From Pontivivens nitratireducens (GTDB lineage Bacteria; Pseudomonadota; Alphaproteobacteria; Rhodobacterales; Rhodobacteraceae): a stretch of DNA of 64,000 nucleotides. The stretch spans positions 1 to 64,000 of the forward strand of contig NZ_JACJUQ010000004.1 in assembly GCF_014235845.1 (NCBI RefSeq). Direction: 5' to 3'. This document shows positions 1 to 64,000 of the stretch, piece after piece (the stretch's first letter is position 1; every line of letters starts with the position of its first letter). A model generated the notes under the pieces. It did not search any database. It was not told where the DNA came from and saw only the letters and a list, made by a program, of their open reading frames with translations. The position numbers were made by a program, and so were the translations under genes.

Positions 1-8
1 CGCCGCAT
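1..8 (-). CDS. 5' end of an unidentified gene cut by the window edge
   Basis: On the minus strand an ATG at 8-6 is preceded by a strong Shine-Dalgarno stretch (AGAGGAGG, about 5 nt away), placed 73 bp after the aglA stop. Only two full codons (Met-Arg) are visible, so nothing can be said about the product. Position suggests it continues the glycogen/alpha-glucoside transcription unit. The call rests only on the ribosome-binding site and spacing. Confidence 0.4.
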
Positions 9-80
9 CACAACCTCCTCTGTCGGAGATACTGAATCACGCGACGAACGAATGGGGAAGCCTGATTATGGGGACAGGCC

Positions 81-1700
81 CTAGGCCGTCATTGCGAAGC
101 CGAGCGGCGGCAGGATCAACTCACCGCCCTCCTGCGTTGCCAGCAGGTCACGTGCGGCTGGGAAATCCGCTATTTCGTCCAGTGACATGGCGATCCGCCG
201 TTCCTCACGCGCGAAGTTGAACACGCAGGTCCGGCGGGCGCCCTCATGCTCGCGGGTGAACGCCAGCACATCGTGCGGCAATCCGTCGATGAATTTGACA
301 TCCCCCTTGACCAGAGCCGGATCGCCCTGCCGCGCGGCGATGGCATCACGGTAATGGGCCAGAACGCTGCCGTCGCCTTGCTGATCGACAGCCAGTTCAA
401 TGTGCTCCTGCGGGACGGGCAACCACGGCTTGTCCGCATTCGTCTTGGAAAAGCCGCCGAACGGCCGGTCCCCCTCCCACACCATGGGGGTGCGACAACC
501 GTCACGCCCCTTGAAACCGGGCCAGAAACGAATGCCATAAGGGTCAGTCAGATCCTCATAGGCCACGTCCGCCTCGGGCAGGCCCAGTTCCTCACCCTGA
601 TACAGGCAGATCGAGCCGCGCAGCGAGGTCAGAAGCGAAATGCAGAACTTGGCGAGCCTCTGCCGGTCGTCGCCCGGCTCGGCCCAACGGGTAACATGGC
701 GCGTCACATCATGGTTCGAGAAGGAGTGGCACACCCAGCCATCCGAGACCTTGTCCCCGATCCGCTCGATCGTCTGGCGAATGAACCCGGCGGTAAACTG
801 ATCCGCCAGCAAATCGAACGTATAGGCCATGTGCAGGCGACCGTCGCGCGTATAGGCGGCGACCGTGTCGTAGCTGCGATGCTCATCCCCGACCTCGCCC
901 ACCGAGGTGCGGGCATCGTATTCATCCAGCAGGGCGCGGACCCGTTGCAGGAATGCCAGGTTTTCCGGCTGCGACTTGTCGTAGAGGTGATCCTGAAAGG
1001 AATAGGGGTTGGAGGCCTCGATGAAGCTGGAGCCGCTGCCCCGCTGCGCCGGTGGGTTGTTGCGCAACTTGTCGTCGTGGAAATGATAGTTGCACGCATC
1101 GAAGCGGAAGCCATCCACGCCGCGATCCAGCCAGAACCGGATCTCCCCCAGCATTGCCTCCTGAACGTCGGGGTTGTGGTAGTTCAGGTCGGGCTGACTG
1201 GCGAGGAAGTTGTGCAGGTAGTACTGCCTGCGCACGCTGTCCCATTCCCAGCTTGGCCCGCCAAAAACGCTGAGCCAGTTGGTCGGCGCGGAGCCGTCCT
1301 CCAACGCATCGGCCCAGATGAACCAATCTGCCTTGGGGTTGTCGCGCGACTGGCGGCTTTCCCGGAACCACTCGTGTTGATCCGAGCAATGGGACATCAC
1401 CATGTCCATCGTCACCTTCAGCCCCAGTTCGTGCGCACGGGCGATCAGCGCATCGAAATCGTCCAGAGTACCGAACATCGGGTCCACGTCGCGGTAATCG
1501 CTGACATCGTAGCCGAAATCCTTCATCGGGGATCGGTTGAACGGGCTGATCCAGATCGCATCCACCCCCAGCGCCGCGATATGATCAAGCCGCCGGGTGA
1601 TCCCCTTGAAATCACCGATGCCGTCGCCGGTCGTGTCCTGATAGGAGCGTGGATAAATCTGATAGATCGTGGCACCGCGCCACCAGTCGTTGTCGGTCAT
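81..1700 (-). CDS. aglA: alpha-glucosidase, GH13 family (AglA/oligo-1,6-glucosidase type)
   Basis: A 539-residue GH13 (alpha-amylase superfamily) exo-glucosidase that releases glucose from the non-reducing end of small alpha-glucosides, probably in the cytoplasm because no signal peptide is visible. The catalytic set is complete: nucleophile Asp201 in GFRFD, acid/base Glu269 in VGEV and Asp331 in SNHD, with the His104 region intact. The N-terminal WWRGATIYQIYPRS start and full barrel length are typical of the AglA/oligo-1,6-glucosidase group. Its ATG overlaps the glgX stop (ATGA, 4 bp), so it is translationally coupled to the glycogen operon and may trim the oligosaccharides that GlgX releases. 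In rhizobia AglA serves a sucrose/trehalose/maltose ABC importer; no such transporter is visible here, so exact substrate is open. Confidence 0.85.
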   Translation of the reverse strand: MTDNDWWRGATIYQIYPRSYQDTTGDGIGDFKGITRRLDHIAALGVDAIWISPFNRSPMKDFGYDVSDYRDVDPMFGTLDDFDALIARAHELGLKVTMDMVMSHCSDQHEWFRESRQSRDNPKADWFIWADALEDGSAPTNWLSVFGGPSWEWDSVRRQYYLHNFLASQPDLNYHNPDVQEAMLGEIRFWLDRGVDGFRFDACNYHFHDDKLRNNPPAQRGSGSSFIEASNPYSFQDHLYDKSQPENLAFLQRVRALLDEYDARTSVGEVGDEHRSYDTVAAYTRDGRLHMAYTFDLLADQFTAGFIRQTIERIGDKVSDGWVCHSFSNHDVTRHVTRWAEPGDDRQRLAKFCISLLTSLRGSICLYQGEELGLPEADVAYEDLTDPYGIRFWPGFKGRDGCRTPMVWEGDRPFGGFSKTNADKPWLPVPQEHIELAVDQQGDGSVLAHYRDAIAARQGDPALVKGDVKFIDGLPHDVLAFTREHEGARRTCVFNFAREERRIAMSLDEIADFPAARDLLATQEGGELILPPLGFAMTA

Positions 1701-3583
1701 GTCTCGTCCTTGATCCAGTAATCGACACTGCGCGCCGGCATCTCACCGTTCCAGCCGTTGAGTGAGCGCCAGCCCCCCTCGGGCGGGGTGAAGGTGATGG
1801 GCGCATCGGCTCCGTTCACGTCGATGATGACGGTTTCCATCGCCTTGCGCATCGCGCGGGCGTCGTGCCAATCCTCGTCCTGCTTGGGGCTGCCATCGGG
1901 GCGGCACCAGTCCACCTCGTCATCCGACAGGCGCGCGACATCGCGCAGTTCAGGGGTTTCGGCGCGCGCACGGGCATAGGCCTGCGACTGGGCCAGAAGC
2001 TCGGGGTCCAGGCCCTGCCAGTCCACCCAGCCGATTTCGTTGTCCTGACAATAGGCGTTGTTGTTGCCGCCCTGCGTGCGGCCGAACTCATCCCCGGCGG
2101 TCAGCATGACGCTGCCCCGACTGGCCAGCAGCGTGCCGATCATAGCGGCCACGTCGCGGCGGCGGGCGGCATTCACCGCCTCGTCGTCGGTCACGCCCTC
2201 GACCCCGTTGTTCCAACTGAGGTTATCGTTGTGGCCGTCGCGGTTATCCTCACCGTTCGCGGCGTTGTGTTTCTCGACATAGGCGGTGGTGTCCCACAAC
2301 GTATAGCCGTCATGGGCGGAGATGAAGTTGACCACCCGCGTCCTGTCCCCCGGAAACGTGTCGGAGGACCCGGCCATGCGCGTCGCCAGCACGCCCATCT
2401 TGTGCGGCTGCCCCTGCCAGAACGCCCGCAGATCGTCGCGGTAGCGGTCGGACCATTCCAGGAACGGCTCGGGGAAGTTGCCCACCTGATAGCCGCCCGG
2501 CCCTATGTCCCACGGCTCCGCGATCAGGACGGACTTGCCGATCACCGGATCGTCGATCATGGCGCGCAGGGTCTGCGCCTGCGGATCGAAGCCCTCGGCC
2601 GTGCGGCCCAGAATTGGCCCCAGATCGAAGCGGAAGCCATCGACGCCGGTCTGCGTCAGGAAGTGGCGCAGGCTGTCCACGATCATCCGGCGTATGACCG
2701 GATGGTCACAGGCGACGGTGTTGCCGCACCCGCTGTCGTTGATCATCACGCCATCGATATGGCGGTAATATTCCTCATTCGCGAGGCCGCGGAAGCTGAC
2801 GGTCGGCCCGCCATTGTCGCCCTCGCCCGTATGGTTGAACACCAGATCGAGCAGAACGCCGATGCCTGCCTCACGCAGTTTGGCCACCGTTTCGCGCAGT
2901 TCCGCCACACCACCGGGGCACAAACGCGGGTCCAGCGCCATGAATGTCACCGGATTGTAACCCCAGAAGTTGCTGAGGCCGAGCGGACCAAGGTGCCTCT
3001 CATCTATCCAGGCCGTGATCGGCATCAATTCGATCGCGTCGATATGCATCGCCTTGAGGTGGTCGATAATGGACGGATGCGCCAGCGCCGCAACGGTGCC
3101 GCGAATATCCTCGGGCACGTCGGGATGGGTGGCGGTGTAGCCCTTGACGTTGGTCTCATAGATCAGGCCGCCGGGCTGGAACAGCGGGGCGAGGTCCAAC
3201 GGTTCCATCGGGGCGCGCAGGATCGAATAGGGCGTGCGTTCGCCGGTATCCATCCCCTCGATCCCCATTGAGGGGTCATAGGAATAGGGCCGGTCCAGTT
3301 CCACGGCCCAAGGGTCCACCAGCAGCTTCGAGAAGTCGAACCATGTGCCGGCCTCGGGATCGTAGGCCCCTTCGGCGCGGTAGCCGTACCGCGTGCCGTC
3401 GCCCAGGCCATCGACCTCCAGTTGCCACCAGCCCTCATGTTCGAGGGATCGCAGCATCTCCTGCCGATCCTCGACCTGATCGCCGGCCGTGCACAGCCAC
3501 ATATGATCCGCGCGAGGCGCATAGACGGTAAAGCGGGCGCCGGTGTCGGTCAGCGTCGCGCCGGGGCGAAGGTCGTCCTGCAT
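1697..3583 (-). CDS. glgX: glycogen debranching enzyme GlgX
   Basis: Isoamylase-type GH13 enzyme of 628 residues that hydrolyses alpha-1,6 branches of phosphorylase-trimmed glycogen. It has an N-terminal CBM48-like segment (about 1-110) followed by the barrel with LVFNHTGEG, GFRFDLG (nucleophile Asp), IAEPWD (acid/base Glu) and ISAHDG (third Asp). The ATG at 3583 is chosen over an in-frame start 48 bp upstream because AGGAGATGAC sits directly before it and the MQDDLRPG start matches the family's N-terminus. It follows glgA by about 80 bp and overlaps aglA by 4 bp. Slightly shorter than E. coli GlgX, with all catalytic motifs intact. Confidence 0.92.
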   Translation of the reverse strand: MQDDLRPGATLTDTGARFTVYAPRADHMWLCTAGDQVEDRQEMLRSLEHEGWWQLEVDGLGDGTRYGYRAEGAYDPEAGTWFDFSKLLVDPWAVELDRPYSYDPSMGIEGMDTGERTPYSILRAPMEPLDLAPLFQPGGLIYETNVKGYTATHPDVPEDIRGTVAALAHPSIIDHLKAMHIDAIELMPITAWIDERHLGPLGLSNFWGYNPVTFMALDPRLCPGGVAELRETVAKLREAGIGVLLDLVFNHTGEGDNGGPTVSFRGLANEEYYRHIDGVMINDSGCGNTVACDHPVIRRMIVDSLRHFLTQTGVDGFRFDLGPILGRTAEGFDPQAQTLRAMIDDPVIGKSVLIAEPWDIGPGGYQVGNFPEPFLEWSDRYRDDLRAFWQGQPHKMGVLATRMAGSSDTFPGDRTRVVNFISAHDGYTLWDTTAYVEKHNAANGEDNRDGHNDNLSWNNGVEGVTDDEAVNAARRRDVAAMIGTLLASRGSVMLTAGDEFGRTQGGNNNAYCQDNEIGWVDWQGLDPELLAQSQAYARARAETPELRDVARLSDDEVDWCRPDGSPKQDEDWHDARAMRKAMETVIIDVNGADAPITFTPPEGGWRSLNGWNGEMPARSVDYWIKDET

Positions 3584-3663
3584 GTCATCTCCTAAAAGGC
3601 GCGCACCGATTCGGCACTGCCGCGATGACACCTATGGTGCAATGCACAATTGGCAAGGTCGTG

Positions 3664-5067
3664 TCAGACTGCAATGGTTTTGTAGAGCGCGGCATATTCC
3701 TCGGCCGAGGCGTTCCAGCTTACATCCGCACGCATGGCGTTGCGCTGCATCACACCCCATTCGGGCGTGCCGTGCAACGCCACCGCATCCGCGATCGCAT
3801 CCCCCAGCGCGGGGCCGCTGTCGGTATCGTGAACGAAGCCGGTTGCAACCGCTGCGCGACGGGCCGCACCGTTTGCATGAATCACGGTGTCGGCCAAACC
3901 ACCCGTGCGCGCCACAACCGGCAGGCAGCCATAGCGCAGGGCGTATAGCTGCGTCAGCCCGCAAGGCTCGAACCGCGACGGCAGCAGGATCGCGTCGGAC
4001 CCCGCCTGAACACGGTGGCTCAGCTTCTCATCGAAGCCGATATGGGTCGCCACATGACCGGGATGCCGCCGCGCCGCCTTGCGAAACGCATCCTCCAGCC
4101 CCGGTTCCCCCGTACCCAGCACCATCAGCTTGCCGCCCAAGCCCACGAGGTGGTCGATATTGTCCGCCAGCAGGTCGAGCCCCTTTTGCCAGGTCAGGCG
4201 AGAGATCACGCAGAACAGCGGACCGCCGGGCGTCAGGCCGAACTCATCGTTCAGCGCCTGGCGATTCACCCGCCTGCGCGCCAGCGTGCGGGCCGTATAG
4301 TTGCGGGCAAGGGCATCGTCCGTTTCGGGGTTCCACACGTCGGTGTCGATGCCGTTGACGATGCCGCGCACCAGATGGGCGCGGGGCGCGATCACGCCCT
4401 CCATGCCCATACCGAAATGCGGGGTCAGGATTTCCCGCGCGTAGGTCGGACTGACGGTGGTGATGGCATCCGCGGTGACCAGCCCCCCCTTGAGGAAACT
4501 AACATCGTCGTAATATTCGACTCCATCGACGGACCAGACGGCATCGGGCAGGCCCAGTTCGCCAAAGACCTGTCCGCCGAAACGGCCCTGAAACGCGATG
4601 TTGTGGATCGTCAGAACACTGGGTGGCCCGCCGCCGAAGCGCAGATGCACCGGCACCAGCGCCGCCTGCCAGTCATGCGCGTGCACGACATCGGGTTGCC
4701 ACCCGGCCTCACCCCGCGCGATGCGAGCGGCGATATGCGCAAAGGTTGCGAACCGCCGGGCGTTATCGTCCCAGTCGCGGCCCGACGCATCGCCATACGG
4801 CCCGCCTTCACGGTCGAACAGCGCGGGAATGTCCAGCACGTAGAGCGACAGCCCGTCCTGCGTTGCGTGGCGCACCTGACCGCCATCGACCTTCATCACG
4901 GTCTTGGTCCTGCCCAGCGCGGCCATCACCTTGGGATAACCGGGCACCAGCGTGCGCATCTCGACCCCGGCGCCGACCAGCGCGGCGGGCAAGGCGCCCG
5001 CCACATCGGCCAGCCCACCGGTCTTGATGAGGGGATAAACTTCCGACGCGACGGACAGGACCTTCAT
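3664..5067 (-). CDS. glgA: glycogen synthase GlgA (ADP-glucose, GT5)
   Basis: A 467-residue GT5 glycosyltransferase that adds glucose from ADP-glucose to the non-reducing end of growing glycogen. The ADP-glucose binding KTGGL motif is at residues 15-19 directly after MKVLSVASEVYPLI, and the C-terminal Rossmann domain carries LPSRFEPCGLTQLYALRYG, the conserved retaining-transferase Glu-containing loop. Length is normal for bacterial GlgA. Its start lies only 3 bp after the glgC stop and the likely ribosome-binding site (GGAAGG) is inside the end of glgC, which points to coupled translation with the enzyme that makes its substrate. Confidence 0.95.
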   Translation of the reverse strand: MKVLSVASEVYPLIKTGGLADVAGALPAALVGAGVEMRTLVPGYPKVMAALGRTKTVMKVDGGQVRHATQDGLSLYVLDIPALFDREGGPYGDASGRDWDDNARRFATFAHIAARIARGEAGWQPDVVHAHDWQAALVPVHLRFGGGPPSVLTIHNIAFQGRFGGQVFGELGLPDAVWSVDGVEYYDDVSFLKGGLVTADAITTVSPTYAREILTPHFGMGMEGVIAPRAHLVRGIVNGIDTDVWNPETDDALARNYTARTLARRRVNRQALNDEFGLTPGGPLFCVISRLTWQKGLDLLADNIDHLVGLGGKLMVLGTGEPGLEDAFRKAARRHPGHVATHIGFDEKLSHRVQAGSDAILLPSRFEPCGLTQLYALRYGCLPVVARTGGLADTVIHANGAARRAAVATGFVHDTDSGPALGDAIADAVALHGTPEWGVMQRNAMRADVSWNASAEEYAALYKTIAV

Positions 5068-5070
5068 CGT

Positions 5071-6324
5071 TCAGCCTTCCAACGCGTCGATCATCTTTTG
5101 CGTGATGAGGACGACCCCGCTATCCGTGCGCCGGAACCGGCGGGCGTCCAGTTCAGCATCTTCACCCACGATCATGCCGTCGGGAATCCGCACGCCGCGA
5201 TCCAGCACGACCTTGGTCAGCTTCGCATGACGGCCGATCTCGCAACCGGGCAGGATCACCGCCTGATCGAGACGAGAGAAGGAATTGGTGCGCACACCCG
5301 TAAAGCATAGCGAATTCGACATCTCCGTCCCCGAGATGATGCAATCCCCCGCGACAAGCGATTGCACCGCGTAACCGCGCCGGCCTTCCTCGTTGTGCAC
5401 GAACTTCGCGGGCGGCAGCGTTTCCGCATAGGTCCAGATCGGCCAGTCACGGTCGTACAGGTCCAGTTCCGGCACCGTTGTCGTCAGATCGACATTGGCC
5501 TGCCAATAGGCGTCCACGGTGCCGACATCCTTCCAGTAGGAGGTCGCCTCAGACGAGGAGCGTACACAGGATTGGCTGAACCGGTGCGCCTGCGCGTGGC
5601 CGTGCTTGACGATATGGGGAATGATGTCGCCGCCGAAATCGCGGTTCGAGCCGGGCGTCTCCGCGTCGCGGCGCAACTCTTCCATCAGGAACGACGTGGT
5701 AAAGACGTAGATTCCCATCGAGGCCAGCGCCATGTCGGGCTGACCCGGAATCGCGGGCGGGTCGGAGGGTTTTTCCACGAAATCGGTGATGCGGTCCGTC
5801 TCATCCACATGCATCACGCCGAAGCCGCTGGCCTCGGAACGCGGAACCTCCAGACAGCCGACCGTGACGTCCGCGCCGGAGTTCACGTGCTGTTGCAGCA
5901 TGATCTCGTAGTCCATCTTGTAGATATGGTCGCCCGCCAGGATCACCATGTATAGCGGCGCGTAATCCTCGATAATGTCGATGTTCTGGAACACGGCATC
6001 GGCCGTCCCCTCGTACCAGCTGTCCGAGGTGCGTTGCGAGGCGGGCAGGATGTCGAAGCTCTCGTTCCGCTCCGTCCGCAGAAATCCCCAGCCGCGTTGC
6101 AGGTGGCGGATCAGGGAATGCGCCTTGTACTGGGTCGCCACGCCCATGCGACGGATTCCGGAATTCAGCGCGTTGGACAAGGCAAAGTCGATGATGCGGG
6201 TTTTTCCTCCGAAATAGACGGCGGGTTTTGCACGTATATCCGTAAGCTCCCTCAGCCTGGATCCACGGCCTCCGGCCAGAACGTACGCCATTGCATCGCG
6301 GCTCAACGGTCCTTGTCTTTGCAT
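5071..6324 (-). CDS. glgC: glucose-1-phosphate adenylyltransferase GlgC
   Basis: Makes ADP-glucose from glucose-1-phosphate and ATP, the committed and normally allosterically controlled step of glycogen synthesis. The 417-residue protein shows the nucleotidyltransferase signature GGRGSRL near the N-terminus, then [15 protein letters not shown], and a C-terminal left-handed beta-helix region. The frame is open for 63 further codons upstream, but ATG 6324 is preceded by AACAGGAGGAAGACA, an excellent ribosome-binding site, and gives the family N-terminus [20 protein letters not shown] 233-bp gap with a hairpin separates it from glgB, so it may have its own promoter as well as operon read-through. 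Confidence 0.95.
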
Positions 6325-6521
6325 TGTCTTCCTCCTGTTATGGCGCCCCCCGTCGTCGCGCGAGGTAGCTTCGTTTTCTTTAACCCTAGTGCAAAGTTGG
6401 CAAATCGCATCCGCTAATTTCCATCGAGCGGAATGTAGGGGTCTCAATCGCTTCTGCGCGCGCATCCCATGCGTGTGATCGGCGCGCAGATGCACGCGCC
6501 GGGCAAATACCACAACGGCAA

Positions 6522-6554
6522 GCGATGCCAGGGTCGGAAAGACCCCTGCATCGC
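6522..6554 (-). terminator. hairpin directly after glgB
   Basis: Four bases after the glgB stop the minus strand can fold GCGATGC-GGGTC with GACCC-GCATCGC (7 bp plus 5 bp, a two-base internal loop, 5-base apical loop). No clean U-tract follows, so it could be a weak or Rho-assisted terminator, an attenuator, or a 3' stabiliser that lowers glgCAX expression relative to glgPB. The remainder of the 6325-6521 spacer holds no gene that I can support. Confidence 0.4.
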
Positions 6555-6557
6555 GAT

Positions 6558-8732
6558 CTAGCCTTCGTATTCGAAAAACAGGGTCGCCAGAGGCGGCAAC
6601 GTCATGGTTGCCGCACCGTTCGATGAATCGACGCCCCCCATATTGCCCACCCCGGAACCGCCATAAATCGGGGCATCAGTGTTCAACACCTCACGCCAGC
6701 GGCCCGACAACCGGTCTGGCAACGGAACGCGGTAATCGTGATGCACGTTCGGGGTCATGTTGCTGACCACCAGCACCGGGTTGCCGCCCGGCGCGTGGCG
6801 CAACCATGCGAAGACGGAGTTTTCGGCATCGTCGCCCAGCACGACTTCGACGCCGTCGGCCTCGTTGTCCCGACCGTGCAGCGCGGGCAGCGATTTGTAG
6901 ATGCCGTTCAGATCGCGGACCAGATCACGCATTCCCCGCTTGAGAGGCTGATCCATCAGATACCAGTCCAGGCTGCGGCTCTCGGACCATTCCTGCTCCT
7001 GCGCGAATTCCTGCCCCATGAACAGCAGCTTCTTGCCCGGATAACCCCACATCAGACCATAGTAAGCCCGCAGATTGGCGTGTTTCTGCCACGTATCGCC
7101 GGGCATCTTGGCCAGCAGCGATCCCTTGCCGTGCACGACCTCATCATGGCTGATGGGCAGCACGAAATTCTCGGACATGGCGTAATGGAACGTGAACATC
7201 ATGTCGCCGTGATGATGTTTGCGATGGATCGGGTCCTTGGACATGTATTCCAGCGTGTCGTGCATCCAGCCCATGTTCCATTTGAACCCGAAGCCAAGCC
7301 CCCCCGCGCTTGTCGGTTGAGAGACGCCGGGAAAGGCCGTGCTTTCCTCCGCGATCGTCATGATGTTGGGGTGCGCGCCATAGACGGCGGCATTCATCCG
7401 GCGAACGAAGGCCACGGCCTCCTTGTTGATATTGCCGCCCTCATCGTTGGGGATCCACTCCCCCTCCTCACGCGAGTAGTCGAGGTACAGCATCGAGGCC
7501 ACCGCATCCACGCGCAGGCCGTCCACATGGTATTTCTCAGCCCAGAAAAGCGCGTTGTTCACGAGGTAATTCTCCACCTCCTTGCGCCCGAAATTATAGA
7601 TCAGCGTGTTCCAGTCGGGGTGGTAGCCCTGCTTGGGATCTGCATGTTCGTACAGCGCGGTGCCATCGAAATTGCCAAGCCCGTGCGCATCGGTGGGAAA
7701 GTGTGCCGGAACCCAATCGAGGATCACGCCCAGACCCGCGCCGTGCGCACCCTCCATGAACCGGGCGAAGCCGTCAGGCTCACCGAACCGGGCAGTCGGC
7801 GCGTAGAGGCCTGTCGTCTGATAGCCCCAGGACGGATCGTAGGGATGTTCGGACACCGGCAGGAATTCGATATGGGTAAAGCCCATCTCGACGCAATACG
7901 GGATCAGGCGGTCCGCCATCGCATCCCAGCTGAGGAACCCGCCATCGTCCGCGCGCTGCCAACTGCCCGGGTGCACCTCATAGATCGAAACGGGTGTGCG
8001 GCGCTTGTCCGTCCTGGCCCAATGCGCGATATGGCCCTGATCGTGCCAGTCCTGGTTGCCCAGCCGGTGCACGATGCTGGCCGTGGCGGGGCGGTATTCG
8101 GCGGCGAAGGCGAAGGGGTCGGCCTTCAGCGGCAGCAGCCCGCCATCGGGTCCGATCAACTCGAACTTGTATGAGGTGCCGGGGCCAATTTCCGGTATGA
8201 AAATCTCCCACACGCCGGTGCTCTGACGCAGACGCATCGCGTGCTTGCGCCCGTCCCACATGTTGAATTCGCCGACAACAGAAACCCGACGGGCATTGGG
8301 CGCCCAGACCGCGAAGTTGGTCCCCTCCACGCCCTCATGCGTCATCACCTGCGCGCCCATGCGGTCGAACAGACGGGAATGTGACCCCTCATTATAAAGG
8401 TAGTCGTCCATCTCACCCAGAACCGGCGAAAAGGAATAGGTGTCGATCAGCCGCCACGACGCCTCCTTGTTCGAGGCGTGATAGCGAACCGGCTGGCGTT
8501 CGGTCAGGCTCACCGGCCCGTCGAAGAAGCCTTGCACATCGCGGCAGGTCAGCTCCCCCACGACCGTTCCGTCGAGCGTTTCGACCTCCACCCGCCTTGC
8601 ACCGGGGATAAAGGCGCGGGCGATGAAACCGGCGCTGGTCTGGTGTACGCCCAACAATCCGAACAGGTCGGAATGTGTTCCCGAGAGCACCGCGGAAATG
8701 GCGCCGGGTTCGGTCAACTGGGTGTCTGCCAT
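6558..8732 (-). CDS. glgB: 1,4-alpha-glucan branching enzyme GlgB
   Basis: A 724-residue GH13 branching enzyme that cuts alpha-1,4 chains and reattaches them as alpha-1,6 branches. It has the long bacterial N-terminal module (about 1-110, with LFGLLGVH), a CBM48 domain ([18 protein letters not shown]), then the barrel with [17 protein letters not shown] (nucleophile Asp), IAEEST (acid/base Glu) and [11 protein letters not shown] (third Asp). The ATG at 8732 is preceded by AAGGAG about 8 nt upstream; an upstream GTG in frame at 8765 has no such site. It follows glgP after a 197-bp spacer that contains a hairpin and a 15-bp tandem repeat. Confidence 0.95.
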
Positions 8733-8787
8733 GCGAAATGCTCCTTGGGTCTCTTTGAGCGTCACCTAGTGCCACGCGCGGTACAAT

Positions 8788-8862
8788 CAAAACCGGTACA
8801 GGCAAAACCGGTACAGGCAAAACCGGAGCAGGCAAAACCGGAACAGGCAAAACCGGAACAGG
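8788..8862. repeat. five tandem copies of a 15-bp unit between glgP and glgB
   Basis: Five back-to-back copies of CAAAACCGGNNCAGG run from 8788 to 8862 with no spacers. The variable pair reads TA, TA, AG, AA, AA in order, so the array looks like slippage or unequal duplication followed by point divergence. In principle it is open in two reading frames on opposite strands, but it lies wholly in the glgP-glgB spacer and no start site precedes it. Each unit contains a CCGG core and the array sits in the presumed glgB leader. Confidence 0.9.
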
Positions 8863-8887
8863 CCCCGGTTCGCCTGAATCTTCGCGG

Positions 8888-8923
8888 TTCCGGCGATCCA
8901 GGTGCAAGACCGGATCGCCGGAA
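8888..8923 (-). terminator. perfect 12-bp hairpin downstream of glgP
   Basis: TTCCGGCGATCC (8888-8899) and its exact complement GGATCGCCGGAA (8912-8923) enclose a 12-base loop and begin 6 bp past the glgP stop. There is no following U-run. Probable partial terminator or mRNA 3'-end stabiliser between glgP and glgB. Confidence 0.5.
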
Positions 8924-8929
8924 ACCCTA

Positions 8930-11404
8930 TCAGGGCAGCACGGACCAGATTTCCCGTCCGTACTGGCGGATCGTGCGGTCGGAACTGAAATACCCCATAC
9001 GCGCGGTGTTGCGGATGGAGATAGCGTTCCAGCGCGACCGGTCGCGCCAGATGTCGTCCACCTCACGCTGAGCGGCGGCGTAGGCGTCGAAATCCGCAGC
9101 CAGCATGAACCAGTCGCTCATCCTGATGCCGCCGATCAGATCGTGGTAGCGGCTTGGATCATCGGGTGAGAAAATCCCGCTTTCGATCGCGCTCAAGGCC
9201 TGCGCCAGTTCGGGGGAGGCCGCGATGACCTCCTCGGGGACATACCCGTCGGCACGTTTCTGGGCGACTTCGCTGGCGGTCATGCCGAAGATGACGATGT
9301 TGTCCGCGCCCAGATGCTCGCGCATTTCGACATTCGCACCGTCCAGCGTGCCGATGGTCAGCGCGCCGTTCAGGCCGAATTTCATGTTGCCGGTGCCCGA
9401 CGCCTCCATCCCGGCGGTGGAGATTTGCTCGCTCAGATCCGCAGCGGGGACCATGACCTCGGCCAGGGAGACATTGTAGTTCGGCAGGAACGCAACCTTG
9501 AGGATATCGCGTGTCGCGGGATCGGCGTTGACGACCTTCGCCACGTCGTTCGCCAGCTTGATGATAAGCTTGGCGTTGTGATAGCTCGCCGCCGCCTTGC
9601 CCGCGAACAGCTTGACCCGTGGCACCCAGGGCCGCTCCGGATGGGAGCGGATCTGATCGTAGAGCGCCACCGTCTCCACTATGTTGAGCAACTGGCGCTT
9701 GTATTCGTGGATACGCTTGATCTGGATGTCGAACATCATCGCAGGGTCGATGGACAGGCCCATGCGATCCTGAATCAGATTGGACAGGGCGGCCTTGTTC
9801 TCAGCCTTGATCGCGGCAATGCGCTGTTGCACCTGCGCGTCTTCGGCCACGTCGTTCAGCGCGGTCAGCCGGTCCAGATCCGTCATGATGCCGTCGCCCG
9901 CGACCTCACGCGCCAGATTATAGAGCTTCGGGTTCACCTGCATCAGCCAGCGGCGCGGCGTCACGCCGTTCGTCTTGTTGTTGATGCGCAGCGGATAAAG
10001 CTGATGCAGATCGCGAAACACGGTCTGCTTCATCAGGTCGGTATGCAGTCCGGACACGCCGTTGATCGAATGCGCCCCGACAAAGGCCAGGTTGCCCATC
10101 CGCACCCGGCGACTGCCGTTTTCGTCGATCAGGCTCATCGCGGAGATCTGCTCAGGCTCGAACGTCCCGACGGAGCGCGCTTCCTTCAGCACACGCGCAT
10201 TGATCGCATAGATCAACTGCATGTGACGCGGCAGCAGACGCTCGAACAGGGGGACAGGCCAGCTTTCCAGCGCCTCGGGCAGCAGGGTGTGGTTGGTATA
10301 GGCGAAGGTCCGCTTCGTGATGTCCCACGCCAGATCGAAATCGAGGTGATGAACGTCGATCAGCAACCGCATCAGTTCCGCGACGCTGACCGCAGGGTGG
10401 GTGTCGTTGAGCTGGATCGCCGCCTTGTCGGGCAGCGAAGTTATGCGCCCGAATTGCGACAGGTGCCGCCGCAGGATGTCCTGAAGCGATGCGGATGAGA
10501 AGAAATACTCCTGACGCAGACGCAGCTCCTGACCGGCCTCCGTCTCATCCGCGGGATACAACACGCGGCTCAGCGCCTCGGCCTTGTTGCTTTCGCGCAG
10601 GGCGCCGATATGGTCGCCCGCGTTGAACTTGCCCAGCAGGATCGGGTCCACCGGCTCCGCCCGCCAAAGGCGCAGAGTGTTCACGCGCTTGGCCTGCCAG
10701 CCGACGATGGGGGTATCGAACGCTTCGGCCACGAAGCGTTCCGCCGGGGTCCAGGTGCAGGCGTCCCCTTCGCCGGTCTCGATGCTGCCGCCGAAACCGA
10801 TGTCATATGCGCTTTCGCGCCGGCCGAACTCCCACGGATTTCCATGCTCCAGCCAAGTTTCGGGCAATTCGACCTGCCAGCCGTCGCTGATCTCCTGCCG
10901 GAACATGCCGTTCTGATAGCGGATGCCATATCCGTAGGCGGGAATGTCCACGCTGGCCATCGATTCCATGAAACAGGCCGCCAGACGCCCCAGGCCCCCA
11001 TTGCCGAGTGCGGCATCCGGTTCCAACTTGCGAATCACGTCCAGATCGACGCCCAGATCGTCCAGCGCCTGCTGCAACTCGTCCACCAGTTCCAGATTGG
11101 TCATGGCATCGCGCATCAGACGCCCGATCAGGAATTCGAGGCTGAGGTAATAGACCCGCTTGCCCTCGCGCCGATAGGTGTCGCGCGTGCTTTCCATCCA
11201 CTTCGTCACGACCCTGTCACGCACCACCAGTATAACGGCCGTCAGCCAATCGTCCTGCGTGGCCACGGTCGCATCCTTGCCGATGCGATAGGTCAGGCGG
11301 TTGACGATGTCGGTGGCCAGCAGCGCAGGATCGGACGACTTGGGTGTCGGCTCCAGGGCACCTCCGTGCGGCTTCATATCTGGGTCTTGCGACGTTTGGG
11401 TCAT
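8930..11404 (-). CDS. glgP: glycogen/starch/alpha-glucan phosphorylase GlgP
   Basis: Phosphorolyses alpha-1,4-glucan ends to glucose-1-phosphate; PLP-dependent GT35 enzyme of 824 residues. Landmarks are the N-terminal AALGNGGLGRLAACFMES, the mid-protein QLNDTHPAVSVAELMR, and the PLP-lysine segment EASGTGNMKFGLNGALTIGT near residue 665. It is the first gene of the glg unit, facing the GH13-like gene at 11,598. The ATG at 11404 is selected as the closest to the family's N-terminal length; its ribosome-binding site is weak (CGGGAATA), and an ATG 27 bp downstream is an alternative. Confidence 0.93.
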   Translation of the reverse strand: MTQTSQDPDMKPHGGALEPTPKSSDPALLATDIVNRLTYRIGKDATVATQDDWLTAVILVVRDRVVTKWMESTRDTYRREGKRVYYLSLEFLIGRLMRDAMTNLELVDELQQALDDLGVDLDVIRKLEPDAALGNGGLGRLAACFMESMASVDIPAYGYGIRYQNGMFRQEISDGWQVELPETWLEHGNPWEFGRRESAYDIGFGGSIETGEGDACTWTPAERFVAEAFDTPIVGWQAKRVNTLRLWRAEPVDPILLGKFNAGDHIGALRESNKAEALSRVLYPADETEAGQELRLRQEYFFSSASLQDILRRHLSQFGRITSLPDKAAIQLNDTHPAVSVAELMRLLIDVHHLDFDLAWDITKRTFAYTNHTLLPEALESWPVPLFERLLPRHMQLIYAINARVLKEARSVGTFEPEQISAMSLIDENGSRRVRMGNLAFVGAHSINGVSGLHTDLMKQTVFRDLHQLYPLRINNKTNGVTPRRWLMQVNPKLYNLAREVAGDGIMTDLDRLTALNDVAEDAQVQQRIAAIKAENKAALSNLIQDRMGLSIDPAMMFDIQIKRIHEYKRQLLNIVETVALYDQIRSHPERPWVPRVKLFAGKAAASYHNAKLIIKLANDVAKVVNADPATRDILKVAFLPNYNVSLAEVMVPAADLSEQISTAGMEASGTGNMKFGLNGALTIGTLDGANVEMREHLGADNIVIFGMTASEVAQKRADGYVPEEVIAASPELAQALSAIESGIFSPDDPSRYHDLIGGIRMSDWFMLAADFDAYAAAQREVDDIWRDRSRWNAISIRNTARMGYFSSDRTIRQYGREIWSVLP

Positions 11405-11597
11405 GCGTATGTATTCCCGGAATAGGCCCGGGTTAGCCGGGGCGTGGATGTACCACTTCGTTATGCGCGGTTTATGCTGCAATGCAAGAGAATCAACTCA
11501 AACCGCTTTGATACTATGGGGCGAAATACGGAAAAGTCGTTTGACGCAACCCGCCCCACGGGCCATCTGTGGAACGAAACGGACCAAGGAGCGCATC
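11405..11597. promoter_or_regulatory. divergent promoter region between glgP and the GH13-like gene
   Basis: 193 bp separate the two outward-facing start codons. Both transcription units must start here or inside the flanking coding sequence. I see an AT-richer stretch around 11,480-11,530 but no promoter or operator I would name with confidence. The shared position suggests joint control of glycogen turnover and the divergent hydrolase. Confidence 0.4.
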
Positions 11598-13952
11598 ATG
11601 ATCGACCGCAACGAAACCGCGAGCGAGGCACTGCGCGACTGGCTTGAAACGACCCTGAACGGCACCGACGCCGCGTTCGAGGTGCAACAACAGATCGCGC
11701 CACGGGTCGGCGCCCATCTGCGCGATGACCGCGCGGAGGTCATTTTCTGGACGCCCGAGCTGCTGGAACAGCGGGTTCCTTCCGGCGATGTCTTTCTGGA
11801 ATGCCTGCAACCGGACAGCACGCCCGACCTGACCCGTGCCCGGCAGAACATCCGGTTCACGCGCACCTGGATCGCCATGGACCGGGTTCATGATTATTCC
11901 TGCGTCAGCATCGACGGCATGGATGCGGGCACCCGTGATCGGATCGGCACGTTCTACCGCCTGGCCTGGCGCGACGCGGCGGGCGACTGGCACCATATCC
12001 TGGACCCGATGGCCTGGTCCCTGCCCTTCGGCGCGTTCGCACCAGCCGAGTTCTATGATGTGGAGGGGATGCTGGCGGCCCGCACCGATGGCGACTATTG
12101 GACTCAGCGCCGCGAAGACGAGGTCACGAAGTTCGGGCCGCCCGTGAACATCCAGCAAATTCACGTCCCGACCGCCACCGCTGGCGGAACGCTCGCATCG
12201 CTGACCGCACTGTATGAGCGGCTGGCCGAGAAGGTCGCCGCAGGTGCTGAACTGGAACCGGCCGAGGAATTGTTCGCAGGCTACGACGCCGTGCAATTGC
12301 TGCCGGTCGAACCGACCACGGTGTATGAGGCCGGACCCGCCTTTTGGGAGGAGGAGGACCACGGCAGCGACAGTCTGACCGTCGATCTGACCCGGCCCGA
12401 CACCACGAACTGGGGCTATGACGTGGTGATCGCGGGCATGGGCACGGTCAACCCGGTGCTGCTGGAATCAGGTCGCCCGGATGAATTGCTGGATTTCGCC
12501 TGCGCGTTGCACAATTTCCCCCGGCCCAAGAAGCTGGTGCTGGACGTGGTGTTCGGGCATTCGGACAATCAGGGCACGAACGTACTGAACTCCAACTGGT
12601 TCGCCGGGCCGAACATGTATGGCCAGAACATGAACTACCGCCACCCCACCGTGCGCGCACTGATGCTGGAAATGCAGCGGCGCAAGGTGAATTTCGGAGC
12701 CGATGGCGTGCGGGTGGACGGGGCGCAGGACTTCAAGTGGTGGGATCCCGAGGTAGAGGCGATGCGCCATGACGACGAGTATCTGCAATCCATGTCCGAT
12801 ATCGTGCAGCAGGTCGCAGGCACATCCTATCGCCCGTGGTTCGTGTTCGAGGACGGCCGCCCCTGGCCGCAGGAGGATTGGGAGCTGTCCTCCACCTATC
12901 GCGCGGTGATCGAGGGGCAGCGCGATCCCGATGTCTTCCAGTGGGGACCGCTGACATTCGCGCACAACACGCCGTTTCTGTACGGTTTCTGGCTGTCGAA
13001 GTGGTGGCGGATTCGGGAGATTCTGAATCACGGCTCCAACTGGATTTCGGGCTGCGCCAATCATGACACGCTGCGGCGGGGAACCCAGGTTGATACCAAA
13101 CTGAACGTGAACACGCGTCTGGGTCACACCCGTATGGAGATCCTCGACAAGGCCTATGACAACCCGGCCATCCAGCTGGTGACATATGCCGCGTTTCCCG
13201 GGGTGCCGATGGATTTCGTCAATGCCTCTGCCCGGGCCTCGTGGGGGTTCATCCGCAATCAGGATGACAAATACGGGGTCAAGGTCGTGGCGGAGGAAGC
13301 CATCAGCCTGAAATGGCAGGTCGATGAATACAGCTACTCCCTGCCGCAGAGCTTTCCACGGCTCAAGGCCATGGGCTTCGAGGATCGTGAAAGTCTGGTA
13401 AGGTTCATGGAATTCCTGCCCGCCCTGGTCGAGGTTACGGATTACGACCTGAACGTCATCGCGAAACTGCTCAGCGAAGTGGATCCAGCGCTGGACGGCC
13501 CGCGACCGCTCAGTGTCAGTGCTCTCAAGGATATCGCGCGGGCGTGGATGGACGACATGCACGAATATTGCAACGTTGCACGCCACCACGCGGGTTTGAG
13601 CGCGACCCAGACCCACTTCAACCACCAATTGCGCGAATTCCGCCGGGACCGTCCATGGCTGCGCGATAATCTGGGAGAGAGGGACCGATTCGACTATCGC
13701 CGCCCGGTGGACGGAACCGTGCTGTTTACATCCTTGCGCCATGCGCCGGATGGCGAACAGGTCTTCATGGTCGCCCATATGGAAGGCGGAGAAACCGGTG
13801 AGTTCGATCCACTGCGCCTGCCGATACAGGGATTGGAGGGCTTCGGCTGGGAGGTGGCGTTGCGCACCGCTCAAATCGGGTCCGATTTCGTCGGCGGCCC
13901 CCTGTCACTGCACGATTCGATGGGGCTGGTTTATACCCGCCGCCCGAGCTAG
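11598..13952 (+). CDS. gghA: GH13-like glycoside hydrolase, probable glucosylglycerol hydrolase
   Basis: A 784-residue cytoplasmic protein with a roughly 200-residue N-terminal beta-rich domain and a divergent GH13 barrel. The catalytic triad of the clan is present: Asp374 in GVRVDGAQ (nucleophile), Glu418 in VFEDGRPW (acid/base) and Asp490 in CANHDT, with LDVVFGHSD at 315-323 as the degenerate region I. This architecture recalls the glucosylglycerol hydrolases known from cyanobacteria (Slr1670/GghA) and annotated in marine proteobacteria, which degrade the compatible solute glucosylglycerol when salt stress ends. The solute's glucose donor is ADP-glucose, so divergence from the glgC-containing operon fits. 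ATG 11598 is chosen for its AAGGAG site. Substrate is inferred; another alpha-glucoside remains possible. Its stop codon overlaps that of the convergent DUF421 gene in CTAG. Confidence 0.6.
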   Translation: MIDRNETASEALRDWLETTLNGTDAAFEVQQQIAPRVGAHLRDDRAEVIFWTPELLEQRVPSGDVFLECLQPDSTPDLTRARQNIRFTRTWIAMDRVHDYSCVSIDGMDAGTRDRIGTFYRLAWRDAAGDWHHILDPMAWSLPFGAFAPAEFYDVEGMLAARTDGDYWTQRREDEVTKFGPPVNIQQIHVPTATAGGTLASLTALYERLAEKVAAGAELEPAEELFAGYDAVQLLPVEPTTVYEAGPAFWEEEDHGSDSLTVDLTRPDTTNWGYDVVIAGMGTVNPVLLESGRPDELLDFACALHNFPRPKKLVLDVVFGHSDNQGTNVLNSNWFAGPNMYGQNMNYRHPTVRALMLEMQRRKVNFGADGVRVDGAQDFKWWDPEVEAMRHDDEYLQSMSDIVQQVAGTSYRPWFVFEDGRPWPQEDWELSSTYRAVIEGQRDPDVFQWGPLTFAHNTPFLYGFWLSKWWRIREILNHGSNWISGCANHDTLRRGTQVDTKLNVNTRLGHTRMEILDKAYDNPAIQLVTYAAFPGVPMDFVNASARASWGFIRNQDDKYGVKVVAEEAISLKWQVDEYSYSLPQSFPRLKAMGFEDRESLVRFMEFLPALVEVTDYDLNVIAKLLSEVDPALDGPRPLSVSALKDIARAWMDDMHEYCNVARHHAGLSATQTHFNHQLREFRRDRPWLRDNLGERDRFDYRRPVDGTVLFTSLRHAPDGEQVFMVAHMEGGETGEFDPLRLPIQGLEGFGWEVALRTAQIGSDFVGGPLSLHDSMGLVYTRRPS

Positions 13953-14464
13953 CGGCGCACCCCGTCCAGCATCATATCCCAATCCAGCGCGGGGCCATCC
14001 GCGTCGCCGTGCAGAACACTGACGTCGCCGGTCGTTTCCAGTACGACCGCGCGCACCTGACCCGTATGCAGCACGTTGGCCTCCCGCAGCTTCGCGATCA
14101 GATCGGAACGTGTCATTCGCGCGGCCAGCAGGTTCTCCTCAAGGATATGAGGGCCCTTCATCAGCAGCAGCGGGGTATTGTCGATCACCTTGCGCACCGG
14201 CTCGAACGAAGAACGCAACCGCGCGGCGGTCCATTGCACGGCGAAGATCATTACCAGCCCGGCCACACCGCGCAATACCGGTATATCCGGTGACAGCAAC
14301 GCGGACGCAACGATAGAGCCGGTCGCAACCGTCAGCGCGAAGTCGAAGCCGGACATCTTGGTAAAGCTGCGCAAGCCGACAATTCGTGTAATCACCACGA
14401 TCGCCACAAGCAGCACCACGGCGCTGCCCGCCAGATTTAACAGTTCGGAAATATACTCATTCAT
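13949..14464 (-). CDS. DUF421 (YetF-like) membrane protein
   Basis: A 171-residue protein with three predicted membrane helices in the first 90 residues (starting LAGSAVVLLVAIVVITRIVG, then FALTVATGSIVASALL, then a third near 70-88) followed by a cytoplasmic alpha/beta domain (LLLMKGPHILEENLLAARMTRSDLIAKLRE) characteristic of DUF421. Biochemical role in proteobacteria is not established; the Bacillus relatives are linked to sporulation and membrane processes. Start is MNEYISELL at 14464; 26 further codons upstream lack family resemblance. Convergent with the GH13-like gene, sharing the palindromic stop CTAG. Confidence 0.8.
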   Translation of the reverse strand: MNEYISELLNLAGSAVVLLVAIVVITRIVGLRSFTKMSGFDFALTVATGSIVASALLSPDIPVLRGVAGLVMIFAVQWTAARLRSSFEPVRKVIDNTPLLLMKGPHILEENLLAARMTRSDLIAKLREANVLHTGQVRAVVLETTGDVSVLHGDADGPALDWDMMLDGVRR

Positions 14465-14589
14465 GTCCAGCGAGATAGCGCAGAAACACGATCGGTCGAT
14501 ATCAATCTTCGAAAAGCAGGATTCTGTCGTTGCCCTCCCCATTGGCCAGCTACATAAAGCTTCAACCCCATGCCAAATCCGGACACGCC

Positions 14590-15819
14590 ATGACCGAAGA
14601 ATTCTACCGCATCAAACGCCTGCCGCCCTACGTTTTCGCAGAGGTCAATCGGCTCAAGGCGGAATACCGTGCAGGCGGCATGGATATCATCGACTTCGGC
14701 ATGGGCAATCCGGACATGAATACGCCCAGCCATATCGTCGATAAACTGGTGGAGACGGTGCGCCGCCCCCGGACGCATCGCTACTCCTCCTCCAAGGGCA
14801 TTCCGGGTCTGCGCAAGGCTCAGGCCGGCTATTACGCGCGACGCTTCGGGGTGAAGCTGGATCCCGAAACGGAGGTGATCGCCACCCTCGGATCGAAGGA
14901 AGGCCTGGCCAACCTTGCCATGGCGATCACGGCCCCCGGCGATGTGATGCTGGTGCCGAACCCTTCGTATCCCATCCACCCTTACGGCTTCATGATCGCG
15001 GGCGGCACCCTGCGCCATATCCAGACGCTGGTGAACGGTCAGTTCAAGCCCGAGGCGTATTTGCGCCAGCTTGAACTGGCCGTGGTGCATTCGGTGCCCA
15101 AACCGGTCGCGGTCGTCGTCAGCTTCCCCTCGAACCCGACGGCGCAGGTGACGGACCTCGATTTCTACCGCGATCTGTTGAAGTTCGCGAAAAAGCACCA
15201 CCTGTGGCTGCTGTCCGATCTGGCCTATTCCGAGATCTACTTCGACGACAATCCGCCCCCCTCCCTCTTGCAGATCGAGGGCGCGAAGGACATCGCGGTC
15301 GAGTTTACGTCCCTGTCCAAGACCTATGCCATGCCCGGCTGGCGCATGGGCTTCGCCGTGGGCAATGAGCGGTTGATCGGCGCACTGGCGCGCATCAAGT
15401 CCTATCTGGACTACGGCGCCTTTACCCCCATTCAGGTCGCCGCCGCCGCCGCGCTGAACGGGCCGGACGATTGTATCGGGGAAATCCGCGATACATACCG
15501 CTCACGCCGCGACACGCTGGTGGAATCCTTTGCCCGCGCGGGGATGGATATCCCCTCACCGCCCGCGACGATGTTCGCATGGGCACCGGTGCCCGAGAAG
15601 TTCCGCCATCTGGGCTCCATGGAATTCTCGAAGATCCTGCTGCGTGAGGCAGAGGTCGCGGTATCACCCGGCGTCGGATTCGGGGAATACGGTGAGGGCT
15701 ACATCCGCCTGGGACTGGTGGAAAACGAACAGCGGATCCGGCAGGCCGCACGCAATGTGCGCAAGGTGATGGAGGATGCCGACCGCATCCTTGCGCAATA
15801 TCAGGGGGCAGAAACATGA
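14590..15819 (+). CDS. alaC: pyridoxal-phosphate aminotransferase, AlaC (alanine transaminase) type
   Basis: A 409-residue fold-type I, class I/II aminotransferase. The N-terminal RIKRLPPYVFAEVNRLK and DIIDFGMGNPDMNTPSHIV are characteristic of AlaC/YfdZ, which converts pyruvate and glutamate to alanine. The PLP lysine lies in FTSLSKTYAMPGWRMGF and the substrate-carboxylate Arg in the C-terminal third. ATG 14590 (MTEEFYRIKR) is chosen over an in-frame ATG 60 bp upstream by family alignment, although the ribosome-binding site is weak. It is followed without gap by the RraB-like gene (ATGA overlap). An LL-diaminopimelate aminotransferase-like role is a less likely alternative, as lysA is far away. 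Confidence 0.87.
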   Translation: MTEEFYRIKRLPPYVFAEVNRLKAEYRAGGMDIIDFGMGNPDMNTPSHIVDKLVETVRRPRTHRYSSSKGIPGLRKAQAGYYARRFGVKLDPETEVIATLGSKEGLANLAMAITAPGDVMLVPNPSYPIHPYGFMIAGGTLRHIQTLVNGQFKPEAYLRQLELAVVHSVPKPVAVVVSFPSNPTAQVTDLDFYRDLLKFAKKHHLWLLSDLAYSEIYFDDNPPPSLLQIEGAKDIAVEFTSLSKTYAMPGWRMGFAVGNERLIGALARIKSYLDYGAFTPIQVAAAAALNGPDDCIGEIRDTYRSRRDTLVESFARAGMDIPSPPATMFAWAPVPEKFRHLGSMEFSKILLREAEVAVSPGVGFGEYGEGYIRLGLVENEQRIRQAARNVRKVMEDADRILAQYQGAET

Positions 15820-16139
15820 GCTGGGACTACGAATTCCAAAAAAACGTGACCGCTGTCACCCTCAAGGAACTGCGCGATAGCGGCGATCTGGCCACCGGGG
15901 CGCAGGTGACGCTTGATCTGGAATTCCTGCCAACGGACACTGCGGATGCCGATGCCTGCGCCAAGGCGCTGCGCACCTTCGGATATGAGGTCGAGATCCA
16001 CGAGGATGGCATGATCGCCGCCTCCATCGGCAACGTTCCCCTGACGTTGGAGGGTGTCTGGCAGCAGGAGGAGCGCGCCACCAAGATCGCGCTGGATCGC
16101 GGATACGAACCCGACGGCTGGGGCTTTTGGGAGCCGTGA
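15816..16139 (+). CDS. RraB-like ribonuclease E inhibitor family protein
   Basis: A 107-residue acidic protein of the RraB family, whose E. coli member binds RNase E and tunes mRNA decay. Family features are the central GYEVEIHEDGMIAAS strand pair and the C-terminal YEPDGWGFWEP, close to the FDGWG motif of RraB. It overlaps the alaC stop by 4 bp (ATGA), so the two are co-translated. Whether it inhibits RNase E in alphaproteobacteria is untested; the family call is stronger than the function. Confidence 0.75.
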   Translation: MSWDYEFQKNVTAVTLKELRDSGDLATGAQVTLDLEFLPTDTADADACAKALRTFGYEVEIHEDGMIAASIGNVPLTLEGVWQQEERATKIALDRGYEPDGWGFWEP

Positions 16140-16177
16140 ATCCCTCCAACGATCCGGACTGACCGACATCCGGCGAT

Positions 16178-16211
16178 CTGGCCTCAATCGCTCACTGGCC
16201 TCAATCGCTCA
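16178..16211. repeat. perfect 17-bp tandem duplication across the recN stop
   Basis: CTGGCCTCAATCGCTCA occurs twice back to back (16178-16194 and 16195-16211). The second copy contains the recN stop codon (complement of 16201-16203), so the duplication repeats the end of recN just beyond its stop. Part of a pattern of short tandem duplications in this window. Confidence 0.95.
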
Positions 16212-17853
16212 GCAAGGTCCGCGCGGCGGCCCGCGCCTCATCCGTCACACGGTCGCCTGACAACATCCGGGCAATTTCATCCACACGCTGTTCCGGCCCC
16301 AAGGGGGTGACATCCGTCGTCGTCATCCCGTCCGTGACCGATTTCGCGATCCGCCAGTGATGTCCGCCCCGTGCCGCGACCTGGGGCGAGTGGGTGACGA
16401 CCAGAACCTGCGCCTTTTGCGCGATGGAGCTGAGCCTGCGCCCGACCGCATCCGCCGTCGCACCGCCGACGCCGCGGTCAATCTCATCGAAGATCATCGT
16501 CAGACTGTCGGCCCGTGTCGTCAGGCAGACCTTGAGCGCCAGCAGGAACCGTGACAGCTCCCCCCCACTGGCAATCTTGTTGATCGGGCCGGAGGGGGCA
16601 CCGGGATTCGTGGCGACAGTGAACACGACAGTATCCGTGCCCTCGGCTGAGGGAGGGGCTTGCGTGATCTCCGTCGCGAAGACCGCCCGCTCCATCTTCA
16701 ACGGTGCCAGTTCCGCCGCCATGGCCGCGTCGAGCCGGGCGGCTGCCGCGACGCGATGTGCGTGCAATGCCTGTGCCGCCATGTCGAAATCGTGCTGTGC
16801 GCGGGTCAGGTCAGCCTCCAGCCCGGCGATCTGATCGGCGCCGCTGTCAATCTCGCCCAGCTTGCCCCGCATATCCTCGGCAAAGGCGGCCAGATCATCC
16901 GCCAGAATACCGTGCTTGCGGGCCAGGCCCCGTATTGCGAACAACCGCTCCTCGATCCGTTCCAGTTCCAGCGGATCGAAATCGAGTGTATCCAGTAGCG
17001 TACTGACACCTGATTGCGCGTCCGACAGTTCCGACAGCACCCGCTCCAGCGCCGCGACCGAGGGATCGGCCAGACCGTCCAGCGCGGCGGCCGCCCCCTC
17101 AATCCAGCGCAGGGCATCGTTCAGCGGACCCTCCGCGCCCTGCGGACCGATGGCGGTGTCGGCGCGCTGCACATCCTCCCGCAGCCGTCCCGCCGCCTGC
17201 ATTTGGCGGCGCACGATGTCCAGTTCGGCGTCCTCACCCTTTTGCGGGTCTAGGCTGTCCAGCTCCGTGATGGCGTGGCGCAGGAATTCCTCATCCTTCC
17301 GCGCCTCCTCCAACTGCGCACGGGCGTCACGCAATGCCCGTTGTGCTTTGGCCAGGGCGAGCCAGTTTGCGCGCGTCGCCTCAACCAAGGGGGCGGACCC
17401 GGCGTAGTCATCAAGCAGATCGCGGTGGCCCTTGGGGTCCAGCAAGCCGCGGTCGTCATGCTGGCCGTGGATTTCCACCAAAGCGGCGGACAGGGTGCGC
17501 AGAACCTCACCACTGCATCGGCTGTCGTTGACCCAGGCAGTCTTGCGCCCATCGCGGGTGTTCGTGCGTCGGATCAACAGGCTGTCCTCGTCGCCGGGCA
17601 GCCCGGCCTGCGCCAGCACATCCGCCACGGTCGCATTGCCGCGTACGTCGAACTCCGCCACGACCTCGCCCTGCTCCGCCCCGCTGCGGACCAGATCGGC
17701 CCGCCCGCGATGCCCCAAAGCGAAGCCGAGCGCGTCGAGCAGGATCGACTTTCCGGCCCCGGTTTCCCCGGTCAGCACGTTAAGCCCCGGGCGAAAGGTC
17801 AGATCCAGCCGATCGATAAGGATGATGTCACGAACCGCAAGGCTCAACAGCAT
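16201..17853 (-). CDS. recN: DNA repair protein RecN
   Basis: SMC-like ATPase of 550 residues that responds to double-strand breaks. It shows the N-terminal Walker A GETGAGKS (29-36), a long central coiled-coil region, and a C-terminal ABC half with NKIASGGELSRFLLALK (signature), TMIFDEIDRGVGG (Walker B) and VVTHSPQVAA. Full length for the family. It follows bamD by 4 bp at the end of the dcw-lpxC-bamD run, an arrangement common in alphaproteobacteria. No SOS box is visible in the short upstream gap. Confidence 0.96.
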   Translation of the reverse strand: MLLSLAVRDIILIDRLDLTFRPGLNVLTGETGAGKSILLDALGFALGHRGRADLVRSGAEQGEVVAEFDVRGNATVADVLAQAGLPGDEDSLLIRRTNTRDGRKTAWVNDSRCSGEVLRTLSAALVEIHGQHDDRGLLDPKGHRDLLDDYAGSAPLVEATRANWLALAKAQRALRDARAQLEEARKDEEFLRHAITELDSLDPQKGEDAELDIVRRQMQAAGRLREDVQRADTAIGPQGAEGPLNDALRWIEGAAAALDGLADPSVAALERVLSELSDAQSGVSTLLDTLDFDPLELERIEERLFAIRGLARKHGILADDLAAFAEDMRGKLGEIDSGADQIAGLEADLTRAQHDFDMAAQALHAHRVAAAARLDAAMAAELAPLKMERAVFATEITQAPPSAEGTDTVVFTVATNPGAPSGPINKIASGGELSRFLLALKVCLTTRADSLTMIFDEIDRGVGGATADAVGRRLSSIAQKAQVLVVTHSPQVAARGGHHWRIAKSVTDGMTTTDVTPLGPEQRVDEIARMLSGDRVTDEARAAARTLLSD

Positions 17854-17857
17854 GAGC

Positions 17858-18691
17858 TTATAGCCACTCGCCCAGGATCACCTGCCGATAGATGCGGCCC
17901 AGAACACCCCCTTCGTCCGAGGCATTCAGCGCGCCGTCGGTTTCCAGCAATCGGTAGCTGTCCGCATACCAGTCGGAACCGGGGAAGTTGTGCCCCAGAA
18001 CGGAGGCGGATTTGATCGCCTCATCATCCAGACCCAGCGCCAGATAGGATTCGACCAGCCTGTGCAACGCTTCGGGCGTGTGCGAGGTCGTCTGATACTC
18101 ATCCACCACGGCCTTGAACCGCCCGATGGCGGCGATGTACTGACCCCGCTTGAGGTAATAGCGCCCGACCTCCATCTCCTTGCCGGCGAGGTGATCGAGG
18201 GCGAGGTCGAACTGCAATTCCGCCTCACGTGTGTATTCGGAGTTGGGGTAGCGCTCAATCAGAACGCGCAGCGCCTGCAAGGCCTCCAGCGTATTGCCCT
18301 GATCGCGACCCACATCGTTGATCTGGTCATACCAGCTTTGCGCGATGAGGTATTGCGCATATGCGGCATCGGGATCGGCGGGATAGAAACTGATGAACCG
18401 TTCCGCCGCCGAACGCGCCTCGACGAAATCCGTGGCCTCGTAATAGGAAAAGGCGGACATGATCAGCGCGCGCTTGGCCCATTGCGAATAGGGATACAGC
18501 CGCTCGACCTCACTAAAGGTCCGCGCGGCCTCACGCTCCGCGCCGCGGTCCAGATCCGCCTGGGCCATATCGAAAATCTCCTGCGCGGAGCGGGCTTCGA
18601 TGGGAACTTCTTCTTCACTGCTGAAAACGCCACAGGACGAGAGTGTGGCCGTAACCAAAAATGCACTGAGCAATGTCTTAGCACGCATCAT
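17858..18691 (-). CDS. bamD: outer membrane assembly lipoprotein BamD
   Basis: Essential lipoprotein of the BAM complex that inserts beta-barrel proteins into the outer membrane. The 277-residue precursor has a signal peptide ending in the lipobox LSSC, so Cys20 would be lipidated. Five TPR repeats follow, with typical helices such as RTFSEVERLYPYSQWAKRA and YYLKRGQYIAAIGRFKAVV. The tandem Met-Met start at 18691 has AGGA upstream. It sits between lpxC and recN, so outer-membrane synthesis genes abut the division cluster. Confidence 0.94.
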   Translation of the reverse strand: MMRAKTLLSAFLVTATLSSCGVFSSEEEVPIEARSAQEIFDMAQADLDRGAEREAARTFSEVERLYPYSQWAKRALIMSAFSYYEATDFVEARSAAERFISFYPADPDAAYAQYLIAQSWYDQINDVGRDQGNTLEALQALRVLIERYPNSEYTREAELQFDLALDHLAGKEMEVGRYYLKRGQYIAAIGRFKAVVDEYQTTSHTPEALHRLVESYLALGLDDEAIKSASVLGHNFPGSDWYADSYRLLETDGALNASDEGGVLGRIYRQVILGEWL

Positions 18692-18791
18692 CTTCGACGA
18701 TCCTAACTGTCCTCACGAGCGCCGCGGCACCCAGTTTCACGAGCAATAGCATAGATCGAAACCAAGGGGAAAGGCCGCCTGCGCACCGCGA

Positions 18792-19724
18792 TCAGGCTAT
18801 GCGCCGCAGGGCCTCCTCGCCCCGCGCGACACCGGGCAGGCCGTCCACATCCGTGGCGGCACAACTGTCCAGCCGATATGCACCGGGTGTGGCGAAAAGC
18901 TTGCGCAACAGTCGGTTGGTGACACCGTGACCGGCGCGGATCCCGGTATACTTTCCGATGATCGGCGCACCGGCCAGGGCCAGATCACCGACCGCGTCCA
19001 GCATCTTGTGCCGCACGGCCTCATCCGGGTGACGGAACCCTTCCGGGTTTTCGACGACGTTGCCGTTGACCACCACCGCATTCGCGTGGGAGCCTCCCAG
19101 CGCCAGACCGTTCTCACGCAGGCGGGTGACATCGCCGCTGCGCACGAAAGTCCGGCTGTCCATCAGATGTTCGACAAAGGCGCCGTTCACCACGGCGAGG
19201 CGTTTGGCCTGCCGTCCGATCGCCGTGCCGGGAAAATCGATGCGGAAATCCACCTCGAACTGACGCGCGGGTTCGAGCGATGCGCGCGCCGCGTCCTCGA
19301 TCAACTCGACCTTCTTGAGGATACGCAGAACGCTGCGATGCTCCATCTGCTCAGCAAAGCCGGCGGCCAGGATGTGGCGCACGAAGGGCGCGGAACTGCC
19401 GTCCATGATGGGCACTTCCGGTCCATCCACCTCGATCAGCGCGTTCGAGATACCCGTGCCCTGAAGCGCCGCCATCAAATGCTCGATCGTCGAGACGGTG
19501 ACGCCAGCCGCGTTCGAAATCCGGGTGTTGAGCATCGTATCGCTGACCGAATCCCAGCTTGCCGGGATCATCGTGTCGACACCGATCAAATCGGTGCGGC
19601 GAAACCAAATTCCATGAAAGGCGGGCGCAGGGCGGATGCACAGCGTCGAACTGACGCCGGAGTGAAGTCCGATGCCCTGAATGCGTACTGGCCGACGCAA
19701 GGTCGTCTGATAGATCGATTGCAT
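18792..19724 (-). CDS. lpxC: UDP-3-O-acyl-N-acetylglucosamine deacetylase LpxC
   Basis: Zinc hydrolase of 310 residues that carries out the committed step of lipid A synthesis. The first zinc ligand His82 is in STIEHLMAAL, with the HKMLDAVGDLALAG segment supplying the other His and Asp, and the catalytic-base His in AGHGVTN. RBS GAGGCAGAT precedes the ATG. It is separated from ftsZ by 236 bp containing a strong terminator, so lpxC likely has its own promoter in that spacer despite being next to the dcw operon. Confidence 0.96.
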   Translation of the reverse strand: MQSIYQTTLRRPVRIQGIGLHSGVSSTLCIRPAPAFHGIWFRRTDLIGVDTMIPASWDSVSDTMLNTRISNAAGVTVSTIEHLMAALQGTGISNALIEVDGPEVPIMDGSSAPFVRHILAAGFAEQMEHRSVLRILKKVELIEDAARASLEPARQFEVDFRIDFPGTAIGRQAKRLAVVNGAFVEHLMDSRTFVRSGDVTRLRENGLALGGSHANAVVVNGNVVENPEGFRHPDEAVRHKMLDAVGDLALAGAPIIGKYTGIRAGHGVTNRLLRKLFATPGAYRLDSCAATDVDGLPGVARGEEALRRIA

Positions 19725-19900
19725 ATCTGCCTCATTCCCACTGTGACGCTCTTCGTCGTCCGATCGTTAACGCTCTGCGCGTCTGTCGTTCCCTGGGTAG
19801 TAACGAAGTAATAGCCTTTTGCGCCTCAGACCGGCAAATCAATGAATGTGACGGTTTATGTCACATGATGAGCGCCCGAAGACAAACACCTGTTTTCATA

Positions 19901-19934
19901 AAGAAAAAGCCGCCCCGCTTATGGCGGGACGGCT
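19901..19934 (-). terminator. Rho-independent terminator of the ftsZ end of the dcw operon
   Basis: On the minus strand, AGCCGTCCCGC pairs with GCGGGGCGGCT (11 bp, one mismatch; 5-base loop), followed by TTTTTCTTT. It starts 26 bp after the ftsZ stop. This is a canonical intrinsic terminator that separates ftsZ from lpxC. The rest of the 19,725-19,900 spacer holds no coding feature but must contain the lpxC promoter if termination is efficient. Confidence 0.85.
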
Positions 19935-19960
19935 CAATTCGATATGATGTGACGTCAGGT

Positions 19961-21523
19961 TCAGTTGGCCTGACGGCGCAAGAATGCGGGGATCTCGATG
20001 CGCTGACGCTCATCATCGTCCAGCCGGTCCGCCGGGCGCGGGGCGCTTTGCACCACGCGCGGTTTCGGTGCTGCCGCCGGGGCGGGTGCTGCCGGGCGTT
20101 CCGCCACGGGTTGTTGACGCGGCGCCGGGGCCGCATCGCTGTGACCGGTCATGCGGTTTATCAGCGAGTTGATGCCGAAAGCGGGCTTGCGCTCCTCACC
20201 GGTCCGGGTCGTGGGCCGGGGCGGAGTCGAATGGCTCGGCTGTTTGGCAACGGCGGCCTGAAGGCGGCGCATCGTGTCCGGCGTCGGTTCAGCGGCGGGT
20301 TCGCCTGCAGTAGCGGGCTGTTGCACGGGCAATTCAGGCTGCCGTGCGTCGGACGCAGGTGCCAGCGGCTGTTCCTCCGCAATCACATTACGGGCGCGGA
20401 CCAGATCCGCGACAGTCGTGGGCGTTGCTGCGGCGGGCTGCGACAGGGGTGCCGGTGCCGCATCCGCAGCCGACCGGTTAACCGATTGGGGTGCAGGCTC
20501 GGCAATGGCGGCAGGTGCAGGCTGCGAAGCTGCGGCGGGAAGCGGCTTCTCATGTGCCACAGCCTCGATGCCGGTTGCCACGACGGAGACACGCAGGATG
20601 CCGTCCAGCGACGGGTCCATGGTGGAACCGACGATGATGTTGGCGTCGTCGTCCACTTCCTTGCGGATGCGCCCTGCCGCCTCATCCAGCTCGAACAGGG
20701 TCATGTCGGGGCCGCCGGTAACGTTGATGAGCACGCCGCGCGCGCCCTTCAGGCTGATTTCGTCCAGCAGGGGGTTGGCGATGGCACGTTCGGCGGCCTC
20801 GATGGCGCGATTCTCGCCCTCGGCCTCTCCGGTGCCCATCATCGCCTTGCCCATCTCATCCATCACGGAACGAACATCCGCGAAGTCGAGGTTGATCAGG
20901 CCCGGACGCACCATCAGATCGGTCACACCTTTTACGCCCTGATACAGCACGTCGTCGGCCATCATGAACGCTTCGGTGAAGGTGGTCTTCTCGTTAGCCA
21001 GCCGGAACAAGTTCTGGTTGGGAATGATGATCAGCGTATCGACGTGCTGTTGCAGCTCGGCGATGCCCTCATCCGCCTGACGCATCCGCTTCGAGCCTTC
21101 GAACTGGAACGGCTTGGTCACGACGCCAACGGTCAGGATGCCCATCTCCCGCGCGGCCTGCGCGATAATCGGCGCACCGCCCGTACCGGTTCCGCCGCCC
21201 ATGCCGGCAGTGATAAAGCACATATGCGATCCGGCGAGGTGATCGACGATTTCCTCGATGCTCTCCTCGGCTGCGGCGGCGCCGACGGTCGGCTTGGCGC
21301 CAGCGCCCAGCCCCTCCGTCACCAGCGCGCCGAGCTGGACCTGACGTTGCGCGCGTGACTGTGTCAGCGCCTGCGCATCGGTGTTCGCGACGACGAATTC
21401 AGCACCTTCGAGCTGTTTGTCGATCATGTTGTTGACCGCGTTGCCGCCCGCACCGCCCACGCCGAAGACGAGGATGCGCGGCTTCAGCTCGGTCTGCTCG
21501 GGCATCCGAAGATTCAGACTCAT
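19961..21523 (-). CDS. ftsZ: cell division GTPase FtsZ
   Basis: Tubulin homologue that forms the Z-ring. The 520-residue protein has the GTPase domain with [13 protein letters not shown], the tubulin signature [10 protein letters not shown], and the T7 loop [11 protein letters not shown]. After about residue 320 comes a long Pro/Ala/Gln-rich linker, typical of alphaproteobacteria, and a final [13 protein letters not shown] peptide that binds FtsA. ATG 21523 ([10 protein letters not shown]) has AGGCGG upstream; 21 extra in-frame codons lie before it. A TTAA-N4-TTAA sequence 110-121 bp upstream may be a CtrA-type control site. Confidence 0.97.
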
Positions 21524-21632
21524 GGTGTAATCCGCCTGTGTTTGCTCTGCTCTACCTACAGCGGGACCCTCATTTGTCAGGGGCACCCTACTGATTCGTT
21601 AGCGTAACCCATAGGGTTGAGTCGGTCACGGA

Positions 21633-21644
21633 TTAATAGGTTAA
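21633..21644. promoter_or_regulatory. TTAA-N4-TTAA motif upstream of ftsZ, possible CtrA-like site
   Basis: TTAATAGGTTAA lies 110 bp upstream of the ftsZ start, in the 242-bp ftsA-ftsZ spacer. CtrA of alphaproteobacteria recognises TTAA-N7-TTAA, and half sites of the TTAACC form; the minus strand here reads TTAACCTATTAA. The spacing is not the canonical seven, so this is a candidate only. The ftsA-ftsZ spacer is long enough to hold an independent ftsZ promoter. Confidence 0.3.
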
Positions 21645-21765
21645 AATCCTGATGACACGCTGCGAAGTTATCGCTCCGGTGAATCAGATAGGCGAAACTC
21701 CGCCGAAATGGCACCTGGATGCGTGCGCCGTGCGGCCACGCAGCGTTTGGTCTGCTGTCCTGCGC

Positions 21766-23109
21766 CTACCAGTTGTCGCGAAACCAGCGCATCGCCTTGC
21801 GAATCCGCTGCTTTCCGGTTCGGTCTGCGGGCATTTCGAAATCCCAGCATTCGTCCTGTGGCTTGGCCAGATGCAATGCCATCCCGACGGCGGCCGAAAA
21901 CTGCGCCGCCGTCTGGGCCTGTGGCAATCCGGGAATGCGCAGTGGACGCCCCGGACGCACCTGACGGCCCAGGATACGGGTCGCGATCTCCTCAAGCCCT
22001 GGAATCTGGCTGCCCCCGCCGGTCAGCACGATGCGCCGTCCCGGCATATGCTCAAAACTCGCCGCGTCCAGACGGTCGCGCGCGGCCTCCAGAATCTCCT
22101 CTACGCGGGGGCGCATGACGCCGATCAGTTCGGCGCGTGAGATCATCTGACGCCCCGGTGCGTGATCGTTACTGTCACGCGGCAATTCGATCAGGTCACG
22201 ATCATCGCGGGAGGTAGCGACCAGTCCGCCATGCACGGTCTTGATCCGCTCCGCCGTTTGCGCGGAAATTTCCAGCCCCTTGCAGATATCGAGGGTGACG
22301 TGATCGCCCCCCAGCCGCACCGCATCAGAATAGATCATCTGACGCTTCATGAAGATCGACAACCCGGTCGAGCCGCCGCCCAGATCGATGCACGCGCCGC
22401 CCAGTTCCAGCTCATCCTCGGTCATCGCAGCCAGCCCGGCGGCGTAGCTGGAATGCACCAGCCCCGACAGCTCCAGATCGCAGCGCCGCATGACCTGCAC
22501 CAGATTCAGAATGCTTTCCTGACTGACGGTCATCATGTGCATGTCCACGCTCAACTGCGCGCCCGTCAGGCCGCGCGGATCGGTCAGGCCGGTGCGATGG
22601 TCCAGCGTGAAGTTCACCGGCAGCGCATGGATCACCTCGCGCGCGGCGCCGTAATCGGGAATCTCACCATCGGCCAGCGCCGCGCCGATATCGCTTTCGC
22701 TGACCTCGCCATGCTCGACCTCCGCCGTGCCGAGCAGCCCGTAGGAGCGGGGCTGCCCGCCGGAATAGCAGGCGATGACGTGGTCCACGCGGACCTCTGC
22801 CATCTTCTGCGCCGACTGGATGACGGTGCGCACACCACGCTCTACCTCCTCCATTGAGGCGATCTCACCCAGTTCGATACCGCGCGAGCGGGTCGTGGCG
22901 GCACCGATCACCTTCAGCCCCGCATGACCATCGAGCCGCCCGACCCCATCGGCACGCGGCGCGCGCAGCAGGGCCGGGTCGATGGCCAGGATCAGGCATG
23001 TGATCTTGGACGAACCCAGATCGACGATCGCGACCAGCCCCTTGCGCAGCGCGCTTTCGCGGCGGGCGCGCATGATGCGCTGGCTGATGAAAAGGTCACT
23101 GTCACTCAC
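21766..23109 (-). CDS. ftsA: cell division protein FtsA
   Basis: Actin-like ATPase that tethers FtsZ to the membrane and recruits later divisome proteins. The 447-residue protein shows the phosphate-1 motif AIVDLGSSKITCLIL, the 1C domain, GACIDLGGGSTGLSIF (phosphate 2) and VLTGGGSQIPGLEEIATRIL (adenosine motif). The last residues GKQRIRKAMRWFRDNW form the amphipathic membrane-targeting helix. Its ATG overlaps the ftsQ stop by 4 bp. Confidence 0.96.
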   Translation of the reverse strand: MSDSDLFISQRIMRARRESALRKGLVAIVDLGSSKITCLILAIDPALLRAPRADGVGRLDGHAGLKVIGAATTRSRGIELGEIASMEEVERGVRTVIQSAQKMAEVRVDHVIACYSGGQPRSYGLLGTAEVEHGEVSESDIGAALADGEIPDYGAAREVIHALPVNFTLDHRTGLTDPRGLTGAQLSVDMHMMTVSQESILNLVQVMRRCDLELSGLVHSSYAAGLAAMTEDELELGGACIDLGGGSTGLSIFMKRQMIYSDAVRLGGDHVTLDICKGLEISAQTAERIKTVHGGLVATSRDDRDLIELPRDSNDHAPGRQMISRAELIGVMRPRVEEILEAARDRLDAASFEHMPGRRIVLTGGGSQIPGLEEIATRILGRQVRPGRPLRIPGLPQAQTAAQFSAAVGMALHLAKPQDECWDFEMPADRTGKQRIRKAMRWFRDNW

Positions 23110-23972
23110 GCGTCTTCCCCCGATTCCATGGCGCGCAGGCGCCGCATTTCATGAACGGCGTGTTCGCCCAGCCGCACGGTAGGGCGCGCACGGTTGCGCA
23201 TGTCAAAGACGGCCACGTCGCGGTCCATCACTTCCTCGCTCAACTGCAAGGCCAGTACGTGCATCAGCGCGTCCACAGCCCCCGTTTCGGGCAGCATGAT
23301 CCGTTTATCGTCGTCCAGCACCACGTCCCAGCGCCGTTCGCCCACGCGCACGACACCCTCGATCCGTGTTGCCAGTGGGCCGGCAGCTTCGGCCAGGGCC
23401 AGGGCTTCGCGAACATGCCGTTGCGCGCCCCGCCCCACGATCAGGGGCAGATCCGAACGAAGCTCCCGTCTTTCCAGCGATCCGATCACGACGCCCTCGG
23501 CATCCAGCAGCCACAGCCCGTCCGCGCGACGCCACGCCGCCACCGGCGTGCGGGCGCGGACGCGAACGACCAGTTGGCGATCCGCGCCGACGGCGATCTG
23601 CGCGCTGGCGATGGGTGGCAGGCCCTCGACCCGGTCGCGGGCGGCCTTCAGATCCAGCGTCAGGGAGCTGGCCGGAAGGTCCACCGCCAGAGCCGTCCGA
23701 ATCCTGTCGGACAGGACCGGACCCGCACCGTCGATGCGCACACCGGTAACGGCGAATTCGGGGCGGGCCTCGATATAGGCCCAGGTCTGCTGATACCGCT
23801 CCACCGCATAGGCCTGATTGGCGGGATCGGTCGCGACCAGCCCCACGATTCCGGCCAGCGCCCCCAGCGGAACCCAGCGCGTCACCGTCCTGCGCACACG
23901 CGGCGACAGCCACCACCGCGCCAGGCGATAGCGCAAGCGCGAGGGTGCGTAATCTCTCTTTACCGGTCGCAT
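23106..23972 (-). CDS. ftsQ: cell division protein FtsQ
   Basis: Bitopic divisome protein of 288 residues. A basic cytoplasmic tail is followed by a transmembrane segment around residues 38-55 ([12 protein letters not shown]), a POTRA domain ([23 protein letters not shown]) and the FtsQ-beta domain. It would bind FtsB/FtsL in the periplasm. The ATG at 23972 is preceded by GAGGATGCCTC and overlaps the ddl coding end by 13 bp; an upstream in-frame start would lengthen the overlap. Confidence 0.93.
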
Positions 23973-24889
23973 GAGGCATCCTCGATCAGCATCCTGCACA
24001 ACTGCGCGAAGGTAATCCCCTCATGCGCGGCCTGCTCGGGCGAGAGGGATGTCGGCGTCATGCCCGGCTGGGTGTTCGTCTCCAGCAGGAACAGGCCGTC
24101 GGCGCCCCGGCTTTCGTCCCAGCGCAGATCGGTGCGCGAGACACCGCGACAGCCCAGCACCTGATGCGCGCGCAGGGCGTAATCGCGACACAGCACCGTG
24201 ATTTCATCCGGCAGGTCGGCGGGCAGAACGTGGCGTGAGCCGCCATCGCCGTATTTCGCCTCGTAATCGTACCAGCCGGTATTGCTGATAATGTCCGTCA
24301 CGCACATCGCGCGCGCCGGTCCGCCTGCATCCAGCACCGAAACGGTCAGCTCACGCCCCGGCACGAACTGTTCGGCCATCAGCATGTCGGGCATCTTCTC
24401 ATCAATCACGGCAGGACCGTTCGCGCCCTCATCCACGATATAGATGCCGACTGAGGACCCTTCGTTATAGGGCTTGATGACATAGGGCGGGTCCATCGGA
24501 TGCGCGTCCATCGCCTCCGCCTTGGTCACGCGCCGGTCGGGAACCACCGGCAGACCGGCCCGGCGATAGGCGGCCTTGGTCCGCAGCTTGTCCATGGCGA
24601 GCGCCGAGGCCAGAACCCCGGAATGCGTATAGGGGATGCGCAGCCATTCCAGCAGCCCCTGCACGCAACCATCCTCGCCCCAGCGCCCGTGCAGGGCGTT
24701 GAACACAACATCAGGTTTGATGCGCTGCAAATCCGACACCAGGTCCGGGCCTGCGTCGATTTCGAATACTTCGCTACCGTCTTCCCGCAATGCGTCCGCG
24801 CACAGCCGACCGGACACGAGCGATACGTCACGCTCCGCCGAAGGGCCGCCCAGAAGGACCGCAATACGGGGCTGTCCACTGCTCGACAT
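23960..24889 (-). CDS. ddl: D-alanine--D-alanine ligase
   Basis: ATP-grasp ligase of 309 residues that makes the D-Ala-D-Ala dipeptide for peptidoglycan precursors. Visible are the N-terminal [14 protein letters not shown], the ATP-grasp Lys region [14 protein letters not shown], and the C-terminal SRTDLRWDE and [20 protein letters not shown] motif with metal-binding Glu/Asn. The ATG at 24889 is preferred to a TTG 15 bp upstream. It lies between murB and ftsQ as in most alphaproteobacterial dcw clusters. Confidence 0.95.
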
Positions 24890-24934
24890 ACCCGCCTCAC
24901 TCAAATGGTCGCCCCGGTTGGTCCAGGGTCGCCG

Positions 24935-25870
24935 TCACGCGCCGACGTGTTCGCCTATCCGCATGATTTCCCACTCTAGCTCAATGCCCGAGTGGTCCAA
25001 AACCCTTTTTCGCACTTCTTCGCCAAGTCCCTCCAGATCGGTGGAGGTCGCGGTGCCCGTGTTGACCAGAAAGTTCGGATGTTTCGGGCTCATGATCGCG
25101 CCGCCACGGGTCAACCCACGGCATCCGGCGTCGTCAATCACCTTCCACGCCTTCAGATCGTGCACGTCGTCGTCGCGCCCGGTTGAGGAATATCCCACCG
25201 GGTTGCGAAAGGTCGAACCGCACGACAGGTCGTCCACGGGCTGGCTGTCGGCACGCTTCGCCAGTTGCTCGGCCATCTTGGCGGTCAGCGCATCCGGATC
25301 GCCAGCAGGGCCACGCAGCAACGCGGACACCACGATCGCCCCGTCCGGCAGCGCGGAGGACCGATAGCCGAATCCCAGATCGCCCGCGGCGATGGTCTGC
25401 CGCGACCCGTCGCGCAGCAGCACGTCCACCTCCACCACCGCATCCGCAGTATAAGTGCCGTAACAGCCCGCGTTCATCCGCACCGCGCCGCCGATGGCGC
25501 CGGGGATAGTGCGCAGGAATGTCAGGTCGATCCCCGCCTCCGCCGCGCGCTTGGCCACCTGCGCATCCAGCGCGGCACATCCGGCGCGGACCTGCCCGTC
25601 GGCGATGTCCACTTCGTTGAAGCCGCGCCCCATGCGAATCACCACGCCGCGCACGCCGCCGTCGCGCACGATCATGTTCGAGCAGACGCCGACCGGCAGC
25701 AGCGGCACGTCATCGGGACAATCGCGCAGAAACCCGGCCAGATCGTCCACATCCGCCGGCATGAACAGAACGTCAGCCGGGCCACCGGTGCGCAGCCAGC
25801 TCATCGCGGACATGTCGCGGTCCGGCATGTAGCGGCCACGTATCGGGGGCAATCGGTCGATCAGGCTCAT
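24935..25870 (-). CDS. murB: UDP-N-acetylenolpyruvoylglucosamine reductase MurB
   Basis: FAD enzyme of 311 residues that reduces UDP-GlcNAc-enolpyruvate to UDP-MurNAc. The FAD-binding region contains [18 protein letters not shown] and [17 protein letters not shown]; the catalytic serine is in [12 protein letters not shown], and the general-acid Glu lies in the C-terminal domain. It begins 9 bp after murC with no DUF2484 gene between them, which is often present in this position in related genomes. Confidence 0.95.
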
Positions 25871-25879
25871 GATCCGCCC

Positions 25880-27283
25880 TCAGGTCAGGCTGCGCGGCAG
25901 GGCATGCGCCCATTGCGTGATGGTCCCCGCGCCGAGGAAGACGACCATGTCCCCCGCCCCGGCCACCTCTCGCACGAAGGCGGGGATGCCCTTCGGCGCG
26001 TCCAACGCGCGCACGTCGCGGTGGCCATGCGCCGCGATCCCCTCGACCAAAGCACCCTGATCGGCACCGGCGATAGGCTCCTCCCCCGCTGCGTAGACGG
26101 AGGAGATCGCAACCACGTCCGCCTCGTTGAAGCAGGTGCAGAACTCATCGAACAAGCTTTCGACGCGGCTGTAACGGTGGGGCTGGTGGATGGCGATGAC
26201 CTTGCCCTTGGTGGACTTGCGCGCGGCCTTCAACACGGCGGAAATCTCGACCGGGTGGTGACCGTAATCGTCGATGATGGTGATGCCGCCAACCTCGGCC
26301 ACATGGGTGAAGCGTCGGTTCACGCCGCCGAAACCGCTCAACCCCTTGCGGATCGCATCATCGGGAATTTGCAGGTCCAGCGCCACGGCAATGGCCGCCA
26401 GCGCATTCTGAACGTTGTGATCGCCCGGCATGGGCAGCCGCAGGTTTTCGATCCGACGCTCACCATGACGGTGCCGCGCGATCACGTCGAAACAGGCGAC
26501 CGGCCCGTCATAGCTCAGGTTCACCGCGCAGATATCCGCTTGCAGGCTGAAGCCGTAGGTGATGACGCGCTTGTCCTGCACCCGCCCCTTCAGCGCCTGA
26601 CATTCCGGATGGTCGATGCAGATTACCGCCGCGCCATAAAACGGAATGTTCGACACGAAGCTGTCGAACGCCGCGCGGATCGCATCGAAGCTGCCGTAGT
26701 GGTCCATATGCTCGGGGTCGATATTGGTGATGATGCCGATGGTCGCGGGCAGTTTCAGGAATGTGCCGTCGCTCTCATCTGCCTCGACCACCATCCAGTC
26801 GCTGGCCCCCATCCGCGCGTTGGAGCCATACGCATGGATGATCCCGCCATTGATGACCGTCGGATCGACCCCGCCCGCATCCAGAATGGCCGAGACGAGC
26901 GACGTCGTTGTCGTCTTGCCATGCGTGCCCGCCACCGCGACATTGGACTTCATGCGCATCAGTTCGGCCAGCATTTCCGCCCGCCGCACGATGGGCAGAC
27001 CCCGCTTGCGCGCGCCATCCAGTTCCGGGTTGCCCCTCTTGATCGCGGTGGAGATCACGACGACCTCCGCGTTGGTCAGGTTGTCCTCGGACTGGCCGAT
27101 GAAGGTCGTGGCCCCCTTGCTGCGCAACCGCTCCAGAATCGGGCCGTCCTTCAGATCCGATCCCTGAACCTTGTAGCCGTGGTTCAGCATCACCTCGGCG
27201 ATGCCGGACATGCCGATACCGCCCAGTCCGACGAAATGGATGGAGCCGATATCCTGCGGCAATCGTGTGGGGCGTTCGCTCAT
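25880..27283 (-). CDS. murC: UDP-N-acetylmuramate--L-alanine ligase MurC
   Basis: Mur ligase of 467 residues that adds L-Ala to UDP-MurNAc. The N-terminal Rossmann motif [16 protein letters not shown] is followed by the ATP-binding [10 protein letters not shown] at 119-126 and the C-terminal [10 protein letters not shown] and HQPHRYSR motifs specific to MurC/Mpl. Its start overlaps the murG stop by 4 bp, so the two are translationally coupled. All catalytic motifs are intact. Confidence 0.96.
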
Positions 27284-28377
27284 GTGGCGGTTCCTTTAGA
27301 CATGCGTTCGACCAGATCGGCCAGGCGCTGCACCGCATCGGGGCGCGAGGCATTCCGCGCCGCCTCCGCCATGGACGCCGCCCGCGTCGGGTCGCCGAGT
27401 ATTGCCGCGATTTCAGTCGAGAGGCCACCACTGTCAAGTGCATCCTCACGTATCATCAGCGCCGCACCCGCCTGGACCAGTCCACGTGCATTTGCCGCCT
27501 GATGGTCGTCGGTGGCCAGCGCATAGGGGATCAGGATCGAGGGGCGCCCGACCACCGCGATATCCGCGACGGAGGACGCGCCCGCACGGCTGATCACCAG
27601 GTGACAGTCGGCCAGACGCTGCGGAACGTCGTCGAAAAAGCTCCGCACATCCGCCTCAATACTGGCGGCGGCATAGGCCTCGCGCACGCGGGTCTCATCC
27701 TCGCCACGGGCCTGATGCGCAACCTTCAGCCTCGCACGCAATTCATCCGGCAGCGCGGCCAGCGCCGCAGGCACGACCCGTGACAGGATCGCGGCCCCCT
27801 GCGATCCGCCGATCACCAGCACGTTTCGGGTATCGGATCGGGCCAGATCATAATCCGCCCCCGCCATGGCAAAGACCGATCCACGCACCGGGTTGCCTGT
27901 ATGCTCCGCCGTCGCCCCGCTGGGCAGGACCGTCGGCTCGACCGAGCAGGCAACGATATCGACGCGCGGCGCGAACAGCCGGTTCACCCGGCCCGGCACG
28001 CCGTTCTGCTCATGTATCAACGTGGGTATGCCCAGCATTTTCGCGGCGCTCATCGCCGGAACGGCAGGATACCCACCAAAGCCCGCGACCACGGCGGGCC
28101 GGTCCCTGCGCATCGCGCGCCAAGTATCCCAGACCCCCCGCGCGATCAACAGGGGGGCCGTCAGCTTGCCCCGCAACCCGCCCCGTGCAGGCGTTGCGGC
28201 GCGCACGACCTCTCGCGTGACGGCATCGGGAAACGCCCCGGCATATCGTGCGCCCCGTGCATCGGTTGACAGCGACACCTGCCAGCCCCGCCGCAGCATC
28301 TCCTCCGCCAGGGCCTGCGCGGGAAACATATGTCCCCCCGTACCGCCCGCTGCGATCACCAGTTTGCGCGGCTTCAT
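27280..28377 (-). CDS. murG: undecaprenyl-PP-MurNAc-pentapeptide GlcNAc transferase MurG
   Basis: GT28 glycosyltransferase of 365 residues that makes lipid II from lipid I at the inner membrane face. The lipid-binding loop [12 protein letters not shown] is at the start, with [12 protein letters not shown] in the second domain and [23 protein letters not shown], the UDP-GlcNAc site. ATG 28377 is chosen because AAGGGGGCGAG lies just upstream and it yields the MurG N-terminus; 41 more codons are open before it. A 70-bp spacer separates it from ftsW. Confidence 0.96.
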
Positions 28378-28447
28378 CTCGCCCCCTTCACTTTCCTCAA
28401 ATATCCCCGCCGGAGGCGACCGCCTCAAGCATTCGACCAGACCTGAC

Positions 28448-29629
28448 TCAACCCGAAATGGCCCGATCGCGTGAGATGCCAACCAGATCACCGAAATCAT
28501 CCTGCGGGCGGCGACGCGTCAGCGCCATCAACATGCCCAGCGCAATTCCCGCCGCAACCACCGACGATCCACCATAGCTGACGAAGGGCAGCGTCATCCC
28601 CTTTGCGGGCAGCAGACGCACCGCCACGCCCATGTTGATGATTGCCTGCATTCCGAACAATGCGGCCAGACCGGTTCCGGCAAGGCGGATGAACGGATCA
28701 CGCTCCCGGCTCAACCGAAACAGCGCGCGCAAGGTGACGAATCCGAACAGGCCGATGATGATCCAGACCAGCAGCAGGCCGTATTCCTCCGCCGCGACGG
28801 CGATGATGAAATCGGTGTGCGCGTCGGGCAGGCGCCACTTTACCTGCCCCTCTCCGATGCCGACGCCCAGAAAGCCCCCCTCGCGGATGGCGGCGGTGGC
28901 GTATCCGATCTGGGTGTTGGGGTCGATGTTCGGCGTCAGATAACCATCGATGCGCCGGGCGAAGTGCTCGGAATTCTCGTAGGCGAAGGTTCCCGCCGCA
29001 ACCACCGCGCCCGCCAGCCCCAGCAACAGCGGCATCGGCGCACCGGCCACGAAATACATCAGGCCCCATGCCGCCAGGATCAGGCTGGCCTGTCCGAAAT
29101 CCGGTTGCAGCGCCAGACAGGCCGTCACCGCCAGCGCGACCGCGAAGGACAGCGTCTTGCCCGGCGGACCGCCGCGCACCATCGACCCTGTCATCAACCA
29201 TGCGGCAAAGACGACAAAGACCGGCTTGAGGAACTCGGACGGCTGCACACTGGCAAAGCCCAGCGAGTACCAGCGCACCGCGCCCTTTCCGAAATCCGTG
29301 CCCAGCACCGGCAGCAACAGGATCGCCACGAACGCCCCCGCAAAGCCCAATGTCGCCCACCGGCGAATCTGGCGCGGGCTCATCATCGACACGATCAGCA
29401 TCGTCCCCATGCCCATCACACCGAACACCGCCTGACGGGTCACGTAGTGAAAAGGATCCAAGCCGTTGCGTGCGGCCAGCGGCGGCGACGCGGCTAGGCC
29501 CAGCAGCAATCCGACCAGAAACAGGATCGCCACGGCGGACAGGGTCCACCTGTCCACGGTCCGCCACCAATGCGACAGGATCGGTTCTTCTTCGGGCGCG
29601 TCCTGCGCTCCGAACACCATATCGGTCAT
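28448..29629 (-). CDS. ftsW: peptidoglycan glycosyltransferase FtsW
   Basis: SEDS-family polymerase of 393 residues with about ten membrane helices, which polymerises lipid II at the division septum. The SEDS hallmarks are VRWYSLGFASVQPSEFLKP, LQPDFGQASL, AHTDFIIAVAAEEYGL (catalytic Asp region) and LPFVSYGGSSVVA. The first ATG has GAGG upstream; an ATG three codons later is possible. It is the first dcw gene here: murD/mraY and the rest of the cluster are not upstream, where a glutamate dehydrogenase gene ends 204 bp away. Confidence 0.94.
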   Translation of the reverse strand: MTDMVFGAQDAPEEEPILSHWWRTVDRWTLSAVAILFLVGLLLGLAASPPLAARNGLDPFHYVTRQAVFGVMGMGTMLIVSMMSPRQIRRWATLGFAGAFVAILLLPVLGTDFGKGAVRWYSLGFASVQPSEFLKPVFVVFAAWLMTGSMVRGGPPGKTLSFAVALAVTACLALQPDFGQASLILAAWGLMYFVAGAPMPLLLGLAGAVVAAGTFAYENSEHFARRIDGYLTPNIDPNTQIGYATAAIREGGFLGVGIGEGQVKWRLPDAHTDFIIAVAAEEYGLLLVWIIIGLFGFVTLRALFRLSRERDPFIRLAGTGLAALFGMQAIINMGVAVRLLPAKGMTLPFVSYGGSSVVAAGIALGMLMALTRRRPQDDFGDLVGISRDRAISG

Positions 29630-29833
29630 CGGCTTGCCTCACACTGCCGCGGTACTCTGCTCCGGCATCCGATCTTATGCGTGACACGGTATGCCCTGCC
29701 CTCACCCTATCCTGAATTTCGCCGTCGGGCCAGATATCTGTGCGTACACGCTATTTCGCCGCAAAACCCGCGATGAACCGACCGTGCGCGGGGGTGCCCC
29801 CCCGCTCGACCAGCCCCGGCCACAGGTTTGTTC

Positions 29834-31264
29834 CTACAGCCCCATGGTTGCATAGCTCGCGGCGACACGCTGGATGCTAACCAGATAGGCGGCGGTGCGC
29901 AGGTCCTTCACATCCGCCCGTTCGTGCCAGATCGCCTGCATGGACTGGTAGGCGTCGCGCATCGTGTCGTCGAGGCCGGAGCGGACCAGCTCCAACTCCC
30001 CCGCACCATGCAGGTATTGCTTCTTGAAGTTCTCGGACAGGACCAGGTTGTTGCCGCCTGCGGTCTTTACCTTCTCCAACTCGTCGACCAGCAATTCGTG
30101 GCGCGCCTCCTCCTGACGCCGCTCCATCCGGCCAAAGCGGATGTGGCTCAGGTTCTTGACCCACTCGAAGTAGGAGACCGTCACACCGCCCGCATTTGCG
30201 TACATGTCAGGGATGATGACCGTTCCCCGCTCACGCAGAATGTCGTCGGCACCGGCGGTAATGGGGCCGTTCGCGGCCTCGATGATCAGGGCGGCCTTTA
30301 TCCGCTCGGCATTGTCGAGGTTGATGACCCCCTCCAGCGCCGCGGGAATCAGGATATCGCATTCCAACTCCAGTCCGGCCGCGCCGTTCTCGATAAACTT
30401 GGAACCGGGAAAGCCCCTGACGCTGCCGGTTTCCCTGAGGTGGTTGCGCACGTCCTCGACCTTCAGACCGGTGTCACAGATGATTGCGCCGTCCCGCTCG
30501 ACAATGCAGGTGATGCAGCAACCGTCCTGTTCCTCAAGGAACTTCGCCGCGTGATAGCCCACATTGCCAAGCCCCTGGATGACGACGCGCTTCCCGTCCA
30601 GCTTGCCAGACAGGCCAGCCTTTGCCACGTCCTGCGGATGGCGGAAGAATTCGCGCAGTGCGTATTGCACGCCGCGCCCCGTCGCCTCGACCCGGCCGGC
30701 AATGCCACCAGCGTTCAGCGGTTTTCCGGTGACGCAGGCCCGCGCGTTGATGTCGGTTGTGTTCATGCGGCGGTACTGATCCGCGATCCAGGCCATTTCG
30801 CGCGCGCCGGTGCCCATGTCGGGTGCCGGGACGTTCTGCGCGGGGTTAATCATGTCGCGCTTGATAAGTTCGTAGGCGAAGCGGCGGGTGATCCGTTCCA
30901 GCTCCTCCTCGTTCCAGTCCAGCGGGTTGATGGCCACGCCCCCCTTGGAGCCCCCGAACGGCGTCTGAACGAGGGCACATTTGTAGGTCATCAGCGCGGC
31001 CAGTGCCTCAACCTCATCCTGATTGACGTTTCCGGCGTAGCGGATGCCGCCCTTGACCGGCTCCATATGCTCCGAGTGTACGGCGCGATATCCAGTGAAG
31101 GTCTGGATGCCGCCGCGCAGGCGCACGCCGAACCGGACGGTATATGTCGCGTTGCACACGCGTATCTTCTCAACCATCCCCGATGGCAGGTCCATCAGCG
31201 CGACCGCGCGATTAAACATGATATCGACGGATTGGCGAAAGCTCGGCTCTGACGTGGTATTCAT
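29834..31264 (-). CDS. gdhA: glutamate dehydrogenase (Glu/Leu/Phe/Val dehydrogenase family)
   Basis: A 476-residue hexameric-type glutamate dehydrogenase that interconverts glutamate and 2-oxoglutarate plus ammonia. The catalytic lysine region reads TPFGGSKGGVAINP, the substrate-binding Lys is in MEPVKGGIRY, and the Rossmann motif is VVIQGLGNVGYHAA. ATG 31264 (MNTTSEPSFR) is preceded by TTTGGAGGTAAC; 22 upstream codons are in frame but lack a site. The spacer to ftsW suggests independent transcription. NAD versus NADP use cannot be settled by eye; the GLGNVG motif favours NAD. Confidence 0.88.
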   Translation of the reverse strand: MNTTSEPSFRQSVDIMFNRAVALMDLPSGMVEKIRVCNATYTVRFGVRLRGGIQTFTGYRAVHSEHMEPVKGGIRYAGNVNQDEVEALAALMTYKCALVQTPFGGSKGGVAINPLDWNEEELERITRRFAYELIKRDMINPAQNVPAPDMGTGAREMAWIADQYRRMNTTDINARACVTGKPLNAGGIAGRVEATGRGVQYALREFFRHPQDVAKAGLSGKLDGKRVVIQGLGNVGYHAAKFLEEQDGCCITCIVERDGAIICDTGLKVEDVRNHLRETGSVRGFPGSKFIENGAAGLELECDILIPAALEGVINLDNAERIKAALIIEAANGPITAGADDILRERGTVIIPDMYANAGGVTVSYFEWVKNLSHIRFGRMERRQEEARHELLVDELEKVKTAGGNNLVLSENFKKQYLHGAGELELVRSGLDDTMRDAYQSMQAIWHERADVKDLRTAAYLVSIQRVAASYATMGL

Positions 31265-31462
31265 CGGTTTGTTACCTCCAAACCTTGTGATTTCCCCTTT
31301 GGAAGACCTAAGCGTAGGGGGGTTTTGCATGATTGAAAGGCACGCGAAGCGATATTCGACATCGCGCGCGCACCGCCCCGGTAAAACCTCCGTGTCCTCC
31401 CCCGGACGGGCGGGGTGGGGCCGCCGCTTCCAGAAACATCACCGCCGGTTGCAAAAGTGCGG

Positions 31463-31491
31463 TTGACGACCCCCCCGACTCGTGGCAATTA
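31463..31491 (+). promoter_or_regulatory. putative sigma-70 promoter for tRNA-Val
   Basis: TTGACG at 31463-31468 and CAATTA at 31486-31491 are spaced by 17 bp, 41 bp before the mature tRNA 5' end. The -35 matches 5 of 6 consensus bases, while the -10 is weaker. The rest of 31,265-31,462 holds no feature that I can support apart from the gdhA leader and promoter. Confidence 0.4.
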
Positions 31492-31532
31492 CCGCGTCAA
31501 TTCCGGCGGGGCAACTTCCCGGTCGGACGGAT

Positions 31533-31607
31533 GGGCGTATAGCTCAGCGGGAGAGCACTTCGTTGACATCGAAGGGGTCACAGGTTCAATCCCTGTTACG
31601 CCCACCA
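31533..31607 (+). tRNA. tRNA-Val (anticodon GAC)
   Basis: A full cloverleaf is visible: acceptor GGGCGTA (31533-31539) pairs with TACGCCC (31597-31603), the D-arm is AGCTCAGCGGGAGAGC-like, and the anticodon stem CTTCG/CGAAG encloses TTGACAT with anticodon GAC. The T-arm has GGTTCAATC, and the discriminator A with genomically encoded CCA closes at 31607. It decodes GUC/GUU. rpmJ begins 86 bp downstream on the same strand, with no clear terminator between. Confidence 0.97.
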
Positions 31608-31693
31608 TCCATTCCGCCGCTGCCGATACGCGACAGCGGTCATCGCAACCGAGGCGCCGGGTCCGCTCGCGCCGCTGAAATTGGAGAGATGCC

Positions 31694-31819
31694 ATGAAGG
31701 TCAAGAACTCGCTTCGCTCCCTGAAGCAGCGCCACCGCGATTGTCGTGTCGTGCGCCGCAAGGGTCGAGTCTACGTGATCAACAAGACCCAGCCTCGTTT
31801 CAAGGCACGTCAGGGCTGA
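31694..31819 (+). CDS. rpmJ: 50S ribosomal protein L36, zinc-independent form
   Basis: A 41-residue basic protein beginning [17 protein letters not shown] and ending FKARQG. It retains one cysteine (Cys17) and lacks the CxxC...CxxxxH zinc knuckle of classical L36, as is usual in alphaproteobacteria and in the YkgO paralogues used under zinc limitation. GGAGAG lies 5-6 nt upstream of ATG 31694. It follows tRNA-Val and precedes a bidirectional terminator. Confidence 0.95.
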
Positions 31820-31916
31820 TCGCCCTGCTTCCCGCCTGACCTGCGCAGCCAGATTTGCGCAATCAGCTGGACAGCCTGCGGTTGCTGAATACACCTACAA
31901 ATACGACACGAATACA

Positions 31917-31946
31917 AAAGGGCCGCTCCATCAAGAGCGGCCCTTT
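31917..31946. terminator. bidirectional terminator between rpmJ and the caspase-like gene
   Basis: AAAGGGCCGCTC (31917-31928) is the exact complement of GAGCGGCCCTTT (31935-31946), with a 6-base loop. The flanking AAA/TTT makes it usable on both strands, and the minus strand has the longer T-run (CCCTTTTG). It lies 97 bp after rpmJ and 22 bp past the stop of the minus-strand caspase-like gene, so it can end both. Confidence 0.85.
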
Positions 31947-31968
31947 CGCTGTGCATCACAGACAGGGA

Positions 31969-33531
31969 TCAGTTACCGGCCAGGGTGATCAACTGGCGCA
32001 CGGTTGCCTGATCGACATACCCGGTCGCGTTCAAGCCGAAATCGCGCTGGAACTGGCGCAGCCCCTGACGTGTCGTCTCATCAAAACTGCCCGAGATATT
32101 GCCCACGGGATACCCCTGCGATTGCAGGCGGATCTGGACGAGCGCCCGGTTGATCGAGTTCAGGCCCAGTGCCTGCTCGGTCGCTTGCGGGTCCTGCGCC
32201 GGGTCGGGTTGCTGCGTTTCCTGCGAGGCCCGCAAGGTCTCGATCTGAGCACGGGCGGTTGCCGCGAACTCACTGTTCGGGAAGTTGGCGACGAAGGTTT
32301 CGTACCCCTCGATCGTGTTCGCGTTCCGGGCCCGCTGCCAGGCCGCATTCACGTTTGCGTTCGCATTCGCGCGGTTGTTCTCGGCCTCGATCGCGTTCAG
32401 CTCGCTGCGGGCGCGCTCGGCGAAAACACCGTTCGGGAACGAGTCGAGATAGCGGCGCAACGCGGCCTCTTCTCCGCTTGCGCCTGTCGCATCCCAGAAT
32501 GCGCGATCCTCCCGCTCCCTCTCCGCTTTCTCGGCTGCCTGAGCGGCCTCCTGCTCGGCGCGCGCATTGTCGGCCTGAACGCCCAGCAGGTCGATCTGAC
32601 CGCGCGACAGGAACCCGCTCGCCGTGAAATCCTCGGATTGTTGCCATGCCGCGATGGCGCTGCGCGATCCCGGCCCGAAGATACCGTCAACGCCGCGCGT
32701 GTTGTATCCAAGTGCCACCAGATTCTGCTGGATCTGGCGCCGTTCGCTCCGCGACAGATTCAGCTGCTGCTCACGCGCCTCCGCCGGATTTTCCTCGACT
32801 TCAGGCTGCGGCTGCGGGGTCACGGTCGCAGGTTCGGGCCGGGCCGCGGGCAGTGGGGCAGGCTCGACCCGCTCTACCGCCAAAACGGCATCGCGCGGGG
32901 CGAATCCGAAGCGATTCAGGTCGTCGGGCAGATCATTGCCCATCTCACGCATTGTCATTCCCGGCTCCAACGCGGTGTTGCGCACCAGCGAGGACACGTC
33001 CGCGATTGATCCGGTGACGACCATCGTATCGCGCGGGGCGAACAAGCGCCCGATACCCGCCTCATAGCCTTCACCCTCGAATCCGCCATCCTCGTCACTG
33101 CCGACGAAAACGACGCCCAGTTCCTCGGCCTCGTCCACCAGCGACACGAAGAAATCTATCGTCGGCGCGGTCAGTCCGATTCGCACCACGCTGTCACCGT
33201 TGATATCCACCGGCATGAACCAGCTTTCGGTATCCGTCGTGACAGTGTGCCCGTTGAGATGAACAACGATCCGTTCCGCCCCGTCGATCTCATCCATGAA
33301 GCCACCCAGCAGGCTGAACAGCTGCGTACGCGTCAAATCCTCGCCCTGTGTCACGTCAAATCCAGCCGCGCGATAGGCATCGACCAGCCGGTCATGCTCA
33401 CGCGAAGTCACATCATCGGCGTTGGCGTAGTCTGAATTTCCGATGACCAATGCGACATCCTGCGCAAATGCAGGTGCGGCAACGGCCAGCAATGCCGTGC
33501 TGGCGAGCAAAGTCTTGAGTGTGGATCTCAT
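31969..33531 (-). CDS. secreted caspase-fold protein without catalytic Cys, with two peptidoglycan-binding domains
   Basis: A 520-residue exported protein: signal peptide ending near AFA (23), then a caspase/peptidase C14-like domain at about 25-190 opening with VALVIGNSDYAN. The dyad histidine appears preserved as His95 in HLNGHT, but the strand that should end in DACR reads VVFVGSDEDG (140-149), and the entire protein contains no cysteine. A Pro/Glu-rich linker (225-250) leads to a peptidoglycan-binding-1 domain (about 258-305), two TPR-like segments (RYLDSFPNGVFAERA and FVANFPNSEFAATARA) and a second peptidoglycan-binding-1 domain (about 465-517). It is likely a periplasmic, wall-bound pseudoprotease or scaffold. 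AGGAGG precedes the ATG and can be masked by a hairpin. It follows olsA by 77 bp. Confidence 0.75.
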   Translation of the reverse strand: MRSTLKTLLASTALLAVAAPAFAQDVALVIGNSDYANADDVTSREHDRLVDAYRAAGFDVTQGEDLTRTQLFSLLGGFMDEIDGAERIVVHLNGHTVTTDTESWFMPVDINGDSVVRIGLTAPTIDFFVSLVDEAEELGVVFVGSDEDGGFEGEGYEAGIGRLFAPRDTMVVTGSIADVSSLVRNTALEPGMTMREMGNDLPDDLNRFGFAPRDAVLAVERVEPAPLPAARPEPATVTPQPQPEVEENPAEAREQQLNLSRSERRQIQQNLVALGYNTRGVDGIFGPGSRSAIAAWQQSEDFTASGFLSRGQIDLLGVQADNARAEQEAAQAAEKAEREREDRAFWDATGASGEEAALRRYLDSFPNGVFAERARSELNAIEAENNRANANANVNAAWQRARNANTIEGYETFVANFPNSEFAATARAQIETLRASQETQQPDPAQDPQATEQALGLNSINRALVQIRLQSQGYPVGNISGSFDETTRQGLRQFQRDFGLNATGYVDQATVRQLITLAGN

Positions 33532-33541
33532 ACCTGTGAAC

Positions 33542-33581
33542 CTCCTGATATCGGGTCAAATATCAGGTAGAACGCCTGATA
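33542..33581 (-). promoter_or_regulatory. possible two-state RNA hairpin over the RBS of the caspase-like gene
   Basis: In the minus-strand leader, TATCAGG, CCTGATAT and ATATCAGG occur in order. The central CCTGATA can pair with the upstream TATCAGG (7 bp, 7-base loop) or, as CCTGATAT, with the downstream ATATCAGG (8 bp, 8-base loop). The second pairing covers the first half of the AGGAGG ribosome-binding site, which ends 10 nt before the ATG. The two hairpins exclude each other. Whether the leader is transcribed from olsA read-through or a closer promoter is not visible. Confidence 0.45.
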
Positions 33582-33608
33582 CAGCGTCCCAGTTGCGTAT
33601 TAAGACGC

Positions 33609-34445
33609 TCAGCTAATCGTGATCGCCTGCCCCGCAGGGGAATGAAGGGCCCAATGCGCACGAACCTGCTCACCGCAATGGCGCGCCAGTTCCTTGCGGC
33701 CCGCGAAATCGGCGGCTTCGACAGCGGGCGCGAAGCTGAGGTGCAGCGTGCCGCCATAGGAATGCGCCAGCAGGGTCCATAAACTCCCCCCCAGACTCAT
33801 ATCCCCCCACCAGCCATAGAACGTTGCCGGCAGGTGCGGCGCGGGCACGTAGATCGCGGCGACCGGCTGAATCTTGACGCCGCTTTCCATGTCGGAAAAT
33901 GCGGCGAACAGGGGGGATTTGAAGGGCAGGACCCGCTGCCCGTCGGTGCTGGTCCCCTCGGGGAAGAACAGCAATTGCTGCCCTTGCGCCAGACGCTCGG
34001 CCATTTCGAGCTTCTGCCTGGCCGCTGCGCTGGACCTGCGTTCGACGAACATCGCGTCCATCATGCGGGCACACCACCCGATGGCAGGCCAGTCCGCGAC
34101 CTCGGACTTCGCGACGAAGACCGTGCGCCCGATGGAACAGAACGCCATGATGTCCAGCCAGCTGGAGTGATTGGCAACCAGCGCCGCCCCGTCGGGCGGG
34201 GGGGTGCCGTGCACGATCCGCCGCAACCCGATCAAGCGCAGACTGCCACGGGCCCACAACCGCATGACGGCATAGCGAGGACGCCTGCCCCCCAGCAAAG
34301 GCTGCACCCATTTCAAGGGCAGATAGATCGCGATCGCCAGCACCAGCCACAGGATGAGCAATACGCCGCGCAGGACCGCGACGACGGCGCGCAACGGGCC
34401 GGTGGGCGGAGGGGCCGGCGGATCAGCTTCGTCCCACGTGCTCAC
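33609..34445 (-). CDS. olsA: 1-acylglycerol-3-phosphate acyltransferase-like OlsA (lyso-ornithine lipid acyltransferase)
   Basis: PlsC-family O-acyltransferase of 278 residues. It has an N-terminal membrane helix (about 20-44), the HX4D motif as NHSSWLD (92-98, His93/Asp98), and FPEGTS near 161. PlsC-type enzymes acylate lysophosphatidate; the immediate downstream overlap with the OlsB gene (4 bp ATGA) argues that this one acts on lyso-ornithine lipid as OlsA, giving phosphorus-free ornithine lipid for the outer membrane. OlsA proteins can also retain lysophosphatidate activity. A second PlsC paralogue lies at 55,871. Confidence 0.82.
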   Translation of the reverse strand: MSTWDEADPPAPPPTGPLRAVVAVLRGVLLILWLVLAIAIYLPLKWVQPLLGGRRPRYAVMRLWARGSLRLIGLRRIVHGTPPPDGAALVANHSSWLDIMAFCSIGRTVFVAKSEVADWPAIGWCARMMDAMFVERRSSAAARQKLEMAERLAQGQQLLFFPEGTSTDGQRVLPFKSPLFAAFSDMESGVKIQPVAAIYVPAPHLPATFYGWWGDMSLGGSLWTLLAHSYGGTLHLSFAPAVEAADFAGRKELARHCGEQVRAHWALHSPAGQAITIS

Positions 34446-35233
34446 GCAATGCCTTTTCCGGTCGTGCGGGTGTACATATCCTTGTAACGCTCCGTCATCG
34501 CTGCCGTGTCCATCAGCAGGCAGACATCTATGGTGTTGAAATCGTGGTCGATAAATGCCCCCTCGCCCACGACGCCGCCCAAACGCAGATACGCCTTGAT
34601 CAACGGCGGCATCTGCCGCATCGCCTGCCGCGCGTCGATCTGTGAGGCCGGCATGCGGTTCATCTCGACATAATGATCGGCCAGCGTGCGGACCCGCAAC
34701 GCAGGTGGGGCCAGATGGCTATGATACAGATGGGACAGAGGTTGCGCCACCGCGTCCACATCCGTTCCGGGGAAACTGGCCACACCGAAAAGCACTTCGA
34801 TACCGTGGCTCAGGACATATTCGCCCAAACCGGACCACAACAGATGCATTGCCACACCGCCGCGATAGTCCGGGTGCACGCAGGAACGGCCCAGTTCGAC
34901 CGTTTCGCGCCCCAGTCTGGTCAGCGGCTCCAGATCGTATTCGCTTTGGCCGTAAAACCCCGGCCCTGCCTGCGCGACCGAGCCGCGCAGCAGGCGATAG
35001 ACGCCGACAACATTTATCCCGTCCTCACCCGGGTGGAGCAGATCAATCAGCAACAGATGGTCAAAGAAGGGGTCGAAGCGGTCACGCTCCAGCCGCAGGG
35101 CGTGCTCCTCAGCCGAGGCGGACGCGCCCATCTCCTCGACGAACACGGTATATCTGAGGCGTTGAGCGGCGCGGATCTCGCCTTCGTCACGGGCGAGCCG
35201 TACCTGAAATCGCTTGGCATCGACCTTCATCAT
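34442..35233 (-). CDS. olsB: L-ornithine N-alpha-acyltransferase OlsB
   Basis: GNAT-fold N-acyltransferase of 263 residues that joins a 3-hydroxyacyl chain from ACP to ornithine, the first step of ornithine lipid synthesis. Typical stretches are the N-terminal RLRYTVFVEEMGA, the central VELGRSCVHPDYRGGVAMHLLW and the C-terminal PPLIKAYLRLGGVVGEGAFIDHDFNTIDVCLLMD shared by OlsB and hemolysin-like acyltransferases. The double ATG at 35233/35230 leaves the start uncertain by one codon. First gene of the olsBA pair. In rhizobia olsB responds to phosphate limitation; I see no clear Pho box here. Confidence 0.87.
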   Translation of the reverse strand: MMKVDAKRFQVRLARDEGEIRAAQRLRYTVFVEEMGASASAEEHALRLERDRFDPFFDHLLLIDLLHPGEDGINVVGVYRLLRGSVAQAGPGFYGQSEYDLEPLTRLGRETVELGRSCVHPDYRGGVAMHLLWSGLGEYVLSHGIEVLFGVASFPGTDVDAVAQPLSHLYHSHLAPPALRVRTLADHYVEMNRMPASQIDARQAMRQMPPLIKAYLRLGGVVGEGAFIDHDFNTIDVCLLMDTAAMTERYKDMYTRTTGKGIA

Positions 35234-35348
35234 AGGATCCGTGCTGGCGCCGGTATGCGTTCCGGCAGTCGGGGGGAACCTATTAGGACCACGCGCCGAC
35301 TTCAACGCGATAGGTCACCTGCCGGCAAAAGCGCCGCAGGGCTGCGCA

Positions 35349-35374
35349 TTAACCTTTTGTGCACTTTTTGTTAA
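35349..35374. promoter_or_regulatory. TTAAC...GTTAA inverted motif upstream of olsB
   Basis: TTAAC and GTTAA face each other about 16 bp apart in an AT-rich island (35349-35374) of the 167-bp spacer upstream of olsB. The AT content and symmetry mark it as the most likely promoter/operator segment for olsBA. No specific regulator can be assigned. Confidence 0.25.
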
Positions 35375-35400
35375 GCATATCGTGTAAGATTGGATCCACG

Positions 35401-35577
35401 TTATAGCTGATCGTGGATTTGGTGGAGGACGATGCGTGACCCATCGATCACCACCTTGCCGCGATTTTGAAAATTTACCGTGATCTTCCGCCCGATCACG
35501 GATTGCACCTGCCCGATACCCCAGTCCGGCTCATCAGGATGGCGCACCAGCGCGCCCGGTTCGAGGAATTCATTCAT
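35401..35577 (-). CDS. DUF3553 domain small protein
   Basis: A 58-residue protein, nearly all DUF3553: MNEFLEPGALVRHPDEPDWGIGQVQSVIGRK..., a small beta-barrel resembling the domain found at the end of some UvrD/CarD-like proteins that sense or bind nucleic-acid machinery. Function is unknown. The ATG at 35577-35575 shares the palindrome CATG with the chpT start on the other strand. A GTG two codons upstream is possible but less likely. Confidence 0.8.
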   Translation of the reverse strand: MNEFLEPGALVRHPDEPDWGIGQVQSVIGRKITVNFQNRGKVVIDGSRIVLHQIHDQL

Positions 35578-36217
35578 GGCCACTGCACCCCTGCTTCAAA
35601 ACTCAAACATCTCCTCGCGGATCGAGGACGATCTGATCGGCTTGGTGACATCGCGTATCTGCCATGATCTGGTCAGCCCCATCGGCGCGATCGACAATGG
35701 GGTCGAACTGATGACTGCGCTGTCCGGCACCTCACACTCCGCCGAAATGGGCCTGATCGGGCAAAGCGCAAGGGCGGCGGGCCTGAAACTCAGGCTGTTT
35801 CGCATCGCGTTCGGCGCCGCCTCCCCAGACGCGGTCAGCCGGGGTGAGGATCTGCGGCAGGTGTTCGAGGGGACGTTCAACCGGTCCCGGTTGAAATTCA
35901 GCTGGGTGGATCAGACGACGGCGATGTCCCGTCCGCAGGCAAAACTGCTCGCCCTGTCGCTGCTGTGCGCGGACACGGCCATGCCTTTCGGCGGATTGCT
36001 GACGCTGACCGTACTCGACAGCGGGGTGACGCTGAGCATGAGCAGCGAACGGTTCCGCTGGCAGGACGATCTGTGGGCCGCGCTGTGCGGCGATGGCACG
36101 TTCACGGATGTCGGTGCCGGGAACGTCCAGTTTCCCCTTGCCCGACTGCACGCCGATCAGATGGGGCGCCGGTTCGCCTTGCGTGAGGATACACAGAGCT
36201 GGATCCTCAGCGTCTAG
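35576..36217 (+). CDS. chpT: histidine phosphotransferase ChpT
   Basis: A 213-residue dimeric phosphotransferase that relays phosphate from the hybrid kinase CckA to CtrA and CpdR in the alphaproteobacterial cell-cycle/motility pathway. The phospho-accepting His30 lies in SRICHDLVSPIGAIDNGVEL, followed by the degenerate HATPase-like domain. ATG 35576 is preceded by GAGGAATTC, and that site is embedded in the first codons of the divergent DUF3553 gene. cckA and ctrA are not in the window. In Rhodobacterales this pathway governs motility and gene-transfer-agent expression rather than viability. Confidence 0.9.
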   Translation: MATAPLLQNSNISSRIEDDLIGLVTSRICHDLVSPIGAIDNGVELMTALSGTSHSAEMGLIGQSARAAGLKLRLFRIAFGAASPDAVSRGEDLRQVFEGTFNRSRLKFSWVDQTTAMSRPQAKLLALSLLCADTAMPFGGLLTLTVLDSGVTLSMSSERFRWQDDLWAALCGDGTFTDVGAGNVQFPLARLHADQMGRRFALREDTQSWILSV

Positions 36218-36220
36218 CCG

Positions 36221-38515
36221 TCATTCCGCCGCGATCCGGGCGGCGTTGAGCCAGCTCCACATACGCACCGGGGTGATCGGCATGTCCACATGCCGCACGC
36301 CCGCGTCCCAGACCGCATCCAATGCGGCATTTGTCACGGCGGCCAGCGCCCCGACAGTTCCCGCTTCGCCACAGCCCTTCATACCGATCTCGTTCGCGGT
36401 GGAGGGGACCAGTTCCGCGTGAAAATCCATCCACGGCACGTCATAGGCACGCGGCATCGCATAATCCATGAAGCTGCCTGACAGCAATTGCCCGTCCGCG
36501 TCATAAACCACCTGTTCTGTGATCGCCTGCCCGATGCCCTGTGCAACGCCGCCATGCACCTGCCCCTCGGCCAGCATCGGGTTCATCAGCACGCCGAAAT
36601 CGTCCACCACGGTGTATTTGACGACCTGCGTCTTGCCGGTATCGGGATCGACCTCGACCTCGCAGAAATGTGCCCCGTTGGGATAGGAGCGTCCCCCGAC
36701 CGTATTTTCCAGTTCGGTGACCAGCAGGTCGGCCTTGCCGCGCTTGCGGGCGATATCGCTCAATTCCATCAGGCTGACGGACCGGTCGGTGCCTGTGATC
36801 TGGAAGGCGCCGTTCTGGAATGTCAGATCGGCGCCCGCGACCTCCAGCTCCTCCTCCGCCAGAGGACGGAAGCGGCGGATCATTTCGTCCGCGGCGGCAT
36901 TGATGGAATTGCCCTGCATGGTGACGGAGCGGGAGCCGCCGGTGCCGCCGCCCTTCGCGATGCGGTCGCTGTCGCCCTGAACGAAACTGATACGATCGAA
37001 CGGAATGCCCGCCCGCTCATTCAGGATCTGGGCGAAGACCGTTTCATGCCCCTGCCCGTTCGACTGGGTGCCGACATAGAGGTTCACGCGGCCATCGTCG
37101 CCGAACTCGATCTTCGTCGTCTCATCCTGCGAGCCGAGGATGGACTCGATATAATAGGCCAGTCCCAATCCGCGATATTTACCCGCCTGCGCGCTCTGCT
37201 TCCGACGCTCCTCGAAGCCGTCGATATCCGCCTCGCGCAGGGCGCGGTCGAGAACCTTGTGAAAATCACCGACGTCGTATGTCTCACCACTGGCAGAAGT
37301 ATAGGGGAAGCTGTCGCGCGGAATGAAGTTTATCCGCCGCAATTCGACCGGGCTGATCCCCAATTCGCGTGCGCACTGATCCATCAGCCGCTCCACCGCA
37401 TAGATCGCCTCGGGCCGTCCGGCGCCGCGATAGGAATCCAGCGGCGTTGTGTTCGTATAGACCCCTTCGACGTGGAAAAACGTGGTCTGCACGTCATAGC
37501 TTCCAGGCATGACCTTCAACGCCAGTTCGGACTGGATCAACTGGCCGTGAGGCGAATTATAGGCACCCAGATTGCTGATGGTGTGAAACCGAAGGGCCAG
37601 CAGCTTGTGATCCGCATCGAAGGCCGCCTCAGCCGTTGTGACCAGATCGCGGCCGCCGGCATCGGTCAGATGCCCCTCGCCCCGATCCGCCATCCAGCGC
37701 AACGCCAGTCCCGTTTCGCGCGCGGCAAAGGCCAGAACGAAATATTCGGGGTAATCGAAGCTCTTCATCCCGAAACCACCCCCGACATCCGGGTTGGTGA
37801 CACGAACCTGCGTCCTGTCCATGCCCAGCTTGCGCGCCAGATTGTCGCGCAAGCCCCACACACCCTGACCGTTCACGGTAAAATGCAGACGGCCGTCGAC
37901 CATGCGGGCCAGCGCACCGCGCGGCTCCACCGGATTTGCGATCACCCGGTTATCGACCAGTTCGAGAGATACCGTGCGCGCGGCTTTGGCAAAGGCGGCC
38001 TCGGTCGCGGCCTCGTCACCATGCGCCCAGTCATAGGCGCGGTTGTCCGGTGCCTCGGAGTGGATCGTCTCACCCCCCACGGCAGTCGCGACATGCACGG
38101 GCAGATCCTCATAATCCACCTCAACCAGATCTGCGGCATCCAGTGCGTTCTGACGGGTTCGGGCAATCACCACGGCGACCGCCTCACCAACGTAGCGCAC
38201 GCGCCCGGTCGCCAACATCGGGCGTACAGGAGCCGCCGCCTTGGTTGCGTCACGGTTGTTCACGAGCGCGAAGTTCATCGCGTTCTTCAGCTTTCCCTCC
38301 AGATCGGCGGCAGTGTAGACTGCGACGACCCCTTCGGCCTCACACGCGTCGGCGGTGTCCAGATTCACGATATCGGCATGGGCGACAGGCGCCCGTACAA
38401 AGACCGCAAAGGCATCCGCCCCGATCGAGAGATCATCGACATATTGGCCCTGCCCGGTCAGGAAGCGGTTGTCTTCCTTGCGTCGCACGGATTGGCTGAT
38501 ACCGAACTTTGTCAT
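36221..38515 (-). CDS. molybdenum hydroxylase large subunit (xanthine dehydrogenase family, CoxL form II-like), orphan
   Basis: A 764-residue molybdopterin-cytosine-dinucleotide-binding subunit of the aldehyde/xanthine/CO dehydrogenase family. The two halves are present (about 20-130 and 155-750). The active-site loop reads SYRGAGRPEA as in form II CoxL-like proteins, not the AYRCSFR of genuine CO dehydrogenase, so CO is an unlikely substrate. The catalytic Glu sits in KGCGEAGTVGA near the C-terminus. The medium FAD subunit and the small 2Fe-2S subunit that normally flank this gene are absent on both sides (chpT and a ketothiolase instead), so partners must be encoded elsewhere. It starts at ATG 38515. 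Confidence 0.85.
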   Translation of the reverse strand: MTKFGISQSVRRKEDNRFLTGQGQYVDDLSIGADAFAVFVRAPVAHADIVNLDTADACEAEGVVAVYTAADLEGKLKNAMNFALVNNRDATKAAAPVRPMLATGRVRYVGEAVAVVIARTRQNALDAADLVEVDYEDLPVHVATAVGGETIHSEAPDNRAYDWAHGDEAATEAAFAKAARTVSLELVDNRVIANPVEPRGALARMVDGRLHFTVNGQGVWGLRDNLARKLGMDRTQVRVTNPDVGGGFGMKSFDYPEYFVLAFAARETGLALRWMADRGEGHLTDAGGRDLVTTAEAAFDADHKLLALRFHTISNLGAYNSPHGQLIQSELALKVMPGSYDVQTTFFHVEGVYTNTTPLDSYRGAGRPEAIYAVERLMDQCARELGISPVELRRINFIPRDSFPYTSASGETYDVGDFHKVLDRALREADIDGFEERRKQSAQAGKYRGLGLAYYIESILGSQDETTKIEFGDDGRVNLYVGTQSNGQGHETVFAQILNERAGIPFDRISFVQGDSDRIAKGGGTGGSRSVTMQGNSINAAADEMIRRFRPLAEEELEVAGADLTFQNGAFQITGTDRSVSLMELSDIARKRGKADLLVTELENTVGGRSYPNGAHFCEVEVDPDTGKTQVVKYTVVDDFGVLMNPMLAEGQVHGGVAQGIGQAITEQVVYDADGQLLSGSFMDYAMPRAYDVPWMDFHAELVPSTANEIGMKGCGEAGTVGALAAVTNAALDAVWDAGVRHVDMPITPVRMWSWLNAARIAAE

Positions 38516-38775
38516 GACCTGGCCCTTTCGAAAGGTTACCTTGCGAACCTAACATTTCGCGGTGCGCTGTCCATGCCGCCATTGACGCGGGCAGGATTTA
38601 CGCAGGCAGGCCAAATCCGGTTTGGCAGACTGTCCGATCAGACACGGATTGATGGTGAAAACCTTGACCCGTACGGCCCAAGCAGCCGGCCAGCGATGAT
38701 CCTGACGCCGCATTCGACTTGACCTGAGCCGGTCGATAGGCATCGTGCGCGCAAAGACAACAGAAGGAAACGTCT

Positions 38776-39954
38776 ATGACCCGAGAAATCGTCATCCTGG
38801 GCGGTGCACGCACCGCAATCGGAACCTTCGGCGGCGCGCTGGCCTCCACCCCGCCGATCGATCTTGCCGCTATAGCAACCAAGGCCGCGCTGGAGCGTAG
38901 CGGTGTCGAGGGCGACCGCATCGGTCATGTCGTCTTCGGTCACGTCATCAACACCGAACCGCGCGACATGTACCTCAGCCGTGTGGCCGCAATGCAGGCT
39001 GGCATCCCCGACACGACCCCCGCGATGAACGTGAACCGTCTGTGCGGTTCGGGCGCGCAGGCCATTGTTTCGGCAGCGCAATCGCTGATGCTGGGCGACG
39101 CCGATTTCGCCGTTGCCGGTGGTGCGGAAAACATGAGCCGTTCGCCCTACATCCTGCCCGAGGCCCGCTGGGGCCAGAAAATGGGCGATACCCGCGCACT
39201 CGACATGATGCTGGGCGCGCTGAACTGTCCGTTCGGCACAGGCCATATGGGTGTGACGGCGGAAAACGTCGCGGATGAGCACGACGTGACCCGTGAGCAG
39301 ATGGACGACTTCGCCCTGCAATCGCAGGAGCGTGCGGCCAACGCCATCGCAAAAGGCTATTTCAAGGATCAGATCGTGCCGGTCGATGTGAAGGTCAAGC
39401 GTGGCACCGTCGCCTTCGACACGGATGAGCATCCCAAGGCAAGCACGGCTGAGACTCTCGCCGGTCTGCGCCCGGTGTTTCGTAAGGACGGCCGGGTCAC
39501 GGCGGGCAACGCGTCGGGCATCAATGACGGCGCGGCGGCGATGGTGCTTGCAACCGCAGATGCGGCAAAGGAAGCGGGTCTGACCCCGCGCGCGCGCATC
39601 GTAGGCTACGCCCATGCAGGTGTGCGCCCCGAGGTGATGGGAATCGGGCCAATTCCGGCGGTCGAGAACCTGTTGGCCAAAACCGGCCTGAAGGGCTCCG
39701 ATTTCGATGTGATCGAATCGAATGAGGCATTCGCGTCACAGGCCATCGCAGTCAATCGCGGCTTGGGCCTCGACCCGGCCAAGGTCAACGTGAACGGCGG
39801 CGCGATCGCTCTGGGCCATCCGGTCGGCGCGACCGGTGCCATCATCACGATCAAGACGCTCTATGAGCTGGAGCGGACCGGCGGTCGTTACGGCCTGATC
39901 ACCATGTGCATCGGCGGCGGTCAGGGCATCGCCATCGCCATCGAACGCATTTGA
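38776..39954 (+). CDS. acetyl-CoA acyltransferase (beta-ketothiolase, BktB-like)
   Basis: Thiolase of 392 residues. The nucleophilic Cys90 is in NVNRLCGSGAQA, the catalytic His in ALGHPVGATG near 348, and the acid/base Cys378 in MCIGGGQG. It condenses or cleaves 3-ketoacyl-CoA, either for poly-hydroxyalkanoate precursors or beta-oxidation. Sequence features such as GDTRALDMMLGALNCPFGTGHMG are those of the BktB-type group, which also accept C5 substrates. AAGGAAACGTCT precedes the ATG. No phaB or phaC lies nearby, so pathway membership is not shown by context. A hairpin follows the gene. Confidence 0.88.
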   Translation: MTREIVILGGARTAIGTFGGALASTPPIDLAAIATKAALERSGVEGDRIGHVVFGHVINTEPRDMYLSRVAAMQAGIPDTTPAMNVNRLCGSGAQAIVSAAQSLMLGDADFAVAGGAENMSRSPYILPEARWGQKMGDTRALDMMLGALNCPFGTGHMGVTAENVADEHDVTREQMDDFALQSQERAANAIAKGYFKDQIVPVDVKVKRGTVAFDTDEHPKASTAETLAGLRPVFRKDGRVTAGNASGINDGAAAMVLATADAAKEAGLTPRARIVGYAHAGVRPEVMGIGPIPAVENLLAKTGLKGSDFDVIESNEAFASQAIAVNRGLGLDPAKVNVNGGAIALGHPVGATGAIITIKTLYELERTGGRYGLITMCIGGGQGIAIAIERI

Positions 39955-39960
39955 TCCCCT

Positions 39961-39989
39961 GTCGCGCCGCCGCTCACCGGCGGCGCGAC
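39961..39989. terminator. perfect 12-bp GC-rich hairpin between convergent genes
   Basis: GTCGCGCCGCCG (39961-39972) and CGGCGGCGCGAC (39978-39989) with a 5-base loop lie between the thiolase stop and the stop of the convergent small gene. No U-run follows on either strand, but position and strength suggest a shared terminator. Confidence 0.6.
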
Positions 39990-39993
39990 ATGC

Positions 39994-40188
39994 TCAGGCG
40001 GCGTAGGGGCAGTCGTCCTTGTGCGTCAGATGCTCCACATCCTCGGCAATTGCACCGCATTCCACACATCGCAGCCCGTCGGGCGTGCTTTGCAGGAAGT
40101 CCGGCAACGTGCCATCCGGGTCATGCCCGGCCGTCAGATCGGGTGCGCCGGCCCGCGCCAGACTGGTCTTATCGGAAAAATCACTCAT
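39994..40188 (-). CDS. small acidic protein with a Cys/His cluster
   Basis: 64 residues, mostly acidic and disordered in the first 35, then LRCVECGAIAEDVEHLTHKDDCPYAA with Cys41, Cys44, His53, His56 and Cys60, a spacing compatible with one zinc site. AGGAGGCCGAG right before the ATG is a strong ribosome-binding site, which supports a real gene. I do not recognise the family. It is convergent with the ketothiolase gene. Confidence 0.65.
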   Translation of the reverse strand: MSDFSDKTSLARAGAPDLTAGHDPDGTLPDFLQSTPDGLRCVECGAIAEDVEHLTHKDDCPYAA

Positions 40189-40269
40189 CTCGGCCTCCTG
40201 TCTCTCCTACCTCTTCAACGTCTGAGGGCTGGGCACAGTTGCGTCAGGAATAAGAGCTTTCCATAGTTC

Positions 40270-40355
40270 CCTTGGGTTGCCTGCTGTATTTCGGAAACCC
40301 CAAGGAATGTGATCTCTCGCCTCGCCCTGCAAACGCACTAAATATGGGGCGAGGC
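40270..40355 (+). promoter_or_regulatory. structured leader before the M48-like gene
   Basis: Two inverted repeats lie in the 181-bp spacer: CCTTGGG (40270-40276) with CCCAAGG (40299-40305), and GCCTCGCCC (40319-40327) with GGGCGAGGC (40347-40355). The second ends 15 bp before the ATG and its loop contains an AT-rich CACTAAATAT that could be a -10 region. If transcribed, the hairpin would fold close to the start codon. Function is open. Confidence 0.35.
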
Positions 40356-40369
40356 AGAACAGGCACGCG

Positions 40370-41425
40370 ATGACCGCACTGGATCAGTATCAACGGCTCG
40401 AAGCCGTCGCATTGTGGCGCTCGTCGCCCGATGAGGACCCGCGCGAGGTCGTGGTCAGTTTCGGCAATGCCACCCTGACCCTGATGAGCATGGAGGAGGA
40501 GCCGTGGGGCCACTGGTCCCTCGCCGCGCTGGAGGAGCTGGGAAGCGATGAGCACGGCCTCGTCCTGACCCCGGACCCCGACTGTCAGGAAACGCTGTCG
40601 CTCGACGATCGCGACATGATCTCGGCCATTCGGGCGGTGCGCGGCAATGCACAGCGTGAGATCGTCGAGCGTCGGCGGATCAAGCTTCTGGCGCCGGCGC
40701 TGCTGTTTCTGGTGGTGCTGATCGGTGCCGTGCTGCTGGCGCGACAGCCCATCGCCACATTCCTGATGCAGCGCGTGGACGATGTAACATGGGAACGGGT
40801 CGCCATCGCGCTGGCGACGGACCGGATGCAGGCCGACGATGCGCGGTTCTGTCGGGTGAACGGATCGGCCGGGTTGCGCACTTCGCGCGGGCATCCCCTG
40901 CTGCTGCGCATCCACGGGCGGCTCGACCCCGGCGCGACGGCCATCCGCCCGGTTCTGGTCCGGTTCGACGGGCCACCCGTGCTCAGCCTGCCCGGTGCGT
41001 TGGTCCTGTTGAACGCCAACGCCGTCGATCTGAGCGATCAACCCGAGCAGATTGCCGGGCTGCTGGCACTGGCTCAGGCCCGCTATGATCTGAAACTGGA
41101 TCGACAGGTTGTAACGCAGACGCTGGGACTGATCGGCACGGTCCGTCTGGCCGCGTCCGAGGTGCTGCCCCGCGCGCGTCATGACAATGTTCTGGAGGCG
41201 CTGATCAGCGCCGCCCTGCGCGACCCTCAGGCCGACAGCGCGGCCCTGCGTCTGCTGACGGCAGCGCAACTGCCCAGCCTGCCGGTCAGCCTGCTGCTGA
41301 ACGAATATGGCGCACCCCGCGCCCGGATCGAGACCTTGCAGGCGGGCGACAGCATTGGTCCCGCCGTCTACACCCCCGCATTGGACGACGCGGACTGGCT
41401 GCGACTGAAGGCAGCCTGCGACTGA
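40370..41425 (+). CDS. membrane protein with degenerate M48 metallopeptidase-like domain
   Basis: A 351-residue protein: N-terminal cytoplasmic domain (about 1-100, acidic), one transmembrane helix (106-124), then a C-terminal domain. Residues 207-300 follow the layout of M48 peptidases (LPGGxIVLxxGLI, then SPDEVAGVLAHEIGH, then EREADxxALxLL). Here they read SLPGALVLLNANAVD, DQPEQIAGLLALAQARYD and DPQADSAALRLLTAA, so the HExxH zinc motif is replaced by LAQAR and the third-ligand Glu is gone. It would therefore be a non-catalytic relative. The match is my own alignment by eye. An imperfect 17-bp duplication spans its stop codon. The neighbour lolD is convergent. Confidence 0.55.
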   Translation: MTALDQYQRLEAVALWRSSPDEDPREVVVSFGNATLTLMSMEEEPWGHWSLAALEELGSDEHGLVLTPDPDCQETLSLDDRDMISAIRAVRGNAQREIVERRRIKLLAPALLFLVVLIGAVLLARQPIATFLMQRVDDVTWERVAIALATDRMQADDARFCRVNGSAGLRTSRGHPLLLRIHGRLDPGATAIRPVLVRFDGPPVLSLPGALVLLNANAVDLSDQPEQIAGLLALAQARYDLKLDRQVVTQTLGLIGTVRLAASEVLPRARHDNVLEALISAALRDPQADSAALRLLTAAQLPSLPVSLLLNEYGAPRARIETLQAGDSIGPAVYTPALDDADWLRLKAACD

Positions 41426-41432
41426 AAACAAC
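41399..41432. repeat. imperfect 17-bp tandem duplication at the 3' end of the M48-like gene
   Basis: CTGCGACTGAA recurs at 41399-41409 and 41416-41426, each followed by a similar six bases (GGCAGC and AACAAC), a period of 17 bp. The second copy carries the TGA stop of the M48-like gene in a different frame from the first. Confidence 0.75.
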
Positions 41433-41438
41433 CTGGGG

Positions 41439-42122
41439 CTAGACCGGTTGAACCGCCCCCGATGTCAGGCGCAGCGTCCGATCCATCCGACCGGCCAGTT
41501 CCAGATTATGCGTCGCGATCACCGCAGCCAAACCGGTTTCGCGCACCAGCCCCATCAGGACTGCGAAGACCTGTTCGGACGTGTCCGGGTCCAGATTGCC
41601 CGTCGGCTCATCCGCCAGCAGGAGGCCGGGATTGTTCGCAAGCGCCCGGCAGAAGGCCACACGCTGTTGTTCGCCGCCCGACATTTCCGAGGGGCGATGG
41701 CCCATCCGATCCGCCAGACCGACCGAGCTGAGCAAATCCTTCGCCCGCGTTCGCGCGGCGGCGGTGCCCACGCCCGCGGCGCGTTGGGGCAGCTCGATAT
41801 TCTCGCTCGCCGTGAATTCGGGCAGCAAGTGGTGGAACTGATAGACAAACCCGATGGTGGACCGGCGCAGTCGCGTGCCGGCGCGATCGCCCAGCCGCGT
41901 GGCGTCCTGCCCCTCGATCTCTACCGAGCCGCTGTCGGTGGAATCGAGCAGGCCCCCGATGTGCAGCAGCGTCGATTTTCCCGAACCGGATGGCGCAACC
42001 AGTCCGACGATCTCACCCCGTCCGACGCTCAGATCCAGGTCGCGCAAGACGCGAATTTCACCGGGCTCCCCCTCGTTGTAGGTCTTGGAGATGCCTGTCA
42101 GTTTCAGAACCGGATCACTCAT
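41439..42122 (-). CDS. lolD: lipoprotein-releasing ABC transporter ATPase LolD
   Basis: ATP-binding subunit (227 residues) that powers release of mature lipoproteins from the inner membrane to LolA. Walker A is APSGSGKS, the Q-loop lies in YQFHHLLPEF, the signature is MSGGEQQR and Walker B is [12 protein letters not shown] with the H-loop ATHN. Its start overlaps the end of the permease gene by 8 bp. Confidence 0.93.
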   Translation of the reverse strand: MSDPVLKLTGISKTYNEGEPGEIRVLRDLDLSVGRGEIVGLVAPSGSGKSTLLHIGGLLDSTDSGSVEIEGQDATRLGDRAGTRLRRSTIGFVYQFHHLLPEFTASENIELPQRAAGVGTAAARTRAKDLLSSVGLADRMGHRPSEMSGGEQQRVAFCRALANNPGLLLADEPTGNLDPDTSEQVFAVLMGLVRETGLAAVIATHNLELAGRMDRTLRLTSGAVQPV

Positions 42123-43401
42123 AGCGCAACGCCTCCACCGGGTTCATGCGCGCGGCACGGCGCGCCGGAAAATAGGTCACGACGAAGGATAGTCCCAGCG
42201 ACAGCGCCGCCGCGCGCAGCACGTCCACCAGCCGCAATTCGGCGGGCAGTTCGCTGATGAACCGGACCGAGGGGTCCCAGACCCCGCCGCCCAGCAACCA
42301 GTTCACGAACCCGAAGATCGGGTCGATATAGATCGCGAAGGCACAGCCCAAGATTACGCCCAGTGTCGTGCCGATCAGCCCGATCCCCGATCCGCAAATG
42401 AAGAACACCCGCAGGATCGACCCCTGCGACAGCCCCATCGTGCGCAGGATGCCGACGTCGCGGCCCTTGTTCTTGACCAGCATGATCAGGCCCGATGTGA
42501 TGTTCAGCGTCGCGATCAGCACCAGAATGGACAGGATGACGAACATGATGTTGTCCTCCATCTCCAACGCCCGCAGGAACCCGCCCGACGATTGCAGCCA
42601 TGTCCACGAATAGGTGCCCGCCCCTGCGGCGGCCAGGATCGGCGTCACCAGATCGTCGATATCCTCGGGATCCTCGACCAGGACTTCCAGTTCATCCACC
42701 ACGCCATCACGGTTGAAGAATCGCTGCGCCTCGGCCAGCGGCATGTAGACCCGGATGCGGTCGATGTCGTAGCGCCCGACCTGGAAGATATGGACGACCT
42801 CGTAGGTCGAAGTACGCGGCGTGGTCCCCATCAGCCCTTGCACCCCGTCGGGGGAGATGATCTGCACGCGGTCCCCGACCAGAACGCCCAACTGGTTGGC
42901 GACCCCGGTGCCGATGGCGATCCCGTTCGCCAGATCGTCGATGCTGCCATAGCTGACCTCCGGCTCGGCCAGCAGAGGCAGGGTCTTGATATCCGCGATG
43001 GTCTGGCCCAGCACCTGCACACCGGCATTGCGCCCGTTGGCCGAGGCCAGAACCTCACCCCGAACGGTGGGGGCCACACGGGTGACGCCCGGAACCTGCC
43101 GGACAGCATCCGCCCTGACGTCATAGTCGTCCAGCGTGCGGATCACTTGCCCCGTCTCAGTGGCGTAGGGCGTTTGCAGAACCTGAACATGCGCGTTGGC
43201 CCCCAGGATCGTCGCCACGAACTCACTGCGAAAGCCGGAGCGGACGGACAGCGTCGCGATCAGCGCGAACACGGCCAGCGCGATGCCGATCAGGCTGATC
43301 CACGTCATGACGCTGACGCCGCCCTCGCGCCTGCGCGCGCGCAGGTAGCGCCAAGCGATCAACCATTCGAAAGATGCAAAGGGGGTGGCACTGCCTGCCA
43401 T
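42115..43401 (-). CDS. lolC: lipoprotein-releasing permease LolC/LolE family
   Basis: A 428-residue permease with one N-terminal helix (about 25-48), a large periplasmic domain and three C-terminal helices (FtsX-like) within 270-420. The start MAGSATPFASFEWLIAWRYLRARR is typical of LolC/E, and the periplasmic region includes the LolA-contacting hook segment near SWTWLQSSGGFLRALEMEDN. ATG 43401 has GGAGGACATC upstream. Only one permease gene accompanies lolD, so the complex is presumably a homodimer (LolF-type) rather than LolC plus LolE. Confidence 0.9.
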   Translation of the reverse strand: MAGSATPFASFEWLIAWRYLRARRREGGVSVMTWISLIGIALAVFALIATLSVRSGFRSEFVATILGANAHVQVLQTPYATETGQVIRTLDDYDVRADAVRQVPGVTRVAPTVRGEVLASANGRNAGVQVLGQTIADIKTLPLLAEPEVSYGSIDDLANGIAIGTGVANQLGVLVGDRVQIISPDGVQGLMGTTPRTSTYEVVHIFQVGRYDIDRIRVYMPLAEAQRFFNRDGVVDELEVLVEDPEDIDDLVTPILAAAGAGTYSWTWLQSSGGFLRALEMEDNIMFVILSILVLIATLNITSGLIMLVKNKGRDVGILRTMGLSQGSILRVFFICGSGIGLIGTTLGVILGCAFAIYIDPIFGFVNWLLGGGVWDPSVRFISELPAELRLVDVLRAAALSLGLSFVVTYFPARRAARMNPVEALRYE

Positions 43402-43482
43402 GATGTCCTCCGGCCTTGATGCCCGCGCGGACAATGCGTTCGCCCCTCTCCAGGGTCAAGGGGCTGTGAGGCTGCTGGTTGA

Positions 43483-43518
43483 CGGGGCCCGCGCAGCATC
43501 ATCGCCGCGCGGGCCCCG
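43483..43518 (-). terminator. perfect 12-bp hairpin after the PQQ sugar dehydrogenase gene
   Basis: CGGGGCCCGCGC (43483-43494) and GCGCGGGCCCCG (43507-43518) enclose a 12-base loop just 9 bp past the stop at 43528 on the minus strand. It lacks a U-tract. It separates the sugar dehydrogenase gene from lolC-lolD. Confidence 0.6.
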
Positions 43519-43527
43519 CCTGATGGG

Positions 43528-44730
43528 TCAGTTGGCGGGGGTGACCCGCAGTACCGCGCCGTCATCCGCGTCGATCAGAACCAGCAAGGACCCGTCCGCG
43601 TCCACCGCGACATCGCGCACCCGGCCCACATCGTTCAGCAGGCGTTCCTCACCCACCACAGTATTGCCGTCCATCTCCAGCCGCACCAACGCACCGGGGT
43701 TGAGCGAGCCGATCAGCACATCGCCCTGCCAATCCGCGAAGACATCACCCTGATAGAAGACCATGCCCCCCGGCGCGATCACCGGGTCCCAGTAATAGCG
43801 CGGCTCGGTAAAGCCTTCCGCCGCGTGGTCGGCACCGCCGGTGCCAACCGGGGTTTCGTCGTAATTCTCACCATAGCTGACGACGGGCCAGCCGTAGTTT
43901 TCGCCTGGCGCGATCAGATTCAACTCGTCCCCCCCAGCCGGACCATGCTCGATCGCCCACAACTCCCCGGTATCGGGCCGGATCGCAGCGCCTTGAATAT
44001 TGCGATGACCGTAGCTGAAGATCTCGGGCAGCGCGTCGTCCTGACCGATGAACGGATTGCCTTCCACTGCGTCGCCATCGGCGGTGACACGCACGATCTT
44101 GCCATAGGTCTTGTCCAGATCCTGAGCGAAGACGCGCTCCTGCGGCACGAAATGTTCGCCGGTGGTGACATAGATTTCATCCCCGTTCGGCACGACCCGC
44201 GACCCGTAATGCATCGGGTTGGGTGAGGGCGGCGACTGCACGAAGATATCGACCACATCGCTGAGCGCGGTCAGATCGTCCGACAGGGTCGCGCGCGCGG
44301 CAGCTGTGGACGATCCGCCCTCAGGATGCGGTTTTGAATAGGTAAAGTAGATGTGGCGCGTCTTTGCAAAATCCGGGGCCAGCTCGACATCCAGCAGGCC
44401 ACCCTGCTGTTCGGCCAGCAAGTCCGGCAAGCCGCTGACAGGCTCCTCCACCAGATTGCCGTCCGCATCAATGACGCGCAGTTGCCCGCTGCGCTCCGTC
44501 ACCAGATAGCCGCCACCGGGCAGGACCGCGATGCCCCAGGGGTGGCTCAACCCACCCGCGACCTCAGTGGTTTGCAACTCGATACCGCTCAGGCTTTCGG
44601 GGGCGCGGGTCTGCTCGGGAAAGGCGGGGGTGAATTCCGGAACGTTTGACGCGCTTTGCGCCACGGGATTGTTGGATTGAGCCAAGGCGGGGGCGGCCAC
44701 GATCATTGCCGTAAACAATGCATATTTCAT
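43528..44730 (-). CDS. periplasmic PQQ-dependent aldose sugar dehydrogenase (YliI-like)
   Basis: A 400-residue secreted six-bladed beta-propeller, soluble aldose sugar dehydrogenase type. The signal peptide is MKYALFTAMIVAAPALAQ. Motifs include LSHPWGIAVLPGGGYLVTER, GGLLDVELAPDF, YGHRNIQGAAIRPDTGELWAIEHGPAGGDELN and NYGWPVVSYG, which supply the PQQ and calcium contacts in this family. It oxidises aldose sugars in the periplasm and passes electrons to the respiratory chain. PQQ synthesis genes are not in the window. GAGGAGG lies upstream of the ATG. Confidence 0.88.
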   Translation of the reverse strand: MKYALFTAMIVAAPALAQSNNPVAQSASNVPEFTPAFPEQTRAPESLSGIELQTTEVAGGLSHPWGIAVLPGGGYLVTERSGQLRVIDADGNLVEEPVSGLPDLLAEQQGGLLDVELAPDFAKTRHIYFTYSKPHPEGGSSTAAARATLSDDLTALSDVVDIFVQSPPSPNPMHYGSRVVPNGDEIYVTTGEHFVPQERVFAQDLDKTYGKIVRVTADGDAVEGNPFIGQDDALPEIFSYGHRNIQGAAIRPDTGELWAIEHGPAGGDELNLIAPGENYGWPVVSYGENYDETPVGTGGADHAAEGFTEPRYYWDPVIAPGGMVFYQGDVFADWQGDVLIGSLNPGALVRLEMDGNTVVGEERLLNDVGRVRDVAVDADGSLLVLIDADDGAVLRVTPAN

Positions 44731-44800
44731 ATCAAATCCTCCTCTGTATGAAGGGGAGGTAGTGCGGCCCGGCCGGCTTTCACCAACCGGGGCGGAAACG

Positions 44801-46138
44801 TCACAGCCCTGTGAAGATGTCCTTCAGCCGCTCCACCGCCGCCTGCGGGTCCAGCGTTTGCGCATCGCCCGTGCGGCGCGAGGTCAGTTCGACCACGCCG
44901 TCCTTCAACCCGCGCGGCCCGACGGTGATCCGCCACGGTGCGCCCATCAGATCAGCGGTCGCGAACTTGGTCCCGGCCCGTTCCTCACGGTCGTCGTACA
45001 GCACTTCGATCCCGGCCTTGCCAAGGGTCGCGTACAATTCCTCGCACACCCGGTCGGTATCGGTATTGCCTTGCTTGAGGTTCACGATCGACACGCCGTA
45101 GGGGGCGACGCTTTCAGGCCAGATGATGCCGTTCTCATCGTGATTGGCCTCGATCAGCGCGCCCACCAGACGCGAGACACCGATGCCGTGGCTGCCCATG
45201 TGCACCGGCACCGGCTTGCCGTCCGGCCCCTGAACGGTGGCGCCCATCGGCTCGGAATACTTGGTGCCGAAATAGAAGATCTGCCCCACTTCGATGCCGC
45301 GCGCGGTCTTGCGACGATCCTCGGGCACCTCGGCGAAGAGGACCTCGTCATGCGTCTCGTCCGTACGGGCATACGGGGTGGTGAACTCCTCCATGATGGC
45401 GCGGCACTGGTCCACGTCATCATAATCCACGTCCCGCGCGCCCAGGCTCAGGTCGGTGACAGCGCTGTCATAGAAGACCTCACTCTCACCAGTGTCGGCC
45501 AGAACCAGAAACTCATGCGTATTCTCACCACCGATGGGGCCGGAATCCGCCCGCATCGGGATCGCCTTCAGGCCCATCCGCTCATAGGTGCGCAGATATG
45601 TGACCATGTGACGGTTATAGGCGTGCATCGCGTCTTCTTTGGTCAGGTCGAAGTTGTAGCCGTCCTTCATCAGGAATTCCCGACCCCGCATCACGCCGAA
45701 GCGCGGGCGCACCTCATCGCGGAACTTCCACTGGATGTGATAGAGCGTCAGCGGCAACTGCTTGTAGGAGCCGACATCGCGACGGAAAATGTCGGTGATC
45801 AACTCCTCGTTCGTGGGGCCGTACAGCATGTCGCGGTCATGCCGGTCGGTAATGCGCAGCATTTCCTTGCCGTAATCCTCGTAGCGGCCCGATTCCTTCC
45901 ACAGGTCCGCGGACTGGATCGTGGGCATCAGCATCGGCAGGTGGCCCGCGCGCTGTTGTTCCTCATCCACGATCTGTTCCAACCGGCGCAGCACCTTGAG
46001 GCCCAGCGGAAGCCAGGAATATATTCCGGCGCTGGCCTGCCGGATCATTCCGGCCCGCAGCATCAGGCGATGACTGGCGATCTGCGCCTCCGCCGGCGTT
46101 TCCTTGAGGACAGGCATGAAGTATCGCGACAGACGCAT
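44801..46138 (-). CDS. proS: prolyl-tRNA synthetase, short alphaproteobacterial type
   Basis: Class II synthetase of 445 residues. Motif 1 follows [14 protein letters not shown], motif 2 is [21 protein letters not shown] and motif 3 is [18 protein letters not shown]; the C-terminal anticodon-binding domain ends at KDIFTGL. It lacks the roughly 180-residue YbaK-like editing insert of E. coli ProS, which is normal for the alphaproteobacterial/mitochondrial form and not a truncation. GGAGAATACGG precedes the ATG. A candidate small RNA lies in its upstream spacer on the other strand. Confidence 0.95.
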
Positions 46139-46312
46139 CCGTATTCTCCGACAATCGGTTTCGGACCCGGTCTAGTGCAGCCCGCACGATGGAGCAATGG
46201 GGCAGCAAGGGGCCACAGGCGCGGCATCTGTCGCCGTCATTTCATCTGCCTGTTAATAGGGCATCCCTGCCCATCATCTCGCCAGTTTTTACACCGGAAA
46301 GAAAGTTTCGGG

Positions 46313-46341
46313 GTGACGCGAGGGAAAAGTCCGTTTATTGT
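46313..46341 (+). promoter_or_regulatory. possible promoter for the candidate small RNA
   Basis: GTGACG (46313-46318) and TATTGT (46336-46341) are 17 bp apart, each matching 4 of 6 sigma-70 consensus bases. A transcript from here would begin near 46,348 and end at the terminator at 46,421. Weak by itself. Confidence 0.3.
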
Positions 46342-46347
46342 TGGATG

Positions 46348-46421
46348 ACACACCGCATAGACGGCCCAAGTCTGGGGAGACTTTCTGAACGGATCGGCAT
46401 TGCCGGTCCGTTTTGCTTTTT
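46348..46421 (+). ncRNA. candidate small RNA in the proS-ppx spacer
   Basis: The 308-bp spacer between proS and ppx (both on the minus strand) holds an intrinsic terminator oriented on the plus strand, with no plus-strand gene before it. A weak promoter-like pair ends at 46,341. Together they define a roughly 74-nt transcript whose 3' half is the terminator hairpin. The open frame across this region reads through the hairpin and has no ribosome-binding site, so coding is unlikely. I do not recognise an Rfam family. Confidence 0.4.
46388..46421 (+). terminator. plus-strand intrinsic terminator with no coding gene upstream
   Basis: AACGGATCGGC (46388-46398) pairs with GCCGGTCCGTT (46402-46412), 11 bp with one U-G wobble and a 3-base loop, followed by TTGCTTTTT. 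The U-rich tail is on the plus strand only, so it does not look like the terminator of minus-strand ppx. Confidence 0.7.
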
Positions 46422-46446
46422 GGGCCAAACTGCCGGTTTTGCACGG

Positions 46447-47937
46447 TTATTCGACCTGAATGCTGAAATCTCGGCCCAGATTCGCCGCTAATTTGGCCAA
46501 ACGCTTCTCCACCACCTCACCGCGCAGGGCGCCCATCGTGCCATCCAGAACCAGAACCAGCTTGCTGTCGGACAGAATCAGTCGTGACTGTTTCAGGGCA
46601 TCGACCGACGCCCCGGTCAGCATCGCGCCCAATCGCAATGCCCTGCCGACCGTTTCCGCAAGCTGTTGCTGCTCCGGCTCCAGCAGCGCGACCAGATCGT
46701 CGTCCGGCCTGACTCTGCGCCCGCTTTTGTAGCGATTGGTCAGCATCAGACCCAGAAAAACCCGGCCCCGATGCGTGATGCCGCCCAGATTGGCCCGCGT
46801 CACGGATTCGAAACTGGCGGTGGGCCGGAAATCGGGATGGGTCCGCCAATTCACGTCGTGCAGCAGGCAGGCGGCATGGATCAGACGCAGCGTCCATTCC
46901 TCCTCCAGCGCGAAGATCGGCCTGACCCAGTCGAACAGCGCCTCACCGAATCCGGGGAACCGGGCGGCCGCGATCTCCGTGTGGCGGCAGGCTTCGATCA
47001 GGGGGTCCAGTTGCCGGGCTTCGGGCGACATCTGTTCATAGAGCACCCCCTCGCGCAGGCCATAGGACGACACGGCGATACGCTCCGGCTGGAACACCGT
47101 GATCACCTGCCGCAAGACCTGCGAGGCGAGCGGAACCAGCGACAGCCGCGCCTCGGAGGTTGTGACCAGTTCGCTGAAGGCCGCCACATCCTGCCCCACC
47201 GCCCATTCTGCGGTCTCCAGCAAATCCTCGGGCGCGACCTCGTAGGCGTGCAACACGTTCAGCGGATAGGCCCGGCGCGCCATGTGCAGGTTCGCGATCG
47301 CCCGCCACGAGCCGCCGACCAGAAACATCTCTTCCACCCGGCCCGGCAATTTCTGTCGCAAATCACGCAAGGTCTCCGCGATCACCTTCTCACGCTTCTT
47401 TTCGGGAATGTCCGCCAAGGACAGCGGCGCCAGATTGGACGTGACGCAGGTGCCGATCCGCCCGCCGTGAACGCGGGCCAGTTCCATGGACGCGCCGCCG
47501 ATATCCACCGTCAGGCCAACCGCATCGGGCCAGCCGACCAGCACGCCCTGCGCGGAGAGCCGGGCCTCCTCGATCCCCTCGATCACGCGCAGTTCCAGCC
47601 CGGTCTCACGCGCGACCTGCTTGACGAAATCGGGGCCATCCTTCGCCTCCCGCACGGCAGCGGTGGCCACGCAGGTCAGCGAAGACAGGTTCATCCGCTC
47701 CGCCAGCGCCACGAATCGTTTCAGCGTGGACAGGGCGGAGCGGCGTCCCTCGGGGTTCAGCTTGCCCGTGGCCCCGACCCCCGCGCCCAACCCACACAGC
47801 ACCTTTTCGTTGAAGAAATACGCAGGTGACCGCGCCGCGCCATCGAACACCACCAGCCGGACCGAGTTCGAGCCGACATCCACCACGCCCACGCGGGACA
47901 GGTCCAACCCCTCGAACTGCTTGATCCGCTTCGCCAT
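46447..47937 (-). CDS. ppx: exopolyphosphatase (Ppx/GppA family)
   Basis: A 496-residue ASKHA-fold phosphatase that removes terminal phosphates from polyphosphate (or hydrolyses pppGpp). Domain I opens with GVVDVGSNSVRLVVFD, the second phosphate motif is GLTVDIGGASMELARV, and a C-terminal HD-like helical region contains CLLHDVNWRTHPDFR. ATG 47937 with GGGGAAG upstream is preferred; ATG codons 15 and 57 bp further upstream are open. It follows ppk by 79 bp, so make and break of polyphosphate are paired. Confidence 0.9.
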   Translation of the reverse strand: MAKRIKQFEGLDLSRVGVVDVGSNSVRLVVFDGAARSPAYFFNEKVLCGLGAGVGATGKLNPEGRRSALSTLKRFVALAERMNLSSLTCVATAAVREAKDGPDFVKQVARETGLELRVIEGIEEARLSAQGVLVGWPDAVGLTVDIGGASMELARVHGGRIGTCVTSNLAPLSLADIPEKKREKVIAETLRDLRQKLPGRVEEMFLVGGSWRAIANLHMARRAYPLNVLHAYEVAPEDLLETAEWAVGQDVAAFSELVTTSEARLSLVPLASQVLRQVITVFQPERIAVSSYGLREGVLYEQMSPEARQLDPLIEACRHTEIAAARFPGFGEALFDWVRPIFALEEEWTLRLIHAACLLHDVNWRTHPDFRPTASFESVTRANLGGITHRGRVFLGLMLTNRYKSGRRVRPDDDLVALLEPEQQQLAETVGRALRLGAMLTGASVDALKQSRLILSDSKLVLVLDGTMGALRGEVVEKRLAKLAANLGRDFSIQVE

Positions 47938-48016
47938 CGCGCTTCCCCTCATCTTATTCGAGGACACGATAGCCTGCTGATCGCCCATGACCACGGCAAA
48001 AGCCGTGAGGCCCGGC

Positions 48017-50206
48017 TCAGCGACCGCCGGACAGCCGCAATTTCGTCAGCAGCGGCGCATCGCCGGCCCCGGCACGACCCCGCCCGCTCAACGAAGGATT
48101 GCGCATGAAGAATTCGTGGCAGTTGAACGGCTTGTCCCCGTCGATCGCACCGGGGCGCAGATAGTCGCCCTTGGCGTCCAGCACCCAGGTCTGCGCCTCA
48201 TCCGCCAGATTGGCCGCCATCACCTGATGGATGATCTGGGCGTGCACGGTGGGGTTCTTGATCTCCACCAGCGTTTCCACCCGCCGGTTGAGGTTGCGCC
48301 CCATCAGATCGGCGGAGGAGATGTAAACCCGAGCCCCGTCCGAGGGCAGGCCGTGACCATTTCCGAAACACGCGATCCGGCTGTGTTCCAGAAACCGCCC
48401 GACGATGGATTTCACGCGGATATTCTCGGACAATCCGGTAATGCCGGGACGCACGCCGCAAATGCCGCGGATCACCATGTCGATCCGCACTCCGGCCTGA
48501 CTGGCACGGTACATGGCGTCGATGATGTCCGGCTCGATCACCGAATTGCACTTGAACCACGCCGCGGCGGGCCGACCGGCGCGGGCGTGCTCGCTCTCCC
48601 ACTCCAGGCTGTCGATGATGTGGCTTTTCAAGTTGTGGGGGGAGACGTACAGATTCTCCAGCATTTCGGGCATCGCATAGCCCGAGACATAGTTGAACAC
48701 CCGCGTCGCATCCCGGCCCAGCGCCTTGTCGCAGGTCATCAGGCTCAGATCGGTGTAGAAATTCGCCGTGATCGGGTGGTAGTTGCCGGTGCCGAAATGC
48801 GAATATGTGACCAGATCCTCCCCCTCGCGCCGCACGACGGTGGACATCTTGGCATGGGTTTTCCAGTCGATGAAGCCATAGACGACCTGCGCACCGGCGC
48901 GTTCCAACTGACGGGACAGGCGGATGTTCGCGGCCTCGTCGAAACGGGCCTTCAATTCGACCAGCGCGGTGACGCTCTTGCCATCCTCCGCCGCCTCACA
49001 CAGGGCCGTCACGATGGGGGAGTTCTTGGACGTGCGGTACAATGTCTGCTTGATGGCCAGCACGTCCGGGTCGTGCGCGGCCTGCTGAACGAACCGCACC
49101 ACGGTGTCGAAACTCTCATACGGGTGGTGCAGCAGCATGTCCTTCTGCCGGATGGCGGCGAAGATATCGCCTTCGAAATCCTGAACCCGCTCGGGCGTGC
49201 GGGGCTTGTATTTTTTCCACAACAGGTCGGGATAATCGTCGACCACCAGTTCGCTGAGGTCCGCGATCCCGATCACGCCGCCCAGCTCGATCACTTCGTC
49301 GGCATTGGCGTGCAGTTCCTCGATGATCATCGCGCGCAGGTCCGGGGGGGCGTTCATCGAGATTTTCAGCCGGATCACCTCCCCCCGCCGCCGCCGTTTC
49401 AGCGCACTCTCAAACTCGCGCACCAGATCCTCGGCCTCCTCCTCGACCTCCAGATCGCTGTCGCGCAACACGCGGAAGGTACACAGCCCCGCTGTCTCAT
49501 AGCCCGGAAACAGTCGCGTCAGGAACAGTTCCAGCAGGCCCTCCAACGGCAGAAACCGCAGAACACCGGGGCGTCCGCCTTCCAGCCGGATGAAGCGATT
49601 GACCTGATTGGGCACCGGCAACAGCGCCTCCAACGGGGCGCCGTCGGCCACGCGCCGCAGTTGCAGCGCCATGGCGAAACCGGCATTGGGGATGAACGGG
49701 AAGGGATGCGCCGGGTCGATGGCCAGCGGCGTCAGGACCGGGAACACCCGATCCATGAAGACCTGCTCCAACCGCTCCGCATCGACCTTGGTCAGATCGT
49801 CCACGCCGACGACATCGATATTGACGTCCTTCAGCAGACGTTTGAGCGTGGCCCAGCATTCCTGCTGGCGCAACATCAGCGCGCGGGCATCCGCGTCGAT
49901 CCGCTCCAACTGCTGCGCGGGGGTCAGCCCGTCTGCCGAGGGTTTGACCACCCCTGCCCGCACCAGCCCACGCAGACCCGCGACGCGGACGGTAAAGAAC
50001 TCATCCAGGTTGGACCCCGAAATGGACAGGAACCGCACCCGCTCCAACAACGGAACGGCAGGGTTCTCCGCCTCCTCCAGCACGCGCCAGTTGAACGACA
50101 GCCATGACAGCTCCCGGTTGAAGAACCGCTGAGGTCCGGTGACGTCGAAGTCGGAAAGCTCGACGGACGGGCCGGGCGCGGAATTGAGGAAATCTGGATC
50201 GATCAT
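48017..50206 (-). CDS. ppk: polyphosphate kinase 1
   Basis: PPK1 of 729 residues that polymerises the ATP gamma-phosphate into polyphosphate. The N-domain starts RFFNRELSWLSFNWRVLEEAEN, the phosphotransfer region carries YSHFGTGNYHPITANFYTDL, and the autophosphorylated-His type motif is HSRIACFGNGHG, with the C2 phospholipase-D-like domain after it. ATG 50206 (MIDPDFLNSA) is selected over an upstream ATG 48 bp away. First gene of the ppk-ppx pair. Confidence 0.95.
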   Translation of the reverse strand: MIDPDFLNSAPGPSVELSDFDVTGPQRFFNRELSWLSFNWRVLEEAENPAVPLLERVRFLSISGSNLDEFFTVRVAGLRGLVRAGVVKPSADGLTPAQQLERIDADARALMLRQQECWATLKRLLKDVNIDVVGVDDLTKVDAERLEQVFMDRVFPVLTPLAIDPAHPFPFIPNAGFAMALQLRRVADGAPLEALLPVPNQVNRFIRLEGGRPGVLRFLPLEGLLELFLTRLFPGYETAGLCTFRVLRDSDLEVEEEAEDLVREFESALKRRRRGEVIRLKISMNAPPDLRAMIIEELHANADEVIELGGVIGIADLSELVVDDYPDLLWKKYKPRTPERVQDFEGDIFAAIRQKDMLLHHPYESFDTVVRFVQQAAHDPDVLAIKQTLYRTSKNSPIVTALCEAAEDGKSVTALVELKARFDEAANIRLSRQLERAGAQVVYGFIDWKTHAKMSTVVRREGEDLVTYSHFGTGNYHPITANFYTDLSLMTCDKALGRDATRVFNYVSGYAMPEMLENLYVSPHNLKSHIIDSLEWESEHARAGRPAAAWFKCNSVIEPDIIDAMYRASQAGVRIDMVIRGICGVRPGITGLSENIRVKSIVGRFLEHSRIACFGNGHGLPSDGARVYISSADLMGRNLNRRVETLVEIKNPTVHAQIIHQVMAANLADEAQTWVLDAKGDYLRPGAIDGDKPFNCHEFFMRNPSLSGRGRAGAGDAPLLTKLRLSGGR

Positions 50207-50382
50207 GCGGGTTTGTATCGTATGCAGGTGTGACAGGTAAATGACGCCGCGCACAGCTTGCTGCGCCGGTCGCGACGACGCAAGCCGTTAGCGCCCTTAC
50301 GGAACTTCAACAGCCTCAACTTGTCGCGCCCCTGTCGGCACAGTACATATTCAGGCAACACTCCATTCACATGAGGAACAAC

Positions 50383-50727
50383 ATGCTAAAGGGACTGGGA
50401 CAGCTGGGCGACATCGGCAAGCTGATGAAGCAGGCGCAGGAAATGCAGGGCAAGGTCGAGGAGGCGCAGGAGCGTCTGAACACCATTGAGGTCGAGGGAC
50501 AGTCCGGCGGCGGTCTGGTCACGGCCCGTGCCACCGCCAAGGGGGAGCTGACCGGCCTGACCATCTCGGACGATCTGTTCAAGCCGGAGGAGCGTGAGGT
50601 GGTCGAGGATCTGATCCTCGCCGCGATCAAGGATGCCCAATCGCGCGCATCCGATGCAGCACAGGCCGAAATGGCCAAGGTGACAGAGGGCATGGAACTG
50701 CCCCCCGGCATGAAGATGCCCTTCTGA
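50383..50727 (+). CDS. ybaB: YbaB/EbfC family nucleoid-associated protein
   Basis: A 114-residue dimeric DNA-binding protein of the tweezers-like YbaB fold: MLKGLGQLGDIGKLMKQAQEMQ, an amphipathic helix, then the sheet VTARATAKGELTGLTISDDLF and a C-terminal helix. ATG 50383 has GAGGAACAAC directly upstream; an in-frame ATG 12 bp earlier overlaps that site and is rejected. The usual neighbour dnaX is not visible upstream, and recR is displaced one gene downstream. Confidence 0.93.
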   Translation: MLKGLGQLGDIGKLMKQAQEMQGKVEEAQERLNTIEVEGQSGGGLVTARATAKGELTGLTISDDLFKPEEREVVEDLILAAIKDAQSRASDAAQAEMAKVTEGMELPPGMKMPF

Positions 50728-50771
50728 TCACTACCGCCGCTTTCGGCCCATAAAACATGAGGAAACGTTCC

Positions 50772-51899
50772 ATGCACCAACCCGCCATTACGGGAACCGG
50801 CGTGTTCACTCCGTCGCAGATCATCACGAATGACGAGTTGGTGGTGGCATTCAACGCCTATGTGGACCTTTTCAATGCGGAACATGCCGATGCCATCGCG
50901 GCGGGGGACATACCGGCCAAGACCCATTCCAACGCCGATTTCATCTTTGCCGCCTCGGGTATCGAACAGCGGTACGTGTTGGACAAGGAAGGCGTTCTGG
51001 ACCCCACCCGCATGTTTCCCCGCTTTCGCGAACGCGCTGACGACGAACCCTCGCTGATGGCGGAAATCGCGGTCAAGGCAGCGACCACCGCACTGGAACA
51101 GGCCGGCCGCACCGCTGGCGACGTGGACGCCGTGATCTGCGCCGCATCCAACATGGAGCGCGCCTATCCCGCGATGGCGGTGGAAATCCAGCAGCTTCTG
51201 GGGATCGAGGGGTTTGCCTTCGACATGAACGTCGCGTGCTCCTCCGCCACGTTCGGCATCCAGCAGGCGGCGGACATGATCCGCTCCGGCTCCGCCAGAT
51301 CGGTGTTGATGGTCAACCCCGAGATCACCTCGGGCCATCTGGAATGGCGCGACCGCGACTGTCACTTCATCTTCGGCGATGTGTGCACCGCCGTGTTGAT
51401 CGAACGGGCCGAGGATGCAACCGGCATTCGCTTCGACATCGTCGACACCCGCCTGCTGACGCAGTTTTCCAGCAATATCCGCAACAATAACGGCTTCCTG
51501 CGCCGCACCCGCCCTTACGGGGTCGAGGATCGCCGCGACATGCAGTTCATGCAGGAGGGGCGCAAGGTCTTCAAGCAGGTGGTGCCCATCGTGGCGACAT
51601 TGATGACCGCACATCTGGCCGATAACGGCATCGCACCCGAGGATCTGAAGCGGATGTGGTTGCATCAGGCCAACAAGTCGATGAACGACCTGATCGGCAA
51701 GAAGGTCATGGGGCGTGAGCCGACCCGCGACGAACAGCCGAACATCCTTCAGGATTACGCCAACACTTCCTCCGCCGGATCAATCATCGCGTTCTCGAAA
51801 CACTCCGACGATTTCGAACCGGGGGATCTGGGTGTGATCTGCTCGTTCGGGGCGGGCTATTCCGTCGGCTCCGTCATCGTGCGCTGCGCCGGAGCATAG
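50772..51899 (+). CDS. 3-oxoacyl-ACP synthase III-like (KAS III, long form)
   Basis: Thiolase-fold condensing enzyme of 375 residues. The catalytic triad of the FabH family is present: Cys156 in [10 protein letters not shown], His in [12 protein letters not shown] and Asn in YANTSSAGS. It is about 55 residues longer than E. coli FabH, chiefly from insertions at about 30-55 and 70-90. It may start fatty acid chains from acetyl-CoA, or serve a specialised acyl pathway. It sits between ybaB and recR, which are normally adjacent. ATG 50772 is chosen by the [15 protein letters not shown] start; an upstream ATG is in frame. Confidence 0.83.
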
Positions 51900-51907
51900 G
51901 AGCGGGG

Positions 51908-52504
51908 ATGAGCAGTGGTCCCCTTGATGAGCTGATCGGCCTGCTGGCCCGGCTGCCCGGCCTCGGCCCCCGCTCCGCCCGGCGGGCGGCGCTGGCGCTG
52001 GTGCAAAAACGGCGCGTGCTGCTCGAACCGCTGGCCGAGGCGATGACCGAGGTTGCCCGCACCGCCCGCGAATGTCTGATCTGCGGCAATATCGGCACGT
52101 CGGAGCGATGCGATATCTGTAGCGATCCGAAACGCGACGGCTCAACCATCTGCGTAGTTGAAAGCGTCGCCGATCTGTGGGCGATGGAACGCGCGCAGGT
52201 GTTTCGCGGGCGCTATCACGTCATGGGCGGCACGCTCAGCGCGCTGGACGGGATCGGGCCAGAGGATCTCAACCTGCCCCGCCTGGCCGAACGCATCGCG
52301 CAGGACGGGGTGACGGAGGTCATTCTGGCACTGGGCGCGACCGTAGATGGCCAGACCACCGCGCACTACATCGCGGACATGCTGGCGGATCGCGGTATCC
52401 CCGTCACGTCGCTGGCGCAGGGTGTGCCCGTGGGCGGGGAACTGGATTACCTGGACGACGGCACCATTACTGCTGCCCTCAGCGCCCGGCGGCAGATGCG
52501 TTAG
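51908..52504 (+). CDS. recR: recombination mediator protein RecR
   Basis: A 198-residue ring-forming protein that helps RecA load in RecFOR gap repair. It has an N-terminal helix-hairpin-helix ([18 protein letters not shown]), a four-Cys zinc finger (Cys56, 59, 68, 71 in [16 protein letters not shown]), and the Toprim domain with [12 protein letters not shown] and [14 protein letters not shown]. It follows the KAS III gene by 8 bp, implying co-transcription. Its stop overlaps the stop of the convergent DUF202 gene (TTAG). Confidence 0.96.
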
Positions 52505-52863
52505 AGCCACCACAGGATCGCACCGGACGCCAGTGCGCCTGCGCTGAATATGGCGGTAAGCAACGTGATGCCCTTGGTGTTTTGCGGCTCCGCCCGGTGG
52601 GAATCGAGCCGGGTCTGCACCTTGCACGCGGCACGCCGCGCCATCTGAAAGATGATGAGCGCGATCAGAATAAAGATCATCGCGACCGATTTCGCCACCC
52701 AGGTCGGCTCCGCCTCCTTGAACACCGCCGACAGACCGATCGCGATTCCCAGCGAGGCCATGCCGGTCCGCATCCAGCCCGCAAACGTGCGCTCATTCGC
52801 CATGACCGTGCGGTCCTCGGCCCAATCGGTTCTGTCCTCGGCCAGTTTGTCTGTATCCGTCAT
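52501..52863 (-). CDS. DUF202 (YidH-like) membrane protein
   Basis: 120 residues with three membrane segments (about 33-50, 57-76, 98-118) and the N-terminal DUF202 signature [30 protein letters not shown]. Eukaryotic relatives include the Vtc1-type subunits of the polyphosphate polymerase complex, but the bacterial function is not known. ATG 52863 is chosen over a TTG nine bases upstream. Convergent with recR. Confidence 0.83.
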
Positions 52864-52920
52864 GCGGATCAATTTGGATCGGGACGCGGGTTTGGCAAAA
52901 CTTTTGTGAACGGGCGCGCC

Positions 52921-52950
52921 CCGGTCTATTCATACTCCGGTCTATTCATA
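52921..52950. repeat. 14-bp direct repeat, 16-bp period, upstream of the VOC gene
   Basis: CCGGTCTATTCATA occurs at 52921-52934 and 52937-52950. It lies in the 134-bp spacer between the divergent DUF202 and VOC genes, 48 bp before the VOC start, so it could duplicate a promoter or operator element. Confidence 0.9.
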
Positions 52951-52997
52951 TCGGGCGCATCGCGTGCCACGGCACACTCAACCACGGGATCTCCCAC

Positions 52998-53402
52998 ATG
53001 ATCAGTTATGTCTGCGTCGGAGCCGATGACATTCCACGGGCGAAGCGGTTCTACGGCGCCATCCTGCCCGCGCTGGGCTACAGGGTGAAGGAAGGGCCGG
53101 AGGGGTTGAGCTATGCGCTGGCCCAACCATCCGACCAGCTGGCCCTCCTGCCGGAATTCTACGTCAAACCGCCCTTCGACGGCAGCCCGGCATCCGCAGG
53201 CAACGGCACGATGGTCGCGTTTCAGGCGCGCGACCGGCAACAGGTTCGCACGCTGCACAGCGCCGCGTTGCAGGCCGGTGGTTCGGATGATGGGCAACCG
53301 GGATTGCGCGATACCTACGGGGCGAATTTCTACGTCTGCTACCTGCGTGATCCGCAGGGCAACAAGATCGCGCTGTTCGCCAACGCCCCAAACGACGCAT
53401 GA
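52998..53402 (+). CDS. VOC family (glyoxalase/bleomycin-resistance fold) protein
   Basis: A 134-residue single-domain vicinal-oxygen-chelate protein with two beta-alpha-beta3 halves: it starts MISYVCVGADDIPRAKRFYGAILPALGYR and ends with YVCYLRDPQGNKIALFANAP, where the Asp-Pro-x-Gly-Asn-x-Ile/Leu motif is typical. Specific substrate cannot be assigned; many members are lactoylglutathione lyase-like. The start has no clear ribosome-binding site beyond GGGATCTCC. Confidence 0.8.
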   Translation: MISYVCVGADDIPRAKRFYGAILPALGYRVKEGPEGLSYALAQPSDQLALLPEFYVKPPFDGSPASAGNGTMVAFQARDRQQVRTLHSAALQAGGSDDGQPGLRDTYGANFYVCYLRDPQGNKIALFANAPNDA

Positions 53403-53439
53403 TTTTCGAAGGGGGAATACCTATCCATGCGGGAAGGTG

Positions 53440-53544
53440 GGTGAGAGGCTGGACGACGACCCAAGCGAGTCTCGTTGTGGCTGCTGCCTTCCGGCCCTGA
53501 CCAGGTTGGCGAGGTGCCTGCCCGCGCCAACCTCTCGACTCACC
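53440..53544 (-). ncRNA. ffs: signal recognition particle RNA (small bacterial type)
   Basis: On the minus strand the conserved Ffh-binding hairpin reads CTGGTCAGGGCCGGAAGGCAGCAGCC, with the GGAA tetraloop-type apex and symmetric loop (shown here as key parts GGTCAGG, GGAAGG and GCAGCC). The ends GGTGAGTCGAGAGG and CCTCTCACC pair to close a single long hairpin of about 105 nt. It carries the scaffold for co-translational membrane targeting. Ends are set from the closing stem and may be off by several bases. Together with the tandem repeat at 53,601 it accounts for the 365-bp gap between the VOC and mcl1 genes. Confidence 0.9.
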
Positions 53545-53600
53545 AGATAGGGCAAAGTTGCGCGGGTCGCAAGACGTTGACCATTGACCTTTCGATGGCG

Positions 53601-53638
53601 CGGCTGACATCCTCGATACCGGCTGACATCCTCGATAC
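53601..53638. repeat. perfect 19-bp tandem duplication between SRP RNA and mcl1
   Basis: CGGCTGACATCCTCGATAC occurs twice with no gap (53601-53619 and 53620-53638). It lies 57 bp upstream of the minus-strand SRP RNA and 130 bp upstream of the plus-strand mcl1 start, within the shared promoter region. Confidence 0.95.
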
Positions 53639-53767
53639 AAGGGCGCGCCAAGCTGCGGGCCAGGGCGTCAGCCTTCGCAGCCGCAGCATCCCCCCTTGAC
53701 GATTTGATCGCACGGAAATATCCCTCCGGGTAAGCGCTACGCAACATTATGTCCCAAAGGAGAGCCC

Positions 53768-54727
53768 GTGTCCTTCAAGGTCCAGCCACAAGCCCCGGCC
53801 GTTCCCAACCGATGCCAACTGTTCGGCCCCGGTTCGCGCCCTGCTATCTTTGAGAAGATGGCCAGCTCCGCCGCCGATGTCATCAACCTCGACCTGGAGG
53901 ATTCCGTCAGCCCGTCGGACAAGGACAACGCGCGCAAGAACGTTATCGAGGCGATCAACGACATCGACTGGGGCACCAAGACGCTGAGCGTGCGGATCAA
54001 CGGTCTCGACACGCCTTACTGGTATCGTGATGTGATCGATGTGCTTGAACAGGCCGGCGACCGCATTGACCGCTTCATGATTCCCAAGGTCGGCAATGCC
54101 GGTGACATCTACGCCGTGGACGCGCTGGCCAGTGCCGTGGAAATGGCCAAGGGCCGCAGCAAGAAGGTCGGCTTCGAGGTCATCATCGAAACCGCCGCCG
54201 GACTGGCGCATGTCGAGGAGATCGCCGCCGCCTCCCCCCGGATGCAGGCGATGAGCCTGGGTGCCGCAGATTATGCCGCCAGCATGGGAATGCAGACCAC
54301 CGGCATCGGCGGAACGCAGGAAAACTACTACATGCTGACCCCCGATGGGCAGAAGCACTGGGGCGATCCCTGGGTCATGCCCATCACCGCCATCGTCGCC
54401 GCCTGCCGCACGCACGGCCTGCTACCCGTCGATGGTCCGTTCGGTGATTTCTCGGACGATCAGGGCTTCACGGCGCAGGCACGCCGCTCCGCCACGCTGG
54501 GAATGGTCGGCAAATGGGCGATCCACCCCAAGCAGGTCGCGCTGGCGAACGAGGTGTTTACCCCGTCCGAGGCGCAGATCACCGAAGCCCGCGAAATCCT
54601 CGCCGCGATGGAGGAGGCGGAAAAAACCGGCCAGGGTGCCGCCGTCTACAAGGGGCGTCTGGTCGACCTCGCCTCGATCCGTCAGGCCGAAGTGATCGTC
54701 AAACAATCCGAGATGATCGCAGGGTAA
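53768..54727 (+). CDS. mcl1: L-malyl-CoA/beta-methylmalyl-CoA lyase Mcl1
   Basis: HpcH/HpaI (CitE-like) aldolase of 319 residues, closely resembling Rhodobacter Mcl1: SFKVQPQAPAVPNRCQLFGPGSRPAIFEKM, the metal-binding VINLDLEDSVSP, GFEVIIETAAGLAHVEEIA and the adenine-contact C-terminal MVGKWAIHPKQVALANEVF. It cleaves methylmalyl-CoA to glyoxylate and propionyl-CoA and makes malyl-CoA, steps of the ethylmalonyl-CoA pathway for acetate assimilation. The start is GTG, with AAGGAG 5-6 nt upstream. Other pathway genes are not in the window. Confidence 0.92.
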   Translation: MSFKVQPQAPAVPNRCQLFGPGSRPAIFEKMASSAADVINLDLEDSVSPSDKDNARKNVIEAINDIDWGTKTLSVRINGLDTPYWYRDVIDVLEQAGDRIDRFMIPKVGNAGDIYAVDALASAVEMAKGRSKKVGFEVIIETAAGLAHVEEIAAASPRMQAMSLGAADYAASMGMQTTGIGGTQENYYMLTPDGQKHWGDPWVMPITAIVAACRTHGLLPVDGPFGDFSDDQGFTAQARRSATLGMVGKWAIHPKQVALANEVFTPSEAQITEAREILAAMEEAEKTGQGAAVYKGRLVDLASIRQAEVIVKQSEMIAG

Positions 54728-54730
54728 AAA

Positions 54731-54759
54731 CGGGTTGGCCCGGGCGACCGGGCCACCCG
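54731..54759 (+). terminator. GC-rich hairpin after mcl1
   Basis: CGGGTTGGCCCGG pairs with CCGGGCCACCCG (12 bp, one bulged T, GCGA loop) three bases after the mcl1 stop. No U-run follows. Likely terminator or 3' stabiliser between mcl1 and accA. Confidence 0.6.
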
Positions 54760-54843
54760 CATCTACATTGCATCTACACGGGGGGAATTGCATTTCGGTC
54801 CCCCAGCCGCCTATATCCCCCATAGTAACGCACGAGGGGCCAT

Positions 54844-55800
54844 ATGCAGAACTATCTCGACTTCGAAAAGGGTTTGGCTGAAATCGAAGGCAAGGCGGAG
54901 GAGCTGCGCGCCCTCGGCAGGCAGGACCCGACGATGAAGGTCGATGAGGAAGCGGCCGGCCTGGACAAGAAGGCCAAGACGATGCTCGCCGACCTCTACG
55001 GCGACCTGTCCCCCTGGCGCAAGGCGCAGGTGGCGCGGCATCCCAACCGTCCGCACTGCAAGGATTATATCGACGCGCTGTTCACGGAATACACGCCCTT
55101 GGCCGGCGACCGTAACTTCGCAGACGATCCCGCCGTCATGGGCGGTCTGGCCCGCCTCGACGATCGCCCGGTCGTGGTGATCGGTCAGGAAAAGGGCAAT
55201 GACACGGCCAGCCGCATCGCCCGCAACTTCGGCATGATGCGGCCCGAGGGCTATCGGAAGGTCGTGCGCCTGATGGATCTGGCCGACCGGTTTGGCCTGC
55301 CCGTCATCACCCTCGTCGATACACCCGGCGCCTATCCCGGCAAGGGCGCGGAGGAACGCGGCCAGTCCGAGGCCATCGCCCGCTCGACCGAGAAATGTCT
55401 GTCGCTGCGTGTTCCGCTGATCTCCGTCATCATCGGTGAGGGCATGTCGGGCGGTGCCATCGCACTGACCACCGGCAACCGTGTCGCGATGCTGGAACAC
55501 GCGATCTACACCGTCATTTCGCCGGAGGGCTGCGCCTCGATCCTGTGGAAAAACGCCGAGAAGATGCGCGAGGCTGCCGAGGCCCTGCGGCTGACCGCGC
55601 AGAACCTGCTGAAATTGCGCGTCATAGATCGCGTGATCGCGGAGCCGGTCGGCGGCGCGCAGCGCGATCCCGATGCGGCGATTGCATCCGTTGGTCAGGC
55701 ATTGAGCGCAATGCTGGCGGATTTCGACGGCAAGAGTGGCGACCAGATCCGCGATGACCGGCGCAAGAAGTTCCTCGATATGGGCATGGTCGCGCTATAG
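54844..55800 (+). CDS. accA: acetyl-CoA carboxylase carboxyltransferase subunit alpha
   Basis: A 318-residue crotonase-fold subunit that, with AccD, transfers CO2 from biotin to acetyl-CoA for fatty acid synthesis. Characteristic segments are [78 protein letters not shown] and [17 protein letters not shown] with the oxyanion-hole glycines. GAGGGGCCAT precedes the ATG. The upstream 116 bp contain a hairpin and the short repeat GCATCTACA twice with an 11-bp period. Confidence 0.96.
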
Positions 55801-55870
55801 CGCAGATGCTCCGCTCCAAAGCCTGAGAAGCCAACTATGAACTTTCGTCCCCTATCGCCGGGGGGCGATC

Positions 55871-56569
55871 TCAACGGTCTAGCAATCGGTCAGAAGCTGG
55901 CTCTATTTCTGCTTCGAGCTGGGTGATAAACACCGCCGGGTCTAGCCCTACGGGAATTTCCGGCAGGAACTCGACCACCGCGACGCCGGGCTTGCGCAGC
56001 AGGGAGTTGCGGCCCCAGAACATGCCTGCATTGGTCGCCGCTGGCACGCAGGGCAGCGCGAAACTCTGATAAAGCGCCGCGGCGCCCCGCTTGTACCGCG
56101 CCACCACACCGGGCGCGACCCGCGTTCCCTGCGGATAGATCACGATCTGTCCGGGATCGGCGCGTTGCTCCGCGACATTTTCCAACATCGCGCCCATCGC
56201 GCCTCTGGACTGCCTGTCCACCGGCGCGCAGCCGATCTGCATGGCGTAAAAGCCGACGATCGGGGTCCACTTCACGGATTTTTTCATCACGAATTTCGGG
56301 CGAGGCAAGGTGCCCATCAGGATGATGATGTCCAGAAAGCTCTGGTGTTTTGCCGCCACGATGCATTCGCCCTGGGGGACCTGCCCCCGAATCTCGACCT
56401 TCAGTCCGACGATGGTCCGCATCAGCCAGAACACCACGTGGCAGTAACGGCTCATGAACCAGTACGCCCAATCCTTGGACAGCATGGCCGGTATCGCGCC
56501 CGCCACTCCCATGACCAGCAGGGCGATGTACATCGCGGCGGTAAAGATCAGGGATCGGATCAGTAGCAT
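55871..56569 (-). CDS. plsC: 1-acyl-sn-glycerol-3-phosphate acyltransferase PlsC
   Basis: A 232-residue PlsC-type enzyme that makes phosphatidic acid. It has an N-terminal membrane helix, the HX4D box KHQSFLD (His75, Asp80), and the glycerol-phosphate-binding YPQGTR near 148. It follows ftsX by 9 bp and is probably in the ftsE-ftsX-plsC operon. With olsA it gives two PlsC paralogues here; this one, away from olsB, is the better candidate for general phospholipid synthesis. Confidence 0.9.
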   Translation of the reverse strand: MLLIRSLIFTAAMYIALLVMGVAGAIPAMLSKDWAYWFMSRYCHVVFWLMRTIVGLKVEIRGQVPQGECIVAAKHQSFLDIIILMGTLPRPKFVMKKSVKWTPIVGFYAMQIGCAPVDRQSRGAMGAMLENVAEQRADPGQIVIYPQGTRVAPGVVARYKRGAAALYQSFALPCVPAATNAGMFWGRNSLLRKPGVAVVEFLPEIPVGLDPAVFITQLEAEIEPASDRLLDR

Positions 56570-56578
56570 GGAATGTCC

Positions 56579-57472
56579 TCAGCGGTCTTCGAGGTGACGC
56601 AGCGCGCGGAATGCGGCCATTCGGGTTGCGATAAACGCGGTCGCCGCGGCGATCAAGGGCACGGTGAGCAACAGCGCCCATTGTGCGCCCTGCGGGCCCA
56701 GCCGCGTGACGAAGGCTGCCTCCCGCGCCATGTCGGGCATGAACAGCAATCCCAGCGCCGCCAGCACGGTTCCGGCCACCCCACCGCCCAGGGCCCGCAG
56801 CGTGAAGCGGCGCACGAAGGCACCGGCGATGTAGTTGTCCTGCGCCCCGATCAGGCGCAGCGTTCCGATGATCTGTTCGTTTGCGGCCAGTGAGGCCTGT
56901 GCGGCCAGCGTGATCATGCCCGCCGTGGCCAGCGCGATCAGTCCCAGCGCGCCCAGCCCGAACAGACGCAGACGTTGCGCCGCCGCCACCATCGGGCGGC
57001 GCCAGCGGGTGTGGTCGTCATAGACGGCATCAGGTGCCTCTCCCTCCAGCCGCAGGCGCAGACTGTCGGCGTCGGGGCCGGCGACCGTCTCCTCCATCAC
57101 GATGACGCGGGGCACAGGCAGCACGTCCAGCGTCAGGTCGCTGCCCAACCAGGGGGCCAGAAGGGCGCTTTGCTCCTCCTCGCTCAACAGCCGTGCGGAC
57201 TGGATGCCGGGGGTCGTGCGCACGGCAATCAGGGCTGCCTCGGCCTGCGCGTCCATCTGCCCCTCGGGGGCCAGGATCGTCACGGTGGAGGAGCGCGCCA
57301 GCTCCGCCGACCATCTGTCGGCCAGTCGGTCCGTGGCGAAGCAGACCGCCAGCGCCGCCACGGCCAGCGCCGCCATGGCCAGCGACACCAGCGACACCAG
57401 CCATGCGGTGAAGCCGGAGGTCGGGACGATACCGTCCGCCGCCCCGCCCGAAAGCAAGCGATGCAGTTTCAC
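56579..57472 (-). CDS. ftsX: cell division ABC transporter-like permease FtsX
   Basis: A 297-residue protein with four membrane helices (about 24-45, 170-195, 222-245, 262-285) and an extracytoplasmic loop between helices 1 and 2 (about 50-165). With FtsE it couples Z-ring dynamics to activation of septal peptidoglycan hydrolases. Its start overlaps the ftsE stop by 4 bp. Divergent sequence, as is common for FtsX, but context with ftsE supports the call. Confidence 0.88.
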
Positions 57473-58146
57473 AGGTCCGCCCCCGCCATTTGCAACCGAC
57501 CCCGGGCCAAGCGCAGGACACGGGCGTTCACGTCCGCCTTTGCGGTTCGAATCAGATTCATATCATGGGTCGCGATCACCACGGCCTTGCCCAGCCTGTT
57601 CAACTCGACCAGCAGACGCAGAACCCTCTCAGCCATCGCCCAGTCCAGATTGCCCGTCGGCTCATCCGCCAGCACGATGTCCGGCGCACTGATGACTGCG
57701 CGCGCCAGGGCGGCCCGCTGGCGTTCCCCGCCCGACAATTCAGGCGGCAGGGCGTAGGCGCGACTGGCCAAGCCGACCCAATCGAGCAGATCGTCCAAAT
57801 CCCGCTCGACCTCGGGACCGAGACGGCCTGCGACCTGCAATGGCAGCACGACGTTTTCGCGCAGCGTCAGATGATCCAGAAAGACGCAGTTCTGGTGCAT
57901 CACACCGATCCGGCGGCGCGTCAGCGCCACATCGTTCCGGTCAAACGTCATCACATCGCGATCGAACAGTTGCATGCGGCCGTCGGTGGGTCGCAGCGCC
58001 AGATAGCACAGCTTGAGGAACGTGGTCTTGCCCGCTCCCGACGGGCCGGTCAGGAAATGGAAGGACCCGGGCGCGATGTCGAGCGTTACATCCGACAGGA
58101 TGCGATCTTGCCCGTAGCTGAAGCCAGCCTGCTCGAAACCGATCAC
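57469..58146 (-). CDS. ftsE: cell division ATP-binding protein FtsE
   Basis: ABC ATPase of 225 residues. Walker A is [11 protein letters not shown], the Q-loop region is [16 protein letters not shown], the signature LSGGERQR, Walker [14 protein letters not shown] and the H-loop ATHD. GTG 58146 ([12 protein letters not shown]) is chosen as start because GGGGGAAGAAC precedes it and it matches the usual FtsE N-terminus; a further 29 codons upstream are open. First gene of ftsE-ftsX-plsC and divergent from the zinc-ribbon gene. Confidence 0.93.
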
Positions 58147-58318
58147 GTTCTTCCCCCAAACCGTTGCTTGCGGACCATTGCAGATGCGTATCGCGGGAAC
58201 AATAGTTCGGCACGGGGGTTGGGGCCTAGGCACCGTCGGAATTGCGGGTTAATGTCCGTCATTGCGGTTGATCCTGAGGGGGGCGACCGGCTTGAAACAG
58301 TATTTCCGGGGGAATGAC

Positions 58319-59632
58319 GTGCGCCTGATCTGTCCGAACTGCGCAACCCAGTACGAAGTTGCGGATGCCGATGTTCCGGTAACAGGCCGCGTGGTTCAAT
58401 GTGGTGTTTGCGACAACGAATGGACCGCCACGCGACCCGTGAGCACGCAGGATTCGGCCGCGCCGGACTCCCCGGATGAGACTCCCGAAATGATCACCCC
58501 GGACTTCGCGGCGCCGGAGGAGATCGCCAGCGCCATTTCCGATGCCTTGGGGGAGCGGCCCGATTCCACACCCGAAGCTGTGCCTGATACTGCCGAAGAA
58601 TATGCCGTGGATGACCGGTTGAGCATGGACCTCGATGAAGAGGAGGAGCAGCCGGATATGGCCGGGGCCTCCGATTTCGACGTCGAGGCATTGCGCTCGC
58701 TTCTGTCGCGACAGGTCTCCTCCCGTCAGGATCCTGCGGAAGCGCCCGCCGATCAGGCGACGAACGCGGGCGAGCCGGAACGCACCGACAGCGGCCCCAC
58801 GATCGACGCGACTCCAGCGCCGATGCAGCACGAATATGCCGACGAACCGCATCCACCTGCCGCGCAGCCCGAGGAACCGGACATATCCACCGATTTCAGC
58901 ATTCCGCCGGTGCCGCAAAGCGATACGATCCGCGCCGGGGCCGATGCCGCGTTCGAGGCGATGCGCGCGCGCCGCGCCGAAAGGCGGGCCGCCCGCCAGT
59001 CGGACGCAACGCCACCGACGTCACAAACCCTGATTGAGGAACCCGCAAGCGAGATTGACGAGGCGGATTCGGTTCTGAACGATCTGCGCCGTATCCTTGA
59101 TGAGCCATCGCAGCCCGCAGCGACGTTGACACATGAGGCGGAGCCCGATGGGGATGCCGACGCTCTGGCGCCTCCGCCTGCCGCGCGGATCGAGCCGGAA
59201 ACTTCCGATGTCACGCCCTTCCCCCCGGCGCGCGCCCGTCCACAACGCTCGGGCCGCCCTGGCGCGCATCCGGTATCCGATCATCCGGTGGAGCCTGCCG
59301 CCCCGCGAACCGCACGTCCTGCGCGACCCGGGCGACCTGGCGCCACCCCACCACCTGCCACCACGCTTCCTGCGGCTGCGAACGACAATGTGCCGCAGGA
59401 AAATGCGCCGGAGGATGGGCGCGCACCACACGAACAGACCGCCCCGACGACCGGTGGCAGAGGTGGTCTGGGTTTCGTGATGGCACTGATGCTCGCCCTG
59501 ATCGCGGCGGCGGTCTATTTTCTGGCGGCCGATCTGGCCGCCGCCCTGCCGCCCATCGCGCCGGCGCTGGAGGCTTATGTTTCCACCATCAACTCGTTGC
59601 GGGCGTCCATCGCGGCCCTTGTGAACGGCTGA
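58319..59632 (+). CDS. MJ0042-type zinc-ribbon protein with disordered linker and C-terminal membrane anchor
   Basis: 437 residues: an N-terminal zinc ribbon (Cys5, Cys8, Cys28, Cys31 in LICPNC and VVQCGVC), about 330 residues rich in Pro, Ala, Asp and Glu and presumably disordered, and one membrane helix near 382-402 (GLGFVMALMLALIAAAVYFL). Such proteins are frequent next to ftsE in Rhodobacterales, but no function is assigned. GTG 58319 follows GGGGGAATGAC; this start places the zinc ribbon at the very N-terminus as in the family. A soluble regulatory role via the zinc site is only a guess. Confidence 0.75.
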   Translation: MRLICPNCATQYEVADADVPVTGRVVQCGVCDNEWTATRPVSTQDSAAPDSPDETPEMITPDFAAPEEIASAISDALGERPDSTPEAVPDTAEEYAVDDRLSMDLDEEEEQPDMAGASDFDVEALRSLLSRQVSSRQDPAEAPADQATNAGEPERTDSGPTIDATPAPMQHEYADEPHPPAAQPEEPDISTDFSIPPVPQSDTIRAGADAAFEAMRARRAERRAARQSDATPPTSQTLIEEPASEIDEADSVLNDLRRILDEPSQPAATLTHEAEPDGDADALAPPPAARIEPETSDVTPFPPARARPQRSGRPGAHPVSDHPVEPAAPRTARPARPGRPGATPPPATTLPAAANDNVPQENAPEDGRAPHEQTAPTTGGRGGLGFVMALMLALIAAAVYFLAADLAAALPPIAPALEAYVSTINSLRASIAALVNG

Positions 59633-59636
59633 CCCT

Positions 59637-62117
59637 TCAGAAACGGTCGAGCAGGCGGCGCAGGTAGTCGCGCTCCTCCACCGTTCTGTCGCGGTCGCCT
59701 GACCTGCGCCGGATTTCGTCGAGCAGATCGCGTGCGGACCCGATGGAGCCGCCCTCGGGGACCATATCCTCACCACTGTGCAGGGCCTGACCGTTCTGGG
59801 TCGGCCGGCCCAGCGGGTCGCGGCTTGCCGATTGCTGATCGGCTTCCGCTGCGGGATCGCCCTCACGCGGGGGGGCGTCCTCATCGTTGCCTTCGTTATC
59901 CAGCGCGCGAAGTGCCTCGCGCAATGCATCCATCGCCTGAGCCTGACTGTCGAGGGCCCCGCGCCCGTCGCCACGTTCCAGCGCATCGCGGGCATCGGCC
60001 ATGTTGCGTTCCGCCTGATCCAGACGCTCCTGCGCCTCGGCGCTGCCCTGTCCATCATCCGAGCCTTCGAGCATGTCGCGCAAGGCTTCCTGCGTCTCGG
60101 CAAGACCCTCCAGCCCCGAACCGCCCTCGGAACCGGGGCCCTCACGGAACTGGCGCTGCAATTCTTCGAACGAACGGTCGGCAAGCTCCTGCTGTTGTCG
60201 CAAGGTGTCCTGCACACCGCCCTGACCTGTGCCGCCCTCGCCCCCCTGCTGCGGTTCGCCGCCCTGTCCCTGACCGTTCAGGGTCATTTGCATGTTTTCC
60301 ATCATCTGCGCCAGTTGATCGAGCAGGCGCTGCGCTTCCTCACGCTGGCCGTTTTCGGACAGTTCCTGAATGCGGTCCATCAGATCCTGAATGTCCTGAC
60401 GGCTCACCTCCATCCCGTCATCGCCCTGCTCCTGCGCGCGTTGCTGGGCGTCCGGATCGTTCTGCAAGGCCTCGGCCATCTCGCGCATATACTCACGCGT
60501 CGCCTCGCGCAGGTCCTGCATCAGATCCGCGATCTCGGCGTCGCTGGCGCCGTCCTGCAAGGCTTGGCTCAACCGCTGCTGTGCGCGGCGCATTTCAGCG
60601 GCGACATCGGCAAGGCGGCCGTCCTCGATCATCAGCGCGATGTCCCAAAGATGCTGGGCCAGAGTGTCGATCTGCTCCAATGTCGGGATGCCCTGACGGG
60701 CGGTATCTATCGCGGCGATGCTGTCGCGCAGGGCGTCCGTGACCCCGTCGGGCGTGTTCAGTTCGTCCGGCTGATACGAGACCGCACGCAACAACTGACC
60801 GACACGGCGGATGTTCTCCTCAGGAGCCCAAAGCAGGTCGCGGCGCTGCTCGACAATGGCACGGGCAAGCGGATCGTAAAAGGCGCGTTGCGGCAACACC
60901 AGTTCGCGCACTTCGCTGCGCCCGGTCTGGCCTGCGCCGTCCGTCGCCTCAAGCACCATCCGGACAGGAAGCCCGGCAAATGGATGTGTGGACAGATCGC
61001 GGGTAAAGACCTCAGCCCCGCTGCCCTGATCGCGCGAGGGCAGATCCAGATCGACGGTCAGATCAGAGCGCGTCACGGGATCGGGGATCAAGCCATGTCG
61101 CCGCTCGACCGCATCCAGATCGCGGGTGACGATCATCCTGGCGGAGGCAACCTGAAAATCATCCGCGACAGCGAAGGGAACCTCGGTCGCTCCGGCGCGC
61201 GCGCGGGTCACGTCGCCATCGAACCGTATCGTCGGGGCCTGATCGCCACTGACCGAGAAATTCCATTTGGCCAGCTGCGCCCCGCCCCGGCTGAGCGTGA
61301 TCGCGCCGTCCTCCTGCAACAGCAGACGCGCATCGTTCAGGCCGGGGGCGACCTGACGCAGCGCACCGTCGCTGCCGACGCTGTGATCCAGCTCGAAACC
61401 CTCACCATAGGCACGCAGGGCGATTTCGGTGCCGGTGGGCAGGGACAGCAGATCGCCCTCACGCTCGGTCAGATAGATGGTGGGCAGCCCGGTATAGGAC
61501 GGCGGGGTGGCCCAGGCCTCGAATGTAGGTCCGGCGGCGCGGGCACCGCCGATCTTGCCCAGACCTCCCGGATCGGTGCCCTGCACGAACAGCACCCCCG
61601 CCATCGCAGCCGTTGCCGCAACCAGCCGCAATGCGTAGCGGTCCTGACGCGAAACTTGCAGGTTCGGCGCGGGAACGCCGACGCCCTGCGCCGCAGCCTG
61701 CGCCCGTGCCATATGCGCGGACCAGACGGCGGCCTGCGCGGGATCGGTGGGCATGGCGGGGCGGTCGGTCAGCGTGGTCAGCAGGTTTCGGGCCGTGCCG
61801 CGATCCAGCCGCGTAATCGCATCGCCGGTCGTGGGCCAGCGAAAGCGGCGCAAACCCAAGGCGATCAACAACACCACAACGAGAGCAAATCCGGCGACGA
61901 CCGGCCACAGGCCGGCATGCCCCGCCATCCAGGCGATGCCCCCGAATCGCAACGCCGCGTAGCCGCCCAACAACAATGTGCTGACCGGCCAGAAGGCCCG
62001 CGCCCCCCGTTCCGCCGCGATGACCAGACGCGTTGCGCGCAGGCGTCCGCGAAAGGCGTGCAGCGGGTCGAACTGAGGATCGGGCTCGTGTTCAGGCTGG
62101 CGATCGGTCTGGCGCAT
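59637..62117 (-). CDS. TIGR02302/DUF4175 family membrane protein
   Basis: An 826-residue protein of a family largely confined to alphaproteobacteria. Two membrane helices lie near 42-62 and 72-90, and a third near 165-185; a large periplasmic-type region with beta-sandwich features (IRFDGDVTRARAGATEVPFAVADDF) follows, then from about 530 a long Gln/Glu-rich coiled coil with Gly-Gln-rich segments. ATG 62117 is preceded by AAGGGAGCATTC. It comes after lysA in the same direction. Function is unknown; envelope role likely from topology. Confidence 0.85.
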   Translation of the reverse strand: MRQTDRQPEHEPDPQFDPLHAFRGRLRATRLVIAAERGARAFWPVSTLLLGGYAALRFGGIAWMAGHAGLWPVVAGFALVVVLLIALGLRRFRWPTTGDAITRLDRGTARNLLTTLTDRPAMPTDPAQAAVWSAHMARAQAAAQGVGVPAPNLQVSRQDRYALRLVAATAAMAGVLFVQGTDPGGLGKIGGARAAGPTFEAWATPPSYTGLPTIYLTEREGDLLSLPTGTEIALRAYGEGFELDHSVGSDGALRQVAPGLNDARLLLQEDGAITLSRGGAQLAKWNFSVSGDQAPTIRFDGDVTRARAGATEVPFAVADDFQVASARMIVTRDLDAVERRHGLIPDPVTRSDLTVDLDLPSRDQGSGAEVFTRDLSTHPFAGLPVRMVLEATDGAGQTGRSEVRELVLPQRAFYDPLARAIVEQRRDLLWAPEENIRRVGQLLRAVSYQPDELNTPDGVTDALRDSIAAIDTARQGIPTLEQIDTLAQHLWDIALMIEDGRLADVAAEMRRAQQRLSQALQDGASDAEIADLMQDLREATREYMREMAEALQNDPDAQQRAQEQGDDGMEVSRQDIQDLMDRIQELSENGQREEAQRLLDQLAQMMENMQMTLNGQGQGGEPQQGGEGGTGQGGVQDTLRQQQELADRSFEELQRQFREGPGSEGGSGLEGLAETQEALRDMLEGSDDGQGSAEAQERLDQAERNMADARDALERGDGRGALDSQAQAMDALREALRALDNEGNDEDAPPREGDPAAEADQQSASRDPLGRPTQNGQALHSGEDMVPEGGSIGSARDLLDEIRRRSGDRDRTVEERDYLRRLLDRF

Positions 62118-62200
62118 GAATGCTCCCTTCGCCATGGAAGGTAGCGTCTTGCCGCCCGATGGCCAAGCGTCCGGCAGCGTCACCCGCGATGACGTGATCG

Positions 62201-62220
62201 CGAGGGCGGCTCAGCCCTCG
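62201..62220 (-). terminator. small hairpin across the lysA stop
   Basis: CGAGGGC and GCCCTCG (7 bp) flank a 6-base loop that contains part of the lysA stop (62211-62213). A second weak stem (CGCGAT/ATCGCG) follows. No U-run, so at most a weak terminator in the 93-bp spacer before the TIGR02302 gene. Confidence 0.3.
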
Positions 62221-63488
62221 TCTTGCAACCAGTCGGGCACCGTGTCGCGGGCCAGCATTTCCTCAAATGTCGGACGCGCCCGCACCACGGCGAAGCGGTC
62301 GCCGCTGACCAGAACCTCAGGTATCAGGGGCCGCGAATTGTACTCCGATGACATGACCGCACCATAGGCCCCGGCGGACCGGAACGCGATCAGGTCGCCC
62401 GCCGCCATACCCGGCAGATCGCGCCCCTTGGCAAAGGTATCGCCGCTCTCGCAAATCGGGCCGACCACGTCGTAGCGGTGCGGCTCCAACCCCGGCTCAG
62501 GCTCGTTGACCGGAACGATATCGTGCCAGGCCTCGTACATTGCGGGGCGGATCAGGTCGTTCATCGCCGCGTCCACGATCAGGAAGGACCGGTCGGCACC
62601 GGTCTTGTCATAGATCACCTCGCTGACCAGCAGTCCGGCATTGCCCGCGATCAGACGGCCCGGCTCGATCTCGATCTCGCAGTCCAGATCACCGACGGTG
62701 CGGCGCACGACCTCACCGTAATCGAAGGGCAGCGGCGGGGCCTCGTTCGCGCGGACATAGGGTATGCCCAGCCCGCCGCCCAGATCCAGCCGCTTGATCG
62801 TATGGCCATCGGCGCGCAATTGCCGGGTCAGTTCCGCGACCTTGCCGAACGCGGCCTCGTAGGGAGCCAGATCGACCAGTTGCGAGCCGATATGAACGTC
62901 GATGCCGACAACCTCGATCCCCGGCAGGGCGGCGGCGCGGGCATAGGTGTCACGCGCGTTGGCGATGGGGATGCCAAACTTGTTCTCGGACTTGCCCGTC
63001 GCGATCTTGGCGTGGGTCTTCGCATCCACGTCGGGGTTCACGCGCACTGTGATCGGCGCGACCTTGCCCAGGGCGGTGGCCACGGCGGACAGACGCTCCA
63101 GTTCCGGCAGGCTCTCGACGTTGAACTGGCGGATGCCGTGTTGCAGCGCGTAGGTCATCTCCTCGGCGGTTTTTCCAACGCCCGAGAATACGATTTTCTC
63201 ACCCGGCACCCCGGCGGCGCGGGCACGGCGATACTCACCGATGCTGACCACGTCCATCCCCGCGCCCAGCCGCGCCATGATGCGCAAGACGGCAAGGTTG
63301 GAGTTTGCCTTCATCGCATAGCAGATCAGATGCGGCAGACCGGCCAGCGCCTCCTCGAACACCTTGAAGTGACGCTCGAGCGTCGCGGTGGAATAGACGT
63401 AGAACGGCGTGCCGACGCTGCGCGCGATCTCCGTCAGGGGGACGTCTTCGGCGTGCAGGACACCGTCGCGGTACAGAAAATGGTCCAT
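62211..63488 (-). CDS. lysA: diaminopimelate decarboxylase
   Basis: PLP enzyme of 425 residues that makes L-lysine from meso-diaminopimelate in the last step of the pathway. PLP Lys60 is in ICYAMKANSN, the glycine-rich phosphate loop is LDLGGGLGIPY, and the C-terminal substrate motif includes CESGDTFAKGR and GAYGAVMSSEYNSRPL. ATG 63488 has AAAGGCGC upstream. It is 13 bp from the DUF2834 stop, so lptM-like, DUF2834, lysA and TIGR02302 genes read as one run. Confidence 0.96.
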   Translation of the reverse strand: MDHFLYRDGVLHAEDVPLTEIARSVGTPFYVYSTATLERHFKVFEEALAGLPHLICYAMKANSNLAVLRIMARLGAGMDVVSIGEYRRARAAGVPGEKIVFSGVGKTAEEMTYALQHGIRQFNVESLPELERLSAVATALGKVAPITVRVNPDVDAKTHAKIATGKSENKFGIPIANARDTYARAAALPGIEVVGIDVHIGSQLVDLAPYEAAFGKVAELTRQLRADGHTIKRLDLGGGLGIPYVRANEAPPLPFDYGEVVRRTVGDLDCEIEIEPGRLIAGNAGLLVSEVIYDKTGADRSFLIVDAAMNDLIRPAMYEAWHDIVPVNEPEPGLEPHRYDVVGPICESGDTFAKGRDLPGMAAGDLIAFRSAGAYGAVMSSEYNSRPLIPEVLVSGDRFAVVRARPTFEEMLARDTVPDWLQDEG

Positions 63489-63501
63489 GTCGCAGCGCCT
63501 T

Positions 63502-63819
63502 TCAGTCCTGCCCGCGTGATCGCAGGAGGAGGTAGAGGGGCAATGCACATGACACCCCGATGCAGAAGATCGCGGGGATCGCCACCAGCGACGACCAGTC
63601 GCGGCGCACGCGCACCTCTGCCACGATCCAGATGATCAGGGCGGCCGCCGTGACGTTCAGGTCGTAGACCAGGCCGGTCGTCGCATCCGAGACATTCCAC
63701 GCGCCGATCATCGCCGCCATCGACCAGTCGTTTTTCGCTAGCCAAGGCAGGAAATACGCCATCGGCAGGATCGTCCCCACCAGTGTCAGGATCAGATAGG
63801 TAATGCGCAGCGCAGACAT
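63502..63819 (-). CDS. DUF2834 small membrane protein
   Basis: 105 residues, with three membrane helices (about 5-22, 45-66, 78-98) and the conserved ITYLILTLVGTILPMAYFLPWL start and NLTVTAAALIIW-like core (here DLNVTAAALIIW) of DUF2834. ATG 63819 has GGAGGGCGA directly upstream. Function is not known. Confidence 0.8.
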   Translation of the reverse strand: MSALRITYLILTLVGTILPMAYFLPWLAKNDWSMAAMIGAWNVSDATTGLVYDLNVTAAALIIWIVAEVRVRRDWSSLVAIPAIFCIGVSCALPLYLLLRSRGQD

Positions 63820-63900
63820 CTCGCCCTCCGAATTTCGATTGCGCCCCGACCTAGCCACGCGCCCCGCGCATTGCAAGCAAACACCGCCGGCGCTCGGGAT

Positions 63901-64000
63901 CAGTCGGTTGGCTGTACCTGCGCCCCCAACGCGGTGGAGGCTTCGGACGGTGGCAGCGGGTCGCCCTTGCGCCCGCAGGCGGCGGGGGCTGTCAGCAGGG
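63901..64000 (-). CDS. LptM/YifL-like small lipoprotein, 5' end outside the window
   Basis: The visible 32 residues end at 63901 and include the tail of a signal peptide with lipobox TAPAAC, then CGRKGDPLPPSEAS, ending VQPTD. Lipoproteins beginning CG.KG(D/P)L are the LptM/YifL group, which in E. coli assists LptD maturation. In Rhodobacterales a short protein of this kind lies between argH and lysA. The start is beyond position 64000. Confidence 0.7.

Follow-up and report, generated by a model that had tools for sequence, protein, structure and literature searches.

The window, a 64,000-nucleotide stretch of DNA from Pontivivens nitratireducens, carries a coding sequence of 520 amino acids plus stop at positions 31969–33531, which confirms the reading frame of the original prediction and places it on the minus strand. 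From the N- to the C-terminus, the encoded protein comprises a signal peptide, a caspase-like p20 domain, a linker, a PG_binding_1 domain, a helical TPR-like segment and a second PG_binding_1 domain, all minus-strand features. The signal peptide (aa 1–23; 33463–33531) is of the Sec type as judged by eye, with cleavage after AFA, in agreement with the prediction, and a hydrophobic N-terminus was also seen by eye in 27 inspected family rows. The pseudo-p20 domain, delimited by Pfam and a structure model, spans aa 24–212 (32896–33462) and is followed by a Pro-rich linker (aa 213–253; 32773–32895), where model confidence is partly low. The PG_binding_1 domains lie at about aa 254–315 (32587–32772) and about aa 453–517 (31981–32175), with the helical segment between them (aa 316–452; 32176–32586). 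The peptidoglycan-binding domains had been predicted to flank the caspase-like domain; both instead lie C-terminal to it and flank the helical segment. Pfam assigns PG_binding_1 (PF01471) to two stretches with 96.5 bits against a cut-off of 23 (E 1e-27), whereas Peptidase_C14 (PF00656) is matched over aa 26–110 only, at 23.1 bits against 21.4. The predicted TPR-like segments hold as W..YL..YP.G.FA motifs in the helical segment of the model, but fall below the Pfam threshold (YfiO, 16.3 against a cut-off of 25; 24.3 in a relative, L004). There is no cysteine anywhere in the 520 residues, and a second C14 match is absent from the genome in the Pfam search. The same architecture was found again in other genera.

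Convergent to the gene lies tRNA-Val(gac) (31533–31607, plus strand), a positional landmark outside the protein. The same arrangement, with the tRNA no more than 3 kb downstream, recurs in 51 of the 80 named loci (72 span that distance), and we read it as a shared ancestral position. Seven window neighbours were sought in the 80 named loci; a thiolase and an XDH-like gene turned up once each and the others not at all. In all four genomes of the genus, glutamate dehydrogenase is found in the flanks of about 1.5 kb. Frequent neighbours in loci from other genera (L032–L111) are genes for branched-chain amino acid transporters, an N-formylglutamate amidohydrolase (cluster in 57/80 loci) and a DinB-type polymerase (46/80). 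The transporter, amidohydrolase and DinB neighbours suggest no mechanism or pathway. Directly upstream in the window are an acyltransferase and a GNAT acetyltransferase gene (33609–35305, minus strand), the nearer of which ends 77 bases before the pseudo-caspase gene, so that the pair and this gene possibly form one transcript. The pair, which from gene order and type we presume might be olsA/olsB of ornithine lipid synthesis, is present in 2/4 genomes of the genus and in 0/80 more distant loci. Further along (35480–36217, plus strand) is a protein whose C-terminal domain is of the histidine phosphotransferase type and which we take to be perhaps ChpT-like.

The original prediction of a caspase (C14) pattern is borne out by the structure models. 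An AlphaFold2 model of the p20 domain alone, built with 64 aligned sequences, has a pLDDT of 93.0 and a pTM of 0.90, and that of the mature protein (66 sequences) a pLDDT of 92.1 and a pTM of 0.48; these alignments used 64 and 66 of a possible 81 rows, with L080 left out for a stop within the coordinates used. In the mature-protein model the predicted domains are sound and their mutual arrangement is uncertain, and pLDDT drops below 50 in the linker at mature residues 206–221 (aa 229–244). The best PDB match of the p20 model in Foldseek is MALT1 (E 1.7e-9). In VIA-align the one-domain model aligns 168 residues with MALT1 residues 342–555 (7ak1) at an rmsd of 2.3 and a Z of 18.7, and the next match is procaspase-6 (Z 16.7). 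The best 50 matches listed by each program are all caspases or paracaspases, some of them in complexes. MALT1 and the animal caspases are proteases with a His-Cys dyad. The predicted fold resembles theirs over the whole model, with Z values of 18.7 for MALT1 and up to 16.7 for caspases, whereas the listed identities are only 9–18%. The window p20 is thus predicted with confidence to have a caspase fold, in place of the non-caspase fold that would have spoken against the original prediction. The Z of 18.7 to MALT1, together with the recurrence of the protein in other genera, indicates more than a chance likeness.

The catalytic site was read from 107 family rows aligned to 21 other p20-like genes of the window's bacterial family, the dyad being intact in 19 of the latter; the 107 rows draw on two collections and hold some genomes twice, and the conservation, identity and pocket counts include these duplicates. 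Twenty rows were added, comprising 19 of 20 fetched loci drawn from matches in 163 of 394 genomes (the remaining one, L138, is L022 again) and L132. With the intact orthocaspases L134 and L135 set aside, the resulting 127 rows reduce to 116 distinct mature sequences, the window protein included. His95 (33247–33249) occupies the column of the dyad His in the 19 intact orthocaspases, as proposed, and Asp146 (33094–33096), in the VGSDED stretch named in the original prediction, occupies that of their Cys, directly past a strand of the model. None of the 116 distinct members has Cys at this position, which is occupied by Glu in 50, Asp in 27, Ala in 10, Gly and Ser in 9 each, Pro, Asn, Thr and Gln in 2 each and Arg, Tyr and Val in 1 each. 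The His position holds His in 62 members, Arg in 36, Ala in 6, Gln in 5 and seven single others, which leaves 54/116 without His. From these counts, the Cys was probably already lost before the examined members diverged from one another, which bears on the question of ancestral loss raised with the prediction. The mature chain is Cys-free in 115 of the 116; the exception, L027, has a single Cys in p20, six residues past the His position, which is Arg in this protein. A conserved displaced Cys, the other finding that would have contradicted the prediction, was looked for among the 116 members and not found, and a protease using such a residue was rejected on this ground. His is combined with Ser at the Cys position in 7/116 members, and activity in this minority is conceivable. 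Whole-chain absence of Cys is less striking than it appears, because in 5 of the 19 intact orthocaspases the catalytic Cys is the sole mature Cys and one substitution can therefore yield a Cys-free chain. A crude filter for exported proteins, applied as a control for Cys content, gave three clusters only, one of them Cys-free.

The substitutions extend to the substrate pocket. The residue two before the Cys is Asp in 19/19 intact orthocaspases, and we take it as the equivalent of TbMC2 Asp211 as described in the available text of Klemencic et al. (2019; PMC6426788), an equivalence that we infer. Among the 107 family rows it is Gly in 84, Ala in 16 and Asp in one, and the window protein has Gly144. 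The column taken for the other pocket Asp holds Asp in 40 and Glu in 27 of the 107 rows, the window protein having Glu45. The DG..G.NSP loop of the intact enzymes is missing from 106/107 rows, the exception being L022, which is also the sole row to keep both this loop and the pocket Asp. A PQGVTV motif is retained in most of the 107 rows (P in 104, Q in 96, G in 104 and V in 101) and reads PRDTMV in the window protein. Pfam scores for C14 vary among relatives, from 16.4 in L007, under the cut-off of 21.4, to no match in L027. The window protein is a secreted pseudo-orthocaspase in which the substrate pocket has been dismantled as well; the fold, the absence of Cys at the site in 116/116 members and the loss of pocket features uphold the original assignment as a pseudo-caspase.

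Relationships were examined in an IQ-TREE phylogeny built on 47 of the 107 family rows plus the 21 others (68 in total), midpoint-rooted for drawing only, in which L127 and L017 have long branches. L022 is placed between the group of intact orthocaspases and the rest of the family, with supports of 99/91 and 99/96. In L022 the Cys is replaced by Ala, and the dyad His, pocket Asp and loop are all retained; it scores 69.2 bits against C14 and is likely an intermediate on the way from active orthocaspases. Of 289 genomes from the bacterial class that were searched, four have a match at E<=1e-25. Two belong to the window's bacterial family, one of them being the window's genome itself; the matches in the other two, L134 and L135, are intact orthocaspases whose tail looks similar by eye, L135 having been read by eye only. 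L134 has GHG and DACR at the dyad, a tail with one PG_binding_1 domain and a C14 score of 158.3 bits. The series may well have begun with an orthocaspase resembling L134, exported, with a His-Cys dyad and with TPR-like and PG-binding parts in its tail; the Cys would have been lost first, as in L022 with its Ala, the pocket and loop next, and the His position would have been freed last. A reading from one intermediate suggests this order of losses.

The p20 domain is under purifying selection. Its dN/dS is 0.10–0.34 in 18 disjoint pairs, several of which have high dS and two of which are saturated in other domains, and 0.11 between the window protein and an orthologue in genome G003. A non-functional or chance reading frame was rejected on these values. 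Mean pairwise identity, duplicates included, is lowest among the folded parts for p20 (0.34, compared with 0.58 for the first PG_binding_1 domain, 0.47 for the helical segment and 0.55 for the second PG_binding_1 domain). Two other p20-like genes were noted alongside the family. L125, from the same bacterial family, encodes another pseudo-p20 with the His kept and Ala at the Cys position (IDAARRND); its C-terminal part resembles an FGE-sulfatase domain by eye, and it groups with L119 in the tree, apart from the window protein's family. L127, from the window's genus, is a second, shorter protein of about 325–350 aa (frame from 396, plus strand) with a highly diverged p20-like N-terminus that has neither His nor Cys, one PG_binding_1 domain and no Pfam C14 match.

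A family alignment matches 88 of 198 genomes from the same bacterial family (E<=1e-30), and the p20 part is seen in 84 of these 88 (83 in the search listing and G117 by inspection). Five matches look partial: L158 and L159 are cut by contig ends, the genomes with such cut matches being G157 and G190, L161 has a p20, and L160 and L162 have no detectable p20, so that at least two of the 88 matches are p20-less. L160 (genome G205) and L162 (genome G143) retain PG-binding, helical and PG-binding parts, with additional copies of the TPR-like stretch in L162; G205 and G143 each carry a strong C14 match and lack a Photo_RC match. No C14 match of any strength was found in 37/88 family-bearing genomes, which indicates that Pfam misses many family members. 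We confirmed 516 relatives, the best 80 of which, ranked by likeness to L007, were used; these 80 carry Rhodobacterales-type genus names or broader labels, with one Maritalea by name, and include Defluviimonas denitrificans DSM 18921 and Limimaricola hongkongensis DSM 17492. A scan of genome contigs with the window protein alone gave 33 pattern matches, from which no relative was confirmed, and PADLOC assigned no family. In a plasmid collection, the best places in 24 records cover only the PG-binding or the PG-plus-helical part, and none covers 80% of the query.

The role that we favour, with somewhat better than even confidence, is that of an envelope adaptor, tethered to the wall and independent of any caspase partner. 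Once exported, the protein would be held on peptidoglycan by its two C-terminal PG_binding_1 domains, the stalk and linker would act as a spacer, and the inert p20 would present a binding platform to a periplasmic partner, so that the protein would be an envelope adaptor and neither a protease nor a regulator of one. Export and wall binding are predicted from domain content, which is also what supports the wall anchoring originally proposed. We advance more tentatively, as possible if somewhat doubtful, the broader proposal that the caspase fold serves as a peptidoglycan-tethered non-enzymatic module, dismantled in the order Cys, pocket and loop, His, and working without a caspase in the cell. 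The p20-less relatives lower our confidence in the adaptor and raise that in a wall-binding protein with a vestigial p20, in which function would rest with the PG-binding domains and helical stalk. The better conservation of these parts and the variable dyad positions also favour a vestigial p20, as does the persistence of PG, stalk and PG in L160 and L162, but the low p20 dN/dS in 18/18 pairs, the complete and confidently predicted fold and the retention of p20 in 84/88 matched genomes make a vestige unlikely, albeit an alternative of some weight. That the protein still acts as a hydrolase, through a different nucleophile or an acidic mechanism where the Cys used to be, could draw on the Glu or Asp found there in 77/116 members and the Ser in 9/116; we consider it very improbable, since this position and the preceding one are both variable, the His is missing in 54/116 and the family has lost the pocket Asp and the loop.

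Co-occurrence bears on two further proposals, the original prediction having suggested a scaffold or a decoy. A role in regulating active orthocaspases or in acting as their decoy, comparable to that of cFLIP towards caspase-8, has precedents among the pseudo-caspases named in the available text of PMC6426788, and 26/88 family-bearing genomes do carry a strong C14 match. However, such a match is missing in 62/88 at E<=1e-20, a limit of our choosing (59/88 at E<=1e-10), the window's genome has no C14 match besides the window protein itself, and across the 198 genomes we found no positive association (odds ratio 0.73, p 0.36), with Fisher's test only a guide for genomes that are related and not independent. 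The decoy was rejected on these data and seems to us highly unlikely, leaving a scaffold or adaptor as the likeliest part of the earlier suggestion. A photosynthesis-linked role, put forward for alphaproteobacterial pseudo-orthocaspases in the sections of PMC6426788 to hand, could appeal to Photo_RC genes in 37/88 family-bearing genomes. These genes are present in 83 of the 198 genomes, with no association with the family (odds ratio 1.01, p 1.0), and a Photo_RC match is absent from the window's genome; this link was rejected for want of association and is, in our estimate, scarcely credible. With G143 and G205 left out, 62/86 genomes lack a strong C14 match and 37/86 have Photo_RC.

An envelope adaptor of this kind would give the caspase fold a testable periplasmic role that is neither proteolysis nor protease control, and the family would provide a natural series for how a protease turns into a non-enzymatic part, including a likely intermediate in which the Cys alone is replaced. 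In most of its genomes the family is the sole caspase homologue found at the limit used. Pseudo-orthocaspases and PG-binding metacaspases are already in print, in the text available to us, and the window protein's family is a variant of these; a limited literature search found no description of it. According to the accessible parts of PMC6426788, 858 of 9,994 bacterial orthocaspases are pseudo-variants, 14 of them from Rhodobacterales, and YS, YA, FS, QC and HA are the common alphaproteobacterial pseudo-dyads. The same parts describe two Asp residues of the pocket as highly conserved among prokaryotic pseudo-variants and propose a tie of the alphaproteobacterial ones to phototrophy. Those proteins and the window family share a bacterial p20 homologue with a substituted His-Cys dyad and presumed inactivity. 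As far as these parts of the paper go, the window family differs in its mostly acidic Cys position, in the loss of the Asp before the Cys in 106/107 rows (duplicates included), where the paper has it conserved, and in the lack of a phototrophy association among 198 genomes, and so fits neither the published phototrophy tie nor the kept pocket Asp residues. A PG-binding tail is likewise not among the alphaproteobacterial pseudo-architectures named there, and in the available text of PMC3501461, 11 of 671 prokaryotic metacaspases have a PG-binding domain.

The closest active counterparts are exported orthocaspases with a PG_binding_1 tail. L134 shares with the window family an export signal (by eye), p20, a TPR-like stretch and PG_binding_1, but retains GHG and DACR, and its single PG_binding_1 domain compares with two in the window family. 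A functional comparison is offered by SyOC of Synechocystis PCC 6803, knock-out of which raises H2O2 tolerance (PMC7889975, in the portion available). SyOC is cyanobacterial, and a PG-binding domain is not mentioned in that portion of PMC7889975, unlike the window protein; like it, SyOC is a pseudo-orthocaspase where no other orthocaspase is listed, Synechocystis PCC 6803 appearing with SyOC alone in the excerpted text of PMC6426788. Within what these sources state, SyOC therefore indicates that a pseudo-orthocaspase can have a phenotype without another listed orthocaspase.
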